DNA of 64,000 nucleotides, from NCBI GenBank assembly GCA_041874725.1, contig CP097466.1, forward strand, positions 5,828,001-5,892,000, read 5' to 3'. The DNA is from Duganella sp. BuS-21. Its GTDB lineage: Bacteria; Pseudomonadota; Gammaproteobacteria; Burkholderiales; Burkholderiaceae_D. Position 1 is the first letter of the stretch. Each line of letters begins with the position of its first letter. This document shows, piece by piece, positions 1-64,000 of the stretch. The notes below the pieces were generated by a model, which worked only from the letters and a program-made list of their open reading frames with translations, was not told the origin of the DNA and did not search any database. The translations under genes and the position numbers were made by a program.

Positions 1-60
1 ACACGCTGCGGCGGCTGCGCAGCGTGCGTACATGCGGCTTGTAGCGGTGTTTAGCGGCTT

Positions 61-705
61 TTAACGATTTTGCATGCGGCGCGTTAATTTATACAAGCCG
101 CCCAGCAGCATCGGCACCAACGCCACGGCCACGCCCACCAGCACGATCTCGGTCAGGTGCTCGCGCACGATCGGGATGTTGCCGAAGAAGTAGCCGGCCG
201 TGGTCAGCAAGCCGACCCAGAGGATGGCGCCGGTAAAGTTGTACAACTGGAAGCGGGCATGCGTCATGTCCGACACGCCGGCCACGAACGGCGCAAAGGT
301 GCGCACCACCGGGATGAAGCGCGCCAGCACGATGGTCTTGCCGCCGTGCTTTTCAAAAAAATCGTGGGTGCGCGTAAGGGCTTCTTTGTTGAGCCAGCGG
401 TAGTCGTGGGTGAATACGCGCTGACCGACCTTTTCGCCGATCCAGTAATTGGAGGTGTTGCCGAGGATGGCAGCCGTGGTCAGCAGGAACATCAGCACAG
501 GCAGGTTCATCTCGCCGACCGCACACAGGGCGCCGGCGATGAACAGCAGCGTGTCGCCCGGGAGGAAGAACATCACCACCAAGCCGGTTTCACAGAAAAT
601 GATGGCAAACAGTACAACGTAAATCAGCGTTCCGTATTGCAGGATCAGTGCTTCGAGTGTTCTGTCGACATGCAGGATCATGTCAAAAAATTGCATTAAA
701 TCCAT
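61..705 (-). CDS. DedA family inner-membrane protein
   Basis: The 214-residue protein has the DedA/VTT (SNARE-associated) layout: hydrophobic helices near residues 25-50 and 65-85, the family-type stretch FARFIPVVRTFAPFVAG around 128-143, and two C-terminal helices before a basic tail. Family members are proposed undecaprenyl-phosphate or phospholipid flippases and affect membrane energetics and envelope stress; the exact substrate here is unknown. The start at 705 is supported by GGAAAG eight to nine bases upstream. It is transcribed divergently from the isomerase gene at 842, so the 136-bp gap should hold both promoters. Length is normal for the family, and family assignment is firm. Confidence 0.9.
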   Translation of the reverse strand: MDLMQFFDMILHVDRTLEALILQYGTLIYVVLFAIIFCETGLVVMFFLPGDTLLFIAGALCAVGEMNLPVLMFLLTTAAILGNTSNYWIGEKVGQRVFTHDYRWLNKEALTRTHDFFEKHGGKTIVLARFIPVVRTFAPFVAGVSDMTHARFQLYNFTGAILWVGLLTTAGYFFGNIPIVREHLTEIVLVGVAVALVPMLLGGLYKLTRRMQNR

Positions 706-841
706 ATTCTTTCCATAAAGTGTGCGCCAGAATCATACACCACCTGACGCCGTGCGGCGGCATTTCCAGCCGGCCTCTATCCAGTTTACAATCCTCGCAT
801 CGCCCGCAACCAGCGGCTGCGATCAACCGAGGAGAGTTTGG

Positions 842-1762
842 ATGGCTTTATCCCGCAGCTTAGGTGTTTTATCCCTGCCGGCACTGGCATTGCTTCTGAG
901 TCCGGCCATGGCGGCCGACCTGCCGGTGCGCGCCAGCGCCGGCGAGATCGTCAAGACTTCCAAGCCGTCGGACTGGCGGCCACTGGACCCGCAGAACACG
1001 CTCTATATGGAGCTGCAGGGCGGCCGCGTGGTGATCGAGCTGGCGCCGGATTTTGCGCCGCAAGCCATCGCCAACATCAAGACGCTGGTGAAGGAACACT
1101 ATTTCGACGGCCTGGCCGTGAACCGCTCGCAGGACAACTACGTGGCGCAGTGGGGCGATCCGAACGCCGAAACCAATCCGAAATCGCTGGGCAGCGCCAA
1201 GGCCAAGGTGCCGGGCGAGTTCTCGGTGCCGATCTCGAACGACAAGCGCTTCGTGCGCCAGAAGGACTTCGACGGCTACGCGCCGCAGATCGGCCATTCG
1301 AACGGCTTCCCGGTCGGGCGTGATCCCAAGGCCGGCACCACCTGGCTGGCGCATTGCTACGGCATGGTCGGCGTAGGCCGCGACAACGATACCGACAGCG
1401 GCACCGGCGCCGAGCTGTATGCGGTGAACGGCCACGCGCCGCGTCACCTGGACCGCAATATCACGGTGGTGGGCCGGGTGGTGGCCGGCATGCCGCTGCT
1501 GGCGACCTTGCCGCGCGGCGGCGATACCATGGGCTTCTACGGAGCGAAGGAAGCGCGCACGCCGATTATCTCTGTGCGGCTGGCGGCCGAGGTGCCGGAA
1601 GCAGAGCGCAGCCACCTGCAGGTGATGCGCAGCGAAGCGCCCATCTATCAAAAAGTGATCGAGGCGCAGCGCAATCGCGGCGGCCCGTGGAACAAGTACG
1701 CGGCCAACTATGTGGAGCTGTGCAACGCCACCATCCCGGTGCGGGAAGCGCCCAAGTTATAA
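842..1762 (+). CDS. Periplasmic cyclophilin-type peptidyl-prolyl isomerase
   Basis: The 306-residue product begins with a cleavable signal peptide (MALSRSLGVL...SPAMA, cut near residue 23). A cyclophilin domain follows, with VVIELAPDFAPQAIANIKTLV around residues 60-80 and the YFDG/NRSQDNYVAQWGDP region where cyclophilins carry FHRVI-FMIQGGDP. The usual active-site Arg of FHR aligns with NRS, so activity is likely but not certain. It should act on proline bonds in exported proteins. The start at 842 is preferred over an earlier in-frame ATG at 722 because GGAGAG lies just upstream and it begins the signal peptide. It precedes mutL by 7 bp, so cotranscription is possible. Confidence 0.85.
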   Translation: MALSRSLGVLSLPALALLLSPAMAADLPVRASAGEIVKTSKPSDWRPLDPQNTLYMELQGGRVVIELAPDFAPQAIANIKTLVKEHYFDGLAVNRSQDNYVAQWGDPNAETNPKSLGSAKAKVPGEFSVPISNDKRFVRQKDFDGYAPQIGHSNGFPVGRDPKAGTTWLAHCYGMVGVGRDNDTDSGTGAELYAVNGHAPRHLDRNITVVGRVVAGMPLLATLPRGGDTMGFYGAKEARTPIISVRLAAEVPEAERSHLQVMRSEAPIYQKVIEAQRNRGGPWNKYAANYVELCNATIPVREAPKL

Positions 1763-1769
1763 TCTCGTG

Positions 1770-3713
1770 ATGAACGCCCCAGACACCTCCGCCCGCACGC
1801 CCCGCCCTATCCAGGCCCTGCCCGACCAGCTGATTTCCCAGATCGCCGCCGGCGAGGTGGTGGAGCGGCCGTCGGCCGTGGTCAAGGAACTGCTGGAGAA
1901 CTCGCTCGACGCGGGGGCCACGCAGATCAGCGTGCGGCTGGAGGAAGGCGGCGTTAAACGCATCTGCATCACCGACAACGGCCGTGGCATTCCGCCAGAG
2001 CAGATGCCGTTGGCACTGGCGCGTCACGCCACCTCGAAAATCACTTCGTTGCACGACCTGGAAAACGTCGGCACGCTGGGCTTCCGCGGCGAGGCGCTGG
2101 CTTCGATCGCCTCGGTGGCGGTGCTGACGCTGACCTCGCGCACCGCCGATGCGGCACACGCCTGGGAAATCGTCGGCTCGCACAATGCCGCGCCGGCGCC
2201 GTCTTCCGGCGCGGTGGGCACCACCATCGACGTCCAGGACCTGTACTTCAATACGCCTGCGCGCCGCAAGTTCCTCAAATCCGAGCAGACCGAATTCGGC
2301 CACTGCGCCGAAGTCGTGCGCCGCATCGCGCTGGCGCGGCCGGACGTGTCGTTCTCGCTGACGCACAACGGCCGCACCATCGATCACTGGAACGTGAGCG
2401 AGATGGCCAAGCGCAGCGCGCACATCCTGGGCGAAGGCTTCGCCGAAGCGCGCTTGCCGATCGATGAAACGGCCGGTCCCTTGCGCCTGCATGGTTACAC
2501 CGGCCTGCCGACTGCCTCCAAGGCGCGCGCCGATGGGCAGTTCTTCTACGTGAACGGCCGCTTCGTGCGCGACAAGGTGCTGGTGCACGCCGTGAAGGCG
2601 GCCTACCAGGACGTGCTGCACGGCGACCGCTTCCCATCGTATGTGCTGGCGCTGGAGCTGGACCCGGCGCTGGTGGACGTCAACGTTCATCCGTCCAAGA
2701 TTGAAGTGCGCTTCCGCGATAGCCGCGCGGTGCACCAGTTTGTATTCCACGCGGTGCAGCGGGCGTTGTCGCAGACTTCGGCCACCGCGCACGGCAGCGT
2801 GCCGTCGCCGCTGCCGGCGGCCGATAGCCTGAACGCCACGCCGGCCTGGCGCGGCGAGCAAGCCTCGTTCGGCTCCCTGCTGGCGCCGGACTACACGCCG
2901 ACCTTCTCGCCGTCGCCGTTCGGATCGCGCGCGGATGGCGGCGCCGGCTACGGCGGCCCGCGCTTCGGCGCCGACGGCGGCGTGGCGCAGAGCACCGAAA
3001 AATACGGCGCCATGTTCCGCGACGGCGAGCGTGCCGGCGGCGAACGCGCGGCGGCCGACATGGCGCTGCCGCAAACGAGCAGCTTCAGCGTCTCGGCCGC
3101 CGCCATGGCGCAGGAGGAATTCCCGCTCGGCTTCGCACTGGCGCAGCTGCACGGCATCTACATCCTGGCGCAGAACGTCAAGGGCCTGGTGCTGGTCGAC
3201 ATGCACGCCGCGCACGAGCGCATCCTGTACGAACAACTGAAAAACGCCCTGGACAGCCGCGTCGCCGGCGAAGACATGCAGGTGCAGCCGCTGCTGATTC
3301 CCGTCACCTTCTATGCCGACGCGGTGGAAGTGGGCACCGCCGAAGAACACCAGGAGACCTTGCAGGCGCTGGGCTTCGACATCGCCGTGCTGTCGCCGAC
3401 CACGCTGGCGGTGCGCTCGGTGCCGGTGCTGCTGAAGAACGCCGACGCCCAGACGCTGGCGCGCGACGTGTTGCGCGACGTGCGTGAATTCGGCGGCTCG
3501 CGCGTGCTGATCGAACGCCAGAACGAACTGCTCGGCACCCTGGCCTGCCACACGGCGGTGCGGGCCAACCGCATCCTGTCGCTGCAGGAGATGAACGCGC
3601 TGCTGCGGCAGATGGAAATCACCGAACGCGCCGACCAGTGCAACCACGGCCGCCCTACCTGGGTGCAGGTGGAAATCAACGCGCTCGACAAGCTGTTCCT
3701 GCGCGGTCAATAA
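1770..3713 (+). CDS. mutL: DNA mismatch repair protein MutL (endonuclease type)
   Basis: The 647-residue protein has the N-terminal GHKL ATPase motifs [12 protein letters not shown] (about residues 39-50), DNGRGI, RHATSK and GFRGEAL. A poorly conserved linker (about 355-470) leads to the C-terminal dimerisation domain. That domain contains [12 protein letters not shown], which fits the metal-binding DQHA(x)2E(x)4E signature of nicking MutL proteins, plus ACHTAVR and CNHGRP. I therefore infer an intrinsic endonuclease, as expected in bacteria that do not use MutH. The start at 1770 is preferred because the 1710 start adds 20 unrelated residues. miaA begins one base after the stop, which points to an operon. 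Confidence 0.97.
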
Positions 3714-3714
3714 G

Positions 3715-4662
3715 ATGAGCACCAAACCACTGGCCGTCGCCATCATGGGTCCGACGGCGTCGGGCAAGACCGCCTCCGCGCTGGCGATTGCGGAACGCAT
3801 TCCGGCCGAAATCATCTCCGTCGATTCGGCGCTGGTGTATCGCGGCATGGACATCGGCACCGCCAAGCCGACGCGCGAAGAATTGGCGGCCGCGCCGCAC
3901 CACCTGATCGACATCCTCGACCCGCTCGATTCCTATTCGGTAGCGCAGTTTCGCAAGGACACGCTGCGGCTGGTGGACGAGATCAGCGCGCGCGGCAAAT
4001 TGCCGCTGCTGGTGGGCGGCACCATGTTGTACTTCAAAGGCCTGGCCGATGGCCTGGACGACCTGCCCGGCGCCGATCCCGAGGTACGCGCCGCGCTCGA
4101 TGAAGAAGCGGCCCGTCTCGGCTGGCCCGCCATGCACGCGCGCCTGGCCGCCATCGATCCTGAAACGGCGGCGCGACTGGCGCCGGCCGACTCGCAACGC
4201 ATCCAGCGCGCGCTGGAGATTTACACGCTGAGCGGCAAGCCCATGTCCGAGCTGCTATCGCTGCGCGAAAAGACCGAGTTGCCGTTCGAGCTGCTGTCGT
4301 TTGCGCTGGAGCCGTCGGACCGCGCCGTGCTGCACAAGCGCATCGCGCGCCGCTTCGACATCATGCTGGAGGAGACGCCGCAAGGTAACCTGATCACCGA
4401 AGTGGAGACGCTGCGCCGGCGCGGCGATTTGCATCTGGGCCTGCCGTCGATCCGCTGCGTGGGCTATCGTCAGGCATGGGAATATCTCGATGGCACCATC
4501 GACTATGCGACCATGCGCGAGACCGGCATCATCGCCACGCGCCAGTTGGCCAAGCGCCAGCTGACATGGCTGCGCTCCATGCCCGAGCGCGTGGTGCTCG
4601 ACTGCCTCGGTTCCAATCCGGCCGGCGCCATGCTGGCGCAGATCGCCGAACGGCTCGGCTGA
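3715..4662 (+). CDS. miaA: tRNA dimethylallyltransferase MiaA
   Basis: MiaA transfers a dimethylallyl group to N6 of A37 in tRNAs that read UNN codons. The 315-residue protein opens with the P-loop GPTASGKT (residues 11-18), followed by [24 protein letters not shown] and [10 protein letters not shown], all characteristic of the family. The C-terminal [16 protein letters not shown] segment is also typical. It starts one base after mutL, an arrangement common in proteobacteria. It ends 14 bp before the convergent VOC gene. Length and motifs are complete. Confidence 0.97.
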
Positions 4663-4676
4663 TCCGGCTTAATGCT

Positions 4677-5081
4677 TTAATGCTTGGGCGGCTCGCCGCT
4701 CATATGCACCAGCTCCCACAGATGGCCGTCCAGATCCTGGTAGCCGTGGCCGTACATGAAGCCGTGGTCCTGCGGCTCCTTGTAGGTGCTGCCGCCGGCC
4801 TCAACGGCCTTGTTCACCATCGTCGTCACGGCGTCGCGCGACTCCAGTTGCAGGCATACCAGCACCTCGGTGGAGGTGCGCGCGTCGCTGATCGGTTTAG
4901 GCGTAAATTCCTTGAAGCGGCTTTCGACCAGCAGCATCACGAAAATATTCTCGGCCACGATCATGCAGGTGGCGCTGTCGTCGGTGTAGTGCTGATTGAA
5001 ACTGTAGCCCAGGTGCGTGAAGAACTTGACCGACTGCTGCAAGTCGCGCACGGGCAGGTTGATGAAGATATTGGTGGCCAT
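4677..5081 (-). CDS. VOC superfamily (glyoxalase-fold) protein
   Basis: This 134-residue protein has the paired beta-alpha-beta-beta-beta pattern of the vicinal oxygen chelate fold: NIFINLPVRDLQQSVKFFTHLGY at the N-terminus and GFMYGHGYQDLDGHLWELVHM at the C-terminus, the latter holding a candidate metal-ligand Glu. Members include glyoxalases, dioxygenases and antibiotic-binding proteins, and the sequence does not tell which. It is a lone gene convergent with miaA. It lies immediately upstream of, and divergent from, the tRNA-Met promoter. Family assignment is firm and substrate unknown. Confidence 0.85.
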   Translation of the reverse strand: MATNIFINLPVRDLQQSVKFFTHLGYSFNQHYTDDSATCMIVAENIFVMLLVESRFKEFTPKPISDARTSTEVLVCLQLESRDAVTTMVNKAVEAGGSTYKEPQDHGFMYGHGYQDLDGHLWELVHMSGEPPKH

Positions 5082-5196
5082 GGCATCCCCGTTAAAGAAA
5101 TTATCACAAGCGAGGAATCAGAATACCAATATGCCAACGTTTTGACGACCACCACGCGATACGGGGCACTTTTTTCGAAAAAGTTCAGGGTCGGCC

Positions 5197-5225
5197 TTGA
5201 CAGTCGGAGCGCCAACCCCGATAAT
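5197..5225 (+). promoter_or_regulatory. Sigma-70 promoter of the tRNA-Met gene
   Basis: A perfect -35 TTGACA (5197-5202) and a -10 GATAAT (5220-5225) are separated by 17 bp. They end 13 bp before the mature tRNA start, as expected for a strong stable-RNA promoter. Confidence 0.85.
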
Positions 5226-5238
5226 GCTTCGCGTTGCA

Positions 5239-5315
5239 GGTGATATAGCTCAGTTGGTTAGAGCACAGCATTCATAATGCTGGGGTCGGTGGTTCAAGTC
5301 CACCTATCACCACCA
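5239..5315 (+). tRNA. tRNA-Met (CAU), elongator type
   Basis: The 77-nt cloverleaf is complete. The acceptor GGTGATA pairs with TATCACC, the D arm starts GCTC, the anticodon stem-loop CAGCATTCATAATGCTG contains CAT, the T loop is TTCAAGT, and CCA is encoded. G1-C72 pairing and the overall sequence favour elongator Met over initiator. A tRNA-Ile2 with a modified CAU anticodon is less likely but cannot be fully excluded. The 3' part is the insertion target of the island that follows. Confidence 0.95.
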
Positions 5316-5330
5316 AAGAATACCTGTAGA

Positions 5331-5364
5331 AGCCCCTAAGAAATCAACCGCTTAGGGGCTTTTT
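5331..5364 (+). terminator. Rho-independent terminator downstream of tRNA-Met
   Basis: A 10-bp perfect stem, AGCCCCTAAG (5331-5340) with CTTAGGGGCT (5351-5360), encloses a 10-nt loop and is followed by TTTT. It lies inside the island, so it was probably brought in by the element and replaced the original terminator now found at 10480-10517. Confidence 0.85.
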
Positions 5365-5751
5365 GCATTTCTGGCGACGTCGCATGCCGGTCAACTCACT
5401 GGTTGGGTTTTGACTCTACAGTTGAGACAGAGTTGAGCGGAACTTCCGCACAACAACGATTATCTTACAAAACTGGCTAAATTTGGCGCTGAAGGCGGTG
5501 CCGAAATACTAACGCAAGGTCAAGTTGCCCATCGAGATGAAGCGCGCCGAGCCGACCACGTAGCTGATCGACGAGGTATTGAAAGCGATAAGCATTAAAG
5601 CGCAGTCGAGTGGAGCGAGAAGGCGCGCGAGCATATGCGCGGTTCTCGAATAGGCAGGGAGTGTGCATCGGCAGCGCATGGGCCGAAGTTCTGCATGTGG
5701 ACCCGCATGGGCATGAAATCGGCATAGCGATCCCCATCGTTCCGCCCGAGA
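5365..5751. other. Gene-free left end of the island
   Basis: These 387 bp follow the tRNA terminator and end at the stop of the coiled-coil gene. I see only short reading frames with no recognisable similarity. The one feature is a 17-nt motif at 5422-5438 (TTGAGACAGAGTTGAGC) that recurs near the right end. This is where an integrase would normally lie, and none survives. Confidence 0.5.
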
Positions 5752-6753
5752 TCAAAGAGGTAAGGCTGCTCGTCCCATGGCCGTCCAGATGAAAAGCGCG
5801 ACGATAGCGACGCCTGCCAATGCGTGGACGATCCGATGCGCGCGCATGTCTTTGCGCTGCTTCTCGAGCTCCTGAGAAAGCAGCGCCTCGTGCGCGGCCA
5901 TCGATTCGAGCTTCTTGTCGAGTTCTTGGCGGTGAGCTTCCGCTGCCGCGATCTTGTCGTGCACGGAGGCGTCGCTCGCGGCGAGCCGCTCTTCCACGCG
6001 CTTCTCGACCGCCATGTGAACATCATCGAATTGAGCGAGCCGGGTGGCCACGATCTTCGACCAATCGCTCGCGATGAGCCGCAGCCGCTCCTCGACCTCG
6101 CCCATGAGCCGCCCATGGGATTCAAGCATGTTCTTCTCTGAATCGGCCACCTTTTGAGCGCATTTCATCAGCTCGACCGCTTGGGTCTGCGTCAGACTTT
6201 TGGCCTCTTTCAATGCCTCGACCACTCCAGTGAACTCGCGTAGAGTGTTCGCGTGAAGTTCCTGGTGTTCTTGGAGCTGGCCGTTCTGATCTTTGATGTC
6301 GCGGGCCTGGTGATTCAGCGCGACCTGTTGTTCTTGCAGCGCTCCTTGCTGGCCATTCATGATCTTGGCCATGGCGGTGTTGAGGATCAACAGATTGGAC
6401 GAGAGTGCGCCTAGCTTGCGGAACTCGCCGTTCAAGTTGGATTCGACGTCCTCGATTTGGTCGTCTCGGTCATTCCACATGTTCGAGAGGAAATTGCCGT
6501 CTTTTTTCTCTTCGCGAAGTCGCGCCAACTTTTTCTCGGAGGATTCCAGTTTAAGTTGCGACGCCCGCATGTCATTAACCAATTTTGGAACGTTGCTGTT
6601 CCTTAAAACATCCTCTGGCAACACGAGGCTCGAAAATGCTTCGACGACATGCATTTCGCTCAGCGCGATGTCTGTTTTGACATGCTCGACGGATTCGTCG
6701 GCGTTGGCGGAAGCCGGCGTGGAGGGGGCGGACTGGGCGGATAATGTTTGCAT
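5752..6753 (-). CDS. Tail-anchored coiled-coil protein of unknown function
   Basis: I do not recognise this 333-residue protein. It has a low-complexity Ser/Ala-rich start (residues 1-20) and a charged segment LKLESSEKKLARLREEKKD (67-85). A long heptad-rich Glu/Gln/Lys region runs roughly over 135-305 and should form a coiled coil. One hydrophobic helix follows at about 308-326 (HIV-like in position only, reading HALAGVAIVALFIWTAMG), leaving six residues after it. The bulk should therefore face the cytoplasm, anchored by its C-terminus. It is the second gene of a minus-strand pair, 54 bp after the membrane protein gene ending at 6808. I infer that they work together. No clear Shine-Dalgarno precedes 6753. 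Reality of the gene is well supported by length and non-shadow composition. Confidence 0.75.
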   Translation of the reverse strand: MQTLSAQSAPSTPASANADESVEHVKTDIALSEMHVVEAFSSLVLPEDVLRNSNVPKLVNDMRASQLKLESSEKKLARLREEKKDGNFLSNMWNDRDDQIEDVESNLNGEFRKLGALSSNLLILNTAMAKIMNGQQGALQEQQVALNHQARDIKDQNGQLQEHQELHANTLREFTGVVEALKEAKSLTQTQAVELMKCAQKVADSEKNMLESHGRLMGEVEERLRLIASDWSKIVATRLAQFDDVHMAVEKRVEERLAASDASVHDKIAAAEAHRQELDKKLESMAAHEALLSQELEKQRKDMRAHRIVHALAGVAIVALFIWTAMGRAALPL

Positions 6754-6807
6754 TGGTGATCGATTTTTTGCAGCGTTTTATGGATGTTAGCGACCCGGTG
6801 GGGCGAA

Positions 6808-8382
6808 TCACATGCCCTTCAAGAATCGTTCGATTTCGAGCTGCGAGGACTCGATGTAAGCCACCGCAGCCGTCGTGCTTTCGATTTGGAGCTCCAACTC
6901 CGAGTTGCTCGCTTCCAAGCTCAGCAGCATGAGATTGCCGTCGTTGCTCGCGGAGCCGAAGGAGGCTCCGATGTCCTTGCATAGCTCGATGGATGTCACG
7001 TAGTTTTTGATGTTCGCGAGCGAGACGCCAAGCTGCTCCTCCATAGCGGTGGCGAACGCTTCCATGCGCTGCGAGTCCTCGATCAACTCGTCGAGGCGGC
7101 GCTCGTCGCCGGCATTGGAGAGCGCGTCGAACAGCCGGTCGATCTGATAGACCACCACGGCCGATAGCAGGCCGACCATTATCCCCACCAGCACTGGCGC
7201 GACGACGTCGGCCAAGGGCTTTAGAAACGGCATCGAGGCCATGAAAGTAATCGCGCTCTGTTCGATCATGACGCCCAAGGAAGTGATGATGACAGTAGTC
7301 AAGATCTTCAAGCCTTGCTGGGCCGCATCGCTGCGAGTCATGTGCTTGGGAGGAAACGCAATCAGCTTGAACGCCTTGAAGAGCCCCAGCAGTCCATCGC
7401 GGATCACCCGAACCAGTTTCTCGCCCGTGCTGACGAAGGAGTTGATCACGAAGGTAAGGAGGTTGCTCATGAAACCGCTGGCGCCGCCTTCGAAGAGCGC
7501 GCTGAATGCGTCTGGCAGTTTCTTAGCCACGGAGCGCGTCACCCTTCCAAGCCGCTCTCCGATGTCCGCCAACACGTTCTCCGCGAGCGCGAAGCCTTCC
7601 TTCATCATGATTTTGAATTCATTGAACAGCCCGTTGACCAACTCGGTCAGCAGGATGCCCAGAGACTGTCTCAGGCCCATGGCCAGGGCTTGCTTTCCGC
7701 CGGTTTGAAGGAGTTCGCCACCCTGCTTTTTGAATAAGGCGGAGTTTGTCTCGCCGTCGAATTTCTCTTTGGATTCGGCGTGCTTTTTGGCCACGGCCTC
7801 GGGGTCGATCGCGAAGCGCTCGGCGTTACTTTTCTCAGCATCCGCAGTCGATGCCTTCTCGCTCCATTTTTTTGCGTCATGATCCTTCTTGGAGCGATTG
7901 ATCGATATGTCCGTGATGGCCAAATTCACGTCGTCGTTGACAAGGACCTTGATCTTCTCGACCGATACCTTGCCGTCTTTGACTTCCCCGAGGGCGAGAT
8001 GCATCTTGGCGTTGGTTGCCGCCTCTTTGATCGGGGTGAAATGGTCTAGCTCTGGCTTGACTGAAAGCGCTTCGTTGGTATATTCATCGACGCCACGCGC
8101 GATGCGTTCTTCACGCTTCGCCTTCCACTCGGTTTGGGTCAGCTCATACTTGCTCCGGTCATATGCTTCTGTAAGCGAGTCGTGTAGAGCTTTGTCACTA
8201 TCGGTGGCGACGATGCCTTTCTCGAAATTCTGGACCGTGGTGACATTGCCGCCGGCCTTGTCGGTGAACATGGCCGGCGATAGTCCGAAGGGGCCGATGA
8301 TCTGGGAGAAGACGTGCTGTTGGCATTCCTCGAACAAGGCGTCGAGCCGTTGCTGTTTGAGCTGCATGTTGGACTGGGCCAT
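6808..8382 (-). CDS. Unknown membrane protein with HNH-like nuclease signature
   Basis: The 524-residue protein is not from a family I can name. Residues 111-167 read like an HNH-type pattern: LDHFTPIKE with Asp113-His114, then DVNLAITDISINRSKKD with Asn153, Asn162 and Lys165. In HNH enzymes a DH pair is followed about 40 residues later by an NL...N..K element. A charged helical region (about 165-225) leads to amphipathic helices (230-345). Two strongly hydrophobic helices lie near 358-380 and 391-412, and a soluble C-terminal region covers 415-524. The start at 8382 is preferred over 8484 because AAGGGAAG sits just upstream and the extra 34 residues look unlike protein. It is first in an operon with the coiled-coil gene. 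A membrane-tethered nuclease effector is an inference only. Confidence 0.75.
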   Translation of the reverse strand: MAQSNMQLKQQRLDALFEECQQHVFSQIIGPFGLSPAMFTDKAGGNVTTVQNFEKGIVATDSDKALHDSLTEAYDRSKYELTQTEWKAKREERIARGVDEYTNEALSVKPELDHFTPIKEAATNAKMHLALGEVKDGKVSVEKIKVLVNDDVNLAITDISINRSKKDHDAKKWSEKASTADAEKSNAERFAIDPEAVAKKHAESKEKFDGETNSALFKKQGGELLQTGGKQALAMGLRQSLGILLTELVNGLFNEFKIMMKEGFALAENVLADIGERLGRVTRSVAKKLPDAFSALFEGGASGFMSNLLTFVINSFVSTGEKLVRVIRDGLLGLFKAFKLIAFPPKHMTRSDAAQQGLKILTTVIITSLGVMIEQSAITFMASMPFLKPLADVVAPVLVGIMVGLLSAVVVYQIDRLFDALSNAGDERRLDELIEDSQRMEAFATAMEEQLGVSLANIKNYVTSIELCKDIGASFGSASNDGNLMLLSLEASNSELELQIESTTAAVAYIESSQLEIERFLKGM

Positions 8383-8933
8383 GTCTTCCCTTAGGTTTGT
8401 GCGAATCACAATCGGCGCTCTGAAAAATCGAGACACGATTTGCCGAGCGGAGAAGATGATTTTAACCCAGTAATTTTGCCCCATGAAAATATCTATTCGC
8501 CAAGAATCCTTAAGTCCGTGAATTTTTCATGCCGCACTAATTAGGTCTTCTGGCAATCAGAGGGAAGCGGTCGTTGAACTCATCTCAAATGGACAAGCTG
8601 GCGGACAAAGGTGCGAAGGTGCGCAGGGCATGTATTGATAGTGTCGATGGCGATGTCGCATTGGTCTTTGTTGACGGCCACGATGACGCGTGCCGCCCGC
8701 CGGGTGGTGCGAGGTATCGGTTTTCTCATATACAGGGCGTGGTGGTGGGTTCTGACGCCCTTCCGGGGCATGTTCGCGGTTCACGGTTTCTACCATTCGA
8801 ATAGGGCAGAAATTGCCGCGCGTCTGTTGCGCGTTATCCCTGCGTTATTTTGTAATAATATTGTTTAAAATCAATTACTTACAAAATATTTCAGCTTTAA
8901 GAGAAATCGCGGTTGTATTGTCGGCAATTGGGC
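8383..8933. other. Non-coding or decayed stretch between the operon and parA remnant
   Basis: The 551 bp include the operon's upstream region (8383-8500). A GC-rich middle follows, with several overlapping short frames of 60-85 codons that I cannot assign. A markedly AT-rich segment lies at about 8845-8920. The missing middle and end of parA would be expected here but are not recognisable in any frame. Confidence 0.4.
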
Positions 8934-9113
8934 TCAGTTTAGGCCGTTCTTCTGCGGACTTTGTAGATATTGTCGTGCACCTTCCCCCCACCAAGAACGC
9001 ATAGGAGCTAGGAGCGCGCGATAGCCCATCAGGGCGTAGCATGCGGCGAGTGCAATGGCGAGCGTGGTCTTCCCGACTCCACCCTTTTGATTTAATAGCC
9101 CGATAACGGTCAT
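8934..9113 (-). pseudogene. Truncated ParA-type ATPase
   Basis: Only 59 codons remain. They begin MTVIGLLNQKGGVGKTTLA, the ParA deviant Walker A motif (residues 10-17), after a good Shine-Dalgarno (AAGGGA, about 8 nt upstream). Family members are about 200-250 residues. Similarity ends near YRALL at about residue 31, where DxDPQ should follow, and the frame then runs through unrelated sequence to a TGA. The Walker A' and Walker B segments are missing, so it is most likely a deletion relic of a plasmid- or island-maintenance partition gene. Confidence 0.8.
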
Positions 9114-9254
9114 ATGGATTCCCTTATTTACGGATTGGAGGCAATACGGTTTGCCGACAATAGGATTATAGGAAGAATCGTTTTTACGCTTTCCCCAAGG
9201 AAACGTTGGCAAGTTGCCCCGCCATGACGACAGTCCGAAGGGAATGCGCTACAC

Positions 9255-9266
9255 TGTTCATGAACA
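9255..9266. promoter_or_regulatory. Palindrome upstream of the toxin-antitoxin pair
   Basis: TGTTCATGAACA is a perfect 12-nt palindrome 18 bp before the antitoxin start. This is the place where antitoxin or toxin-antitoxin complexes usually bind to autoregulate. The regulatory role is inferred. Confidence 0.45.
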
Positions 9267-9284
9267 ACCACATGGGAGGCCGAC

Positions 9285-9482
9285 ATGGCTACTCTGAAGA
9301 AAATCGGCGAGCACCCAGACTTGGCCGCCACCCCTGAACCACCGCCGCTCACCCCGCTGGAGGCGAAACGCCGCCGGCTCGCTGCCGCTCTGAAAGCGGC
9401 CGAAGGACTGTGGAAAGACCGCACCGACATGCCGAAGGACGGCGTTCAATATCAGGAGCAACTGCGGTCTGAATGGCATTGA
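9285..9482 (+). CDS. Putative antitoxin of PIN-type module
   Basis: This 65-residue protein (MATLKKIGEHPDL...) is proline-rich near the start, with a basic helix EAKRRRLAAALKAAEGLWKDR in the middle and an acidic/aromatic C-terminus. I see no AbrB, ribbon-helix-helix or HTH motif that would name the family. Antitoxin is inferred from size, position and a 10-bp overlap with the downstream PIN toxin, the usual order in VapBC operons. GGGAGG seven bases upstream supports the start. A small palindrome at 9255-9266 may be its operator. Confidence 0.7.
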   Translation: MATLKKIGEHPDLAATPEPPPLTPLEAKRRRLAAALKAAEGLWKDRTDMPKDGVQYQEQLRSEWH

Positions 9483-9958
9483 TTCTGTTCGACACCAACA
9501 TCTTCATCGACATGCTCAACGGCGTCCACCAGGCGTCGGTCGAGCTGGCCAGCTACGACGCGGCTGCCATCAGCTACATCACCTATATGGAACTTCGCGT
9601 CGGTGAGATCGCCCGTCCGCACGAAAAGCCGATTCTGGACGCCTTGCTGGATGAGTTCCTGATCGTCGATATGAACAAGACGATCATGGAGGCGGCCATT
9701 AAGATTCGGGGCGGCAGCCTCATCACCCGCCCCGCCATCAAGCTCCCCGACGCCATCATTGCGGCGACCGCCTGGGCGCGCGGCTACCCTATCGTCACAC
9801 GCAACGCAAAAGACTTCGTGGCGGCAGGCGTCACAGTTCACGTCCCCTACGACTACGACTCCACGACGGGGCTAGTAACGAACGTCCGCGCGCCGTTCGA
9901 ACCTACGTCCAAAGCTGTCTCAAAGGGTGGCCGTCCAACGCTGACCCGGTTGCGGTAA
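9473..9958 (+). CDS. PIN-domain toxin (VapC-like ribonuclease)
   Basis: The 161-residue protein shows the acidic PIN active-site set: Asp7 in LFDTNIFIDML, Glu40 in YMELRVGE, Asp93 in LPDAIIAATA, and Asp114 in TRNAKDF. VapC toxins cleave tRNA or rRNA in a Mg2+-dependent way and are held by the co-encoded antitoxin. The overlap with the preceding gene supports translational coupling. The C-terminal 25 residues (ending GRPTLTRLR) extend past the usual PIN length of about 130 residues, for reasons unknown. All catalytic residues are present, so it is likely active. Confidence 0.88.
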   Translation: MALILFDTNIFIDMLNGVHQASVELASYDAAAISYITYMELRVGEIARPHEKPILDALLDEFLIVDMNKTIMEAAIKIRGGSLITRPAIKLPDAIIAATAWARGYPIVTRNAKDFVAAGVTVHVPYDYDSTTGLVTNVRAPFEPTSKAVSKGGRPTLTRLR

Positions 9959-10062
9959 TCCTGTCAGGTGCTTCGCGGCGCGCCGGCGGCAGCCGGCAAG
10001 TCGATCGCACAAGGCTCACGAAAAGAATTTGCGCGATGTAAGGACAGGTCGACAGTAGTCCT

Positions 10063-10114
10063 GGGGAATTGGGGAATGGGGCGCCTGGGCCTAGGGAATG
10101 GGGCTTGGGGAATT
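10063..10114. repeat. GGGGAAT short-repeat cluster upstream of IS256 remnant
   Basis: Copies of (G/A)GGGAAT occur at 10063, 10071, 10093 and 10107 within 52 bp. They lie just before the transposase remnant and may be part of its left end, but no defined terminal inverted repeat could be confirmed. Confidence 0.5.
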
Positions 10115-10157
10115 TGATCCTCAGAATTGCCCGATTGTCCGCCATCAAGGAGAAACG

Positions 10158-10268
10158 ATGACCGTTGTAAAGCGTAACAAGCGGGCAAGGCCCGATCCAG
10201 AACTGCTGAAATTGGCCGACAGCCTGCTGGCCAACTACCAGAAGCCCGAGCGATGCACGCGGACGTGA
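10158..10268 (+). pseudogene. N-terminal remnant of an IS256-family transposase
   Basis: The 36-codon frame starts with a strong ribosome site (AGGAG at 10148-10152). The segment DPELLKLADSLLANYQKPE (residues 13-31) matches the N-terminus typical of IS256-family transposases, which continue with DLxGExGL. The match stops after codon 31 (10250), and five unrelated codons lead to a TGA. Full transposases are about 400 residues, so the catalytic DDE core is gone. Recognition rests on a short but characteristic segment. Confidence 0.7.
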
Positions 10269-10325
10269 AACTTCCCATTTCGTTCTGTAATGTTTGCCAC
10301 TGGTTCACCCTCTATTTCATGTAAC

Positions 10326-10342
10326 TTGAGATAGAGTTGAGC
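10326..10342 (+). repeat. 17-nt motif near the right end of the island (pair with 5422-5438)
   Basis: TTGAGATAGAGTTGAGC matches 5422-5438 at 16 of 17 bases, in the same orientation. The two copies lie 62 bp inside the right repeat and 106 bp inside the left one. Both sit in a small inverted context (CTCT...AGAG) and follow ACTGGTT at a similar distance. They may be recombinase accessory sites. Confidence 0.55.
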
Positions 10343-10403
10343 CGGCATGCAGCCTGATTGCCCTGTCCTTTCTAAGCCCTTGATCCTAAAAAGAAAATCA
10401 AAC

Positions 10404-10472
10404 GCTCAGTTGGTTAGAGCACAGCATTCATAATGCTGGGGTCGGTGGTTGAAGTCCACCTATCACCACCAA
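10404..10472 (+). repeat. Right attachment site: partial tRNA-Met direct repeat
   Basis: It matches 5248-5316 except for C to G at 10451, which corresponds to the invariant C56 of the T loop (5295). The 5' acceptor strand is absent (sequence before it is AAATCAAAC), so this copy cannot be a functional tRNA. Confidence 0.9.
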
Positions 10473-10479
10473 GATTCCG

Positions 10480-10517
10480 AAAGCCGTCATTCACGAAAGT
10501 GGGTTACGGCTTTTTTG
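10480..10517 (+). terminator. Probable original tRNA-Met terminator, displaced by the island
   Basis: The stem AAGCCGT/ACGGCTT with an extended CAC-GAAA-GTG apex is followed by a run of six T. It lies 8 bp after the displaced tRNA 3' end, where the tRNA's own terminator should be. Confidence 0.8.
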
Positions 10518-10606
10518 TTTATGGTCGCGCCGCGTCGGCACCACAGGGTATGCTGAAGTCGACGTGATAGTGCTCGTCCTGACGTATCCAAGGGCGCTGC
10601 TTCAGC

Positions 10607-11344
10607 TTACACGATACCGCCGTTGACGCGGATGGTCTGGCCGTTGATCCAGGCGCCGTCCGGGCCGGCCAGCATGGCGACGGCGGCGGCGATGTCGTCC
10701 GGCTGGCCCAGGCGCTCCAGCGGCGCCAGCTTGGCCAGGCGGTCGACCAGGTCCTGCGGTTTGCCATCGAGGAACAAAGCCGTGGCGGTCGGGCCGGGCG
10801 CGATGTCGTTGACGGTGATGTTGCGGCCGCGCAGTTCCTTGGCCAGCACGCGCGTCATCGCCTCCACGCCGGCCTTGGTGGCCGCGTACACTCCGTATCC
10901 CGGCTGGCACATGCCCACCACGCTCGACGACAGGTTGATGATGCGGCCGCCGCTGCGCAGCCTGCGCGAGGCTTCGCGCAAGGTGTTGAACGTGCCTTTG
11001 AGATTGATCGCGATCTGGCTGTCGAACAGGGCGTCGTCGCTGTCGGCCAGCGTGGCCAGCTTCATGATGCCGGCGTTGTTGACCAGGACGTCGATGCCGC
11101 CGTAGGCCGCCTCCGCCGCGTCGAACATGCGCGCCACCGCCGCCGGGTCGCTGACGTCGGCTTGCGCCGCGATCGCCATGCCGCCGCTGTGTTCGATCTG
11201 CTGAACCAACTCCTCGGCCGCCGCCGCGCTGCCGGCGTAGTTGACCACGACGGTGAAGCCGTCGCCGGCCAGACGCCGCGCAATGGCAGCGCCGATGCCG
11301 CGCGATGCTCCGGTGACGATGGCTACTTTGTTTGCTGCGTTCAT
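10607..11344 (-). CDS. SDR family oxidoreductase
   Basis: This 245-residue classical short-chain dehydrogenase has the cofactor motif TGASRGIG (residues 10-17), NNAG (about 89-92), an active-site Ser in NLSSS, and YAATK (YxxxK, about 152-156). The C-terminus ends GQTIRVNGGIV, as in 3-oxoacyl-ACP-reductase-like members. The residue after the second strand (NYAGSA) suggests NADPH preference, though that is an inference. It is divergent from a LysR regulator over a 101-bp gap, which suggests that the regulator controls it. Substrate unknown. Confidence 0.9.
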   Translation of the reverse strand: MNAANKVAIVTGASRGIGAAIARRLAGDGFTVVVNYAGSAAAAEELVQQIEHSGGMAIAAQADVSDPAAVARMFDAAEAAYGGIDVLVNNAGIMKLATLADSDDALFDSQIAINLKGTFNTLREASRRLRSGGRIINLSSSVVGMCQPGYGVYAATKAGVEAMTRVLAKELRGRNITVNDIAPGPTATALFLDGKPQDLVDRLAKLAPLERLGQPDDIAAAVAMLAGPDGAWINGQTIRVNGGIV

Positions 11345-11445
11345 GCTGTCTCTCCTGGTAGGTGGTATGAATCTACTATGCCAGCTCCCGAGCCAAAGAT
11401 AATCAGCGTAATATTGACCTCACTATTCCAAAATCATAAACAATT

Positions 11446-12354
11446 ATGGACAGACTGGATGCCATGCGCCTGTTCACGCGGATTGTCGAGCGCAGCAGTT
11501 TTACCCAGGCGGCGATCGACACCGGCGTGCCGCGCTCGACCGTGACGCAGGTGATCAATCAGCTGGAACAGCGCCTGAACGTGCGGCTGCTGCAACGCAC
11601 CACCCGCAGCGTCAAGCCCACGCTCGACGGCGAAGCTTATTACCGCCGCTGCCTCAGCATCCTCGACGATGTGGAGGACGCCGAAGGCGCGTTCGCCGGC
11701 GCCGAGCCGAAGGGCATGCTAAGGGTGGAGGTGCAAGGCACACTGGCGCGGCATTTCCTGCTGCCCGCGCTGCCGGCCTTCTTCGAGCGCTACCCGGAGG
11801 TAGAGCTGTCGATGAGCGAAAGCGACCGCTGGGTCGATCTGGTTCAGGAGGGCATGGATTGCGCGCTGCGCTACGGCAAATTGCCGGACAGCGAACTGAT
11901 CGCGCGGCAAGTGGCGATGCTTGACCGCGTGACCTGCGCCACGCCCGGCTACCTCGAACGCTACGGCACGCCGCGCGATCTGGCGTCGCTGCGCGGTCAC
12001 CGCGTGGTCGACATCCGCACCATCACCACCGGCCATGTCACGCCGCTGGAATTCACCGGCGGCGCGGCGCTGGAAAGCGTGCAACTGCCGGCCACCTTCT
12101 CGGTCACCGGCCCGGAAAGCTATATCGCCGGCACGCGCCTGGGACTGGGGATCGCGCAAATGCCGCGCTTCCACGTGGAGAACGATTTAAAACAAGGCAC
12201 GCTGGTGACGCTGCTCGACCATCTGCCGCCGCCCTCGGTGCCGGTGTCGCTGGTGTATCCGCGCAACCGTCAGCTATCGCCGCGCGTGCGTGCCTTCCTG
12301 GCTTGGGCGACGCAGGAATTCGCCCGCCGCAATTCACCGGCCCGGGAGTCATAG
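11446..12354 (+). CDS. LysR family transcriptional regulator
   Basis: The 302-residue protein has the N-terminal winged HTH (MDRLDAMRLFTRIVERSSFTQAAIDTGVPRSTVTQVINQLEQ) and a LysR substrate-binding domain from about residue 90. The pattern LLQRTTRSVKPTLDGEAYYRR is typical of the CrgA/YafC-like group of betaproteobacterial LysR proteins. Divergent placement next to the SDR gene suggests control of that gene, with both promoters and the operator in 11345-11445. The inducer is unknown. Confidence 0.92.
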   Translation: MDRLDAMRLFTRIVERSSFTQAAIDTGVPRSTVTQVINQLEQRLNVRLLQRTTRSVKPTLDGEAYYRRCLSILDDVEDAEGAFAGAEPKGMLRVEVQGTLARHFLLPALPAFFERYPEVELSMSESDRWVDLVQEGMDCALRYGKLPDSELIARQVAMLDRVTCATPGYLERYGTPRDLASLRGHRVVDIRTITTGHVTPLEFTGGAALESVQLPATFSVTGPESYIAGTRLGLGIAQMPRFHVENDLKQGTLVTLLDHLPPPSVPVSLVYPRNRQLSPRVRAFLAWATQEFARRNSPARES

Positions 12355-12372
12355 CCCGCCGGCAGCGCGCCC

Positions 12373-15381
<3,009 letters not shown>

Positions 15382-15422
15382 TGCCAGGGCCGTGGTTAAG
15401 AAGTTGCCACATTGTATATGGC

Positions 15423-15746
15423 AAATGGAAGGACAAGCTGGCGGCCGGCTTCACCAATTCCGCCTCGCGCTCCGGCGACAAGCTGGCGACACTGCAGCAA
15501 CTGTTCATCTTCGCGGCGCAGCACGGCATGCACTGGGTGAACCTGGGTCTGCCGCCTGGCAACAACTCCAGCACCGGCAGCGAGGAGGACTTGAACCGGC
15601 TGGGCTTCTTCATCGGCGCGGCGGCGCAATCGAATGCGGACCAGAGCGCCGAGCTCGCGCCTTCGGCATCGGATCTGAAAACCGCCGAGCATCTGGGCGC
15701 GCGCGTCGCCAAGACCGCCTTGCAGTTCGTGCGCGGACGCGCGTAA
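15423..15746 (+). pseudogene. C-terminal remnant of WrbA-like NAD(P)H:quinone oxidoreductase
   Basis: From KWKDKLAAGFTNS onward the 107 codons match the C-terminal half of flavodoxin-like FMN reductases. Recognisable parts are the SGDKLATLQQLFIFAAQHGMHWV segment, LPPGNNSS, and ASDLKTAEHLGARVA. The N-terminal half with the FMN phosphate loop and the FGSPTR-type segment is absent. Upstream sequence (15382-15422) belongs to the kinase promoter region and holds no matching start. The frame runs to a proper stop followed by a good terminator, which is consistent with deletion of the 5' half of a formerly intact gene. Confidence 0.75.
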
Positions 15747-15750
15747 CGCA

Positions 15751-15778
15751 ACGGGGCCGCATCAGCGGCCCTGTTTTT
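15751..15778 (+). terminator. Rho-independent terminator of the quinone-reductase remnant
   Basis: A 10-bp stem (15751-15760 with 15765-15774, one G-T pair) with an ATCA loop is followed by TTTT. It also lies just beyond the 3' end of the convergent hydrolase gene. Confidence 0.85.
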
Positions 15779-15799
15779 CCTGCACGTTTCAGCTACGCC

Positions 15800-16711
15800 T
15801 TATTTGAGGAACTGCACCAGCTTCGGCACCACTTCGCTGGTCGCCTCTTCCATCAGCCAATGGCCCTTGCCCTTGATGATCACACCTTCCACCTGCGAGT
15901 CCACCAGCCTGGCCTGATCGATCAGCACGTTGCCGGAGGCCTTCTCGCCGGTCAGCACCAGCATCGGGATGGTCAGCGGCGTCTTGGCGTAGGCAGCGAA
16001 TTCGGCGGCATCTTTTTCAAACGCGCGGAACACTTCGAAGCCGGCGCGCATATGGTCGGGCTGGGCGTATTCGCGCGTGTAGAACTTGCGGTCGGCTTCA
16101 CTCAGCGACTTGGTCTTGTCGGCCGAGAAGTCGTTCCAGAAGTGTTCGAAGTAAGTGCGCTCGCGGCCCTTGACCAGCGCCAGCGGCGTTTCGCCGTAGA
16201 AGTGGAAGTGCCACAGGTCGCGCAGCAGCCAGACATCCTTCCAGTTGCCGACGCCGGGCAGGAAGGCATCCAGCAAGACGATCTTGTTGACCTCGGACGG
16301 GTACTGGGCGGCATAGGCATAGGCCACCATCAGGCCGATGTCGTGGCCGACCACTTTGGCCGACTTGATGCCCAGGCTGACGGCCAGCGCATGCACGTCC
16401 TGCGCCATCACCGACTTGGTGTAGGGACCGGCCGGCGTGGCCGACTGGCCGAAGCCGCGCAGGTCGGGCGCAATCACCAGGTGGTCCTTGGACAGCTCGG
16501 CGATCAGCGGCAACCACATGTGGCTGGACTGCGTGTAACCATGCAGCAAAATGATGGGATCGCCCTTGCCGGCCGACAGATAGTGCAGGCGCACGCCGTT
16601 GACCTCGGCGAAGTTGCTCTTCGGCGCCTGGGCCTGGGCCTGCCCCACGGCCAGCATGGACAGCGTCAACAGAAAGGCGCCCAGTAGCGGCCTGATGAGT
16701 GAGAATTTCAT
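15800..16711 (-). CDS. Secreted alpha/beta hydrolase, epoxide-hydrolase-like
   Basis: The 303-residue protein has a signal peptide (cleaved near AQA, residue 28) and an alpha/beta hydrolase fold. The oxyanion motif is HGYT (57-60). The nucleophile elbow is GHDIG with Asp124 instead of the esterase Ser, and the catalytic His is in KGHWLMEE. The Asp nucleophile and DLRGFGQS segment place it with epoxide hydrolases and haloacetate dehalogenases. The exported location is less usual for these enzymes. It is divergent from the response regulator at 16838 over 126 bp. Substrate unknown. Confidence 0.85.
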   Translation of the reverse strand: MKFSLIRPLLGAFLLTLSMLAVGQAQAQAPKSNFAEVNGVRLHYLSAGKGDPIILLHGYTQSSHMWLPLIAELSKDHLVIAPDLRGFGQSATPAGPYTKSVMAQDVHALAVSLGIKSAKVVGHDIGLMVAYAYAAQYPSEVNKIVLLDAFLPGVGNWKDVWLLRDLWHFHFYGETPLALVKGRERTYFEHFWNDFSADKTKSLSEADRKFYTREYAQPDHMRAGFEVFRAFEKDAAEFAAYAKTPLTIPMLVLTGEKASGNVLIDQARLVDSQVEGVIIKGKGHWLMEEATSEVVPKLVQFLK

Positions 16712-16837
16712 GATTCAACCTCCGTAGTTAAGAGCACCCATGCTAAGCGCCGCCAGACGGCCGACCTACACTCGTTTGGGTAGTAGGGCCGGGCGCAGAT
16801 GCTGCTACACTTCCGGCCTAGATTGAGGAGCGCGGCG

Positions 16838-17476
16838 ATGGCCAACCAGCACAGTGAAGAAGAGATCCGGGTCATCATCGCCGACGACCATCCGGTGCTG
16901 CGCAGCGGCATCGCGGCGGTGCTGGCGCACAGCCGGCGCGTGCGGGTGGTGGCCGAGGCCGAGGACGGCGACGCCGCCGTCGAGCAGTTCCGCCGCCACC
17001 GTCCCGACATCACGCTGATGGACCTGCAAATGCCGGGCCGCAGCGGCATCGAGGCGATCAACGACATTCGCGCCATCGACGCGCAGGCGCGCATCATCAT
17101 CCTCACCACCTTCAGCGGCGACGCCCAGGTGCTGCGCGGCCTGAAGGCCGGCGCCAGCGGCTACCTGCTGAAGAACATGGCGCGCACCGAGCTGGTCGAC
17201 TACATCGCGGCGGTCCACCACGGCGAGAAGCGCTTTCCGGCCGACGTCACGCGCAACCTGGCCGGCACCCTGAGCATGGACGCGCTGTCGGCGCGCGAAA
17301 TCGAGGTGCTGAAACTGGTGGCGCGGGGCCACTCCAACCAGCGCGCGGCCGAGCAGCTGGGGCTGAAGGAAGACACCATCAAGTCGCACATGAAAACCAT
17401 CCTCTCCAAGCTCGGCGCGCTCGACCGCACCCACGCGGTCACCATCGCCCTCCAGCGCGGCTTCTGGGAAAGCTGA
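16838..17476 (+). CDS. NarL/FixJ family response regulator
   Basis: The 212-residue protein has a receiver domain (VIIADDHPVLRSG at the start, phospho-acceptor Asp in ITLMDLQMPG near residue 61, Lys in GYLLKNM). A LuxR-type HTH follows (LSAREIEVLKLVARGHSNQRAAEQLGLKEDTIKSHM). The start at 16838 has GAGGAG upstream and is preferred over 16799. Its nearest possible partner is the HisKA_3 kinase at 12373-15381, the kinase type that pairs with NarL-type regulators. It lies directly upstream of the TonB receptor gene and may control it. Pairing and target are inferred. Confidence 0.92.
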   Translation: MANQHSEEEIRVIIADDHPVLRSGIAAVLAHSRRVRVVAEAEDGDAAVEQFRRHRPDITLMDLQMPGRSGIEAINDIRAIDAQARIIILTTFSGDAQVLRGLKAGASGYLLKNMARTELVDYIAAVHHGEKRFPADVTRNLAGTLSMDALSAREIEVLKLVARGHSNQRAAEQLGLKEDTIKSHMKTILSKLGALDRTHAVTIALQRGFWES

Positions 17477-17507
17477 GCGTCAGCCCTCGTAGGTTTTTTT
17501 CCACAAG

Positions 17508-17538
17508 TCGTATAGAAAATTTGCATCGGCCTATACGA
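17508..17538. promoter_or_regulatory. Inverted repeat TCGTATAG-N15-CTATACGA upstream of the TonB receptor
   Basis: Perfect 8-bp arms (17508-17515 and 17531-17538) lie 31 bp after the response-regulator stop without a following T run, so it looks more like an operator than a terminator. The half-site AGTCGTAT (17506-17513) also occurs at 33573-33580 upstream of the hexuronate-type transporter. Confidence 0.45.
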
Positions 17539-17665
17539 AGTCGGCATACCAGCACGGCCAAATAATCAGCAAATTGATTGTTTGCTCTTTATACACATGG
17601 TCAACAATGCTCGCCCAGAGCGAAGGCCCCGTTTCCCGGCCGGACGTGGCGTTCAGGCAACGTGA

Positions 17666-17677
17666 TAAAACGTTTTA
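17666..17677. promoter_or_regulatory. LacI-type operator-like palindrome
   Basis: TAAAACGTTTTA is a perfect 12-bp palindrome with the central CG typical of LacI/GalR-family operators. It lies 98 bp before the TonB receptor start. The LacI-family regulator at 29974-30963 is a candidate binder. Confidence 0.5.
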
Positions 17678-17775
17678 CAAACGTGTTGCTCGCGCCACGC
17701 GAAGTGGCTAGTCTTGCTCATGACAGGTCGTCAGACAACCTGCGCCCTCCCAGAACTAAATCACTGAGGAAAAAC

Positions 17776-20628
17776 ATGAAAAAGAAAATACTGGAGACTT
17801 TGGTTCCGCTCGCACTGGCGGCCATGTACGCCCCGGCCGCTCTCGGCCAGGACACCACCAAGGAACAGCCGCCCGCGCCCAACCCGGCGGACGATCCCGG
17901 CACCACCGTGGTGGTCACCGGCTTCCGCTCCAGCCTGCAAAAAGCGCTGAACCTCAAGCAACAGGCGATCGGCGTGCGCGACTCCATCATCGCCGAAGAC
18001 ATCGGCAAGTTCCCCGAGGCCAACGTGGCCGAATCGCTGCAGCGGGTGCCGGGCGTGATCCTGAACCGCGACGAATCGTCGGGCGAAGGCCAGCGCATCT
18101 CGATCCGCGGCCTGCCGACCGAATACTCGGTCACCACCCTGAACGGCGCGCCGGTGAACACCACCTCCACCGCCACCATCGGCTCGGCCGCGCGCGGCTT
18201 CAACTACGACGTCTTCGCCTCCGAGCTGTTCGGCCGGGTCGACTTCTACAAGTCGCCCTTGGCCGAACTGACCGAGGGCGGCCTGGGCGGCGTGGTCGAC
18301 CTGCAAACCCCGCGTCCGTTCGACAACCCCAGGCGCACCATCCGCTACGGCCTGACCGACACCTACAACACCGCCTCCAAGCACAACGACCCGAACGGCT
18401 TCGTGCTGTACTCGAACACCTGGGACCAGTTGGGCTTCCTGATCGGCGCCTCGCACTCGGGCAGCGTCAACACCCGTTCCGGCTTTGAGGCCACCGGCGG
18501 CTACAACAGTTCCTTCAACGGCAGCCAAAGCCCGGTCAAGGGCAACTTCGCGCTGGCATTGGACTTCGACAGCCCGCTGGCCAACCTCGGCGGCTACACC
18601 CGCGACCAGGTGGCGAAAGCCTTCCTGCCGCGCATCTACCGCTTCTACGGTTCGCAAAACGAGCGCACGCGCGACGGCCTGGTCTCCTCGCTGCAATGGA
18701 AAACGCCGACTCTCAACCTCAGCCTGGACACCATGTACTCCAAGCTGGAGAACACCCGCGCGGAGCAGCTGTTCGGCATCCTGGTGCGCAGCACCGCCAC
18801 CACCAACCGCAACGCGCCGGTGGGTGCCTCCGGCAACAACGGCCTGATCCCGCTGAACGTCAAGATCGACCCGGCCACCAACCTGATGACTGGCACTTTC
18901 GGCAACACCACCTACAACGCCGGCGCCGGCTACACCGAGGACGAAACCAAGTTCGGCTACGGCGCCCTGAACGCCAGCTGGAAAGCCAGCCCGAAACTGA
19001 CGCTGAGCGGCCAGGCCAGCCTGAACCAGAGCACCGCCACCAGCGCCACCGGCCAGCTGTCGGGCTACATCTACGGCGCCCAATCGACCATCGACTACGG
19101 CAGCGACCACGTCTACCCGTCGATCTCCTCGCCCACCAGCTACACCGATCCGAACAGCTGGAGCGGCTTCACCATCAGCAGCGGCAAGACCAAGGAAACC
19201 GACAAGGGCAAGCAGGCGCGCGTGGCGGCCGACTGGGACTACGAGCTGCCGGCCGGCTGGACCGGCCACATGAAAACCGGCCTGAGCTACGTCGCCACCA
19301 TCAAGGGCGTGGACAAGCGCAACGGCACTGCCCTGGCCACGGCCAAGTTGAACAGCATCGGCGCGGCCGGCCTGCGCAGCGCCATGACTTCGCAGCTGCC
19401 GATCGACAACCTCGACTTCGGCGCCGGCTGGCCGCACAGCTGGGCCACCTGGAACAGCAGCTACTTCTACGCGCAGTTCGACCCGAACGTCTACAACCCG
19501 GCTTCGGCCTTCACGCCGTCGCAAAGCTTCGCGGCCGAAGAGGACGTCAAGACGGCCTTCGTGCAGTCCGACTTCAAGGGCGAGATCGGCGGGCGCGAGC
19601 TGCGCATCAACGCTGGCGTGCGCTACTCGCGCACCGAAACCAAGATCGACAACTTCAAGCAAAAGGGCACCAGCCTGGTCTACTCGCCGAATCACGAACA
19701 GGGCGAGTACAGCAACATCCTGCCGGCCGTCAGCAGCGCCTTCGATGTCACCGACAGCCTGATCTGGCGCGCCTCGTGGGGCAAGACCATCACCCGCGCC
19801 TCGCTGTCGATCATCGCCGCGCAAACGGTGATCCCGAACCAGTTCGACACCAGTGCCACCTCGGGCAACCCCAACCTGCGTCCGCAGCAGTCGAAGAACC
19901 TCGACACCAGCCTGGAATGGTACTTCCAGCCGGGCAGCATGCTGTCGGCCGCCGTGTTCCAGAAGAAACTGACCGACGCCACCGTCGCCAACACCCGCGT
20001 GGTGACCTTCGGTTCGCTGGGGCTGCCCGACACGGCGCTGGGCCCGCTGTTCCAGGACGCCAACGGCCGCGTCGACCCGAACCTGGCGATGACGCTGCGC
20101 ACCTACACCAACGCCGGCGAGCAAACGCTGAAGGGCTACGAGCTGGCCTACCAGCAGGCCTTCAGCTTCCTGCCGGCGCCATGGAACGGCTTCGGCGCGC
20201 TGGCCAGCTACACCCACATCAACCCGTTCAACAGCGTGCCGTGGGTGACCAACGCCGGCAAGGTGATCGACGTCAACTCGGTGCCGAAGTACGCCTACAG
20301 CACCACGCTGTACTTCGAACAGGGACCATGGGCGGCGCGCATGTCCTACAACTACAAGGACAAGTCGCTGCACGGCGACAGCCCGCGCAACCTCGGCGAT
20401 GACCTGATCCGCTGGCGCGCCGGCCGTGGCTACCTGGACGCCAACATCAGCTACAAGATCAGCGAAAACCTGGAGCTGCGCCTCGACGCCCTCAACTTGA
20501 GCAACACGCTGGCGCACGACTACTTCGAAGACGCCAGCGGTCAATACGGCAGCGGCAAGAAGACCCGTATGGACTATGCGAAGTACGACGGCCGCACCAT
20601 CAAGTTCGGCATCCGGGGGAAACTGTAA
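17776..20628 (+). CDS. TonB-dependent receptor for carbohydrate uptake
   Basis: The 950-residue outer-membrane receptor has a signal peptide (MKKKILETLVPLALAA...ALGQ). A plug domain begins VVVTGFRSSLQKALNLKQ (about 46-63), with DIGKFPEANVAESLQRVPGV and RISIRGLP. A long beta-barrel ends NIKFGIRGKL-like with a terminal Leu. The plug wording matches the Xanthomonas/Caulobacter TonB receptor group that imports plant oligosaccharides. GAGGA at 17766-17770 supports the start at 17776 rather than 17578. It heads the sugar operon: GH105 begins 3 bp after its stop. Import of rhamnogalacturonan-derived oligosaccharides is inferred from the neighbours. Confidence 0.93.
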   Translation: MKKKILETLVPLALAAMYAPAALGQDTTKEQPPAPNPADDPGTTVVVTGFRSSLQKALNLKQQAIGVRDSIIAEDIGKFPEANVAESLQRVPGVILNRDESSGEGQRISIRGLPTEYSVTTLNGAPVNTTSTATIGSAARGFNYDVFASELFGRVDFYKSPLAELTEGGLGGVVDLQTPRPFDNPRRTIRYGLTDTYNTASKHNDPNGFVLYSNTWDQLGFLIGASHSGSVNTRSGFEATGGYNSSFNGSQSPVKGNFALALDFDSPLANLGGYTRDQVAKAFLPRIYRFYGSQNERTRDGLVSSLQWKTPTLNLSLDTMYSKLENTRAEQLFGILVRSTATTNRNAPVGASGNNGLIPLNVKIDPATNLMTGTFGNTTYNAGAGYTEDETKFGYGALNASWKASPKLTLSGQASLNQSTATSATGQLSGYIYGAQSTIDYGSDHVYPSISSPTSYTDPNSWSGFTISSGKTKETDKGKQARVAADWDYELPAGWTGHMKTGLSYVATIKGVDKRNGTALATAKLNSIGAAGLRSAMTSQLPIDNLDFGAGWPHSWATWNSSYFYAQFDPNVYNPASAFTPSQSFAAEEDVKTAFVQSDFKGEIGGRELRINAGVRYSRTETKIDNFKQKGTSLVYSPNHEQGEYSNILPAVSSAFDVTDSLIWRASWGKTITRASLSIIAAQTVIPNQFDTSATSGNPNLRPQQSKNLDTSLEWYFQPGSMLSAAVFQKKLTDATVANTRVVTFGSLGLPDTALGPLFQDANGRVDPNLAMTLRTYTNAGEQTLKGYELAYQQAFSFLPAPWNGFGALASYTHINPFNSVPWVTNAGKVIDVNSVPKYAYSTTLYFEQGPWAARMSYNYKDKSLHGDSPRNLGDDLIRWRAGRGYLDANISYKISENLELRLDALNLSNTLAHDYFEDASGQYGSGKKTRMDYAKYDGRTIKFGIRGKL

Positions 20629-20631
20629 ATC

Positions 20632-21774
20632 ATGATGAAACGACTCTATGCCGCCGCGCTGCTGACTGCCAGCGTGACGGCTAGCCTGGCCGGCTGCGCT
20701 TCGGCGCCGCCGGCGGTCGACACCTCCGAACAGGAGGTGGTCGGCATCATCAACAAGGTCAACAACTACTGGCAGCAGCGCGAATCGCCGAAGCAGTGGG
20801 CGTTCTGGGACATCGCCGCCTACCACACCGGCAATCTCGAGGCCTACCGCATCACCCACAACGCGGCGTGGCGCAAGTACTCGGAGGACTGGGCCGCGCA
20901 CAACAGCTGGCAGGGCGCCAAGTCCACCGACAAGTCGAAATGGAAGTACCAGTACGGCGAGACCGACGAGCATGTGCTGTTCGGCGACTGGCAGATCTGC
21001 TTCCAGACCTATGCGGACCTTTACCAGCTCGATCGCGATCCGAAAAAAATCGCCCGCGCACGCGAGGTGATGGAATACCAGATGAACACCCCCAACAACG
21101 ATTACTGGTGGTGGTCGGACGGCCTGTACATGGTGATGCCGGTGATGACCAAGCTGTATGGCGTCACCGGCAACCGCCAGTACCTCGACAAGCTGCATGC
21201 ATACTTCGAGTACGCCAACAGCATCATGTACGACAAGGACGAGCAGCTGTACTACCGCGACGCGCGCTACGTCTACCCCAAGCACAAAAGCGCCAACGGC
21301 AGGAAGGACTTCTGGTCGCGCGGTGACGGCTGGGTGTTCGCCGGCCTGGCCAAGGTGCTGCAAGACCTGCCGCTGGACGACCCGCACCGCACGGAATTCA
21401 TCGTCAAGTTCCAGGGCATGGCGCAAGCGCTGAAGAAAGCGCAAACGCCGGACGGCTACTGGACCCGCAGCCTGCTCGACGCCGAGCACGCGCCGGGACC
21501 GGAAACCAGCGGCACCGCCTTCTTCGTCTACGGCTACCTGTGGGGTATCAACCACGGCCTGCTGGAGCGCGACGAATACCTGCCGGTGGTGCGCAAGGGC
21601 TGGCACTACCTGAGCAAGACCGCGCTGCAGCCGGACGGCAAAATCGGCTATGTCCAGCCGATCGGCGAGCGCGCCATACCGGGACAGGTGGTGGACCAGA
21701 ACTCGACCACGCCGTTCGGCGTCGGCGCCTACCTGCTGGCATCCTCGGAACTGGTACGCCTGCTGCGCAAATAA
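20632..21774 (+). CDS. GH105 unsaturated (rhamno)galacturonyl hydrolase, lipoprotein
   Basis: The 380-residue protein has a lipobox (SLAGC, Cys near residue 23), so it is membrane-anchored after signal peptidase II cleavage. The (alpha/alpha)6 GH105 core shows WWWSDGLYMVMPVM with the catalytic-region Asp. Other family features are YYRDARYVYP, FWSRGDGWVFAGLAKVL and GTAFFVYGYLWGINHGLL. Family enzymes (YteR, YesR) remove the unsaturated galacturonyl residue left by pectate or rhamnogalacturonan lyases. It follows the TonB receptor by 3 bp and precedes the DUF2264 gene. The ATG at 20632 is followed by a second ATG, and either gives the same signal sequence. Confidence 0.9.
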   Translation: MMKRLYAAALLTASVTASLAGCASAPPAVDTSEQEVVGIINKVNNYWQQRESPKQWAFWDIAAYHTGNLEAYRITHNAAWRKYSEDWAAHNSWQGAKSTDKSKWKYQYGETDEHVLFGDWQICFQTYADLYQLDRDPKKIARAREVMEYQMNTPNNDYWWWSDGLYMVMPVMTKLYGVTGNRQYLDKLHAYFEYANSIMYDKDEQLYYRDARYVYPKHKSANGRKDFWSRGDGWVFAGLAKVLQDLPLDDPHRTEFIVKFQGMAQALKKAQTPDGYWTRSLLDAEHAPGPETSGTAFFVYGYLWGINHGLLERDEYLPVVRKGWHYLSKTALQPDGKIGYVQPIGERAIPGQVVDQNSTTPFGVGAYLLASSELVRLLRK

Positions 21775-21787
21775 TATCGGAGAATAA

Positions 21788-23059
21788 ATGGAACGACGAC
21801 ACTTCATTCGCGCGCTGGCGGCCGGCTCCGCCGCCGGCGGCGTGCTGGCCGTGCAGGCCGCGCAAGGCGCAACGGCGGCAGTAGACATCACAGCCGGCGC
21901 CGAAGCACGCGCGCAACTGGCCGCGCTGGCGCAAAAAATGTCCGAGCCGGTCTTGTCCAACATGGCCGCAGGGACGCTGAAGAAAAACTTCGCCCTCGAA
22001 GTCAGCCCGACCTGGGACGGCCGCGACAAAGGCGTGGCCTACCTCGAATGCTTCGGCCGCCTGATCGCCGGCATCGCTCCCTGGATCGCCCTGCCCGACG
22101 ACGGCACGCCCGAAGGCCGCATCCGCAAACGCCTGCTGCAACAGGCGCTGCAAAGCTACACCAACGCAGTCGACCCGGCCAACCCTGACTACCTGTCATG
22201 GAAAGTCCCCGGCCAGACGCTGGTCGACTCGGCCTACTTCACCAACGCCCTGATGCGCGCACCGAAAGCGCTGTGGGAACCGCTGGACGCCAAAACCAAG
22301 CAGCGCATCATCGCCGAAATCAAATCCCTGCGCCGCATCGAACCGCCCTACATCAACTGGATGCTGTTCGCCGCCATGAACGAAGCGTGGCTGATGTCCA
22401 TCGGCGAGGACTTCGACCCGATGCGCATGAACGTCGCCATCCGCAAGATCAACGAATGGTACGTCGGCGACGGCTGGATCAAGGATGGCGATGCCTTCCA
22501 CTTCGACTACTACAACGCCTTCGTCATGCACCCGATGCTGGTCGAAATCCTCGACGTGCTGGAAGCGAAAAAAGGCGCGTTCTGGAACGGCAAACCGGAA
22601 GAGCTGCGCGCGCAAGCCGTCAAGCGCATGCAGCGCTACGGCGAGCACCTGGAACGCTTCATCTCCACCGACGGCAGCTTCCCGCCGATAGGCCGCTCGC
22701 TGACCTACCGCACCGCCGCCTTCCAGCCCCTGGCCCTGCTGGCGCTGCGCAAGCAGCTGCCGCAAAGCCTGCCCGAAGGCCAGATCCGCGCCGCGCTGCA
22801 AGCGGTGCACAACAGGGTATGGGCGGCGCCGTCCAACTTCACCAAGGACGGCTACCTGACCATCGGCTTCGTCGGCCACCAGCCGGAGCTGGGCGACTGG
22901 TACTCCAACAACGGCAGCATGTACATTGCCGCCGCCAGCCTGCTGCCACTGGGCCTGCCGGCCGGCGACAGCTACTGGACCGCGCCGGCGCAGGACTGGA
23001 CCCAGAAGAAAGCCTTCGCGGGCGCGCGCTTCCCCAAAGACTACCCGGTAAACTACTAA
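21788..23059 (+). CDS. DUF2264 family protein (possible glycoside hydrolase), Tat signal
   Basis: The 423-residue protein begins MERRHFIRALAAGSAAGG, a twin-arginine signal. The body matches DUF2264: RGVAYLECFGRLIAGIAPWI-like wording, PPYINWMLFAAMNEAWLM, WYVGDGWIKDGDAFHFDYYNAFVMHPML, and RYGEHLERFISTDGSFPPIGRS. As I recall, some DUF2264 proteins are now classed as GH154 beta-glucuronidases. The helical, tryptophan-rich sequence fits an (alpha/alpha)6 hydrolase. In this locus it may remove a glucuronosyl or other side-chain residue. The gene is 13 bp after GH105 and abuts GH35 (TAA then ATG), which indicates an operon. Confidence 0.88.
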   Translation: MERRHFIRALAAGSAAGGVLAVQAAQGATAAVDITAGAEARAQLAALAQKMSEPVLSNMAAGTLKKNFALEVSPTWDGRDKGVAYLECFGRLIAGIAPWIALPDDGTPEGRIRKRLLQQALQSYTNAVDPANPDYLSWKVPGQTLVDSAYFTNALMRAPKALWEPLDAKTKQRIIAEIKSLRRIEPPYINWMLFAAMNEAWLMSIGEDFDPMRMNVAIRKINEWYVGDGWIKDGDAFHFDYYNAFVMHPMLVEILDVLEAKKGAFWNGKPEELRAQAVKRMQRYGEHLERFISTDGSFPPIGRSLTYRTAAFQPLALLALRKQLPQSLPEGQIRAALQAVHNRVWAAPSNFTKDGYLTIGFVGHQPELGDWYSNNGSMYIAAASLLPLGLPAGDSYWTAPAQDWTQKKAFAGARFPKDYPVNY

Positions 23060-25429
23060 ATGACGATAAGCTCCGCATCCCGCCGCCGCGTTCTGCGCGG
23101 CGCAGGCGCAGCGGCGGCCGCCGGCGCCATGGGCAGCCTGCTGCTGCCCCTGTCCGCCCAAGCCGCCGTGCGCTTCACCATCAGCGACACCGACTTCCTG
23201 CTCGACGGCCAGCGCCTGCAGATCCGCTGCGGTGAAATGCACTTCGCCCGCGTGCCGCGCGAGTATTGGCGGCACCGCCTGCAAGCCATCAAGGCCATGG
23301 GCTTGAACACGGTGTGCGCCTACCTGTTCTGGAATTACCACGAATGGCGCGAAGGCCGCTACGACTGGCAAGGCCAGCGCGACGCCGCCGAATTCTGCAA
23401 GCTCGCGCAGCAAGAAGGGTTGTGGGTGATTCTGCGTCCCGGCCCCTACGCCTGCGCGGAATGGGAAATGGGCGGCCTGCCATGGTGGCTGCTGAAGCAA
23501 CCGGGCGACGCCTTCCTGCGCACGCGCGACGCCAACTTCGTGCAGCCGGCACGCCGCTACATGAAGGAAGTGGGTCGCGTGCTCGGGCCGCAGCAGATCA
23601 CGCACGGCGGACCTATCCTGATGGTGCAGGTCGAGAACGAGTACGGCTTCTTCGGCGAAGACCTTGAATACATGCGCGAGATGAAACGCATGCTGCTCGA
23701 CGCCGGCTTCGACGTGCCGCTGTTCCAATGCAATCCGACCAATGCGGTGGTCAAGTCGCACATCGACGGCTTGTTCAACGTGGTGAACTTCGGCAGCGAT
23801 CCGGTGGCCGGCTTCAAGGTGCTGGACCAGGTGCAGCAAGGCCCGCGCATGTGCGGCGAATACTACTCCGGCTGGTTCGACACCTGGGGCGCGCCGCACC
23901 GCCGTGGCTCGGCCGCCGGCGCGGTGGCCGACATCCAGGCCATGCTGAAGATGAACGGCTCCTTCAGCCTGTACATGGCGCACGGCGGTACCAGCTTCGG
24001 CCTGTGGGGCGGCTGCGACCGTCCCTTCCGCCCGGACACCAGCAGCTATGACTACGACGCGCCGATCAGCGAAGCCGGATGGACCGGCGAAAAATTCCAG
24101 GCCTACCGCGACGGCATCAAGCCTTTTCTGGCCGCCGGCGAAACGCTGCCGCCGCCACCGCCGGCCAACCCGCTGATCGCCATCGCGCCGTTCGCGCTCA
24201 AGGATTCCTGCTCGGTGCAGGCGGCGCTGCCGGCCGACGCCATCAAGGCCGTCTCGCCGCTGCCGATCGAACAGTACGACATCAGCCGTGGCCTGCTGTC
24301 CTACCGCGTGACGCTGCCCGCCGGCCCGGCCGGCACGCTGGAAGCGGCCAAGGTGCGCGACCTGGCGTGGGTCAGCATCGACGGCAGGCAGGTCGGCACC
24401 ATGGACACACGCCATCGTCGCTTCAGCATCGACCTGCCTGCGCGCAGCCAGCCGGCCACGTTGGAGATTCTGCTGTACACCATCGCGCGCGTGAACTTCG
24501 GCGTCGAAATCCACGACCGCAAAGGCCTGCATGGGCCGGTGCGGCTGAACGGCCAGCCGCTGGAGAACTGGGAAATCCGCGCCATCGATTTCGACGCCGA
24601 CGCCGTGCTGCCGCCGCTGACGTGGAAGACCGGCCGTACCGCAGGCGCCGCGTTCTGGCGCGGCGCCTTCGACGCCGCGCAAACCGGCGACACCTTCCTC
24701 GACATGTCGGCCTGGGGCCAGGGCATCGTCTGGGTCAATGGCCGCTGCCTGGGGCGCTACTGGAGCATCGGGCCGACGCAGACCATGTACCTGCCCGGCC
24801 CGTGGATCCGGCAAGGCCGCAACGAAGTGGTGGTGCTGGACCTGACCGGCCCCCAGCTTGGCGGCGCGCGCATCTGCGGCCTGAAGGCGCCGATTCTAGA
24901 CCGGCTACGTCCCGAGCGGGACCTGGCGCGCCCACCGAGCAAGGTGAAGCCGGCGCTGGACGGCGTCAAGCCGGCGCATGAAGGCGAATTCGCGCGCGGC
25001 GCCGCCGTGCAGGATGTGCTGTTTGCGCAGCCGGTAGCGGGCCGCCAGTTCTGCCTCGAATCGCTGGACGCCTGGGACGGCAAGCAGCATGCCGCCGTGG
25101 CCGAACTGGCGCTGCTGGGCAAGGACGGCAAGCCGCTCAACCAGTCCAACTGGACCATCGCCTACGTCAGCAGCGAGGAAGCCAGCAAGGAGGACGGCGG
25201 CGCCCTCAACGCCATCAACGGCCAGGCCACGGACCACTGGCACACCGCCTACAGCGGCAAGGCCGCCACCGCGCAGGCCAGCAAGCATCCGCACCGCATC
25301 ATCATCGATCTGGGCAAGGAGGACTTGGTCGCCGGCCTGCGCTACACGCCGCGTCAGGGTGCGGAAGGTGTGACCGGCCGCATCAAGCGCTACCGCGCTT
25401 ACGTCGGGCCCCAACTGGTGAAAGGTTAG
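23060..25429 (+). CDS. GH35 beta-galactosidase with C-terminal discoidin-like domain
   Basis: The 789-residue protein starts with a Tat signal (SRRRVLRG, residues 7-14). The GH35 barrel contains GEMHFARVPREYWRHRLQ, RPGPYACAEWEMGGLPWW, and the acid/base Glu194 in VQVENEYGFFG. The nucleophile region is EYYSGWFDTWG, followed by MAHGGTSFGLWGG. Beta-sandwich domains follow (DMSAWGQGIVWVNGRCLGRYW). The last ~140 residues resemble an F5/8-type carbohydrate-binding domain (ESLDAWDG, DHWHTAYSG, HRIIIDLGKED). It should release beta-galactose from pectin side chains in the periplasm. It begins right after the DUF2264 stop, and its own stop overlaps the convergent AraC-type gene by 4 bp. Confidence 0.93.
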   Translation: MTISSASRRRVLRGAGAAAAAGAMGSLLLPLSAQAAVRFTISDTDFLLDGQRLQIRCGEMHFARVPREYWRHRLQAIKAMGLNTVCAYLFWNYHEWREGRYDWQGQRDAAEFCKLAQQEGLWVILRPGPYACAEWEMGGLPWWLLKQPGDAFLRTRDANFVQPARRYMKEVGRVLGPQQITHGGPILMVQVENEYGFFGEDLEYMREMKRMLLDAGFDVPLFQCNPTNAVVKSHIDGLFNVVNFGSDPVAGFKVLDQVQQGPRMCGEYYSGWFDTWGAPHRRGSAAGAVADIQAMLKMNGSFSLYMAHGGTSFGLWGGCDRPFRPDTSSYDYDAPISEAGWTGEKFQAYRDGIKPFLAAGETLPPPPPANPLIAIAPFALKDSCSVQAALPADAIKAVSPLPIEQYDISRGLLSYRVTLPAGPAGTLEAAKVRDLAWVSIDGRQVGTMDTRHRRFSIDLPARSQPATLEILLYTIARVNFGVEIHDRKGLHGPVRLNGQPLENWEIRAIDFDADAVLPPLTWKTGRTAGAAFWRGAFDAAQTGDTFLDMSAWGQGIVWVNGRCLGRYWSIGPTQTMYLPGPWIRQGRNEVVVLDLTGPQLGGARICGLKAPILDRLRPERDLARPPSKVKPALDGVKPAHEGEFARGAAVQDVLFAQPVAGRQFCLESLDAWDGKQHAAVAELALLGKDGKPLNQSNWTIAYVSSEEASKEDGGALNAINGQATDHWHTAYSGKAATAQASKHPHRIIIDLGKEDLVAGLRYTPRQGAEGVTGRIKRYRAYVGPQLVKG

Positions 25430-26196
25430 GCCTCGCCCTTGCGCCCGGCCGCCACCTGACGGTATTGGCTGGGCGTGAGGCCGGTGGTGGCCTTGAACTG
25501 GCGCGTGAAGGCGGAGTGGTCGCCGTAGCCGCAGGCTTGCGCGATTTCGGCCACGCTGGCGGCGCCGTTAAGCATGCGCGAGGCGGCGTCCACGCGCGTC
25601 TGGATAATCATCTGGCGCGGCGTCAGGTGGAAGATACGCAGGAAGTAGCGCTCGATCTGCGCCACCGACATATTCGCGATGCGCGCCAGCTCCGGCAGCT
25701 GCAAGGGCTGGCCGTACTGCTCATGGATCACGTTCACCGCCGCCGCCACCTTGCGGTAGGCCGGATTCTTCTTGTCCGCCATCGCCAGGTCGCGCGAGAT
25801 GCCGGTCAGGCCGATGATGCGGCCCTGCGCATCGCGCAGCGCGGTCTTGCGCGTCAGGCACCAGCCGGGATCGCGGTTGGGATACAGGTGCAGTTCCAGC
25901 TGGTCCTCGATGTCACTGTCGCCGGCCAGCACCGCCATGTCCTGCGCCATATAGGTCTGGCCGAAGGGATGGGCGAACACCTCGGCCGGCGTCTTGCCGA
26001 TCAACGCGGACTTGTGCCGCTGGCCGCAACGCTGGGCCAGCGTCTGGTTGACCACCACATAGCGCCCTTGCCTATCCTTGACGAAGAACACCACATCCGG
26101 CAAGGCGTCGAACAGCCCTTCCGCAAAGAAGGGATCGGCAATGCTTGCGCCCACCGCCCGGCGCACGCTGTCATGGTTGAGGGTATCCTTGTGCAT
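25426..26196 (-). CDS. AraC family regulator with PAS sensor domain
   Basis: The 256-residue protein (start 26196) has an N-terminal PAS domain (LPDVVFFVKDRQGRYVVVNQTLAQRCG and GLTGISRDLAMADKK). Two HTH units follow (LPELARIANMSVAQIERYFLR and VAEIAQACGYGDHSAFTRQFKATTGLTPSQYR). Upstream in-frame ATGs at 26214, 26235 and 26253 are possible; none has a good Shine-Dalgarno, so the exact start is uncertain. It is divergent from the hydroxyproline epimerase gene and probably activates that operon. Its stop codon overlaps that of the GH35 gene tail to tail. Confidence 0.9.
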   Translation of the reverse strand: MHKDTLNHDSVRRAVGASIADPFFAEGLFDALPDVVFFVKDRQGRYVVVNQTLAQRCGQRHKSALIGKTPAEVFAHPFGQTYMAQDMAVLAGDSDIEDQLELHLYPNRDPGWCLTRKTALRDAQGRIIGLTGISRDLAMADKKNPAYRKVAAAVNVIHEQYGQPLQLPELARIANMSVAQIERYFLRIFHLTPRQMIIQTRVDAASRMLNGAASVAEIAQACGYGDHSAFTRQFKATTGLTPSQYRQVAAGRKGEA

Positions 26197-26287
26197 CGCC
26201 CCATTGTGCACCATTATGCAGATTTCGTCACCCATCGTGCGCAGGCGGTGCAAGACATACGCCGTGTCCTGACCTAAGATTTATGGC

Positions 26288-27220
26288 ATGAAAACCATCT
26301 CCATCATCGACTCCCATACCGGCGGCGAACCCACCCGACTGGTGACCGCCGGCGGTCCCGAACTGGGCGCCGGCCCGCTCAACGAACGCGTCGCCCTGCT
26401 GCGCGCCGCGCATGACAACTTCCGCTCCGCCGTGGTGTGCGAGCCGCGCGGCTCGGACGTGCTGGTGGGCGCCCTGCTGTGCGAACCGCACGCGCCCGAT
26501 TGCGTGGCAGGCGTGATCTTCTTCAACAACGTCGGCTACCTGGGCATGTGCGGCCACGGCACCATCGGCCTGGTGGCCTCGCTGGCCTTCATGGGCCGCA
26601 TCGCGCCGGGCCGCCACCGCATCGACACGCCGGTGGGCGTGGTGGAAGCCGAACTGCATGCCGACGGCGGCGTCACGGTGGAAAATGTAGCCTCCTATCG
26701 CAGCCAGAAACAGGTCAGCGTCGAGGTGCCGGGCTATGGCCCGATCAGCGGCGACGTGGCCTACGGCGGCAACTGGTTCTTCCTGGTGTCCGGCCACGGG
26801 CTGGAACTGGGCGTGCACAACGTCGAACAACTGACCGCCTACAGCGTGGCCGTCGGCGATGCGCTGGCCGCCGCCGGCATCACCGGCGACAACGGCGCGC
26901 TGATCGACCACATCGAACTGTTTGCCGATTCTCGCACCGGCGCCGACAGCCAGAGCTTCGTGCTCTGCCCCGGCAAGGCCTACGACCGCTCGCCGTGCGG
27001 CACCGGCACCAGCGCCAAGCTGGCCTGCCTGGCCGCCGACGGCAAGCTGGCCGAAGGCGCGTTGTGGAAGCAGGAAAGCGTGATCGGCAGCGTGTTCGAG
27101 GCCTCCTACCGCCTGCGCGACGGCCAGCTGCTGCCGAGCATACGCGGCAAGGCCTGGGTCAATGCGCAGGCGCAGCTGATCCTCGATCCGAGCGATCCCT
27201 TCGTATGGGGCATACGGTGA
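26288..27220 (+). CDS. lhpA: 4-hydroxyproline 2-epimerase
   Basis: This 310-residue proline-racemase superfamily enzyme interconverts trans-4-hydroxy-L-proline and cis-4-hydroxy-D-proline. The two catalytic cysteines are Cys88 in GMCGHGT and Cys237 in [10 protein letters not shown]. The Cys-Cys pair, with HGT at the first site, fits hydroxyproline epimerase/proline racemase rather than the Thr-containing dehydratases. The opening [13 protein letters not shown] is typical of the epimerase. The next three genes encode a flavin/iron-sulfur dehydrogenase, which supports the assignment. The stop TGA overlaps the GTG start of the next gene. Confidence 0.93.
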
Positions 27221-28323
27221 TCAATGCCGACGTGATCGTCATCGGCGCCGGCATCGTCGGCGCCGCGTGTGCGGACGCGCTCAGCGAGCGCGGGCTGCGC
27301 GTGGCCGTCATCGAGCAGGACATCCCCGGCGGCGGCGCCACGGCGGCCGGCATGGGCCACCTGGTGGTCATGGACGACAACGCGGCCGAACTGGCGCTGT
27401 CGGCCTACTCGCTGTCGTTGTGGAAGGACCTGGTGGGCGACCGCCCGCAGCGCCATGAATACAGCGGCTGCGGCACCATCTGGATCGCCGCCGATGAAGA
27501 GGAAATGCAGGCGGCCATGGAAAAGGCGCAGAACCTGGCCGGCCATGGCCTGCTGTGCGAGATGCTGACCCCGGCCGCGCTATACGCGCGCGAACCGCAG
27601 CTGCGCGCCGGCCTGGCCGGCGGCTTGCTGGTGCGCGGCGACGGCCTGGTCTACCCGCCCAAGACCACGCGCATCCTGCTTGACCGCGCCATGCGGCGCG
27701 GCGCCGTCACCCGGCGCGCCACCGTCACCGCCATCGAGGACAACTGCGTGATGCTGAACGACGGCAGCCGCCACCTGGCGCAGCACATCGTGCTGGCGGC
27801 TGGTGCGCGATCCAGCGCGCTGCTGCCCGCGCTGCCCATCGAACCAAAAAAAGGACACCTGGCCATCACCGACCGCTATCCGGGCTTTGTGAAGCACCAG
27901 TTGGTGGAGCTGGGCTACATCAAGAGCGCGCACGCCCCCAGCGGCGATTCGGTAGCCTTCAATTTGCAGCCCCGTCCTACCGGACAAATCCTGATCGGCT
28001 CCTCCCGCCAGTTCGACACGATCGACCCGGCGGTGGAGCCGGCCATGCTGCAACGGATGCTGCGCCACGCGGCCCGCTTCACACCGCGCCTGACGGAGTT
28101 GAACATCGTGCGCACCTGGACCGGCTTCCGCGCCGCCACGCCGGACGGTCTGCCGCTGATCGGCCCTTGCGACGCCAGGCGCGGCTTGTGGCTGGCCACC
28201 GGCCACGAAGGACTCGGCATCACCACCTCGCTGGCGACGGCGCAGCTGCTGGCCGCCCAGATCCAGAACGAAACCACGCGCATCCCGTTTGCGCCGTACT
28301 TGCCGGGGCGCTTCCATGACTGA
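27217..28323 (+). CDS. FAD-dependent oxidoreductase, D-hydroxyproline dehydrogenase beta-type subunit
   Basis: The 368-residue DAO-family protein has the dinucleotide motif [28 protein letters not shown] at its start. The C-terminal segment [19 protein letters not shown] resembles that of glycine/D-amino-acid oxidases. It should oxidise D-hydroxyproline, the epimerase product, to a pyrroline carboxylate. The GTG at 27217 overlaps the epimerase stop (GTGA) and suits translational coupling. An ATG at 27205 is an alternative that adds four residues. It is followed by the small ferredoxin-like and alpha subunits in the standard order for heteromeric hydroxyproline dehydrogenases. Confidence 0.88.
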
Positions 28324-28579
28324 CCTGTCGATCACCCTACACATCGACGCCCGCAGCATCAGCGTCGAACCGGGCGTCACGGTGGCGGCGGCCATCGCAC
28401 TGGCTGGCGGCGGCGTCACGCGGCTGTCGGTCCACGGCCATCCGCGCGCGCCCTTGTGCGGCATGGGCGTGTGCCAGGAATGCCGCGTCACCATCGACGG
28501 CCGCGCGCACCAGCTTTCGTGCCAGACCTTGTGCGCGAACGGCATGCACGTGCTCACCGCCAGCGAGGGGGCGGCATGA
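28316..28579 (+). CDS. (2Fe-2S) ferredoxin-like subunit of D-hydroxyproline dehydrogenase
   Basis: The 87-residue protein is a small ferredoxin-like chain with CGMGVCQEC and LSCQTLC, giving four cysteines arranged for a plant-type 2Fe-2S cluster. Stand-alone proteins of this type form the gamma subunit between the two flavoproteins of hydroxyproline, octopine and nopaline dehydrogenases. It overlaps the upstream gene by 8 bp and the downstream one by 4 bp (ATGA), which points to tight translational coupling. The start at 28316 is chosen over 28289 because the extra residues do not fit the family. Confidence 0.9.
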   Translation: MTDLSITLHIDARSISVEPGVTVAAAIALAGGGVTRLSVHGHPRAPLCGMGVCQECRVTIDGRAHQLSCQTLCANGMHVLTASEGAA

Positions 28580-29838
28580 AGCGCTACGATATTCTGATCG
28601 TCGGCGCCGGCCCCGCAGGCCTGGCGGCGGCGCATGCGGCGGCAACACAAGGCGCCAGTGTCGGCATCATCGACGACAACCCGCTGGCCGGCGGCCAGAT
28701 ATGGCGCGGCGGCCCGGAGCTTCAAAGCGACGCGCGCGCACCGCAGTTGTGGCACGCCTTGCAAAGGACCGACAACGTCGAGTTCCTGCTGCAGACGCGC
28801 GTGATGTACGCGCCGCAGCCCAAGCAGCTGCTGGTGCAAACGCCATCGTCATCGGCCACGCTGAGCTACGAGAAACTGATCCTGGCAACCGGCGCGCGCG
28901 AACGGCTGCTGCCCTTCCCCGGCTGGACGCTGCCGGGCGTGACCGGTGCCGGCGGCCTGCAAGCCTTGGCAAAAGGCGGCTACCCGCTGCAAGGCAAGCG
29001 CGTGGTGGTGGCCGGCAGCGGCCCGCTGCTGCTGGCGGCCGCCGCCACGCTGCAAGCCAAGGGCGCGCAGATCGTCGCCATCATCGAGCAGGCCAATACG
29101 CCATCGCTGCTGCGCTTCGGCTTCGGCCTGCTGGCGACGCCGTCCAAGATTGCGCAGGCGCTGCGGCTGATGGCACAGCTGCGTGGCGTGCCCTATCTGC
29201 GCGACAGCTACGTGCATTCGGCGCGCGGCGACGGTACGCTGCAATCGGTGCAGGTACAGCGCGGCGCGGCGCGCGGCCAGGAAACGCTGCAATGCGATTT
29301 CCTCGCCTGCGGCTACGGCCTGCTGCCCAACGTGGAACTGGCGCAGGCGCTCGGCTGCGCCACCGCCACGCGCGATGCGCAAACGGTGGTGACGGTCGAC
29401 GAATGGCAGCACACTACCGTGGACGGCATCTACTGCGCCGGCGAGGGCACGGGCGTGGGCGGCGTGGATCTGGCGCTGGCGGAAGGACACATCGCCGGGC
29501 TGGCGGCGAGCGGCCAGCACGCGCAGGCGAAGGCCTTGTTCGCGGCGCGCGCCAGCTGGCAGAAATTTGCCGGGCGGCTGGCGCGGGCGTTTGCGCTGCG
29601 CGCGGGACTGAGTGCGCTGGCGGGCGACGACACCATCGTCTGCCGCTGCGAGGACGTCTGCCACGGCGAGCTGCGCACGCACACCGGCTGGCGCAGCGCC
29701 AAGCTGCAAACGCGCTGCGGCATGGGACCATGCCAGGGCCGCATCTGCGGCGGCGCCACGGAAATCCTCTACGGCTGGCGGCCGGACACGGTCCGCATGC
29801 CGATATCGCCGACCCGCATCGCCAGCATCATCGACTAA
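28576..29838 (+). CDS. NAD(P)/FAD-dependent oxidoreductase, D-hydroxyproline dehydrogenase alpha-type subunit
   Basis: The 420-residue protein starts YDILIVGAGPAGLAAAHAAATQGA (FAD motif) and has a second nucleotide motif RVVVAGSGPLLLAAAATLQAKGA (about 143-165). The C-terminal region carries VCRCEDVCHGEL and RCGMGPCQGRICGG, a BFD-like cysteine set that can hold an iron-sulfur cluster. This fits the alpha subunit of heterotrimeric hydroxyproline/opine-type dehydrogenases. It starts inside the stop of the ferredoxin gene (ATGA). It ends the operon; the later pathway enzymes (deaminase, semialdehyde dehydrogenase) are not next to it. Confidence 0.88.
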   Translation: MKRYDILIVGAGPAGLAAAHAAATQGASVGIIDDNPLAGGQIWRGGPELQSDARAPQLWHALQRTDNVEFLLQTRVMYAPQPKQLLVQTPSSSATLSYEKLILATGARERLLPFPGWTLPGVTGAGGLQALAKGGYPLQGKRVVVAGSGPLLLAAAATLQAKGAQIVAIIEQANTPSLLRFGFGLLATPSKIAQALRLMAQLRGVPYLRDSYVHSARGDGTLQSVQVQRGAARGQETLQCDFLACGYGLLPNVELAQALGCATATRDAQTVVTVDEWQHTTVDGIYCAGEGTGVGGVDLALAEGHIAGLAASGQHAQAKALFAARASWQKFAGRLARAFALRAGLSALAGDDTIVCRCEDVCHGELRTHTGWRSAKLQTRCGMGPCQGRICGGATEILYGWRPDTVRMPISPTRIASIID

Positions 29839-29857
29839 AGGTCGGGAATGAGGTTTC

Positions 29858-29936
29858 GTCATTCCCGCGAATGCGGGAATCCATGAGGCGCATGCCCGCC
29901 TAGCTCAGCATGGATCCCGGCTTTCGCCGGGACGAC
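29858..29936. repeat. REP-like two-hairpin element, copy 1
   Basis: Hairpin 1 is ATTCCCGC-GAAT-GCGGGAAT (29861-29880) and hairpin 2 is TCCCGGC-TTTC-GCCGGGA (29915-29932). They face each other through CCATG...CATGG. The outer ends GTC and GAC are also inverted. Related copies lie at 57626-57707 and 62084-62155. Confidence 0.8.
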
Positions 29937-29973
29937 ATCGCTTGACTTAACGGCATGAGGAACTGACCCCGAG

Positions 29974-30963
29974 CTAGCGCTTGACGGTCGAGTTGCGCAG
30001 GATTAGTTGCGGCTCGATCATGGTGGTGGTCGGCGGTGATTTGCCGTCGATGGTGGCGATCAGTTTTTCCATCGCCACCGCGCCCATGCGCTCGCTCTGC
30101 AGGTCGACCGTGGTCAGCGGCGGCGAGGTGTACAGGCCGTATTGGATGTTGTCGAAGCCGGCCACCGAGATGTCTTCCGGCAGCTTGAAGCCGAGCGTCT
30201 GCGCCGCCTTCATGAAGCCCAGCGCCATCAGGTCGTTGTAGCAGATCAGCGCGTCCGGGTGCTCGGCGCCCAGCATGATCGCCGAGCTGACGCGCTCGCC
30301 CTCGGCCGAGGTCGGCGCGTTGGCTTCGTAGATGGTCAGCTCCTGCCCTTGCGCCGCCAGGCATTCGCGGATGCCGCCCAAGCGCTCCTCGTCCCGGCGC
30401 GAGCGCGGGAAGCCCAGGTAGGCGATGCGCTTGTGCCCCAGCGACACCAGGTGGCGCGTCAGCATGTAGGCGCCGCGATGGTCGTCGCTGATGACCCACG
30501 GGATTTCCAGCCGGTTCAGGCGGCCGAAGAATACCAGCGGCTTGCCCAGTTCCGTCATCCAGTCCATTTCCGCTTCCAGCATGCGCGAGAAGACGATCAT
30601 GCCGTCCACCCGGCGGCTCAGCGCTTCCAGCAACGGCCGTTCGCGGCCCGGATTTTCTTCCGTGTCGACCAGCAGCAGCGTGTAGCCGTGCGCCAGCGCC
30701 ACCCGGTTGGCGCCCTTGACAATGCTGGTGAAGTGGGGATTGCTGACGTCCAGCACCGACAGGCCGATGCTCTTGGTGCGGCCGGTGATCATGGACGCGG
30801 CCAGCGGGTTGGAACGGTAGCCCAGCTTGGCAATCACTTCCGTGATGGTCGCCTCGACGGCCGGCGAAAACCGCTGCGCGCCGTTGACGAACTTGGAGAC
30901 GGTGGCAGTCGATACCCCGGCGGCGGCGGCCACGTCACGGATGGTTGCTACGGTTTTTTTCAT
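29974..30963 (-). CDS. LacI family transcriptional regulator
   Basis: The 329-residue protein has the LacI-family N-terminal HTH (TIRDVAAAAGVSTATVSKFVNGAQRFSPAVEATITEVIAKLGY) and hinge, followed by a periplasmic-binding-type ligand domain (SIGLSVLDVSNPHFTSIVKGA, VAGFDNIQYG). The start at 30963 is the only sensible one, although no Shine-Dalgarno is visible and the preceding bases are A-rich. The neighbouring mutarotase and transporter genes lie upstream on the same strand, so it may regulate them and the TonB receptor operon. The palindrome at 17666-17677 is a candidate operator. The effector sugar is unknown. Confidence 0.93.
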   Translation of the reverse strand: MKKTVATIRDVAAAAGVSTATVSKFVNGAQRFSPAVEATITEVIAKLGYRSNPLAASMITGRTKSIGLSVLDVSNPHFTSIVKGANRVALAHGYTLLLVDTEENPGRERPLLEALSRRVDGMIVFSRMLEAEMDWMTELGKPLVFFGRLNRLEIPWVISDDHRGAYMLTRHLVSLGHKRIAYLGFPRSRRDEERLGGIRECLAAQGQELTIYEANAPTSAEGERVSSAIMLGAEHPDALICYNDLMALGFMKAAQTLGFKLPEDISVAGFDNIQYGLYTSPPLTTVDLQSERMGAVAMEKLIATIDGKSPPTTTMIEPQLILRNSTVKR

Positions 30964-31033
30964 TTTTAAGACTGTCGGAATGCATGGCGGCTGCTGCGCC
31001 GAAGCGACAATCTTAGCATGTCGGCATGACCAA

Positions 31034-32116
31034 CTAGTCAGCCGTGAAGCGGAAGCTGGTGCGGGAACGGAACACCTGGCCCGGATACAGGGCCGTGGTG
31101 GGAAAGTTGGCGTGGTTGGGACTGTCCGGCAGGTGCTGGGTTTCGAAGGCGAAGGCGCCGTAGCGCTGGTAGGGCTTGCCCTCGACGCCGGTCTCCTTGC
31201 CGTCAAAGCCGTTGACCGTGTACAGCTGCGCCGACGGTTCGGTGGTGCCGACCTCCATGCGCAATCCGGGCGCCTTGACCAGCGCCACCGGCGCGTAGGC
31301 GTCGGCCGGTTTGGAGAACACGAAACTGTGGTCGTAGCCGCCCGGCACCGACGGCAACCGCGCATGCACGCTGGCGGCCTGACGGAAATCGAATGGCGTG
31401 CCCTGCACGTCGAGCATGACGCCGGTGGGAATGCGCACGGCGTCGGTGTCCAGATAGCGGTCGGCGGCGATCTGGAAGCTGTGCCCTTCCAGCGTGTTGG
31501 CGGCGGCGCCGGCCAGGTTGAAATAGGCGTGGTTGGTGAAGTTGTGCACGGTCGGCGCGGTGGTGGTGGCCTGGTACTCGATGCGGAATTCGTCGCTGTT
31601 GCGCATCAGGCGGTAGGTCACCGCGATGTCCATCGCGCCGGGGAATTTCTGGTCGCCGTCCGGGCTGTGCAGGCGATACACGGAACCGAGCGAATCGGCC
31701 TGGTTGAAATCCTCGCGCTTCCAGACGCGCTTGTCGTAGGGCTCGGGATCGCCGTGCATGGCCATGCCGCGATTGTTGGGCGTCAGCTGCACGGCCTTGC
31801 CGTCGAGCGTGTAGCGCGCCTGCGCGATGCGGCCCGCGTAGCGGCCGATGATGGCGCCGTAGCGCCCGCGCGTGCGTTCGAACGCCGCCAGGTCCGGCAA
31901 CGCCAAAATGACGTTGCGGCCGGCCACTTCGGCCTGCACCAGCGTGGCGCCGTAGTCGATGTAGGCCAGCCGCATGCCGCGTTCATTTTCCAGCGTCACC
32001 TTCTGCACCGCCTGGCCGGCCTGGGTGATACCGTAGTCGGCCACACGGATGCCGCTGGCGGCCGTGGCGCAGGTGCAGGCCGCGCACAGCGCGGCGAAGA
32101 GGACGGTCTTGATCAC
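31034..32116 (-). CDS. Secreted aldose 1-epimerase (galactose mutarotase)
   Basis: The 360-residue protein has a signal peptide (IKTVLFAALCAACTCATAASG) and a galactose-mutarotase fold. Typical segments are YIDYGATLVQAEVAGRNVILAL, GAIIGRYAGRIAQARYTLDGK, GMAMHGDPEPYDKRVW, HNFTNHAYFNLAG with the catalytic His, and a Glu near FAFETQHLPDSPNH. It interconverts alpha and beta anomers of aldoses released by the extracellular hydrolases. The GTG start at 32116 overlaps the TGA of the upstream transporter gene (GTGA), so the two are translationally coupled. Confidence 0.92.
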   Translation of the reverse strand: MIKTVLFAALCAACTCATAASGIRVADYGITQAGQAVQKVTLENERGMRLAYIDYGATLVQAEVAGRNVILALPDLAAFERTRGRYGAIIGRYAGRIAQARYTLDGKAVQLTPNNRGMAMHGDPEPYDKRVWKREDFNQADSLGSVYRLHSPDGDQKFPGAMDIAVTYRLMRNSDEFRIEYQATTTAPTVHNFTNHAYFNLAGAAANTLEGHSFQIAADRYLDTDAVRIPTGVMLDVQGTPFDFRQAASVHARLPSVPGGYDHSFVFSKPADAYAPVALVKAPGLRMEVGTTEPSAQLYTVNGFDGKETGVEGKPYQRYGAFAFETQHLPDSPNHANFPTTALYPGQVFRSRTSFRFTAD

Positions 32117-33516
32117 AGGTCGGTAATTTCCTTGTGGCGCGGCACCAGGGTTTTCATCACGCCCCATGCTACCAGATAGGCCAGCGCGCAGATGCCGAAC
32201 ATGATCATGTAGCCGGTGTGGATGTCGTTGACCGTTTTGTAGTAGTCGAATACCCAGCCGCCGAGCTTGGTCAGCAGCACGCCGCCGAGGCCGCCGGCCA
32301 TGCCGCCGATGCCGATCACCGACGCCACCGATTTCTGCGGGAACATGTCGGACACGGTGGTGAAAATATTCGCCGACCACGCCTGGTGCGCCGAGGCGCC
32401 GACGCCGATCAGCAGCACCGGTATCCAGTAGCTGATCGCGCCCAGCGGTTGCGCCAGCAGCACCACCAGCGGGAAGAAGGCGATCATCAGCATGGCTTTC
32501 ATGCGGCCGTCATACGGCGCATAGCCGCGTGCCATGAAGTAGCTCGGGAACCAGCCGCCGCCGATCGAGCCGATCATGGTCATGCTGTACAGCACGGCCA
32601 GCGGCAGCACGATGGCCTCGCCCTTCATGTTGTACTGCGCCGCCAGGTAGGTAGGCAGCCAGAACAGGAAGAACCACCAGACGCCGTCGGTCATGAACTT
32701 GCCGAAGGCGAAGGCCCAGGTCTGGCGGTATTTCAGCAGCTGGAACCAGGATACTTTTTTGGCGGCGGCGATCGAGGCTTCCTCGGTGGTTTCAACCGGG
32801 ACGACGGTATCGCTGCGGATGTAGGCCAGCTCGGCGGCCGACAAGCGCTTTTGCTGCTCGGGCTTGTCGTACAGCCACAGCCAGACGGCCATCCAGATAA
32901 AGCCCAGCATGCCGATCATGATGAAGGCGGCCTGCCAGCCCCAGATCGCGGCCAGCACCGGCACCGTGATCGGCGCCAGGATGGCGCCGACGTTGGCGCC
33001 GGAATTGAAGATGCCGGTGGCGAAGGAGCGTTCCTTCTTGGGGAAGTACTCGGCCGTGGCCTTGATGGCGGCCGGGAAGTTGCCGGCCTCGCCCACCGCC
33101 AGCACCGCGCGCGATAACATGAAGCCGACGATGGACGGCGCCGCCGCCACGCCGAACACGCCCAGCACGGCCACCGCCGCATGGCCCATCGGCACCGAAC
33201 CGGCGTGCAGCAGCGCGCCCAGCGACCAGATGGTAATCGCCACCACGTAGGCGGCCTTGGTGCCGATCTTGTCGACCACGCGACCGGCGAACAGCATCGA
33301 GATCGCGTACACGAACTGGAAGGCAGCGGCGATGTTGGCGTAGTCGGTATTGCTCCAGCCGAATTCGGTGGACAAGGCGGGGGCCAGCAGACTCAGTACC
33401 TGACGGTCCAGGTAGTTGACGGTGGTGGCAAAAAACAACAGGGCGCAGATGGTCCAACGGTATTTACCGACGGATTGCGCCACCGCTTGCGCATTTACAG
33501 GCTCGCTCAGGTTCAT
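32113..33516 (-). CDS. MFS transporter, hexuronate/galactonate (ExuT-like) type
   Basis: The 467-residue protein has about 12 hydrophobic helices and the anion:cation symporter wording WTICALLFFATTVNYLDRQVLSLLAPAL near the start. FGVAAAPSIVGFMLSRAVLAVGEAGNFPAAIKATAEYFPKKERSFATG and WFFLFWLPTYLAAQYN are also typical of ExuT/GudP relatives that import hexuronates or aldonates. With the pectin-type locus upstream, galacturonate or an unsaturated derivative is a plausible substrate (inference). The start at 33516 is preferred over 33570 because the extra residues are not family-like. The mutarotase gene follows by overlap. Confidence 0.9.
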   Translation of the reverse strand: MNLSEPVNAQAVAQSVGKYRWTICALLFFATTVNYLDRQVLSLLAPALSTEFGWSNTDYANIAAAFQFVYAISMLFAGRVVDKIGTKAAYVVAITIWSLGALLHAGSVPMGHAAVAVLGVFGVAAAPSIVGFMLSRAVLAVGEAGNFPAAIKATAEYFPKKERSFATGIFNSGANVGAILAPITVPVLAAIWGWQAAFIMIGMLGFIWMAVWLWLYDKPEQQKRLSAAELAYIRSDTVVPVETTEEASIAAAKKVSWFQLLKYRQTWAFAFGKFMTDGVWWFFLFWLPTYLAAQYNMKGEAIVLPLAVLYSMTMIGSIGGGWFPSYFMARGYAPYDGRMKAMLMIAFFPLVVLLAQPLGAISYWIPVLLIGVGASAHQAWSANIFTTVSDMFPQKSVASVIGIGGMAGGLGGVLLTKLGGWVFDYYKTVNDIHTGYMIMFGICALAYLVAWGVMKTLVPRHKEITDL

Positions 33517-33580
33517 GGCATCACTTATGTTTTGTTTATGGTGATGATCTCTCGGTCTCCACGAGATCAACTAGTCGTAT

Positions 33581-33651
33581 GTCATCGTACAACTATAAAA
33601 CGGGCTAAGCAAGCAGAATGATGGGCAAACTGCTTGCTGTTGTACGATGAC
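33581..33651. promoter_or_regulatory. Nested inverted repeats between two transporter genes
   Basis: Outer 13-bp arms (33581-33593 and 33639-33651) and inner 9-bp arms AGCAAGCAG (33608-33616) and CTGCTTGCT (33630-33638) are all perfect. The right arms are contiguous and the left arms are separated by 14 nt. The motif with GTTGTACGATGAC could be a terminator of the upstream gene, operators for the downstream ExuT-like gene, or both. Confidence 0.6.
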
Positions 33652-33652
33652 T

Positions 33653-34927
33653 TTATTTAGTCTTTACCAAAAGCAATGCCACCAGGCTGATCAGGGCGGC
33701 GCCGGACAAGTAATAGCCGACGTATTCGAGGCCCAGGTTGGTCGCCAGCCAGGTGGCGGCATACGGCGCCAGCGAGGCGCCCAGGATGCCGGCCAGGTTG
33801 AAGGTGAGCGAGGCGCCGGTGTAGCGCACCTCGGCCGGGAACAGTTCGGACAAGATGGTGCCCAGCGGACCGTAGGTCAGGCCCATCAGGCCCAGGCCCA
33901 GCGACAGGAAGATGGTCACCTGCACCGCGTCGCCGGAACCGAACATCGGCTTCATGGTGAGGCCGAACACGGCGATGGCGGCCGAGACCCAGATCAGGGT
34001 CGAGCGGCGGCCCTTGCGGTCGGCCCAGATGGCCGAGAACGGAATCGTCAGCGCGAAGAACAGCACCGCGAACAGTTGCAGGATCAGGAAGTCCTTGCGC
34101 GTGAACTTCAGCGCGGTGGTGCCCCAGCTCAGCGCGAACACCGTCATCAGGTAGAACAGCACGAAGGTGGCCAGCGCGATCAGCGTGCCCAGCACCAGCA
34201 CGCGGCGGTGCTCGCGCCAGACGGTGACCACCGGCACTTTGACGCGCTGGTTCTTGTCCAGCACCTTCTGGAAGTCCGGCGTTTCATGGATCTTTAAACG
34301 GATGTACAGGCCGACGATCACCAGCAGCGAGCTGGCCAGGAAAGGAATGCGCCAGCCGTAGCTGAAGAATTCGGCGTCGCTCAGCGTCTGGCTCAGCAGC
34401 AGGAAGATGCCGCCCGACAGGAAGAAGCCGATCGGCGCACCCAGCTGCGGGAACATGCCGTACCAGGCGCGCTTGCCCGGCGGCGCGTTCTCGGTGGCCA
34501 GCAGCACCGCGCCGCCCCACTCGCCGCCAAGGCCCAGGCCCTGGCCGAAGCGGCACAGCGCCAGCAGGGCCGGCGCCAGCGTGCCGATCGCGGCGTAGGT
34601 CGGCAGCATGCCGATCACCACGGTGGAAATACCCATGGTCAGCAGCGCCGCCACCAGCGTGGCCTTGCGGCCGATGCGGTCGCCGAAGTGGCCGAACACG
34701 GCCGAACCCACCGGGCGCGCGAAGAAGGCGATGGCAAAGGTGGCCAGCGATTGCAGGGTGGCGGCGGCGGGATCGCTGGCCGGGAAGAACAGCTTGGGGA
34801 ACACCAGCACGGCGGCGGTGGCGTAGATGTAGAAGTCGAAGAACTCGATGGTGGTGCCGATCAGGCTGGCGAACAGCACGGTGGCCGGCGAGTTGGTCTT
34901 GGGCGATCCAGGGTGAAGCTGACTCAT
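33653..34927 (-). CDS. MFS transporter, metabolite:H+ symporter (MHS/ProP-like) family
   Basis: The 424-residue protein has 12 predicted helices and classic MHS-family sequences. These include IGTTIEFFDFYIYATAAVLVFPKLFFP, FARPVGSAVFGHFGDRIGRKATLV, and CRFGQGLGLGGEWGGAVLLATENAPPGKRAWYG. Relatives carry shikimate, alpha-ketoglutarate, proline/betaine or citrate, and the sequence alone does not identify the substrate. It ends at 33653 beside the nested inverted repeats and is on the same strand as the ExuT-like gene, but the 136-bp gap with hairpins suggests separate transcription. Confidence 0.9.
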   Translation of the reverse strand: MSQLHPGSPKTNSPATVLFASLIGTTIEFFDFYIYATAAVLVFPKLFFPASDPAAATLQSLATFAIAFFARPVGSAVFGHFGDRIGRKATLVAALLTMGISTVVIGMLPTYAAIGTLAPALLALCRFGQGLGLGGEWGGAVLLATENAPPGKRAWYGMFPQLGAPIGFFLSGGIFLLLSQTLSDAEFFSYGWRIPFLASSLLVIVGLYIRLKIHETPDFQKVLDKNQRVKVPVVTVWREHRRVLVLGTLIALATFVLFYLMTVFALSWGTTALKFTRKDFLILQLFAVLFFALTIPFSAIWADRKGRRSTLIWVSAAIAVFGLTMKPMFGSGDAVQVTIFLSLGLGLMGLTYGPLGTILSELFPAEVRYTGASLTFNLAGILGASLAPYAATWLATNLGLEYVGYYLSGAALISLVALLLVKTK

Positions 34928-34995
34928 GCTTGACGCTCCTGCAAGGTGGTGTGCGGGCCATCATACACACGACATTGCAGGATTGCCAAGCATGG

Positions 34996-35316
34996 CTAGC
35001 GCTCGATCAGGGCAAATGCGGCCGATAGGTCGTCGGCGTTCAACGGCCGCACCAGCCGCGCCACTTCCTGGCCGTCGCGCAGGAAGATCAAGGTCGGCCA
35101 TAGCTTGACGCGGAACGAACGCCCCAGCGGCCGGCCGGGGCCGTCCTCGACCTTGTAATGGGCGACGTCGGCGTGGCCGGCGTAGGCTTGCGCCAGCGGC
35201 TGCTGCGCGGCCATGCAGTGGCCGCACCAGTTGGCGCCGAATTCCAGCAGCACGCTGCCCGGCAGGGCGTCGATCTCGGCGCGCTGGGGCGCCTCGGGGG
35301 TGTAGCTTGTCTTCAT
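34996..35316 (-). CDS. Thioredoxin-family protein
   Basis: The 106-residue protein has a thioredoxin fold with the active-site motif CGHC in LLEFGANWCGHCMAAQQPLA (about residues 30-33) and the cis-Pro in KLWPTLIFLRDG. It has no signal peptide, so it should be cytoplasmic. The CGHC site resembles protein disulfide isomerases more than the CGPC of thioredoxin 1. The ATG overlaps the stop of the ChaN-like gene (ATGA), and AGGTGA lies upstream, so the pair is coupled. Its redox partner is unknown. Confidence 0.88.
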   Translation of the reverse strand: MKTSYTPEAPQRAEIDALPGSVLLEFGANWCGHCMAAQQPLAQAYAGHADVAHYKVEDGPGRPLGRSFRVKLWPTLIFLRDGQEVARLVRPLNADDLSAAFALIER

Positions 35317-36170
35317 TTCTTCACCTGTTGGCACGGGTCGTCGCGGGTTTGCGGCGCCACCGCCTGGATGCTGTCGTATTGGCTATCAAATCGGCCGCCC
35401 GGGCCGCGCTCGACAAAAGCGACGCTGCGCACCGTCAGCGCCGGCGTTCCCTGCCTGAGCCAATAGCCGACGCCGATATCGTTGCGCACATGGCCGTTGC
35501 CGGCGATCAGCACCACGTCCCTGGGCTGCTGGTCGCGGATGATCTTGGCCATCCAGATATCGCGCGCCACCTGGGCGTTGACCATGCCGCCGACCATCAT
35601 CTCCGGCAGCATATTGCAATGGCCGCTGACGATTTCCTGCCGCTGCGCGCTGGTAACGGCGGCCGGCAGCGGCTGGTCGAGCCGGTAATCCTTGATGCTT
35701 TGCGGATCGAAGGTGGCGCTCACGCCATCGCGCACCACGCGCGAAGCGTCGGCGCGCGACAGGTTGCCCGCCACCAGCGGCAACTGGTGCGTCAGCGCCA
35801 GCTGGATCACAGGATAATACAACTGCCAATCCCAGCGCGCGCCGCCGGCCACGCGGATCACGCACTGCGCGTCCAGGCAGCCTTTTTGCGCCTTGCTCAG
35901 CACATCCTGCTGCTCGCGGTCGAACTGCTCCATCACGATGGCCGGCCGCCAGCCCGCCTCCACCCGCTCGCGCAGCAGGGCGTAACGCAGCTTGTGGCCC
36001 TCGGCATTGTCGTGCACTTCGCCCAGCAGCAGTACCTGCGGCTTGCCGGCCTCCAGCAAGCCGGCCGACGCCGCAGCCGGGCCACCGCCGCCCGTGGCGC
36101 AACCGGCGGCGAGAAGCGCCGCCGCGAGCGACAAAGTCAATCGAATTTTGCCTGTATATGTAGAAATCAT
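35313..36170 (-). CDS. ChaN family lipoprotein
   Basis: The 285-residue protein begins with a lipoprotein signal (LSLAAALLAAGC). It contains ChaN/DUF399 hallmarks: VLLLGEVHDNAEGHKLRYALL, AIVMEQFDREQQDVL, VAGNLSRADASRVVRDG, and the C-terminal VVLIAGNGHVRNDIGVGYWL. Campylobacter ChaN is an iron-regulated, haem-binding surface lipoprotein, but other members may be hydrolase-like and the role here is not established. The start at 36170 gives a normal signal peptide. It is the first gene of a pair with the thioredoxin-like protein. Confidence 0.85.
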   Translation of the reverse strand: MISTYTGKIRLTLSLAAALLAAGCATGGGGPAAASAGLLEAGKPQVLLLGEVHDNAEGHKLRYALLRERVEAGWRPAIVMEQFDREQQDVLSKAQKGCLDAQCVIRVAGGARWDWQLYYPVIQLALTHQLPLVAGNLSRADASRVVRDGVSATFDPQSIKDYRLDQPLPAAVTSAQRQEIVSGHCNMLPEMMVGGMVNAQVARDIWMAKIIRDQQPRDVVLIAGNGHVRNDIGVGYWLRQGTPALTVRSVAFVERGPGGRFDSQYDSIQAVAPQTRDDPCQQVKK

Positions 36171-36425
36171 CTGATGGGCGAGCGTGTGCATAGATTTAAA
36201 TTGTTGAAGAGTGATAAATCATCTGCGCCACTGGCAAACTGCCGGCGGGTGTTGTTGCGACGCAAAATTTCGTTGTCACCAAAGAAAAAAAGATGGCAAA
36301 TTGTCACTGGGCATGGTCTAATAGCAGAACGGTAGCCAGTCTCATAACAGTGCGCCGTGATTTTCCAGTTTATGTATTAAGCCGGCCTTAGCTTCCTGTA
36401 CCAAGCACTATCAGGAGTGTTCATC

Positions 36426-36776
36426 GTGAAAGTTTTGTCCTTGATTTCGACAGCATTACTGGCTCTAAGCCTTTCGGGCGCCGTCCAGGCCGCACCTGCC
36501 GCGCCCGCCACCAATAACAATGTTGCACATGCAACAATTGTACTCGCACAATGCGAGGCCAACGACCCGACGCCGTGCGGCATCAGCAGTGCGCCTGCCA
36601 AAACCGGCGACGCCGAACAAAATGCTTTGGCGCCGACGGACCCGAAACAGCAAGCCCAAAACGAACCGGCTACGCCGGTGCCGGAACCACAAACCTTCAT
36701 CATGCTGATGCTGGGTTTGGTTGTACTAGGATTCGCCTCGCGCCGTCGCCAGGCTTCGGAAAAATTCTCAGACTGA
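36426..36776 (+). CDS. Short PEP-CTERM sorting-domain protein
   Basis: The 116-residue protein has a signal peptide (VLSLISTALLALSLSGAVQA) and an Ala/Pro/Asn-rich mature part with two Cys. The C-terminal PEP-CTERM signal consists of the motif VPEPQTF, a hydrophobic helix IMLMLGLVVLGFA, and the basic tail SRRRQ. Such proteins are processed by exosortase (EpsH/XrtA) and are linked to exopolysaccharide and biofilm matrix. The GTG at 36426 is preferred because CAGGAG lies 8 bp upstream; GTG 36417 overlaps that site. No exosortase gene is in the window. Confidence 0.87.
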   Translation: MKVLSLISTALLALSLSGAVQAAPAAPATNNNVAHATIVLAQCEANDPTPCGISSAPAKTGDAEQNALAPTDPKQQAQNEPATPVPEPQTFIMLMLGLVVLGFASRRRQASEKFSD

Positions 36777-36825
36777 ACGGACTGAAGGTTCGCCAGCCCA
36801 GCAAAAATTCCGCTGCAATGAACTG

Positions 36826-36864
36826 ACCCCGTAAAGCTGGCGACCAGCTGTACGGGGTTTTTTT
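36826..36864. terminator. Terminator between the PEP-CTERM and DUF3224 genes
   Basis: The outer stem ACCCCGTA/TACGGGGT and inner stem AGCTGG/CCAGCT with a CGA loop are followed by seven T on the plus strand. It lies between convergent genes. Its right end touches the stop codon of the minus-strand gene, so it may serve both. Confidence 0.88.
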
Positions 36865-37252
36865 ATAGCATGTAGTCGAAGTCGTAGTAGTGCTTGCCGC
36901 CCTCGATGCGGATATGCAAACCCCCACGCAAACCGGCTAGCTCATCCGTGCCGGAATCGGGCACCACCGCCACCGCCAGGCTAGGCGCGTTGCGCGTCAT
37001 GATGCCGGTGTGGTGCAGCAGGAAGCTGCCGCTGCGGCCCTCCACCTGGCCGGTCACGCGCTCGACCGCCACATACACGCCCGAACCGAGCGCGCGATCC
37101 ATATATGCCAGCATTTCGCCCTTGCCCTCGGCGGCCAGCGCGCCATGGTAATGCTTGTTCAGCGACATGCGGCCGATGCCGCTGTCGGCCGCCACGGCGG
37201 ACATGGCTTCCGGCTGCATGACGACGGTAAATTCTCCGGTGATGATGGGCAT
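36863..37252 (-). CDS. DUF3224 domain protein
   Basis: The 129-residue protein has the DUF3224 pattern: GRMSLNKHYHGALAAEGKGEMLAY, SGVYVAVERVTGQVEGRSGSFLLHHTGIM, VPDSGTDELAGLRG, and GKHYYDFDYML at the C-terminus. The fold is a lipocalin-like or allene-oxide-cyclase-like barrel, and no biochemical role is established for the family as far as I know. It is convergent with the PEP-CTERM gene. It is 18 bp downstream of, and on the same strand as, the sensor kinase gene, so cotranscription is possible. Confidence 0.85.
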   Translation of the reverse strand: MPIITGEFTVVMQPEAMSAVAADSGIGRMSLNKHYHGALAAEGKGEMLAYMDRALGSGVYVAVERVTGQVEGRSGSFLLHHTGIMTRNAPSLAVAVVPDSGTDELAGLRGGLHIRIEGGKHYYDFDYML

Positions 37253-37270
37253 GACGCTCTCCTTGGCTGT

Positions 37271-38851
37271 TTATGCGTGCAGGCGGCTCTCGGGCTGCAA
37301 GGCGTGCTCATCCACCGGGGTCACGCACGGCATGCGCAGCACAAAGCTGGCGCCCTGCCCCAGCATGCTGGAGACCGTGATGCTGCCGCCGAACTGCTTG
37401 GCGATCAGGTTGAACACGATGTTCAGGCCGAGGCCGGTGCCGCCCTGGCCGCGCCGGGTGGTGACGAAAGGATCGAATACCTTGTCGAGCATGTCGGGCG
37501 GGATGCCCTTGCCGTTGTCGGTCACCTGCATTTCGATCCAGTCGCCCTGCTGCGCCACGCCGATCACGATGCGGCCCTCATCGTCCGGCCCGAAGGCGTG
37601 CTCGACGCAGTTGAGGGTGAGGTTGGTGATGACCTGCGCCAGCGCGCCGGGATAGCTGTCGAGCATGACGTCCGGCGGGCAGGCGATGCTGACCGTGATG
37701 CGGGTCTTCTTCAGCTTGGGTTGCAGGCTGGACACCACTTCGTTGATGTAGTCGCGCAGCTCGAAGCGGCGGCGCGCCTCGCTCACCTGGTCGACCGCGA
37801 TCTGCTTGAAGCTGTGGATCAGGTGCGCGGCGCGGTAGGCGTTGTTCATGATCAGGCGCGTGCTTTCGGCGGCCGTCTCCAGGTAGCGCATGATGTCGGA
37901 GCGCTTGATGTTGCCGCCCTCGACCGAGGCCTGCACCTTCTCGGTGGCCTCCATCAGCACCGAGGCGCTGGTGAGCGCGATGCCGACCGGCGTGTTGATC
38001 TCATGGGCGACGCCGGCCACCAGCCCGCCCAGCGAAGCCAGGCGCTCGGCCTGCAGCAGCGATTCCTGGGTGCGGCGCAGATCGTCCATGGCCTTGGCGG
38101 TGGCCTGGGCCGACTTGCGCGCCTCGTCCTCGGCCTCGCGGATGCGCTGGATGTTGGACTTGACCTTGCGCTGAATGGCGTTGAAGCCGCGGATCACCTC
38201 GCCCAGCTCGTCATGCCGGCTGTCGGGCAACTCCTCCACCTCGTCGCTGCCGCGCGTGGCCAGGTCGAACAGGCCGTCGCGCAGGCGCTTGAGCGGATCG
38301 AACACGATGCGCAGCGACAGCGCCAGCGCCGCCACCAGGATCGAATCGAGCAGCAGCACCTCGATCACCTTGCGCCGCACTTCGGCCGCCAGCGTGGCGT
38401 CGATCTGGGCGCGGCTGAAGTTGACCACCACGCGGCCGACGATCACCGGCTTGAGCGAAGCGCCGGCGGCGCCGGAATCGCGGTAGGCCAGGTCCGCCAC
38501 CACCGGCGTGCCACCGACGGCGGCGTCGTTTTCAATCGAGGTGATGGTGCCGTTGTCGTTGCGCAGCTTGCCGGAGAACAGGCCGACCGAGGTGTCGTAG
38601 ACGCGGATCGAGACCAGCTCCGGCGGCATCATTTCGGCTGCCACGATGTTGTCGACCTTGGCCTTGTCGAGGTCCCACAAGGCGGACGGCAGGCTGGTTT
38701 GCAGGCGCGTCAGCACGCCCTGGCGCAGGCGCTGGCTGCTGACCTCCAGTTCATGGCCCAGGCTGTATTGGGCATAGGTGCCTGAGATGCCCAGCACCAG
38801 CGTCACAATGACCACAAAAAGCAGCGTCAAGCGGCCTTGAATACCAAACAT
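37271..38851 (-). CDS. Membrane sensor histidine kinase with HAMP domain
   Basis: The 526-residue kinase has an N-terminal membrane helix (about 8-28), a periplasmic sensor region to about 160, and a second helix (165-185). HAMP and coiled-coil segments follow (190-270). The H box is LVAGVAHEINTPVG (His near 283), and the ATPase domain has NLTLNCVEHAF, DNGKGIP and GGTGLGLNIVFNL. The H-box wording resembles kinases of the HisKA_4 or DctB-like type. No response regulator is adjacent, so its partner is unknown. It is divergent from the HDOD pair, where its signal might feed in, but that is speculation. Confidence 0.9.
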   Translation of the reverse strand: MFGIQGRLTLLFVVIVTLVLGISGTYAQYSLGHELEVSSQRLRQGVLTRLQTSLPSALWDLDKAKVDNIVAAEMMPPELVSIRVYDTSVGLFSGKLRNDNGTITSIENDAAVGGTPVVADLAYRDSGAAGASLKPVIVGRVVVNFSRAQIDATLAAEVRRKVIEVLLLDSILVAALALSLRIVFDPLKRLRDGLFDLATRGSDEVEELPDSRHDELGEVIRGFNAIQRKVKSNIQRIREAEDEARKSAQATAKAMDDLRRTQESLLQAERLASLGGLVAGVAHEINTPVGIALTSASVLMEATEKVQASVEGGNIKRSDIMRYLETAAESTRLIMNNAYRAAHLIHSFKQIAVDQVSEARRRFELRDYINEVVSSLQPKLKKTRITVSIACPPDVMLDSYPGALAQVITNLTLNCVEHAFGPDDEGRIVIGVAQQGDWIEMQVTDNGKGIPPDMLDKVFDPFVTTRRGQGGTGLGLNIVFNLIAKQFGGSITVSSMLGQGASFVLRMPCVTPVDEHALQPESRLHA

Positions 38852-38971
38852 CTATCGCTCCCCCGACAACATGGATTTGACGGCAACATCCCAATGTACG
38901 GTATGGGCTGCATCTTGGCAAGACAATGGTAAGATCGCAAAATATAGATCAAGAGGCAACCGGGAGGCGGG

Positions 38972-39319
38972 ATGACGGGCAATTATCATCAACTGACATT
39001 GGCCGAGGTGCGGCCGGGCATGGTGCTGTCGGACGTGCTGCTCGACGTCCAGGGCAATGTGCTGCTGCCGCAGGGCACGGTGCTGAGCGACGCCATGCTG
39101 GCCCTGATGCCGCGCCACGGCATCGCCGTGCTGCCCATCGTCAAGGAGGAAGTGACGCCGGAAGTGGTGGCGGCCACGCTGCAGCGCCATGAAGCGCGCA
39201 TTGCGCAGCTGTTCCGCAAGAACGACCCCGACAGCGGCAGCGACTGGGCCACCGCCACCCTGCGCCGCTTCGTCACTGATTTTCGCCTGGGTGTAGAGGA
39301 GACGCCGGAACATGAGTAA
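38972..39319 (+). CDS. Small hypothetical protein coupled to an HDOD gene
   Basis: The 115-residue protein starts LTLAEVRPGMVLSDVLLDVQGNVLLPQGTVLSDAMLALMPRHGI. This resembles the short N-terminal module found before HD-GYP or HDOD phosphodiesterase-like domains (the DUF3391-like PGMxLxxDVxxxxGxLLLxxG pattern). It overlaps the following HDOD gene by 8 bp. I infer that it is a detached N-terminal module of a signalling protein that works with the HDOD protein. Function is otherwise unknown. Confidence 0.75.
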   Translation: MTGNYHQLTLAEVRPGMVLSDVLLDVQGNVLLPQGTVLSDAMLALMPRHGIAVLPIVKEEVTPEVVAATLQRHEARIAQLFRKNDPDSGSDWATATLRRFVTDFRLGVEETPEHE

Positions 39320-40163
39320 TCACGCGACCCTGAGCTACGACGACGTGGTGCGCACGCTGGACGACCTGCCCTCGCTGCCGGCGGTGGTGATGGAGCTGCT
39401 CAACAGCATCGACCAGGACGACATCGACATCTCGGTGCTGGCCAAAAAAGTTTCCTACGATCAGGCGCTGACGGCCAAGACCCTGCGCCTGGCCAACTCG
39501 TCGCTGTACGGCCTGCAGGTCAAGGTGACGACCATCCAGCAAGCCATCACTTACCTGGGATTCCAGACCACGCGCAACCTGATCACGGCGGCGGCGGTGA
39601 CCGGCTGCTTCGTCGAGGGCCACTGCCCCGGCTTCGACCACAAGGCGTTCTGGCGCCACTCGATCGCCACGGCGGCGTGCGCCAAGGTGCTGGCGCGGCA
39701 AATGCGTTTCAACCAGGATTATGCGTTCACGGCCGGGCTGCTGCACGACATCGGCCGGCTGGTGCTGGTGTCCTGCTTCCCGGAGCAATATGCCGCAACG
39801 GTGGCCTACCGCGCGCAGCACGACTGCTACCTGCTGGAGGCCGAGCGGGCGGTACTGGGGGTCGACCACGTGGCGGCCGGACTGGCGCTGGCGGAACACT
39901 GGAATTTTTCTGACACGATGCGTCTGGCCATCGGCGGCCACCACGACCCGGAGGCGCCGGGCGCAGGCTTCCTGGCGGCCATCATCCATGTGGCCGACGC
40001 TATCGTGCACGCGCTCGATCTGGCGCAGGTGCAGGACGATCTGGTCCCGCCCGTCTCTACCGTGGCCTGGACTGCGCTGGGCCTCGATGAGGAAATCTAT
40101 CTGCAGTTGTTCCGCGAAACGGAGTTGCAGTACGAAGAAATTTCTATGGTGCTGCTCAGCTAA
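39312..40163 (+). CDS. HDOD domain protein
   Basis: The 283-residue protein is an HDOD (HD-related output domain) protein. It begins LDDLPSLPAVVMELLNSIDQDDIDISVLAKKVSYDQALTAKTLRLANSSLYG and later has HSIATAACAKVLARQM and GLLHDIGRLVLVSCFPE. HDOD proteins are non-catalytic or poorly characterised relatives of HD phosphohydrolases found in signalling, chemotaxis and motility control. Here an HD pair is retained in LLHDIGRL. It overlaps the small gene upstream, so they form a unit. No chemotaxis genes are nearby. Confidence 0.9.
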   Translation: MSNHATLSYDDVVRTLDDLPSLPAVVMELLNSIDQDDIDISVLAKKVSYDQALTAKTLRLANSSLYGLQVKVTTIQQAITYLGFQTTRNLITAAAVTGCFVEGHCPGFDHKAFWRHSIATAACAKVLARQMRFNQDYAFTAGLLHDIGRLVLVSCFPEQYAATVAYRAQHDCYLLEAERAVLGVDHVAAGLALAEHWNFSDTMRLAIGGHHDPEAPGAGFLAAIIHVADAIVHALDLAQVQDDLVPPVSTVAWTALGLDEEIYLQLFRETELQYEEISMVLLS

Positions 40164-40246
40164 TTCGACCTTGCAGCGACGCTGCAAAGGCTGCCTGCCG
40201 GACCGGGCTCACGCACGATGCGGCAGGCCTGCGCGCTGGGCGCGCA

Positions 40247-40585
40247 TCAATGGTGTGCCGCGTTTCCGGCCTGGGCCTTGTCGTTGGCTGCACGGTCTTC
40301 CGGCTTCGGGCGGCCCTGGGCGTCGGACAGGCGGTACTTGGTGCGGCGGTCGCCCATCAGGTCGCGCAGATCGCGGATGCTCATGCCGGTCACTTCGTGC
40401 ATGCGGATCAGCAGCGAGGCGCCGACCGGCAGGCGGTGGTGGCGGATCTTGCTGATGACGGGCGGCGCGACTTCCAGCAGGCGCGACAGCGCGGCGTCGT
40501 TCTTCAGTTGCATCTTGCCCAGCAGAATATCGAGCAGATGGTTGGGGTTATAACTTTCCTGGGATGCGAGTGCATGGTGTGCCAT
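40247..40585 (-). CDS. Small putative DNA-binding protein (HTH/Cro-like)
   Basis: The 112-residue protein has a helix-rich centre, LLDILLGKMQLKNDAALSRLLEVAPPVISKIRHHRLPVGASLLIRMHEVTGMSIRDLRDLMGD. It reads like a Cro/C1-type HTH: the recognition helix would be VAPPVISKIRHHR, followed by a conserved-looking ISIRDLRDL segment. The basic, Pro/Lys-rich tail is low-complexity. The start at 40585 has AGGA at proper spacing and is preferred over 40597 or 40663. It is a lone gene convergent with the HDOD gene. Regulator status is inferred, and targets are unknown. Confidence 0.7.
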   Translation of the reverse strand: MAHHALASQESYNPNHLLDILLGKMQLKNDAALSRLLEVAPPVISKIRHHRLPVGASLLIRMHEVTGMSIRDLRDLMGDRRTKYRLSDAQGRPKPEDRAANDKAQAGNAAHH

Positions 40586-40802
40586 GATTTTCCTCATTGG
40601 TTTAGGGGTGAACAGATAGTGCTGGTTTGAACTTAAGCAAAACTTAGAATACCGGATTGCCATTCGTGCAAGATACCAGCGCGCACCGCGCTAAGATTGT
40701 TCGACATCAATCAGTGGCTAGAAACCTTAGCAACAATGCTATTTCATCACATGGGACCAGAGGGTGTCGCACGCAAGGACCTGTAGGAAACTGTTACACA
40801 AA

Positions 40803-40878
40803 GAAATTCAGGGTCAGCTCTGTCATTTGGACATTTCGCGCGCGAAATGTCCAAATGACAGAGCTGACCCTGAATTTC
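40803..40878. repeat. 76-bp perfect palindrome (38-bp arms, no loop)
   Basis: Positions 40803-40840 are the exact reverse complement of 40841-40878. The centre is CGCG|CGCG and the ends are GAAATTC and GAATTTC. There is no flanking T run. It lies between two minus-strand genes, and its right end overlaps the stop codon of the charged protein gene (40877-40879). Confidence 0.97.
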
Positions 40879-41200
40879 AGGCGGTGGTGTCGATATTGCG
40901 GCCGAGCGTCTTTTCGTTGTCGCGGCGCTGGGTGTCGGTTTTCTGGTCGGCTTGCTGGGCGGCACGACGGTCGGCGGCGGCCGCTTCGTCGTTGGCGCGG
41001 GCCTGGTTGCGGGCGGTTTCGTTGTTCTGCTCGACGCGCCGGCGGTTCGCGGCCTGGTCCTTCTCGGCGCGGTTGTCCTGCTGGGCGCGACGTGTCTCCG
41101 TGGTCTGCTCGCTGCGCTGCTCGACACGGTTGGCGCGCGTTTCGCGCAGATTCAGTTGCACCGGGTCGGGGCGCGGTGCGTTGGTGACGTTGATTGCCAT
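40877..41200 (-). CDS. Highly charged low-complexity hypothetical protein
   Basis: The 107-residue protein (start MAINVTNAPRPD at 41200) is dominated by Arg, Gln, Glu, Asn and Ala from residue 18 on, with no hydrophobic core, so it is either a long single helix or disordered. I recognise no domain. The upstream alternative start at 41218 adds six residues. Its stop codon lies in the edge of the 76-bp palindrome. It is divergent from phoH over about 115 bp. The skewed composition could also be a chance frame in GC-rich DNA, so confidence is moderate. Confidence 0.6.
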   Translation of the reverse strand: MAINVTNAPRPDPVQLNLRETRANRVEQRSEQTTETRRAQQDNRAEKDQAANRRRVEQNNETARNQARANDEAAAADRRAAQQADQKTDTQRRDNEKTLGRNIDTTA

Positions 41201-41315
41201 GGCTCTACTGTAGAGCAAAGACAGCCGAAATCAAGCCCCAACGCCGCTGCCGCGGTAAATTGCGATAAACTGTCGCCTGTGCCGTCCAGGCGGCCTTCTC
41301 TCCTAAAAGCCTCCA

Positions 41316-42428
41316 TTGAAAACCAAAATTCCAGTCCAGCCGCACTACTTCGTCCCCGAGCCGCTCGATAACGCGCGCCTGGCCCATCTGTGCGGCCCGC
41401 TCGACGAAAACCTGCGCCAGATTTCCGCCGCGCTGGACGTGACGATTTTCCGCCGCGGCGAGAAGTTCATCGTCAGCGGCCACAACGCCGAACGCGCGGT
41501 CGAGATCCTCGACCATTTCTACGCCATCGCCAACAAGATCGTGCCGATCGAAGAGGTGCAACTGGCGTTGGTCGAGCAACGCGCCAGCATGCACGCCGGC
41601 CTGGCCCTGCCCGAGGTGGACGCGGAGTCGGACGACGGCGCACCGGCACGCCTGACCACGGCCAAGCCGCGCAAGGTGGAAGTGGTGCCGAGCACCGACA
41701 TCGACATCGCCAGCCCGGTGCTGAAAACCCGCCGCGCCGACCTGCGCGGCCGCACGCCGCACCAGATCCGCTACCTGCGCAACATCCTGGAACACGACAT
41801 CAGCTTCGGCGTCGGCCCGGCCGGCACCGGCAAGACCTACCTGGCCGTGGCCTGCGCGGTCGACGCCCTCGAACGCGACGCCGTCAAGCGCATCATCCTG
41901 ACCCGCCCTGCGGTGGAAGCGGGCGAGCGCCTGGGCTTCCTGCCGGGCGACCTGTCGCAAAAGGTCGATCCCTACCTGCGTCCGCTGTACGACGCTTTGT
42001 ACGACCTGCTCGGCTTCGACCGCACGCAAAAAATGTTCGAGAAACAGGTGATCGAGATCGCTCCGCTGGCCTATATGCGCGGCCGCACGCTGAACCACGC
42101 CTTCGTGATCCTGGATGAAGCGCAGAACACCACGGTCGAACAGATGAAGATGTTCCTGACCCGCATCGGCTTCGGCAGCAAGGCCGTGATCACCGGCGAC
42201 GTCACCCAGGTCGACCTGCACAAGAGCCAGAAGAGCGGCCTGGTGGACGCAATCCAGGTGCTGAAGGAGGTGCGCGGCATCGCCTTCAGCCACTTCAACA
42301 GCGAAGACGTGGTGCGCCACCCGCTGGTGGCGCGCATCGTCGACGCCTACGAAACCGCCCACAACCACGAAGCGGAAATCGCCCCGCTCCTCAAAGCCAC
42401 TGCCCTGAAAAATGTCCGCAAAAAATAA
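41316..42428 (+). CDS. phoH: PhoH family ATPase (YbeZ)
   Basis: The 370-residue protein has a PhoH ATPase domain with Walker [17 protein letters not shown] (about 167-174) and Walker [27 protein letters not shown]. The STAND-like [14 protein letters not shown] segment follows. An N-terminal KH-like region (about 40-75) is typical of YbeZ. YbeZ works with the endoribonuclease YbeY in rRNA maturation and RNA metabolism. A TTG at 41316 appears to be the start, since no upstream ATG exists in frame. It overlaps ybeY by 17 bp, and the phoH-ybeY-corC-lnt order is conserved in betaproteobacteria. Confidence 0.94.
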
Positions 42429-42879
42429 ACTGTCGCTGTCGGTGCAATACGCCGACCCGCGCCTGCAGGAAAGCATCACCCGTCCAAAAATCCGCAAGTG
42501 GATCCAGGCCGCCTTGTTCGCGCCGGCCGAGCTGACCATCCGCTTTGTCGCCGCCGAAGAAGGCCAGGCCCTGAACCGCGAATACCGGGGCAAGGACTAC
42601 GCCACCAACGTGCTGACCTTCGCCTATAACGAAGGCGAAGCAGAACTGCCGGACGACGCCCCGACCCAGGCCGACATCATCCTCTGCACCGATGTGCTGG
42701 AGCAGGAAGCGGCCGAACAAAAGAAAACGGTGGAAGAGCACACCGCCCACCTGATCGTCCACGGCGTGCTGCACGCCCAGGGCTACGACCACATGGACGA
42801 CGAGGAAGCCGCCGAAATGGAAGGCATCGAAACCGAGATCCTGGCTACTCTCGGGTACGCCGATCCTTACGCGGAATGA
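42412..42879 (+). CDS. ybeY: Endoribonuclease YbeY
   Basis: The 155-residue metalloprotein has the zinc site [15 protein letters not shown] (H-x3-H-x5-H, about residues 117-130). The family stretch [19 protein letters not shown] is also present. YbeY is a single-strand-specific endoribonuclease needed for 16S rRNA 3'-end maturation and 70S quality control. The start overlaps phoH by 17 bp and is therefore likely coupled. A promoter-like sequence for corC lies after it at 42915. Confidence 0.96.
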
Positions 42880-42914
42880 GATAGAATAGGGCTGTCTTTT
42901 TGACAAAAGCGGCC

Positions 42915-42943
42915 TTGACCTGGCATTTGGTGTATCCTATACC
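42915..42943 (+). promoter_or_regulatory. Candidate sigma-70 promoter for corC-lnt
   Basis: TTGACC (42915-42920) and TATACC (42938-42943) are separated by 17 bp and end 27 bp before the corC start. This suggests that corC-lnt can be transcribed apart from phoH-ybeY. Confidence 0.6.
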
Positions 42944-42970
42944 CCTTCAAAACAACGGCTCACGCCTCCT

Positions 42971-43855
42971 ATGCAAGAGCACTCTAGTAGCGTCAAGACT
43001 GACGCTAAACCCCACCGGTCACTGTTTGAACGCCTGACCGCCCTGATCTCCCCAGAGCCCGAGAACCGCTCGGAGCTGCTCGAAGTTCTGCACGACGCCC
43101 ACGAACGCAACCTGATCGACGCCGACGCCTTGTCGATGATCGAAGGCGTGTTCCAGGTGTCCGACCTGTCTGCCCGCGACATCATGATCCCGCGCTCGCA
43201 GATGGACGTCATCGACATCTCCAAGCCGATCGAGGAATGGTTGCCGCTGGTGCTGGAAACGGCCCACTCGCGCTTCCCCGCCATCGAGGGCGAACGCGAC
43301 AAGGTGATCGGCATCCTGCTGGCCAAGGACCTGCTGCGCTACTACGCCGAAGAATCCTTCGACGTGCGCGACATGCTGCGTCCCGCCATCTTCATTCCCG
43401 AATCCAAGCGCCTGAACGTGCTGCTGCGCGATTTCCGCGCCAACCACAATCACATGGCCATCGTGGTCGATGAATACAGCGGCGTCGCCGGCCTGATCAC
43501 CATCGAAGACGTGCTGGAACAGATTGTCGGCGATATCGAGGACGAGTACGATTTCGATGAAGAGGAAGACAACATCCTCTCCATCCGCGAAGGACAGCAC
43601 GGCCCGCGCTGGCGCATCAAGGCCCTGACCGAAATCGACCAGTTCAACGAGGAACTCGACACCGGCCTGCCGGAAGACGAAGCCGACACCATCGGCGGCC
43701 TGGTCTCCAAGCACCTGGGCCGCATGGCCCACAAGGGCGACGTGTTCGACTTCCAGGGCCTGCGCTTCGAAGTGCTGCGTGCCGACGCCCGCCAGATCCA
43801 CGTGCTGACGGTGGAAAAACTGCCGCCCAAACCCGACCTCGGCGACGACGCATAA
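42971..43855 (+). CDS. corC: CorC/HlyC-type CBS-domain transporter-associated protein
   Basis: The 294-residue protein has paired CBS domains (about 60-185: VSDLSARDIMIPRSQMDVID, SRFPAIEGERDKVIGILLAKDLL, NHMAIVVDEYSGVAGLITIEDVLEQIVGDIEDEYD). A C-terminal CorC_HlyC domain follows (200-285). It lacks membrane helices and is the soluble form linked to Mg2+/Co2+ efflux regulation. In this gene order it is nearly always followed by lnt. The stop overlaps the lnt start by one base (TAATG), so translation is coupled. Confidence 0.93.
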   Translation: MQEHSSSVKTDAKPHRSLFERLTALISPEPENRSELLEVLHDAHERNLIDADALSMIEGVFQVSDLSARDIMIPRSQMDVIDISKPIEEWLPLVLETAHSRFPAIEGERDKVIGILLAKDLLRYYAEESFDVRDMLRPAIFIPESKRLNVLLRDFRANHNHMAIVVDEYSGVAGLITIEDVLEQIVGDIEDEYDFDEEEDNILSIREGQHGPRWRIKALTEIDQFNEELDTGLPEDEADTIGGLVSKHLGRMAHKGDVFDFQGLRFEVLRADARQIHVLTVEKLPPKPDLGDDA

Positions 43856-45426
43856 TGCGCTTTCGCCGCGCTAATCCCAACCATCCCCCCAAGCCGCAAC
43901 GCTCGACCCGAGGACGCATGCTGATCACCGGCCTGGCCGGTGCGTTGTGCGTGTTCGCCTTTGCGCCGTTCGGCTGGTGGCCGCTGGAGATCCTCGGCCT
44001 CGCCACGCTGTTCTACCAGGTGCTGCGCAGCACCAGCGTCAAGTCCGCCGCGCTGATCGGCTGGGCCTTCGTGGCCGGCTGGACCGCCGCCGGCATCCAC
44101 TGGCTCTACGTTTCAATGCATACCTACGGCGGCATGCCGGCGCCGCTGGCGGTGGCCGCCGTACTGCTGCTGGGCGCCGCCATGGGCGTCTACGGCGCGC
44201 TGGCCATGGGCGGCGCCTGGTGGCTGCGCAAGCGCTGGACGCTGCCGCTGCCGGCCGCCAACCTGCTGCTGTTCCCGGCCGTGTGGGCGCTGTTCGAATG
44301 GGTGCGCGGCTGGCTGTTCACGGGTTTCCCGTGGCTGTCGTCCGGTTACGCCCACAACAATAGCCCGCTGGCCGGCTTCGCGCCCATCATCGGCGTGTAC
44401 GGCCTGGGCTGGCTGGCGGCCGTTATCGCCGGCGCCCTGCTCCTGCTGCTGCACCGTACGCGCCTGCGCGCGGCCGCGCTGGCGGTGGGCCTCTGCGTGG
44501 CCGGCATCGGCCTGAGCTTCCTGCAATGGACCTACCCGGAAGGCAAGCCGATCACGGTGCGCCTGCTGCAGGGGAACATCCCGCAGGATGAAAAATTCAA
44601 CGGCGCCAAGGTGCTGACCACCATGAAGCTGTACCAGGACGCGATTACCGCCGCCCCGGCCGACCTGATCGCCACCCCGGAAACCGCCATCATCACCCTG
44701 CCGCAGCAGCTGCCGCCGGACTACCTGCCCGGCATCGCCCAGTTCCTGAACCAGACCAACAGCAACCTGATCCTCGGCATCTTCACCGCCGACAGCCAGA
44801 CCGCCTACTTCAACAGCGTGATCGGCATCCCGGCCAAGGGCGGCAGCTACTACCGCTACGACAAGCACCACCTGGTGCCCTACGGCGAATTCATTCCCTA
44901 CGGCTTCCGCTGGTTCGTCAACCTGATGTCGATCCCGCTGGGCGACATGACCAGCGGCCGCGACCTCCAGCCGGCATTCCCGGTCAAGGACCAGCGCGTG
45001 CTGCCGAACATCTGCTATGAAGATTTGTTCGGCGAGGAAATCGCCGCCCAGCTGAACCATCCGGCGCTGGACCAGAAACCGGCCACCATGCTGCTCAACA
45101 CCTCCAACCTGGCCTGGTTTGGCGACACCATCGCCATTCCGCAGCATTTGCAGATCTCGCAGATGCGCACGCTGGAAACCGGCCGTCCCATGCTGCGGGC
45201 GACCAATACCGGCGCCACCGCCATCATCAATGGCGACGGCAAAGTGGTGCAGCAGCTGCCGGTGAACACCTTCGGCACGCTGGCCGCCAGCGTGCAAGGC
45301 ATGGCCGGCAGCACCCCGTTTATCATCTGGGGCAACAAGCTGTTCCTCGCTTTGACCGCCCTGTCTTTGGCAGGGGCTTGGTTTTGGTCAGCCCGGCGCT
45401 CAAAAAATCAGCCAAAAGCCGCTTAA
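43855..45426 (+). CDS. lnt: Apolipoprotein N-acyltransferase Lnt
   Basis: The 523-residue inner-membrane enzyme adds the third acyl chain to lipoproteins. Six to seven N-terminal helices (about 20-215) precede a nitrilase-like domain with the Glu-Lys-Cys triad in ATPETAI, DKHHLVPYGEF and PNICYEDLFG. A final C-terminal helix is present (LFLALTALSLAGAWFW). All catalytic parts are there. The start overlaps the corC stop by one base. The window holds several predicted lipoproteins (GH105, ChaN, the PQQ-propeller protein) that Lnt would mature. Confidence 0.95.
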   Translation: MRFRRANPNHPPKPQRSTRGRMLITGLAGALCVFAFAPFGWWPLEILGLATLFYQVLRSTSVKSAALIGWAFVAGWTAAGIHWLYVSMHTYGGMPAPLAVAAVLLLGAAMGVYGALAMGGAWWLRKRWTLPLPAANLLLFPAVWALFEWVRGWLFTGFPWLSSGYAHNNSPLAGFAPIIGVYGLGWLAAVIAGALLLLLHRTRLRAAALAVGLCVAGIGLSFLQWTYPEGKPITVRLLQGNIPQDEKFNGAKVLTTMKLYQDAITAAPADLIATPETAIITLPQQLPPDYLPGIAQFLNQTNSNLILGIFTADSQTAYFNSVIGIPAKGGSYYRYDKHHLVPYGEFIPYGFRWFVNLMSIPLGDMTSGRDLQPAFPVKDQRVLPNICYEDLFGEEIAAQLNHPALDQKPATMLLNTSNLAWFGDTIAIPQHLQISQMRTLETGRPMLRATNTGATAIINGDGKVVQQLPVNTFGTLAASVQGMAGSTPFIIWGNKLFLALTALSLAGAWFWSARRSKNQPKAA

Positions 45427-45428
45427 CC

Positions 45429-45450
45429 CGCTAAAATTGCCCCTTTAGCG
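45429..45450. promoter_or_regulatory. Inverted repeat after lnt, upstream of glyQ
   Basis: CGCTAAA (45429-45435) and TTTAGCG (45444-45450) form 7-bp arms around an 8-nt loop, 2 bp after the lnt stop. No T run follows. It may be a weak terminator or an element in the glyQ leader (45427-45508); no T-box features are visible. Confidence 0.4.
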
Positions 45451-45508
45451 CAACTGCAACCGCATGCCCGCCGGCCTCAGGCCCGGGCGTGCCACCGACG
45501 ATCAAAAG

Positions 45509-46435
45509 ATGCTGACATTTCAACAAATTATCCTGACCTTGCAAACCTACTGGGACAAGCAAGGCTGCGCCCTGCTCCAGCCCTACGACATGGAAGTCGG
45601 CGCCGGCACCTTCCACACGGGTACCTTCCTGCGCGCGATCGGCCCCGAGCCTTGGCGCGCGGCCTACGTGCAGCCGTCGCGCCGCCCGAAAGACGGCCGT
45701 TACGGCGAGAATCCGAATCGCGGCCAGCACTACTACCAATACCAGGTGGTGATGAAGCCGGCGCCGGAAAACATCCTCGACCTGTATCTGGGTTCGCTGG
45801 AAGCGCTGGGCCTGGACCTGAAGCAGAACGACGTCCGCTTCGTGGAAGACGACTGGGAATCGCCGACGCTGGGCGCCTGGGGCCTGGGTTGGGAAGTCTG
45901 GCTGAACGGCATGGAGGTGACGCAGTTCACCTACTTCCAGCAAGTCGGCGGCCTCGATTGCAAACCGGTGCTGGGTGAAATCACCTACGGCGTCGAGCGT
46001 CTGGCGATGTATCTGCAGGGCGTGGAAAACATGTACGACCTGGTGTGGACTACCTGGGAAGAGAATGGTGCGGCCGGCGAACCGGTCACCAAAACGCTGA
46101 AGTACGGCGACGTCTTCCACCAGAATGAAGTCGAACAGTCGGCCTACAACTTCGAGCACTCGAACACCGAGCTGCTGTTCTCGCAGTTCAACAACCACGA
46201 ATCTGAGGCCAAGCGTCTGATCGAAGCGCAGCTGACGCTGCCGGCCTACGAGCAGATCATGAAGGCTTCGCACAGCTTCAACCTGCTGGACGCGCGCGGC
46301 GCCATCTCCGTGACCGAACGCGCCGCCTACATCGGCCGTGTGCGCGCCTTGTCGCGCCTGGTCGCACAGGCTTACTACGATTCGCGTGAACGCCTCGGCT
46401 TCCCTATGGCTCCGGCTGTCGAACAAACTGTATAA
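45509..46435 (+). CDS. glyQ: Glycyl-tRNA synthetase alpha subunit
   Basis: The 308-residue subunit carries the class II catalytic core: [88 protein letters not shown], and [16 protein letters not shown]. It joins with GlyS to form the alpha2beta2 enzyme. The start at 45509 is preferred over 45464 because it gives the usual MLTFQQ N-terminus. glyS follows after 5 bp. Confidence 0.97.
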
Positions 46436-46440
46436 ATAAT

Positions 46441-48549
46441 ATGACTCAAACTCTGCTCATCGAACTGCTGACCGAAGAACTGCCGCCGAAGGCGCTCGCC
46501 AAACTGGGCAAGGCTTTCGCGGACGGCATCGTCAACGGCCTGAAATCGCGCGATTTCCTGGAGGCCGACAGCGTCGCCACCGCCTACGCCACGCCACGCC
46601 GCCTGGCCGTTTCCATCACCAAAGTGCGCGCCGTCTCGCCGGACAAATCGATCCGCGAAAAAGTGCTGCCGGTGACCGTGGCGCTGGACGCCGCCGGCAA
46701 CGGCACGCCGCCGCTGGCCAAAAAACTTGCCGCGCTGGGCTTCCCCAACCTGACCGTGGCCGATCTGGAACGCGCGCAGGACGGCAAAGCCGAAAGCTTC
46801 TTCTACACCTACACCGCAGCCGGCAGCGCGCTGCAAGCGGGCCTGCAAGCCGCGCTGGAAGACTCGGTGGCCAAACTGCCGATTCCTAAAGTGATGAGCT
46901 ACCAGCGTCCGGACGGCGCCACGGTGCAATTCGTGCGCCCGGCCCACGCGCTGATCGCCCTGCATGGCGACGCCGTGCTGCCACTGACCCTGCTGGGCCT
47001 GACCGCCTCCAACATCACCGAAGGCCACCGCTTCCTGACCGCGCCCGGTCAGCGCGCCGTCACCATCGCCAACGCCGACGCCTACGCCGCCACGCTGAAA
47101 GTCGACGGCAAAGTCCTGGCTTCGGTCGAAGACCGCAAGGAACAGATCCGCGCCGAACTGTTGGCCAAGGCCGGCGCCGATCTGGTGCTGATGCCGGAAG
47201 CGCTGCTGGACGAAGTCTCCGCGCTGGTCGAATGGCCGGTGGTCTACGAGTGCAACTTCGAGGAAGAGTTCCTGGCAGTGCCGCAGGAATGCCTGATCCT
47301 CACCATGCAGACCAACCAGAAATACTTCGCGCTGACGGACACCAACGGCAAGCTGCGCTCGCGCTTCCTGATCGTCTCCAACATCGCCACCGACACGCCG
47401 GCCGCCATCATCGGCGGCAACGAGCGCGTGGTGCGCCCGCGCCTGTCCGACGCCAAGTTCTTCTTCGAGCAAGACAAGAAGAAGACCCTGGAATCGCGCC
47501 TGCCGCTGCTGAAGAACGTCGTGTACCACAACAAGCTGGGCACCCAGGCCGAACGCAGCGACCGCGTGACCGCACTGGCCGGCGCCATCGCCGCCAAGCT
47601 GGGCGCCGACGTGGCCTTGGCCGAACGCGCGGCGCGCCTGTCGAAGGCAGACCTGCTGACCGACATGGTGGGCGAGTTCCCCGAGCTGCAAGGCATCATG
47701 GGCACCTATTACGCCCGCAACGACGGCGAGCAGGAAGACGTGGCGCTGGCCGCCTCCGAACACTATCAGCCGCGCTTTGCCGGCGACACCCTGCCGTCCA
47801 CCGTCACCGGCACCGCCGTGGCGCTGGCCGACAAGCTGGAAACCCTGGTCGGCATCTGGGCCATCGGCCTGGCGCCGACCGGCGACAAAGATCCGTTCGC
47901 GCTGCGTCGTCACGCGCTGGGCGTGCTGCGCATGCTGATAGAAAAGCGTTTATCGCTGTCGATCAGCGGCCTGCTGGCCGACGCCGCGAAGCAGTTCACC
48001 ACCGTGGCCGGCTTCAAGGACCCGACCGCCGACGTGGCGACCTTCATGTTCGACCGCCTGCGCGGCATCCTGCGCGAGCGCGGCTTCTCGGTCAACGAGA
48101 TCGAAGCAGTCGTGGCGCAGAACCCGGATCGCCTGGACGACATCGTGCAACGCCTGGAAGCCGTGCAAGCCTTCGCCGCGCTGCCGGAATCGGCTTCGCT
48201 GGCCGCCGCCAACAAACGCATCACCAACATCCTGAAGAAGAACGAAGAAGCGCTGGCCGCCGTTGGCGAAGCCGGTGTCAATGTCTCGCTGCTGCAGGAC
48301 GCCGCCGAAATCAACCTGAACGCCGCCGTGGTCCGCGTGCTGCCGGAAATCGACGCCGCCTTCAACCAGGGCGACTTCGCCGGCACGCTGAAAACGCTGG
48401 CCCAGCTGAAGGAGGAAGTCGACGCCTTCTTCAACGACGTGATGGTGATGGCGGAAGATGTCGCCCTGCGCAACAACCGTCTGGCGCTGCTGTCGTCCCT
48501 GCACGGGATGATGAACCGCGTCGCCGACATCTCCAAGCTGGCGGCTTAA
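46441..48549 (+). CDS. glyS: Glycyl-tRNA synthetase beta subunit
   Basis: The 702-residue subunit starts [22 protein letters not shown]. It contains [15 protein letters not shown] wording ([21 protein letters not shown], about 480-500) and the C-terminal anticodon-binding segment ([25 protein letters not shown]). Length is normal for the bacterial heterotetrameric enzyme. The beta subunit binds tRNA and is required for aminoacylation. gmhB begins directly after the TAA. Confidence 0.97.
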
Positions 48550-49131
48550 ATGGGTGCGCAGTCGATGAAGTTGGTGATTCTGGATCGTGACGGCGTTATC
48601 AATCACGATTCGCCGGACTTCATCAAATCGCCGGCGGAATGGATCCCCATCCCCGGCTCGATGGAAGCGATCGCGCGCCTGAACCAGGCCGGCTACCGGG
48701 TGGTGGTGGCGTCGAACCAGTCGGGCATCGCCCGCGAGTTTTTCGACATGAGTATCCTCAACGCCATCCACCAGAAGATGCACAACCTGGCGCAGCAAGT
48801 GGGCGCGGACATCGACGCGGTGTTTTTCTGCCCGCATGCGGCGGCCGACAACTGCGACTGCCGCAAGCCCAAGCCGGGCATGTTCACGGAAATCTCGCAG
48901 CGCTATAAAATCAGCCTGAAAGGCGTGCCGGTGGTCGGCGATTCGCTGCGCGATCTGCAGGCCGGCTATGTCAGCGGCTGCGTGCCGTATCTGGTGTTAA
49001 CCGGCAAGGGTGAAAAGACCCAGGTCACCGGCGGTCTGCCGCCGGGCACCATGGTGTTCCCGGATCTGGCGGCGATGGTTACCCATCTGCTTAAAGCCGC
49101 CAATCCGCCGGCGCTGCACATCGTCAGCTAA
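48550..49131 (+). CDS. gmhB: D-glycero-beta-D-manno-heptose-1,7-bisphosphate 7-phosphatase
   Basis: The 193-residue HAD-family protein has the nucleophile motif VILDRDGVIN, ASNQSGIAR, and the zinc-binding loop CPHAADNCDCRKPKP-like segment (FFCPHAAADNCDCRKPKPGMF). The final HAD motif is VVGDSLRDLQAG. GmhB dephosphorylates heptose bisphosphate in the ADP-heptose pathway that feeds lipopolysaccharide inner core, which fits waaC nearby. ATG 48550 adjoins the glyS stop, and ATG 48565 is an alternative. Both lack a strong Shine-Dalgarno. Confidence 0.93.
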   Translation: MGAQSMKLVILDRDGVINHDSPDFIKSPAEWIPIPGSMEAIARLNQAGYRVVVASNQSGIAREFFDMSILNAIHQKMHNLAQQVGADIDAVFFCPHAAADNCDCRKPKPGMFTEISQRYKISLKGVPVVGDSLRDLQAGYVSGCVPYLVLTGKGEKTQVTGGLPPGTMVFPDLAAMVTHLLKAANPPALHIVS

Positions 49132-49149
49132 CAGTTTTTGGAGTCTGCA

Positions 49150-49890
49150 TTGGGTCATCCCGTTTTATTCCTGCGTTCCCTCATCTTCACCATCGTGATG
49201 GTGGTATCGACCGTTCTCTGGTCCCTGGTCTGCTTCCTGGTGGCGCCGCTGCCGTATGCACAGCGCTTCTTCGTCACTTCGCGCTGGAATGTGTTCATCA
49301 TCTGGTGCCTGAAGATCATCTGCGGCATCCGCTACGAAGTGCGCGGCCGCGAAAACCTGCCGGACGCCGACGCCATCGTGCTGTCCAAGCACCAGTCGGC
49401 GTGGGAAACCATCTTCCTGCTGCCGAACATGCCGCGTCCATTGGTGTTCGTGTTCAAGAAGGAGATTTTGTATATTCCCTTCTTCGGCTGGGCCATGGCG
49501 CTGCTGCGCATGATTCCGATCGACCGCAAGCAGGGCAAGAACGCCTTCAAGGAAGTGGTCCGTCACGGCAAGCGCCGCCTGGCGCAGGGTCTATGGATTA
49601 TCATGTTCCCGGAAGGGACGCGCATTCCGGTGGGCCAGGCCGGCAAGTACAAAAGCGGCGGCACGCGCCTGGCGATTGAAACCGGCGCGCTGGTGGTGCC
49701 GATTGCCCACAACTCCGGTGAGTGCTGGCCAAAAAATTCTTTCATCAAGCGGCCCGGCCTTGTTACAGTATCGATAGGCAAGCCAATTTCGCCCGAAGGC
49801 CAGACGCCGGACGGCATGATGCAACAGGTGGAAAATTGGATAGAATCAGAAATGCGCGTCATTTCGCCCCACGCTTACAACGCTGGTTAG
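49150..49890 (+). CDS. plsC: 1-acyl-sn-glycerol-3-phosphate acyltransferase (PlsC family)
   Basis: The 246-residue membrane acyltransferase has an N-terminal hydrophobic helix and the HX4(D/E) motif in LSKHQSAWETIFLLP. FPEGTRIPVGQAGKYKSGGTRLAIETGA and the VPIAHNSGECWPKNSF region follow, as in bacterial PlsC. It converts lysophosphatidate to phosphatidate. The TTG at 49150 is chosen because GGAG lies 6 bases upstream; TTG 49138 is an in-frame alternative. It follows gmhB by 18 bp. Its 3' end overlaps the next gene by 55 bp. Confidence 0.9.
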   Translation: MGHPVLFLRSLIFTIVMVVSTVLWSLVCFLVAPLPYAQRFFVTSRWNVFIIWCLKIICGIRYEVRGRENLPDADAIVLSKHQSAWETIFLLPNMPRPLVFVFKKEILYIPFFGWAMALLRMIPIDRKQGKNAFKEVVRHGKRRLAQGLWIIMFPEGTRIPVGQAGKYKSGGTRLAIETGALVVPIAHNSGECWPKNSFIKRPGLVTVSIGKPISPEGQTPDGMMQQVENWIESEMRVISPHAYNAG

Positions 49891-50852
49891 ACGACCTGGC
49901 GACGCTGGTCAAGCCGGCGTCACCCGATCCGAATCAGCCGGACCTGTTTGGACGGGAGGCCCCGCCGCCTCCCAAGCCGGTGTACACATCGCCGGTATGG
50001 TCGGTTCCGCCAACGCCTGCTTCATCGCATAAACCACCTCCTGTTTCACCCTATGTCGCGCCGCCCGCAACGGCGGTGCCGGTCAAGACCCGGCCGCTGG
50101 TCGCGCCGCCATCGGAGCTGCCGCCGCGCCGTCAATTGATGGTCGGCGAATTCATCCTGGAATACGAACTGCGTCGCTCGACGCGGCGTTCGATCGGCTT
50201 CATGATCGACGACGACGGCCTGCGCGTGACGGCGCCCAAGCGCATCAGCATCGCCGAAATCGACGAAGCGATCCGCACCAAGCAGCACTGGATCCTGAGC
50301 AAACTGAAAGAGCGGCGCGAGCGGCGCGCGGCGCGGCTGGAAAAGCCGCCGGTGGAATGGGTAGACGGCGCGCAGCTGCCGTACATGGGCGCCGACATCA
50401 CCCTGCGCCTGCTGGTGGGCGGACGCAATCGCAGCATCTACAACCCCAACACGCGCGAGCTGTGGGTCACCCTGGTGCCGGGCGCCAGCGAAGACCTGCT
50501 GAAGAACCGCGTGTTGACCTGGTACCAGCAGCAGGCCAAGACCTTGTTCGAAGAGCGCCTGGATTTATATGCCGGCCGGCTGGGCGTGCAATACCATTCG
50601 TTCGGCCTGTCCTCGGCCGGCACGCGCTGGGGCTCGTGCACGGCCGACCGCAAGATCCGCCTGAACTGGAAGCTGATCCACTTCTCGCTGCCGCTGATCG
50701 ACTACGTGGTGGCGCACGAACTGTCGCACATCCTGGAAATGAACCACAGCCAGCAATTCTGGGACACCGTCGGCCTGATCTACCCCGAATACGACGAAGC
50801 CAAAAACCTGCTCCGCAAGCGCTCGCAGGAGCTGCCGGTGCTGTTCCCTTGA
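49836..50852 (+). CDS. YgjP-like zinc metallohydrolase (SprT/M48-like, DUF45)
   Basis: The 338-residue protein has a Pro-rich variable N-terminus (about 25-100) and a C-terminal YgjP/DUF45 domain. RSIGFMIDDDGLRVTAPKRIS and RWGSCTADRKIRLNWKLI are family sequences, and the zinc motif is VVAHELSHILEMNHSQQFW (HExxH plus a downstream His). The function of the family is not well defined. The TTG at 49836 has AGGTGG close upstream and lies within plsC, giving a 55-bp overlap. Earlier starts at 49722 or later in-frame starts cannot be ruled out. The Pro-rich segment could be a linker. Confidence 0.8.
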   Translation: MDRIRNARHFAPRLQRWLDDLATLVKPASPDPNQPDLFGREAPPPPKPVYTSPVWSVPPTPASSHKPPPVSPYVAPPATAVPVKTRPLVAPPSELPPRRQLMVGEFILEYELRRSTRRSIGFMIDDDGLRVTAPKRISIAEIDEAIRTKQHWILSKLKERRERRAARLEKPPVEWVDGAQLPYMGADITLRLLVGGRNRSIYNPNTRELWVTLVPGASEDLLKNRVLTWYQQQAKTLFEERLDLYAGRLGVQYHSFGLSSAGTRWGSCTADRKIRLNWKLIHFSLPLIDYVVAHELSHILEMNHSQQFWDTVGLIYPEYDEAKNLLRKRSQELPVLFP

Positions 50853-50944
50853 CAGCCTGAATCGGCAACAATTATTGGAGAGATTTCTCGAGAACAACAA
50901 ATGTTAAAATGGTTTTTTAAAAAATAATTTTTTACTGAACCATC

Positions 50945-52582
50945 ATGCGTTTGAGCACTTCACTTAGCTTACCTTACCTCGCCGTCGCTGCCGGCAGTCT
51001 CGTCCTGGCCGCCTGCGGTGGCGGCGGTTCCAACACTCCCGGCGTCCAGACGCCGACACCCACCACGCCGACCCCGCCGCCGGTTGTGCCGCCGCCGGTT
51101 GTCGCGGCGCCTTACACCATCAGCCCAGCCACGCTGACGATGAAATATGTGGCCGGCTACCCCGTCACCTTCTTTGCCAAGGCTACTCAGACCACGCCCT
51201 TCGTTGGCGTGGTCTACATCAAGATGGTTGCCGACCAAAATGTGATTGACTCGGTCGAGATCAAAACCAACGCGGATGGCAGCATCAACGCCAGCCTCAA
51301 TACGTCGGGAACCGTCGCTGCGGGTCACTACGCGGGCAACCTGACGATCAACGTCTGCAAGGATGTGAACTGCACCGCGCAGCTTGAGGGCGCGCCGTTC
51401 AAGGTGCCTTATGTGATCGACGTTGCTTCGCCGGCGGGCAGCCTGACCACCGCTAACCTCAGCAGCCTGGTGCCGCTGGCGGGGGCCGGCGACTGGAGCG
51501 GCTACCAGGCCAACGCCGCGCATACCGGTCTGGTACCGGTCACGCTCAACCCTTCGACATTCAAGTTACGCTGGACTTATGAAACGCCTGCCGCCAACGG
51601 TTCCCTGGGGTCGATTTCGGACATTAGCACCGGTAACGGCCACGTGTATTTTGGGACCGGCACTTATTGGAACAACAACACGGCAGGACACCAGCTGCTT
51701 GCACTGAAAGAGCAGGACGGCTCCCAAGCCTGGAATCATGACTTCGGCAACCTGCGCTATGCGAGCACCAACCCACCCACCTACGCCAATGGCAAGGTGT
51801 ACCTGTCGGCCGGATCGCAAGAGTCCACCGCGATGTTTGGCTTCGATGCTGCCAGCGGCGCTCAACTGTTCAGCACACCGACTGCGGCGCAATGGCCGAC
51901 CTATCTGGCGCCGGTCGTGTACGGCGGCGGTTTGTATTCGAATGGCGGCCGCTATGGTGGCATGTATGCGTTTGACGCCATCACCGGTGTGGAGAAATGG
52001 TTCGCCTCGCTGACGCAGGTCGATGGCTGGGCACCCGCAGTCGATGCCAACAACACCTATATCTACCTGAACGGAGAGTTCATCGTCACCGACCGCCTGA
52101 CCGGCAATCCTGTCGGGAAGATCGCCGGCAGTAATTCCGGCTGGCAGAACGGCGTAACGCCACTGCTCGGCGCAGTCAACAGCGCGATCGTCGCCGACAG
52201 CAACGCGCTGAGCGCGTTTGATATCTCGGCACTGCGCGTGCGCTGGAAGGTGGACGGCAGTTTCCACACCGGTCCGGCCTACGGCGACAAGCAGGTGTAC
52301 GTGTTGCGCGACCAGCCGTTGGCGCTTGAAGTCCGCAACGAAACGGACGGCAGCCTGGCCTGGAGCTGGAAGGCGCCGGCAACGGTCGATCAATGGCTGG
52401 GCAATGTCGTGTTGACCAACAACCTGGTGTTTGTCAGCAGCGACAACACGACCTATGCCATCGACCGCAGCAGCCATGCTTCCGTATGGACCTATCCGGC
52501 GGGCGGCAAGCTGTCGCTGTCTGCCAACGGCGTGTTGTATATCAACACTCAGAGCAGCATCGTCGCGATCAACGTGAAGTAA
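50945..52582 (+). CDS. PQQ-binding-like beta-propeller lipoprotein
   Basis: The 545-residue protein has a lipobox (LVLAACGGGG, Cys near 24) and a Pro/Thr-rich spacer. An Ig-like region follows (about 55-140), then a propeller of PQQ-type repeats (about 175-545: WSGYQANAAHTGLVPVTLNPSTFKLRW, LLALKEQDGSQAWNHDFG, YAFDAITGVEKWFASL, TYAIDRSSHASVWTYPAGGK). No PQQ-enzyme catalytic features are visible, so it is probably a binding or scaffold protein, not a dehydrogenase. The start is preceded by an AT-rich tract (about 50900-50940) that likely holds its promoter. It is a single gene convergent with waaA. Confidence 0.85.
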   Translation: MRLSTSLSLPYLAVAAGSLVLAACGGGGSNTPGVQTPTPTTPTPPPVVPPPVVAAPYTISPATLTMKYVAGYPVTFFAKATQTTPFVGVVYIKMVADQNVIDSVEIKTNADGSINASLNTSGTVAAGHYAGNLTINVCKDVNCTAQLEGAPFKVPYVIDVASPAGSLTTANLSSLVPLAGAGDWSGYQANAAHTGLVPVTLNPSTFKLRWTYETPAANGSLGSISDISTGNGHVYFGTGTYWNNNTAGHQLLALKEQDGSQAWNHDFGNLRYASTNPPTYANGKVYLSAGSQESTAMFGFDAASGAQLFSTPTAAQWPTYLAPVVYGGGLYSNGGRYGGMYAFDAITGVEKWFASLTQVDGWAPAVDANNTYIYLNGEFIVTDRLTGNPVGKIAGSNSGWQNGVTPLLGAVNSAIVADSNALSAFDISALRVRWKVDGSFHTGPAYGDKQVYVLRDQPLALEVRNETDGSLAWSWKAPATVDQWLGNVVLTNNLVFVSSDNTTYAIDRSSHASVWTYPAGGKLSLSANGVLYINTQSSIVAINVK

Positions 52583-52608
52583 GCAGGATGGCGGGGCTGA
52601 TGCCCCGC

Positions 52609-53895
52609 TTAGATCCGGTCGTTGAGCAGTGTCAGGGTGCGGCGGGTGGCGCCGCGATGCTGGTTGGCGAAGGATTGCGCGTTCAGGCCCATGGTTTCGC
52701 GGGCGCTGCTGTCGTTGAGCAGGCGTGCCGCAGTGGCCATCAGGTCGGCCGCATCTGCCACGCGATGCGCGCCGCCAGCAGCCAGCACATCCTCGATGAC
52801 CAATTCAAAATTGAAGCTGCTCGGACCAATCAAAATAGGCTTGCCCAGCGCGGCCGGCTCGATGGGGCTGTGGCTGCCCATCGGCACCAGGCTGCCGCCG
52901 ACGAAGGCGATGTCGCAGGCCGAGTAGTAGCCGAACATTTCACCCATGGAGTCGCCCAGCAGGACCTCGCCTTGCAGCGCGCTGCCGTCCAGCGTCAGCT
53001 GGCTGCGGCGCTGGAAATTCAGGCCGCGCGCGGCGATCATTTTTTCTACTTCATCGAAGCGCTGCGGGTGGCGCGGGACGATCAGCAGCAGTATCTCGGC
53101 CGGCAATGCGGCGCGCGCACTTTCGAAGGCGGCCAGGATCAGTTCTTCTTCGCCTTCGCGGGTGGAGGCGCACAGCAGCACGGGACGCGCGCCGATCGCG
53201 CTGCGCAAGGCCGCGCCGATGGCCAGAGCGGCTTCCGGCACCACCACGTCGAACTTGATGCTGCCGGTGATTTCCACGCGCTGCACGCCGAGCGAGCGGA
53301 TACGCTGGGCGTCGGCTTCGGTTTGCGCCGCGACCAGCGAGATGCCGCGCGCGGCGTTCAGCAGCAGCGTACCAAAGCGGCTGGCTTTGCGCAGCGAGCG
53401 CTCGGACAGGCGGGCGTTGGCCAACACTACCGGCACCTTGCGTGCGTTGCAGACGGCAATCAGGTTGGGCCAGACTTCGGTCTCCATCAGGATGCACACC
53501 TGCGGCTGGAAGTGGCGGATGAAGCGCGAGACCATGCTGCCGGTGTCGTATGGCAGATAGGATTGCACCAGCCGCTCACCGTGCTTGGCGAAGATAGCTT
53601 TGCCGGTGGCGCGGCCGGTCGGCGTCATGTGGGTGAGGACGATGCGGCTTTGCGGATACTCGGCCAGCAGCGCGTCCACCAGCGGTTCGGCGGCGCGCGT
53701 TTCACCGACGGAGACGGCGTGCACCCACAGCACCGGCGCGGCGCGGCCGAGGGCAGCGGCGCTGGCGCGCGGATAGAAGCCGAGGCGCTCGCCCCAATGC
53801 TGGCGATAGCCAGGTTCCTGGCGGCCGCGCAGCCACAGGCGCGTCAGCACCAGCGGCAAGGCCAGCCACCACAACAAGGAATAAAGAATACGCAT
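52609..53895 (-). CDS. waaA: 3-deoxy-D-manno-octulosonic acid transferase
   Basis: The 428-residue membrane-anchored glycosyltransferase (KdtA/WaaA) attaches Kdo to lipid A. Family sequences are WVHAVSVGETRAAEPL, LTHMTPTGRATGKAIF, CILMETEVWPNLIAVCN, LCASTREGEEELIL, and GDSMGEMFGYYSACDIAFVGGSLVPMGSHSPIEPAALGKPILIG. An N-terminal membrane helix is present. The start at 53895 is 2 bp after the waaC stop, and the longer frame reaching 54330 is not protein-like. Together with waaC it forms a lipopolysaccharide inner-core pair. Confidence 0.95.
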   Translation of the reverse strand: MRILYSLLWWLALPLVLTRLWLRGRQEPGYRQHWGERLGFYPRASAAALGRAAPVLWVHAVSVGETRAAEPLVDALLAEYPQSRIVLTHMTPTGRATGKAIFAKHGERLVQSYLPYDTGSMVSRFIRHFQPQVCILMETEVWPNLIAVCNARKVPVVLANARLSERSLRKASRFGTLLLNAARGISLVAAQTEADAQRIRSLGVQRVEITGSIKFDVVVPEAALAIGAALRSAIGARPVLLCASTREGEEELILAAFESARAALPAEILLLIVPRHPQRFDEVEKMIAARGLNFQRRSQLTLDGSALQGEVLLGDSMGEMFGYYSACDIAFVGGSLVPMGSHSPIEPAALGKPILIGPSSFNFELVIEDVLAAGGAHRVADAADLMATAARLLNDSSARETMGLNAQSFANQHRGATRRTLTLLNDRI

Positions 53896-53897
53896 GC

Positions 53898-54902
53898 TTA
53901 GCCCAGCAGACTCCGGGCCGCCGTCAGCACGTCCGCCACCGATGGCGGCGTGCCCTGATCGCCCAGGTTGATAATGCGCGGCGACCAGTTGCCCTCGGTC
54001 TTCCAGCGCGGCGAATCCGCATAGATCTCCACCGTCGGCCGCACGAAGGCCGCCGCGATGTGCACCAGCCCCGTATCGACGCCGATCACCAGCGAGGCGC
54101 GACGCGCCGCCATGATGGCATCGGCCATCGACAGCTTGGGCAGCACGCGCGCGTTCGGCAAGCCGGCGGCGATGCGCTCGGCCTCGGCCAGCTCCTTCGG
54201 CGAGCCCCAGGGCAGCAGAATGGTCATCGGCGCCAGCTCGCGGCCCAGGGCGATCCAATTGTCGGTCGCCCACTTCTTGCCATCGCGCGCGGTGCCGTGG
54301 AAGTAAACCACATAAGACGCCGGCATCCACTCGGGACGCGGCGTATCCTCCGCCAGCGCCGGCAGGCCGAAATCGGCCGGCGTATCGACCGCATAGCCCA
54401 GCGCAGCGCCGGCCACGATGCGGCCGCGCGCCACCGCGTGCGTGCGCGGATCGGTGCGAATACTCAGGTTATGGAAAATGCGCGAGATGCCCTCGTAGCC
54501 GGAGCCCTGGCTGCCGTTGGCCAGGCCGACCTTGCGGCCGCCCTTCGCCACGCGCGCGGCGCCCATGATGATGCCGGTCTTCAGCAGGCCCTGGGTGTCG
54601 AACACATAGTCGTACTCCTGCTGGCGCAGGGTACGGAAAAACGCCTTGATCTCGGCGCGCGTCTCGGGCTTGCCGAGACTCTTGCGCCAGCGCCGCAGCG
54701 CGAACGGAATGATGTTGCGCACGCGCCCATTCAGGCGCACCAGGCTGACGAAGCCCTCCTCCACCACCCAGTCGATATTCGCGTCCGGAAAGTGGCGGGC
54801 GAGGTCGGCCACCATGGGCATGTTATGCAGCACGTCGCCCAGCGACGAAACGCGCACCAGCAAAATATTCAACGGCTTGCCGCCGCGCGCTTGCGTCGCC
54901 AT
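53898..54902 (-). CDS. waaC: Lipopolysaccharide heptosyltransferase I
   Basis: The 334-residue GT9-family protein has the N-terminal LLVRVSSLGDVLHNMPMVADLARHFPDANIDWVVEEGF, YDYVFDTQGLLKTGIIMGAAR and VVYFHGTARDGKKWATDNWIALG. The GVDTGLVHIAAAFVRPTVEIYADSP segment also fits WaaC. It adds the first heptose to Kdo2-lipid A, using ADP-heptose whose synthesis includes GmhB at 48550. It sits 4 bp after the phosphomannomutase stop and 2 bp before waaA, which supports one operon. Confidence 0.95.
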   Translation of the reverse strand: MATQARGGKPLNILLVRVSSLGDVLHNMPMVADLARHFPDANIDWVVEEGFVSLVRLNGRVRNIIPFALRRWRKSLGKPETRAEIKAFFRTLRQQEYDYVFDTQGLLKTGIIMGAARVAKGGRKVGLANGSQGSGYEGISRIFHNLSIRTDPRTHAVARGRIVAGAALGYAVDTPADFGLPALAEDTPRPEWMPASYVVYFHGTARDGKKWATDNWIALGRELAPMTILLPWGSPKELAEAERIAAGLPNARVLPKLSMADAIMAARRASLVIGVDTGLVHIAAAFVRPTVEIYADSPRWKTEGNWSPRIINLGDQGTPPSVADVLTAARSLLG

Positions 54903-54906
54903 CGAC

Positions 54907-56289
54907 TTAGAACGGCAGTTCCGCGTCCGGCTTGGCCGCCAGGATCACTTGCTTGAACTGGCCCTGGATGCGCTCCAGCGCGGCCGGGGTTTCCGCTTCA
55001 AAGCGCATCACGATCACCGGCGTGGTGTTGGACGAACGTGCCAGGCCGAAGCCGTCGGCGTATTCCACGCGCAGGCCGTCGATGGTGATGATGCGCTCAT
55101 GGCCAGGGAACTTGGCATCGGCGCGCAGCTTGTCCATGACGATGAAGTTCTCGCCTTCGCTCAGGTGCAGGTGCAGCTCGGGCGTGCTGTCCGACTGCGG
55201 CAGCGCGTTCAGCAGCGCCGACGGATCTTCCTGCTTGGTCAGAATTTCCAGCATGCGCGCGCCGGCGTACAGGCCGTCGTCGAAACCGTACCAGCGGTCC
55301 TTGAAGAAGATATGGCCGCTCATTTCGCCGCCCAGCGGGGCGCCGGTTTCCTTCAGCTTGGCCTTCACCAGCGAGTGGCCGGTCTTGTACATCAGCGGCA
55401 CGCCGCCCGACTTCTCGATGTACGGCGCCAGGTGGCGCGTGCATTTCACGTCGTACAGAATCTGCTCGCCCGGATTGCGCGACAACACGTCTTCCGCGAA
55501 CAGCATCATCTGGCGGTCAGGGTAAATGATCTGGCCATCCTTGGTCACCAGGCCGAGGCGGTCGCCGTCGCCGTCGAAGGCCAGGCCAATTTCGGCATCG
55601 GTCTCCTGCAGGCAGCGGATCAAATCTTGCAGGTTTTCCGGATGCGCCGGATCGGGGTGGTGGTTCGGGAAGGTGCCGTCCACTTCGCAGAACAGCTCGA
55701 TCACCTCGCAGCCCATGCCGCGATACAGGTCGCCAGCGAAAGCGCCGGCCACGCCGTTGCCGCAGTCCACCGCGATCTTGATCGGACGCGATACCTTGAC
55801 GTCGCCGATGATGCGCTCCAGGTACTGGGCGCGGATATCGTGGGTGCCGTAGGCGCCAGGGGTGGCTGCAGCCGAACCGTCATGCGCCAGGATGCTGTCG
55901 TACAAGCCGGTGATGGACTCGCCGTGGATCGCCTCGCCGGCCAGCACCATCTTGAAGCCATTGTAGTCCGGCGGATTGTGGCTGCCGGTGACCATGATGC
56001 CCGAAGCGGCGCCCAGCACATTGGTGCCGAAGTACACCATCGGGGTCGCCACCACGCCCAGGTCGATCACGTCGACGCCGGCCGACTGCAAGCCTTCGGC
56101 CAGCGCCTTGATCAGCGATGGACCGGACAGGCGGCCGTCACGGCCGATCACGACTTTTTTCTCGCCCTTGACCAGTGCGGCGCGGCCGAAAGCGGCGCCG
56201 ATCTGGAATGCCACGCCGGCATCCAGGGTTTTATCGATAATGCCGCGAATGTCGTATGCTTTGAAGATCGTTTTGGATAAGGTAACCAT
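54907..56289 (-). CDS. Phosphomannomutase/phosphoglucomutase
   Basis: The 460-residue enzyme (start 56289) has the alpha-D-phosphohexomutase motifs. The catalytic Ser loop is TGSHNPPDYNGFKM, the Mg2+ loop is FDGDGDRLG, the sugar loop is GEMSGHIFF, and the phosphate-binding C-terminal region reads RSSNTTPVIVMRFEAE. It is of the AlgC/ManB type and supplies mannose-1-P or glucose-1-P, the latter being the substrate of RmlA at 59150-60040. No good Shine-Dalgarno precedes 56289; 56331 is an in-frame alternative. It is followed closely by waaC. Confidence 0.93.
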   Translation of the reverse strand: MVTLSKTIFKAYDIRGIIDKTLDAGVAFQIGAAFGRAALVKGEKKVVIGRDGRLSGPSLIKALAEGLQSAGVDVIDLGVVATPMVYFGTNVLGAASGIMVTGSHNPPDYNGFKMVLAGEAIHGESITGLYDSILAHDGSAAATPGAYGTHDIRAQYLERIIGDVKVSRPIKIAVDCGNGVAGAFAGDLYRGMGCEVIELFCEVDGTFPNHHPDPAHPENLQDLIRCLQETDAEIGLAFDGDGDRLGLVTKDGQIIYPDRQMMLFAEDVLSRNPGEQILYDVKCTRHLAPYIEKSGGVPLMYKTGHSLVKAKLKETGAPLGGEMSGHIFFKDRWYGFDDGLYAGARMLEILTKQEDPSALLNALPQSDSTPELHLHLSEGENFIVMDKLRADAKFPGHERIITIDGLRVEYADGFGLARSSNTTPVIVMRFEAETPAALERIQGQFKQVILAAKPDAELPF

Positions 56290-56335
56290 AGTGTCGGTAT
56301 GAGAAGGAATGGATGGGATAGTGTACATCATGACA

Positions 56336-57430
56336 TCAATGCTTCTTGTGCCGAATCATCCAGCGCGGCGCTTTGAAGCGCACGATGCGGACATAAATCC
56401 AGATATAAGCGCTGATAAAGAGCAGGCAGGACAGCATCAGCACCCAGGTATGGCGCCAGAATACGGTGGCCGGTATCACCGCCATCAGCGAGAACATCCA
56501 CAGATATGGCGAGGTCAGCGAATTACGGCGGATCAGCGCGCGCGCCTCGCGGCGGCCGACCGCCCACTGCACGATGCGGCGGAAAATCAGGCTGTGCAAG
56601 TGGATGCCGTCCGGCATGGCGGGCGACTTGCCGCGCACGAACATGCGGCGATACACGGAAAATAAAGTCTCGAACGCCGGGTAGATCAGCAGCAGCGCCG
56701 CATACCAGGTCGACACCTGCGGATTGCGCATCACCAGCAGCAAGGCCAGTTCGCCCAGCATGAAGCCGATAAAATACGCGCCGCCGTCGCCGAGGAAGAT
56801 CAGCCCTACCGGATAATTCCAGATCAGGAAGCCGGCGGTGGCGCCGGCCACCATCAGCGCAGCGATCAGCACGAACATATCGTTGACCTGCAAGGCCACA
56901 TAGCCGAGCGACAGCAGCATGCAGATGCACACCACGCTGGCCAGGCCGTTGAAGCCGTCGATGATATTGATGGCGTTGGCGATGCCGGCCACCATCAGCA
57001 CCGTCAATGGCAGGGTCAGCCACATATACGGCAACGCCCAGGCGGAAAAGGCCCAATCGAGGCGGTCGATGCGGGCATCGAGCAGGAAATAACCGAGGGT
57101 GGCGGCGGCCATGGTCAGCAGCAGGCGGCGCAGCGCGCTCACGCGGCCGGTGTAATCCTCGACGATGCCGCCGATAAAAGCCACGGCCGAGCAAGCCAGC
57201 AGCGACAGCAGCCACTGGCTCATGGCCGGCACGCGCCAGATGGAAATGGCCGAACTCAACGCCACGGCGAGGAAAATCGACAGGCCGCCGATGCGGGCCA
57301 CGTTGTGGGCGTGCACTTTTTGCACGCCATCGAAATTGGCGTCGAGCGCCGGGCCGTGCAATCTCGCTTCTTTAATCACCAGCAGGGTAAGCAGCGCGGA
57401 GGCGATAAAGCTCAGTAAAAAGGAAAACAT
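56336..57430 (-). CDS. WecA/MraY-family undecaprenyl-phosphate sugar-1-phosphate transferase
   Basis: The 364-residue protein has about 10-11 membrane helices and the polyprenyl-phosphate transferase motifs. These are the Asp pair region FIGGIVEDYTGRVSALRR, the catalytic NAINIIDGFNGLAS, FLGDGGAYFIGFMLGE, and the C-terminal GIHLHSLIFRR (HIH-type loop of WecA). This favours a WecA-like enzyme that loads a HexNAc- or sugar-1-P onto undecaprenyl phosphate for O-antigen or polysaccharide. The gene is 46 bp upstream of the phosphomannomutase gene on the same strand. The nucleotide-sugar donor is not determined. Confidence 0.9.
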   Translation of the reverse strand: MFSFLLSFIASALLTLLVIKEARLHGPALDANFDGVQKVHAHNVARIGGLSIFLAVALSSAISIWRVPAMSQWLLSLLACSAVAFIGGIVEDYTGRVSALRRLLLTMAAATLGYFLLDARIDRLDWAFSAWALPYMWLTLPLTVLMVAGIANAINIIDGFNGLASVVCICMLLSLGYVALQVNDMFVLIAALMVAGATAGFLIWNYPVGLIFLGDGGAYFIGFMLGELALLLVMRNPQVSTWYAALLLIYPAFETLFSVYRRMFVRGKSPAMPDGIHLHSLIFRRIVQWAVGRREARALIRRNSLTSPYLWMFSLMAVIPATVFWRHTWVLMLSCLLFISAYIWIYVRIVRFKAPRWMIRHKKH

Positions 57431-57744
57431 ATTATTTAGGATCTGCGTTGTATCGCAACACGAAGCATTATCAGCGTGCCAACTGCCCGGCTGCTGATTG
57501 TACCTGATTAAACGCGGCGGCCCGGAAAGCGGGCGCCGGCATCATACCAGCCCAAACATGCTCCAGTGAACCCGCTTACCAATCGATACACTTCGGCTCT
57601 TCCCCCCCAACGCCGCTCATCCCAGCGTCGCTCCCGCGCAAGCGGGAATCCATGCGCCATCTGCGGAGCAAACTCAACATGGGTTCCCGCTTGCGCGGGA
57701 ACGACGACGCTCAACTTAGCGGTATCAGGCTCTGAGCCGAATTT
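57431..57744. other. 314-bp gap between the WecA-like gene and rmlD
   Basis: It holds a REP-like element (57626-57707) and otherwise no credible gene. The short frame 57508-57714 is mostly the repeat itself. The WecA-like gene's promoter probably lies in 57431-57550. Confidence 0.6.
57626..57707. repeat. REP-like two-hairpin element, copy 2
   Basis: Hairpin 1 is TCCCGC-GCAA-GCGGGA (57632-57647) and hairpin 2 is GTTCCCGC-TTGC-GCGGGAAC (57683-57702). They are joined by inverted ATCCATG...CATGGG segments. Element ends are GCGTCG and CGACGAC. Same design as 29858-29936 and 62084-62155. Confidence 0.85.
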
Positions 57745-58602
57745 TCAGTGCATGCAGAGGCCTAACGCTGCTTTCCAATGTGGCAAGTGGCAGAAGCGCG
57801 TCATCAGGCGTTCGGAGGACATGACGGAGTATTGCGGACGCTGGGCCGGCGTGGGATAGTCGGCGGTGGTGATCGGCAGCACCTGGCACGACAGGCCCGC
57901 CTCGGCGATGATCGCTTCGGTGAATTCGTGCCAGGTGGTCTGGCCCTGTGCGCTGAGGTGGTAGATGCCGCTGTTCTGCACCCACCACTCGCGGCCGCCG
58001 GCGTGCGCCTGCGACAGCACCTGCGCCGTGGTGTCGGCGATGGTGCGACTCCAGGTCGGCGCACCGTGCTGGTCGGCCACCACGCGCAGTTCGTCGCGTT
58101 CCTGGGCCAGGCGCAGCATGGTCAACAGGAAATTCTTGCCGCGCATGCCGTACACCCAGCTGGTGCGGAAGATCAGGTGCGGGATGCCGGCCGCCGCAAT
58201 CGCCTGCTCGCCGGCCAGCTTGCTGGCGCCGTAGACGTTGCGCGGGCCGAGCGGGTCGTCCTCGCGGCGCGGCGACGGCTGCATGCCGTCGAAAACGTAG
58301 TCGGTGGAGTAATGCACCAGGGCCGCGCCCAGCGCCTTGGCTTCCTCGGCCATCACGGCCGGCGCCTCGGCGTTGATGCGATGGGCCAGTTCAGGCTCGC
58401 TTTCGGCCTTGTCCACCGCCGTGTAGGCGGCCGGATTGACGATCAGCTGCGGCTTGACGCTGCGGATCACCTCGCGCACCTGCGCCAGGTTGGACAGGTC
58501 CATGACGTTGCGGTCGACCGCCACCACTTCGCCCACGCCCTGCAGGCTGCGCGCCAGCTCGTACCCCACCTGGCCGGTGCTACCGGTCAGCAGCACCTTC
58601 AT
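57745..58602 (-). CDS. rmlD: dTDP-4-dehydrorhamnose reductase
   Basis: The 285-residue SDR-type enzyme has [70 protein letters not shown], and YGASKLAGEQAI (YxxxK). It reduces dTDP-4-keto-L-rhamnose to dTDP-L-rhamnose, the last step of the pathway. The ATG overlaps the rmlC stop (ATGA), so it is the last gene of rmlBACD. The longer frame to 58866 is a shadow of rmlC. Confidence 0.95.
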   Translation of the reverse strand: MKVLLTGSTGQVGYELARSLQGVGEVVAVDRNVMDLSNLAQVREVIRSVKPQLIVNPAAYTAVDKAESEPELAHRINAEAPAVMAEEAKALGAALVHYSTDYVFDGMQPSPRREDDPLGPRNVYGASKLAGEQAIAAAGIPHLIFRTSWVYGMRGKNFLLTMLRLAQERDELRVVADQHGAPTWSRTIADTTAQVLSQAHAGGREWWVQNSGIYHLSAQGQTTWHEFTEAIIAEAGLSCQVLPITTADYPTPAQRPQYSVMSSERLMTRFCHLPHWKAALGLCMH

Positions 58603-59153
58603 GCGAACACCTCGGCGTCGGCCAGCAGTGAAGCGGCCTGGTCTTTGCCCGACAGCAGCGGCGCCCCATCGGCCGCCAGCGCCGGCCAGCTGATGCCGAC
58701 GGCGGGGTCGTTCCACAGGATGGCGCGCTCGTGCTCGGGCGCCCAGTAGTCGGTGGTCTTGTAGAGGAATTCTGCGGCGTCGGAGGTGACCACGAAGCCG
58801 TGCGCAAAGCCGGCCGGGATCCACAGTTGGCGCTTGTTCTCGGCCGACAGCTCGCAGCCGTACCACTGGCCGAAAGTCGGCGAACTCTTGCGGATATCGA
58901 CCGCCACGTCGAACACCGAACCGGCGGTGGCGCGCACCAGCTTGCCCTGGGCTTGCTGGATCTGGTAGTGCAGGCCGCGCAGCACGCCCTTGGACGAGCG
59001 CGAGTGGTTGTCCTGCACGAACTCGGCGCTGACGCCGGTCAGTTCGGCAAAGCGGCGGGCGTTGAAACTCTCGAAGAAAAACCCGCGATCATCGCCGAAA
59101 ACGCGCGGCTCCAGTACCAGCAAGCCTTCCAGCGGCGTAGTAATGACATTCAT
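58599..59153 (-). CDS. rmlC: dTDP-4-dehydrorhamnose 3,5-epimerase
   Basis: The 184-residue cupin epimerase begins [37 protein letters not shown]. It contains [18 protein letters not shown] with a catalytic His, [29 protein letters not shown], and [20 protein letters not shown]. It epimerises C3 and C5 of dTDP-4-keto-6-deoxyglucose. It overlaps rmlA upstream and rmlD downstream by 4 bp each. Confidence 0.96.
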
Positions 59154-60040
59154 CGTGGTACAACCTTATCTTCCAGGATCTGCAGCAGGTATTGGCCGTA
59201 CTGGTTTTTCTTGAGCGGCTCGGCCAGCTTGCGCAGCTGCTCGGCGTTGATATAGCCCTTGCGGTAGGCGATCTCTTCCGGGCAAGCCACTTTCAGGCCC
59301 TGGCGCTTTTCAATGGTGGCGATGAACTGCCCCGCTTCCAGCAGCGATTCGTGGGTGCCGGTGTCGAGCCAGGCCATGCCACGCCCCATCACTTCCACGT
59401 TGAGTTCGCCCTGCTCCAGATAGACCTTGTTGACGTCGGTGATTTCCAGCTCGCCGCGCGCGGACGGCTTGATGTTGGCGGCGATGTCGCACACCTGCTT
59501 GTCGTAGAAATACAGGCCGGTGACGGCGTAGTTCGATTTCGGCTGCTGCGGCTTTTCTTCGATCGAGACGGCGCTGCGCTTGTCGTCGAACTCGACCACG
59601 CCGTAACGCTCCGGGTCCTGCACGTGGTAGGCGAACACGGTGGCGCCTTCGGTCTGCTCGGTGGCGTGGCGCAGCAGCGCGTCAAGGTCGTTGCCGTAGT
59701 AAATGTTATCGCCCAGGATCAGCGCCGACGGCGCATCGCCGACGAAGTCCTTGCCGATGATGAAGGCTTGCGCCAGGCCGTCCGGCGAAGGCTGCACCGC
59801 GTAGCTGATGCTGATGCCCCACTGGCTGCCATCGCCCAGCAGATCCTGGAAGCGCGGCGTGTCCTGCGGCGTCGAGATCAGCAGGATCTCGGTCATGCCT
59901 GCCAGCATCAGCACCGTCAGCGGATGGTAGATCATCGGCTTGTCGTAGATCGGCAGCAGCTGCTTGGAAACGCTCATCGTGACCGGGTACAGACGGGTGC
60001 CGGAGCCGCCCGCCAGAATGATGCCTTTGCGCTTGCTCAT
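59150..60040 (-). CDS. rmlA: Glucose-1-phosphate thymidylyltransferase
   Basis: The 296-residue nucleotidyltransferase starts [37 protein letters not shown]. It has [31 protein letters not shown], and [22 protein letters not shown]. It makes dTDP-glucose, the entry step of dTDP-rhamnose synthesis, from glucose-1-P. Its start codon overlaps the rmlB stop (ATGA). The longer frame to 60136 does not match the family N-terminus. Confidence 0.96.
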
Positions 60041-61107
60041 GATTGCCCCTCGCGATTGAAGTAGTTGGTTTCGACCCACTTGGCGTAGCTGCCCGACTGC
60101 ACGTCGGCCACCCAGGCCTGGTGGTCCAGATACCACTGCACGGTCTTGGCGATGCCGGACTCGAAGGTCTCGGCCGGCTTCCAGCCCAGCTCACGCTCCA
60201 GCTTGCGCGCATCGATGGCGTAGCGGCGGTCGTGGCCCGGGCGGTCTTTGACAAAGGTGATCTGGTCGCGATAGCTGCCGTCGGCCTTGGGCTTCAGTTT
60301 ATCGAGCATGTCGCACAGGGTGTGGACCACGTCCAGGTTGGCCATTTCGTTCCAGCCGCCGACGTTGTAGGTCTCGCCCAGGCGGCCCGCTTCCAGCACG
60401 CGGCGGATGGCGGCGGCGTGGTCGGTCACGTACAGCCAGTCGCGCACCTGCTGGCCGTCGCCGTAGATCGGCAGCGGCTTGCCGGCTTGCGCGTTGGCGA
60501 TGATCAGCGGGATCAGCTTTTCCGGGAAGTGATACGGGCCGTAGTTGTTGGAACAGTTGGTGGTGACCACCGGCAGGCCGTAGGTGTGGAAGTAGGACCG
60601 CACCAGATGGTCCGAGGCCGCTTTCGACGCCGAATACGGGCTGTTCGGCGCGAACGCCGTGGTTTCGGTGAACGGCGCGTCGTCCGGACCCAGGGTGCCG
60701 TACACCTCGTCGGTGGACACGTGCAGGAAGCGGAAGGCGGCTTTTTCATCGTCCGGCAACGCCGACCAGTAGGCGCGCGCGGCTTCCAGCAGACTGAAGG
60801 TGCCGTTGATGTTAGTGTTGATGAACTCGCCCGGTCCGAGGATGGAGCGGTCGACATGGCTTTCCGCCGCGAAGTGCAGCACGGCGCGCGGCTTGTGCTG
60901 CTGGAATAGCGCCAGAACCTGGGCCTGGTCGCAGATGTCGCCGCGCACGAAGGTGTGGCGGGCGTCCTGCTTCAGTGAGGCCAGATTGTTGAGATTGCCG
61001 GCATAGGTCAGCTTGTCGAAATTGAGAACAGACTCATCCGACTGCGCCAGCCAATCCAGGACGAAATTTGAGCCGATAAAACCAGCACCACCCGTTACAA
61101 AAATCAT
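60037..61107 (-). CDS. rmlB: dTDP-glucose 4,6-dehydratase
   Basis: The 356-residue extended-SDR protein has [44 protein letters not shown], and [15 protein letters not shown] (YxxxK). [19 protein letters not shown] and the C-terminal [19 protein letters not shown] are also as in RmlB. It makes dTDP-4-keto-6-deoxyglucose. It is the first gene of the minus-strand rmlBACD operon, and its promoter should lie in the 119-bp divergent gap with apaH. Its stop overlaps rmlA by 4 bp. Confidence 0.97.
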
Positions 61108-61226
61108 TTAGTATCCCGCAGCAAGGTCGAATTAGTCGTAAGCATGATTTTATGTGATGTGCCCCAGATCAGGGCAAAAATTCAGGGTATTTCAGATCCC
61201 AAAGCAACGAACAAGTGAGTATCGAT

Positions 61227-62078
61227 ATGAAAACCTATGTAATCGGGGATTTGCAGGGCTGCCATGAGCAGGCCCTGGCCCTCCTCGAGCGGATACGCGC
61301 GCACGCGGATGCCGACGGCGTCGCCGAGCCCGCCATTCTGCTGGCGGGCGACCTGATCAACCGTGGTCCGGATTCACTGGCCACGCTGCGCCATGTGCGC
61401 AAGCTGGCCATGGCCAGTGGCGGGCTGATCGATAGTGTGCTGGGCAATCACGACCTGCATCTGCTGGCGGTGGCGTACGGCATCCGGCCCGAACACAAGT
61501 CCGACACGCTGGCCGAGATCCTGCATGCGCCGGATCGGGACGAGCTGATCGATTGGGTGCGGCGGCGGCCGCTGGCGATCCAGGTCAAGGATCACGTGTT
61601 GGTGCACGCGGGCCTGCTGCCGCAGTGGAGTGCCGCGCAGGCGATGGCCCTGGCCGGCGAGGTGCAGGAAATGCTGCGCGGCGACGGCATCGAGGATTTT
61701 TTGGCCGAGATGTACGGCAACGAGCCGGCGCAGTGGTCGGATGAATTGGCAGGCGCGGACCGGCTGCGCTGCATCATCAATGCGATGACGCGCCTGCGCT
61801 TCTGCAGCGCCCACGGTGTGATGGATTTCAAGATGAAGGAAAGCGGCACGGCCGATCCGGCCAGCGGGCTGATGCCGTGGTTCGACGTGCCGGGCCGCCG
61901 CAGCGCACGCGACACGGTGGTGTTCGGCCACTGGTCGGCGCTGGGCTTGAAGCTGGAGCCCAAGCTGATCGGGCTCGATAGCGGCTGCGTATGGGGTGGG
62001 CAGCTATCGGCTGTGTGCCTGGAAGACCGCAGTTTGTTGCAGGTGCAGTGTCCGCAGTTTCAGGCCCCAGGCAAATAA
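61227..62078 (+). CDS. apaH: Symmetrical bis(5'-nucleosyl)-tetraphosphatase
   Basis: The 283-residue metallophosphatase has the ApaH signatures TYVIGDLQGC, LLAGDLINRGPDSLATL and VLGNHDLHLLAVAYGI. VHAGLLPQW and FGHWSALGL follow later in the chain. It hydrolyses Ap4A to two ADP and also removes Np4 caps from RNA. ATG 61227 is chosen because GTGAG lies about 8 bases upstream; GTG 61215 in the same frame is possible. It is divergent from rmlB, and its 3' end is followed by a REP-like element. Confidence 0.95.
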   Translation: MKTYVIGDLQGCHEQALALLERIRAHADADGVAEPAILLAGDLINRGPDSLATLRHVRKLAMASGGLIDSVLGNHDLHLLAVAYGIRPEHKSDTLAEILHAPDRDELIDWVRRRPLAIQVKDHVLVHAGLLPQWSAAQAMALAGEVQEMLRGDGIEDFLAEMYGNEPAQWSDELAGADRLRCIINAMTRLRFCSAHGVMDFKMKESGTADPASGLMPWFDVPGRRSARDTVVFGHWSALGLKLEPKLIGLDSGCVWGGQLSAVCLEDRSLLQVQCPQFQAPGK

Positions 62079-62083
62079 TCGGA

Positions 62084-62155
62084 GTCGTCCTCGCGCAAGC
62101 GGGGACCCATGGAACGCGCGCTCAGCATGGGTTCCCGCTTACGCGGGAACGACGA
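62084..62155. repeat. REP-like two-hairpin element, copy 3, overlapping a gene end
   Basis: Hairpin 2, GTTCCCGC-TTAC-GCGGGAAC (62131-62150), is perfect; hairpin 1 (around 62088-62106) is degenerate. The loop variant TTAC carries the minus-strand TAA stop of the acyltransferase gene. Element ends GTCG and CGACGAC match the other copies. Confidence 0.8.
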
Positions 62156-62885
62156 CGCCCAGCGCGGCGGCGATGGCCTGATGCGAAGCCTCGGCCAACT
62201 CGCGGCGATGCGCGCCGATGGTGTCGAGTGGCGCCAGGATCGCCACCCTGGCCTTGACCGGCGGCCCGTTCAAAATCAGCACGATGCTTTCCGCAAAGCT
62301 GGTTTCGCCGATGAAGTCGACCGACGGGTGCGAACGGCCATCGCCATCGGCATAGGTCAGCGCGAACGGCTGCACCGGCACCTTGGCGTCGATCGCCGCT
62401 TCAAACAGATTCGCATGGAACGGTAGCAGGCTGCCCTGCGGCGCCGTGGTGCCCTCCGGGAAGAAGGCCACGCGCTCACCCCGCTCCAGGCTGTGCACCA
62501 GCCCCTTGAAGATGTGCCGCAAGTCGCGCCGGTTGCCACGCGCAATGAACACGGTGCCGGCCTTCTCCGCCAGCCAGCCAGCCAGCGGCCACGAGCGGAT
62601 CTCGGCCTTGGCCACGAAGTGGCTCGGGTACAGGCTGTGCACCACAAAGATGTCCAGCCACGAAACGTGATTGGCCACCACCACGCAGTGCTCCAGCGCC
62701 GGCACGCTACCCGGCGCGTGCTCCACCGTAACGTTGCACATCGCCAGCAAGCTGGTGGACCAGCGGCGGATATGCGCGTTGCGCCGCTGCTGGCCGATCC
62801 ACGGAAACACCGTGGCGCAGATCGCCATGCCCTTGAATACGTGCAGCATCACCCGCGCGAGGCGGAATATCGTCGACAGTTTCAT
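62139..62885 (-). CDS. Lysophospholipid acyltransferase (PlsC/LPLAT family)
   Basis: The 248-residue protein has an N-terminal hydrophobic helix, the HX4D motif in VVVANHVSWLDIFVVHSLYPSHFVAKAEI, and GTVFIARGNRRDLRHIFKGLVHSLERGE. FFPEGTTAPQGSLLPFHANLFEAA is also typical of lysophospholipid acyltransferases. It is a second such enzyme besides 49150-49890 and may act on lysophosphatidate or ornithine-lipid precursors. It lies 9 bp after pyrC on the same strand, so the two are probably cotranscribed. The last six codons (GVVVPA) and the stop are encoded by the REP-like element. Confidence 0.9.
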   Translation of the reverse strand: MKLSTIFRLARVMLHVFKGMAICATVFPWIGQQRRNAHIRRWSTSLLAMCNVTVEHAPGSVPALEHCVVVANHVSWLDIFVVHSLYPSHFVAKAEIRSWPLAGWLAEKAGTVFIARGNRRDLRHIFKGLVHSLERGERVAFFPEGTTAPQGSLLPFHANLFEAAIDAKVPVQPFALTYADGDGRSHPSVDFIGETSFAESIVLILNGPPVKARVAILAPLDTIGAHRRELAEASHQAIAAALGVVVPA

Positions 62886-62894
62886 GCGGGCGGA

Positions 62895-64000
62895 TCAGCG
62901 TTGGTAGGCGACGTGGCCAGCCACGATGGTGGTTTTCACTTGTCCGCCCAGGTTGTAACCGAGGAACGGCGTGTGCTTGCCCTGGCTGGCCAGCGCCGAT
63001 GCCTCCACCGTCCAGTGCGCTCCCGCATCGAACAGCACCACGTCCGCCACCGCGCCCGGCGTCAGCGTGCCCGCCGGCAGGCCGGCCACGCGCGCCGCTT
63101 CCGAGGTGATGCGCGCCAGCGCCCGCGACAACGGGCGCTGCGCGCCGGTATCCTGCAAGGCCGCGTAATCGTCGGCCCACTTCAGCGCCAGCGACAGCAG
63201 CAGTTCCAGGCCGGTGGCGCCAGGCGAGGCTTCGGCGAACGGCAGCAGTTTTTCATCATCGTCGACCGGCGTGTGGTCCGAGCACAGCGCGTCAATGGTG
63301 CCGTCCAGCAGGCCGAGGCGGATCGCGTCGCGGTCGCGCTGGCTGCGGAAAGGCGGCGAGAAGCGCGCGTTCGAATCGAAGAAGCCGATGTCGGCGTCGG
63401 TCAGGTGCACGTGGTGGACGCCGACGTCGCAGGTGACCGGCAGGCCTTCGGCCTTGGCCTTGCGGATCAGTTCCAGGCTGGCGGCGGCCGAGATGCGGCA
63501 CAGATGCACGCGCGCGCCGCTCGAACGCATCAGTTCGAAGATGGTATTCAGCGCGATGGTTTCCGACATCACCGGCACGCCGGACAAGCCCAGGCGCGAA
63601 GCCAGCGGGCCGGATGCGGCCACGCCGCCACGACCGATGTAGGCGTCCTGCGGACGCAGCCACACGGTGTAGCCGAAGGTCTTGGCGTACTGCATGGCGC
63701 GCAGCAGCACGTTGGTGTCGGTGATCGGTTCCTCGGCGTGCGAGAAGCCGATGCAGCCCGATGCGGTCAACGCCGACATTTCGGTCAGCGCTTCGCCCTT
63801 CAGGCCGACCGTCAGCGCGCCCAGCGGGTGCACGTGGGCCTGGTTCAGCTTTTGCGCGCGGTACTTGAGCATCTCCACCAGGCCCGGTTCGTCCAGCACC
63901 GGATCGGTGTCCGGCGGGCACACCAGGCTGGTGACGCCGCCCTGCATGGCGGCCTGCATTTCCGAATCCAGCGTGGCCTTGTATTCAAAGCCCGGCTCGC
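62895..64000 (-). CDS. pyrC: Dihydroorotase, 5' end beyond the window
   Basis: The frame is open to the right edge (codons EPGFEYKATLDSEMQAAMQGG...), so at least 368 residues are seen and the N-terminus is missing. Family features include SLVCPPDTDPVLDEPGLVEML, CRISAAASLELI, CDVGVHHVHLTDADIGFFDSNARFSPPFRSQRDRDA, and IDALCSDHTPVDDDEKLLPFAEASPGATGLE, where the Asp of SDHTP is catalytic. The C-terminal PGAVADVVLFDAGAHWTV also fits. It belongs to the class I PyrC/PyrX-type dihydroorotase group; some relatives paired with PyrB are inactive. The metal-ligand HVH of the N-terminus would lie outside the window, so activity cannot be judged. Confidence 0.9.
   Translation of the reverse strand, partial: EPGFEYKATLDSEMQAAMQGGVTSLVCPPDTDPVLDEPGLVEMLKYRAQKLNQAHVHPLGALTVGLKGEALTEMSALTASGCIGFSHAEEPITDTNVLLRAMQYAKTFGYTVWLRPQDAYIGRGGVAASGPLASRLGLSGVPVMSETIALNTIFELMRSSGARVHLCRISAAASLELIRKAKAEGLPVTCDVGVHHVHLTDADIGFFDSNARFSPPFRSQRDRDAIRLGLLDGTIDALCSDHTPVDDDEKLLPFAEASPGATGLELLLSLALKWADDYAALQDTGAQRPLSRALARITSEAARVAGLPAGTLTPGAVADVVLFDAGAHWTVEASALASQGKHTPFLGYNLGGQVKTTIVAGHVAYQR

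Follow-up and report, generated by a model that had tools for sequence, protein, structure and literature searches.

Duganella sp. BuS-21 possessed a pair of genes, the first of which (gene 1) most likely encodes a membrane-held HNH nuclease, its activity being predicted from sequence, and the second (gene 2) a coiled-coil protein with one membrane helix at its C terminus. We give about an even chance to the pair being an anti-phage effector-sensor system at the inner membrane that cleaves entering phage DNA locally. This reading draws on conservation of the HNH residues, linkage of the two genes, faster divergence of gene 2, Shedu and Gabija neighbors of relatives, JukA beside a relative of gene 1 on a plasmid (L006), and sporadic occurrence, here on a low-GC island. 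What seems to be new is a single HNH effector family whose partners are of four types, including a JukA-like one, and whose C-terminal tail follows the partner; the pair itself is already in PADLOC-DB 2.0 as PDC-M40 (genes A-B-C), an uncharacterised candidate. Features of the locus are given below in coordinates of the window, by which we mean the whole stretch of 64,000 nucleotides that was analyzed.

5239 to 5315, plus strand: tRNA-Met(CAT), integration target (ARAGORN; Rfam RF00005)
5248 to 5316, plus strand: left attachment repeat, 69 nt, direct repeat of the 3' part of tRNA-Met
5752 to 6753, minus strand: gene 2 (PDC-M40C-like), tail-anchored coiled-coil partner, 333 aa (ORF; PADLOC PDLC04634)
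5755 to 5841, minus strand: single C-terminal membrane helix of gene 2, residues 305-333 (Kyte-Doolittle peak 2.22)
6808 to 8382, minus strand: gene 1 (PDC-M40B-like), putative membrane HNH effector, 524 aa (ORF; PADLOC PDLC04630)
6814 to 7101, minus strand: C-terminal helical tail of gene 1, residues 428-523, proposed docking module for coiled-coil partners (model pLDDT; tail lengths)
7126 to 7305, minus strand: membrane hairpin of gene 1, residues 360-419 (Kyte-Doolittle peaks 1.64 at 360-378 and 2.73 at 393-411)
7849 to 8109, minus strand: HNH domain core of gene 1, residues 92-178 (D113, H114, N153, N162, K165)
8224 to 8295, minus strand: N-terminal signature of gene 1, GPFGL..AMF.DK.GGNVTT..N, residues 30-53 (conservation)
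9473 to 9958, plus strand: PIN-domain (VapC-like) toxin gene in the same island as the pair (PF01850, E 1.9e-9)
10404 to 10472, plus strand: right attachment repeat, tRNA 3' remnant (68/69 identical to the left repeat; Rfam; empty-site layout of L048 and L049)

An earlier note, made from the letters of this DNA alone, had given the coordinates, strands, order and spacing of the two genes correctly: gene 1 runs from 8382 to 6808 and gene 2 from 6753 to 5752, with a 54-bp gap (6754-6807) between them. Gene 1 would gain 34 residues from an alternative in-frame ATG at 8484; we kept the start at 8382 because close homologues of 524 aa (P0004 and others) start there and because a Shine-Dalgarno-like stretch read from the sequence, AAGGGAAG, lies immediately upstream. 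The note had also placed the pair in a tRNA-embedded island beside a toxin module, and both were found, the 69-nt tRNA-Met repeats (68/69 identical) bracketing 5.1 kb in which the PIN-domain gene lies. GC content was 0.555 in the island versus 0.648 outside. Two of 19 same-genus loci showed an empty-site layout, with the tRNA joined directly to sequence resembling that to the right of the island (132 bases, 71% identity), and a third of the 19 matched the island-right sequence over 48 bases. No integrase-like ORF was seen between the repeats in the ORF list, the Rfam scan returned the tRNA and its remnant and nothing else, and the promoter scan gave three hits versus 1.8 (sd 1.3) in shuffles, which is about shuffle level. 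The island also holds a ParA-like fragment (8937-9212).

Gene 1 matched PDC-M40B (PDLC04630, E 8.4e-200, residues 1-522) and gene 2 matched PDC-M40C (PDLC04634, E 2.2e-57), and the earlier view of the pair as undescribed did not hold. The order, B then C, was that of the candidate, as also on a Klebsiella plasmid (L003). The difference lay in gene A (SUKH), absent from Duganella sp. BuS-21: the PDC-M40A profile matched nothing anywhere in the genome at E≤0.001 (one control genome matched), and a SUKH profile made from the L003 gene had none among the ORFs of window positions 4501-16000. On the Klebsiella plasmid PDC-M40A matched the SUKH-family gene preceding PDC-M40B (E 3.4e-76), and the profile from that gene found a relative at the equivalent place in genome G123 (L039). 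These two were the loci with PDC-M40A among the seven M40C-type loci whose upstream side was visible, to which a decayed locus (L009) is added; a viral contig (L028) starts at gene 1 and hence falls outside the seven. The string PDC-M40 was absent from open-licence PubMed Central main texts, which cover few subscription journals, and such a pair was unnamed in the jukA passages of PMC12571901 and in the HNH and membrane passages of the DefensePredictor paper (PMC13092281). Other PDC-M candidates are mentioned in published papers.

The earlier note had read D113-H114 and the NL...N..K at 153-165 (N153, L154, N162, K165) of gene 1 as an HNH core, and these residues proved nearly invariant. In an alignment of 28 sequences including the window, spanning Proteobacteria, Clostridia and a jumbo phage, H114, N153 and N162 were kept in 28/28, D113 in 27/28 and K165 in 26/28; the sequences were read stop to stop and trimmed at the first Met, which leaves rough N-termini, and the alignment and its tree leave out L009 (decayed) and L029 (cut by a contig end). 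The pattern DH-x(25-60)-N[LIVM]-x(5-10)-N..K occurred in 43 of 20,000 shuffles of the gene 1 protein and, with the first gap relaxed to 15-60, in 143 of the 145 homologues listed. A model of the region around residues 111-167, where the note had looked for a beta-beta-metal fold, did not contradict its reading: the gene 1 model has strands at 110-114 and 154-158 and a helix at 159-165, and among the 50 VIA-align matches listed, the rows confined to residues 82-212 were all Cas9 HNH domains, a likeness that is weak. Independent profiles hitting the HNH site were HEC-05, GmrSD_C and, in one relative, the C-terminal part of SspE. The GmrSD_C score on gene 1 (16.2 bits) was below the Pfam curated cut-off of 23, and the profile reached E≤0.05 in nine of 61 homologues (best 4.2e-4); families without an evident link also matched one to three of the 61 each at that threshold, so two-member matches (e.g., Cas9b) are by themselves no evidence. 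Gene 1 thus shares the DH, N, N..K layout with the GmrSD_C, HEC-05 and Cas9 HNH domains through weak profile matches and structural rows, but differs from all three in its membrane hairpin, and neither the GmrSD N-terminal domain nor RuvC matched it in the Pfam scan. Sequence searches of the PDB returned nothing useful. Cobalamin adenosyltransferase, AI-2E transporter and peptidyl-tRNA hydrolase, which came from annotation names or weak Pfam matches, were rejected, since the sequences are better accounted for by the HNH signature together with a PADLOC match over the full length.

Conservation of the N-terminal signature nearly equaled that of the HNH core, residues 33, 41, 44, 45, 47, 49 and 52 each being kept in 25-27 of the 28 sequences. 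Hydropathy placed two membrane segments at about 360-383 and 385-419, close to the two helices claimed earlier (358-380 and 391-412), and the short loop between them would place both ends of gene 1 on the cytoplasmic side. Confidence was low for the membrane half of the model; block pLDDT was 46-67 over residues 421-450 and 73-90 over 451-524.

Gene 2 had been described as mostly coiled coil with one C-terminal membrane helix, to which its model (a long helix at 90-259 and another at 265-330) and hydropathy (305-333) conform; a weak match to SMC (E 1.7e-4, 19.5 bits versus a cut-off of 567) was rejected as coiled-coil similarity. Genes 1 and 2 are linked. In the co-occurrence search that the note had suggested, strong matches to gene 1 were found in three of 294 genomes of the family (G000, G123 and G279) and strong matches to gene 2 in the same three, after exclusion of matches with E between 1e-4 and 1e-3 (two of five matching genomes for gene 1, four of seven for gene 2); five of the six rows of weak gene 1 matches left out of the strong counts fall in the C-terminal part. 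Pairwise distances of the two genes across eight loci were correlated (Mantel r 0.938, with none of 10,000 permutations as high), as expected from joint inheritance. Gene 2 diverged faster than gene 1, with identities to the window pair of 64% versus 90% for L040, 47% versus 78% for L002, and 28% versus 46-47% for L039 and L003. Such change is in keeping with a part that faces the phage or acts as an adaptor and comes into contact with phage or host components; alternatively, the coiled coil of gene 2 may simply be under less constraint.

To describe the wider family we chose 30 loci for variety (17 plasmid regions, eight genome regions, two viral contigs, one phage region, a Massilia locus and the window). 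A membrane or coiled-coil partner stood beside the gene 1 relative, or one gene away (L036), in 28 of them, which goes against homologues occurring singly, the finding that the earlier note had named as contrary to its reading. Partners were of the M40C type in eight loci, of a second tail-anchored coiled-coil type in two (L007 and L042), PDC-M09A-like in 11 (accompanied in ten by a YkgJ-type gene), and JukA or Gly-zipper proteins in seven (L005, L006, L010, L011, L029, L037 and L044, the assignment of L005 being weak at E 2.2e-5); the partner profiles were built partly from neighbors in these same loci, which therefore match by construction. L046 and the decayed L009 were without a partner. 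PADLOC identified the partner in L006 as JukA (E 2.4e-58), with the gene 1 relative directly after it, and two further records carried a gene 1 copy 98-100% identical to that of L006; JukA beside gene 1 was thus read in one plasmid and near-identical copies, that is, in one lineage. In a search of 299 genomes, four had a JukA (PDLC04111) match, and in none of the four did a gene 1 relative lie within about 1.5 kb of it.

The tail of gene 1, counted from D415 to the end, was 89-117 aa long in all 21 loci with coiled-coil partners and 40-59 aa long in all six with JukA or Gly-zipper partners. On the tree of 28 sequences the M40C loci formed one group (97/93), as did the M09A loci (100/100), and the JukA/Gly-zipper loci did not form a single group. 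Partner types required four changes on this tree, the minimum possible, which indicates that partner type is inherited with the effector. This would be expected if tail and partner fit each other physically; tail length also follows clades, however, and shared descent alone could produce the pattern.

The defense setting proposed earlier was borne out at some of the loci. Defense-profile scans took in the neighbors in L040 and L028 and part of the neighbors in L041, L039, L002 and L004. L040, the nearest of the paired relatives, has Shedu SduA (E 3.5e-161) some 0.5 kb past the pair; next come an Abi_C protein and an OLD-like ATPase, and on the opposite flank are Vsr and a cytosine methyltransferase. 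On the viral contig L028 a NOV_C protein, Gabija GajB (4.4e-179) and a partial GajA (9.8e-122) come after the pair. The defense link is clear at these two loci, which make up two of the eight of M40C type; near a third, L039, one neighbor partly matched the PADLOC candidate PDC-S33 (9.1e-18). Defense profiles had no match at E≤0.001 in four neighbors scanned in L041, three in L002 and one in L004, and by annotation only, toxin-antitoxin and plasmid genes surround the pair in L003. Strong gene 1 matches were found in five of 398 genomes of a phylum sample and three of 369 of another class sample, from which two of seven and two of five matching genomes, respectively, were excluded as weak (E 1e-4 to 1e-3). 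Among plasmids, 70 of 72,556 records had a gene 1 match, one version of the gene was present at the DNA level in two of 5,426 E. coli genomes, and pattern scans yielded two relatives in viral contigs and one in genome contigs. The distribution of gene 1 is sporadic, on mobile islands and plasmids.

A membrane tether, an HNH core and a separate coiled-coil partner are most likely the marks of a nuclease stationed at the site of phage DNA entry. In the mechanism that we propose, gene 1 would be the effector, its HNH domain on the cytoplasmic side and held at the membrane by the helical hairpin, and gene 2 a sensor or localizer that would dock on the C-terminal helical tail of gene 1. Injection of phage DNA, or disturbance of the membrane by the phage entry machinery, could be the trigger on which gene 2 brings or releases the HNH domain, which would then cut entering DNA where it crosses the membrane; place, not sequence, would thereby separate self from non-self. 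Nuclease activity, orientation in the membrane, docking, sensing and incoming phage DNA as the target are what we infer for the pair. The mechanism is modeled on the precedent of SNIPE, which passages of a 2026 paper describe as a membrane-bound nuclease cutting phage DNA during injection (PMC13190303), and on recruitment in Juk, presented in part of a review as a sensor that recruits various effectors to the infection site (PMC13282480). It may be seen as a variant of membrane-localized nuclease defense, and the pair as probably the listed candidate without its A gene.

SNIPE has a nuclease held at the membrane, as is predicted for gene 1, but combines DUF4041 and a GIY-YIG domain with an N-terminal anchor, whereas gene 1 has an HNH domain and a hairpin at 360-419 and works, we propose, with a coiled-coil protein encoded by a separate gene; neither DUF4041 nor GIY-YIG matched gene 1 in the Pfam scan at E≤1. 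Juk resembles the family in L006, where a relative of gene 1 directly follows JukA, but differs in that the partner here is a coiled-coil protein: none of the PADLOC profiles that matched gene 2 at E≤1 was JukA, and PDLC04111, one of at least three JukA profiles, had no match in the Duganella sp. BuS-21 genome (a control matched in E. coli). Zorya, in passages of a review that groups it with Kiwa and SNIPE as systems exploiting membrane position, is a membrane sensor complex with a nuclease (PMC12904381), and to that extent similar. Its components were absent from the PADLOC matches of gene 1 and gene 2 at E≤1; weak ZorA matches in the partners of L007 and L029 look like coiled-coil similarity. 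An identity of the pair with JukB, Zorya or SNIPE was rejected on the Pfam and PADLOC scans.

SUKH proteins confer immunity to nuclease toxins, and in some relatives the SUKH-type PDC-M40A stands just upstream, from which the nuclease may endanger its own cell. The pair could then act by abortive infection, sensing infection at the membrane and degrading host DNA with the HNH domain until the cell is killed or stalled. We consider this unlikely, as PDC-M40A is missing here and mostly absent from the M40C-type loci, so that an immunity protein does not seem generally needed, and a membrane tether would suit a local target better than the nucleoid. If the DNA cut on entry were conjugated or transformed, the pair would serve to exclude plasmids or other mobile elements; the many relatives on plasmids, and others in Aeromonas jumbo phages, fit such competition between elements, but the neighbors in L040 and L028 are anti-phage systems and we judge this reading improbable.

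JukB forms pores on the early infection vesicle, according to part of the Juk review (PMC13282480), and in L006 the relative of gene 1 takes the place of JukB beside JukA. Together with the strong conservation of the segment at about 295-345 in gene 1, this would suit a membrane region that disrupts phage vesicles or membranes, the HNH domain being secondary. A scan of gene 1 against all PADLOC profiles at E≤1 did not bring up JukB, however, and the invariance of H114, N153 and N162 speaks for the HNH domain; such action seems to us very improbable. A genome search with the JukB profile PDLC04114 gave no match, but no control matched either. A housekeeping or cell-envelope function without a role in defense would be in keeping with the lack of known defense genes near L002 (three neighbors scanned) and L007 (annotation only), yet it accords so poorly with the sporadic presence in the family and phylum samples, the mobile islands and plasmids, and the nuclease core that we give it hardly any weight.

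Returning to the effector-sensor reading, we extend it tentatively, and at somewhat less than even chances, to the family as a whole: a large unnamed family of membrane-HNH effectors that would cut DNA at its point of entry with exchangeable sensors, the tail being predicted to decide the sensor. The sensors would then be M40C, the PDC-M09A-like proteins with the YkgJ gene, JukA or Gly-zipper proteins, and the second tail-anchored coiled-coil type. If this is true, several types of sensor share one conserved HNH effector in Proteobacteria, Clostridia and jumbo phages, and scattered unnamed candidates become one testable family with the prediction that the tail of an effector fixes its sensor. 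One mechanism would then cover part of Juk and several candidates that are now listed apart, and the family would be the HNH counterpart of SNIPE. Seven records of Aeromonas jumbo phages carried a relative of gene 1, and perhaps these phages use their own copy to keep out rivals. One of them, LAh10, had a PDC-M09A-like partner (E 3.3e-16) and was the sole match at E<0.001 in a viral structure search with gene 1.

Conservation within the HNH membrane protein (gene 1) extended beyond its nuclease core: an N-terminal signature, GPFGL..AMF.DK.GGNVTT..N (residues 30-53, window 8224-8295), was nearly as conserved as the core itself. Relatives of this protein recurred in a repeated block, in which a gene for a PDC-M09A-like coiled-coil partner and the HNH membrane protein gene were joined by a gene encoding a YkgJ-type cysteine-cluster protein (loci L030-L036, L038, L043 and L045). 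A WYL regulator accompanied the block in several of these loci, and L035 additionally carried TerB. The block was found in two genomes as well as on plasmids, with Klebsiella, E. coli, Vibrio, Acetobacter, Allochromatium, Cupriavidus, Duffyella and C. difficile as plasmid hosts. On Photobacterium damselae plasmid p1 (L011), the relative of the HNH membrane protein was preceded, at a distance of ~3.7 kb, by a gene annotated as csm6.

Relatives were also encoded by the jumbo Aeromonas phages D3, D6, D9 and LAh10 (seven phage records), with the following arrangement in LAh10 (L008):

4949-7545, PDC-M09A-like partner, then HNH membrane protein relative

The LAh10 relative was annotated as a cobalamin adenosyltransferase. 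Its pairing with a PDC-M09A-like partner looks as if the phage carried an exclusion system of its own.

In the window, positions 8937-9212 encoded the start of a ParA-like ATPase (PF13614, E 9.6e-9); because this gene was truncated, the island is suggested to be a remnant of a bigger element. Direct reading of the sequence also revealed a short ORF (9285-9482) that overlapped the start of the PIN-domain gene and looks like its putative antitoxin.

Elsewhere, the PDC-M40A-B locus on P. aeruginosa plasmid pF022 (L009) had decayed and was split into short fragments. The three-gene form, M40A-B-C, had a neighbour of 750 aa in genome G123 (L039, 2606-4858), which partially matched the PADLOC candidate PDC-S33 (E 9.1e-18).
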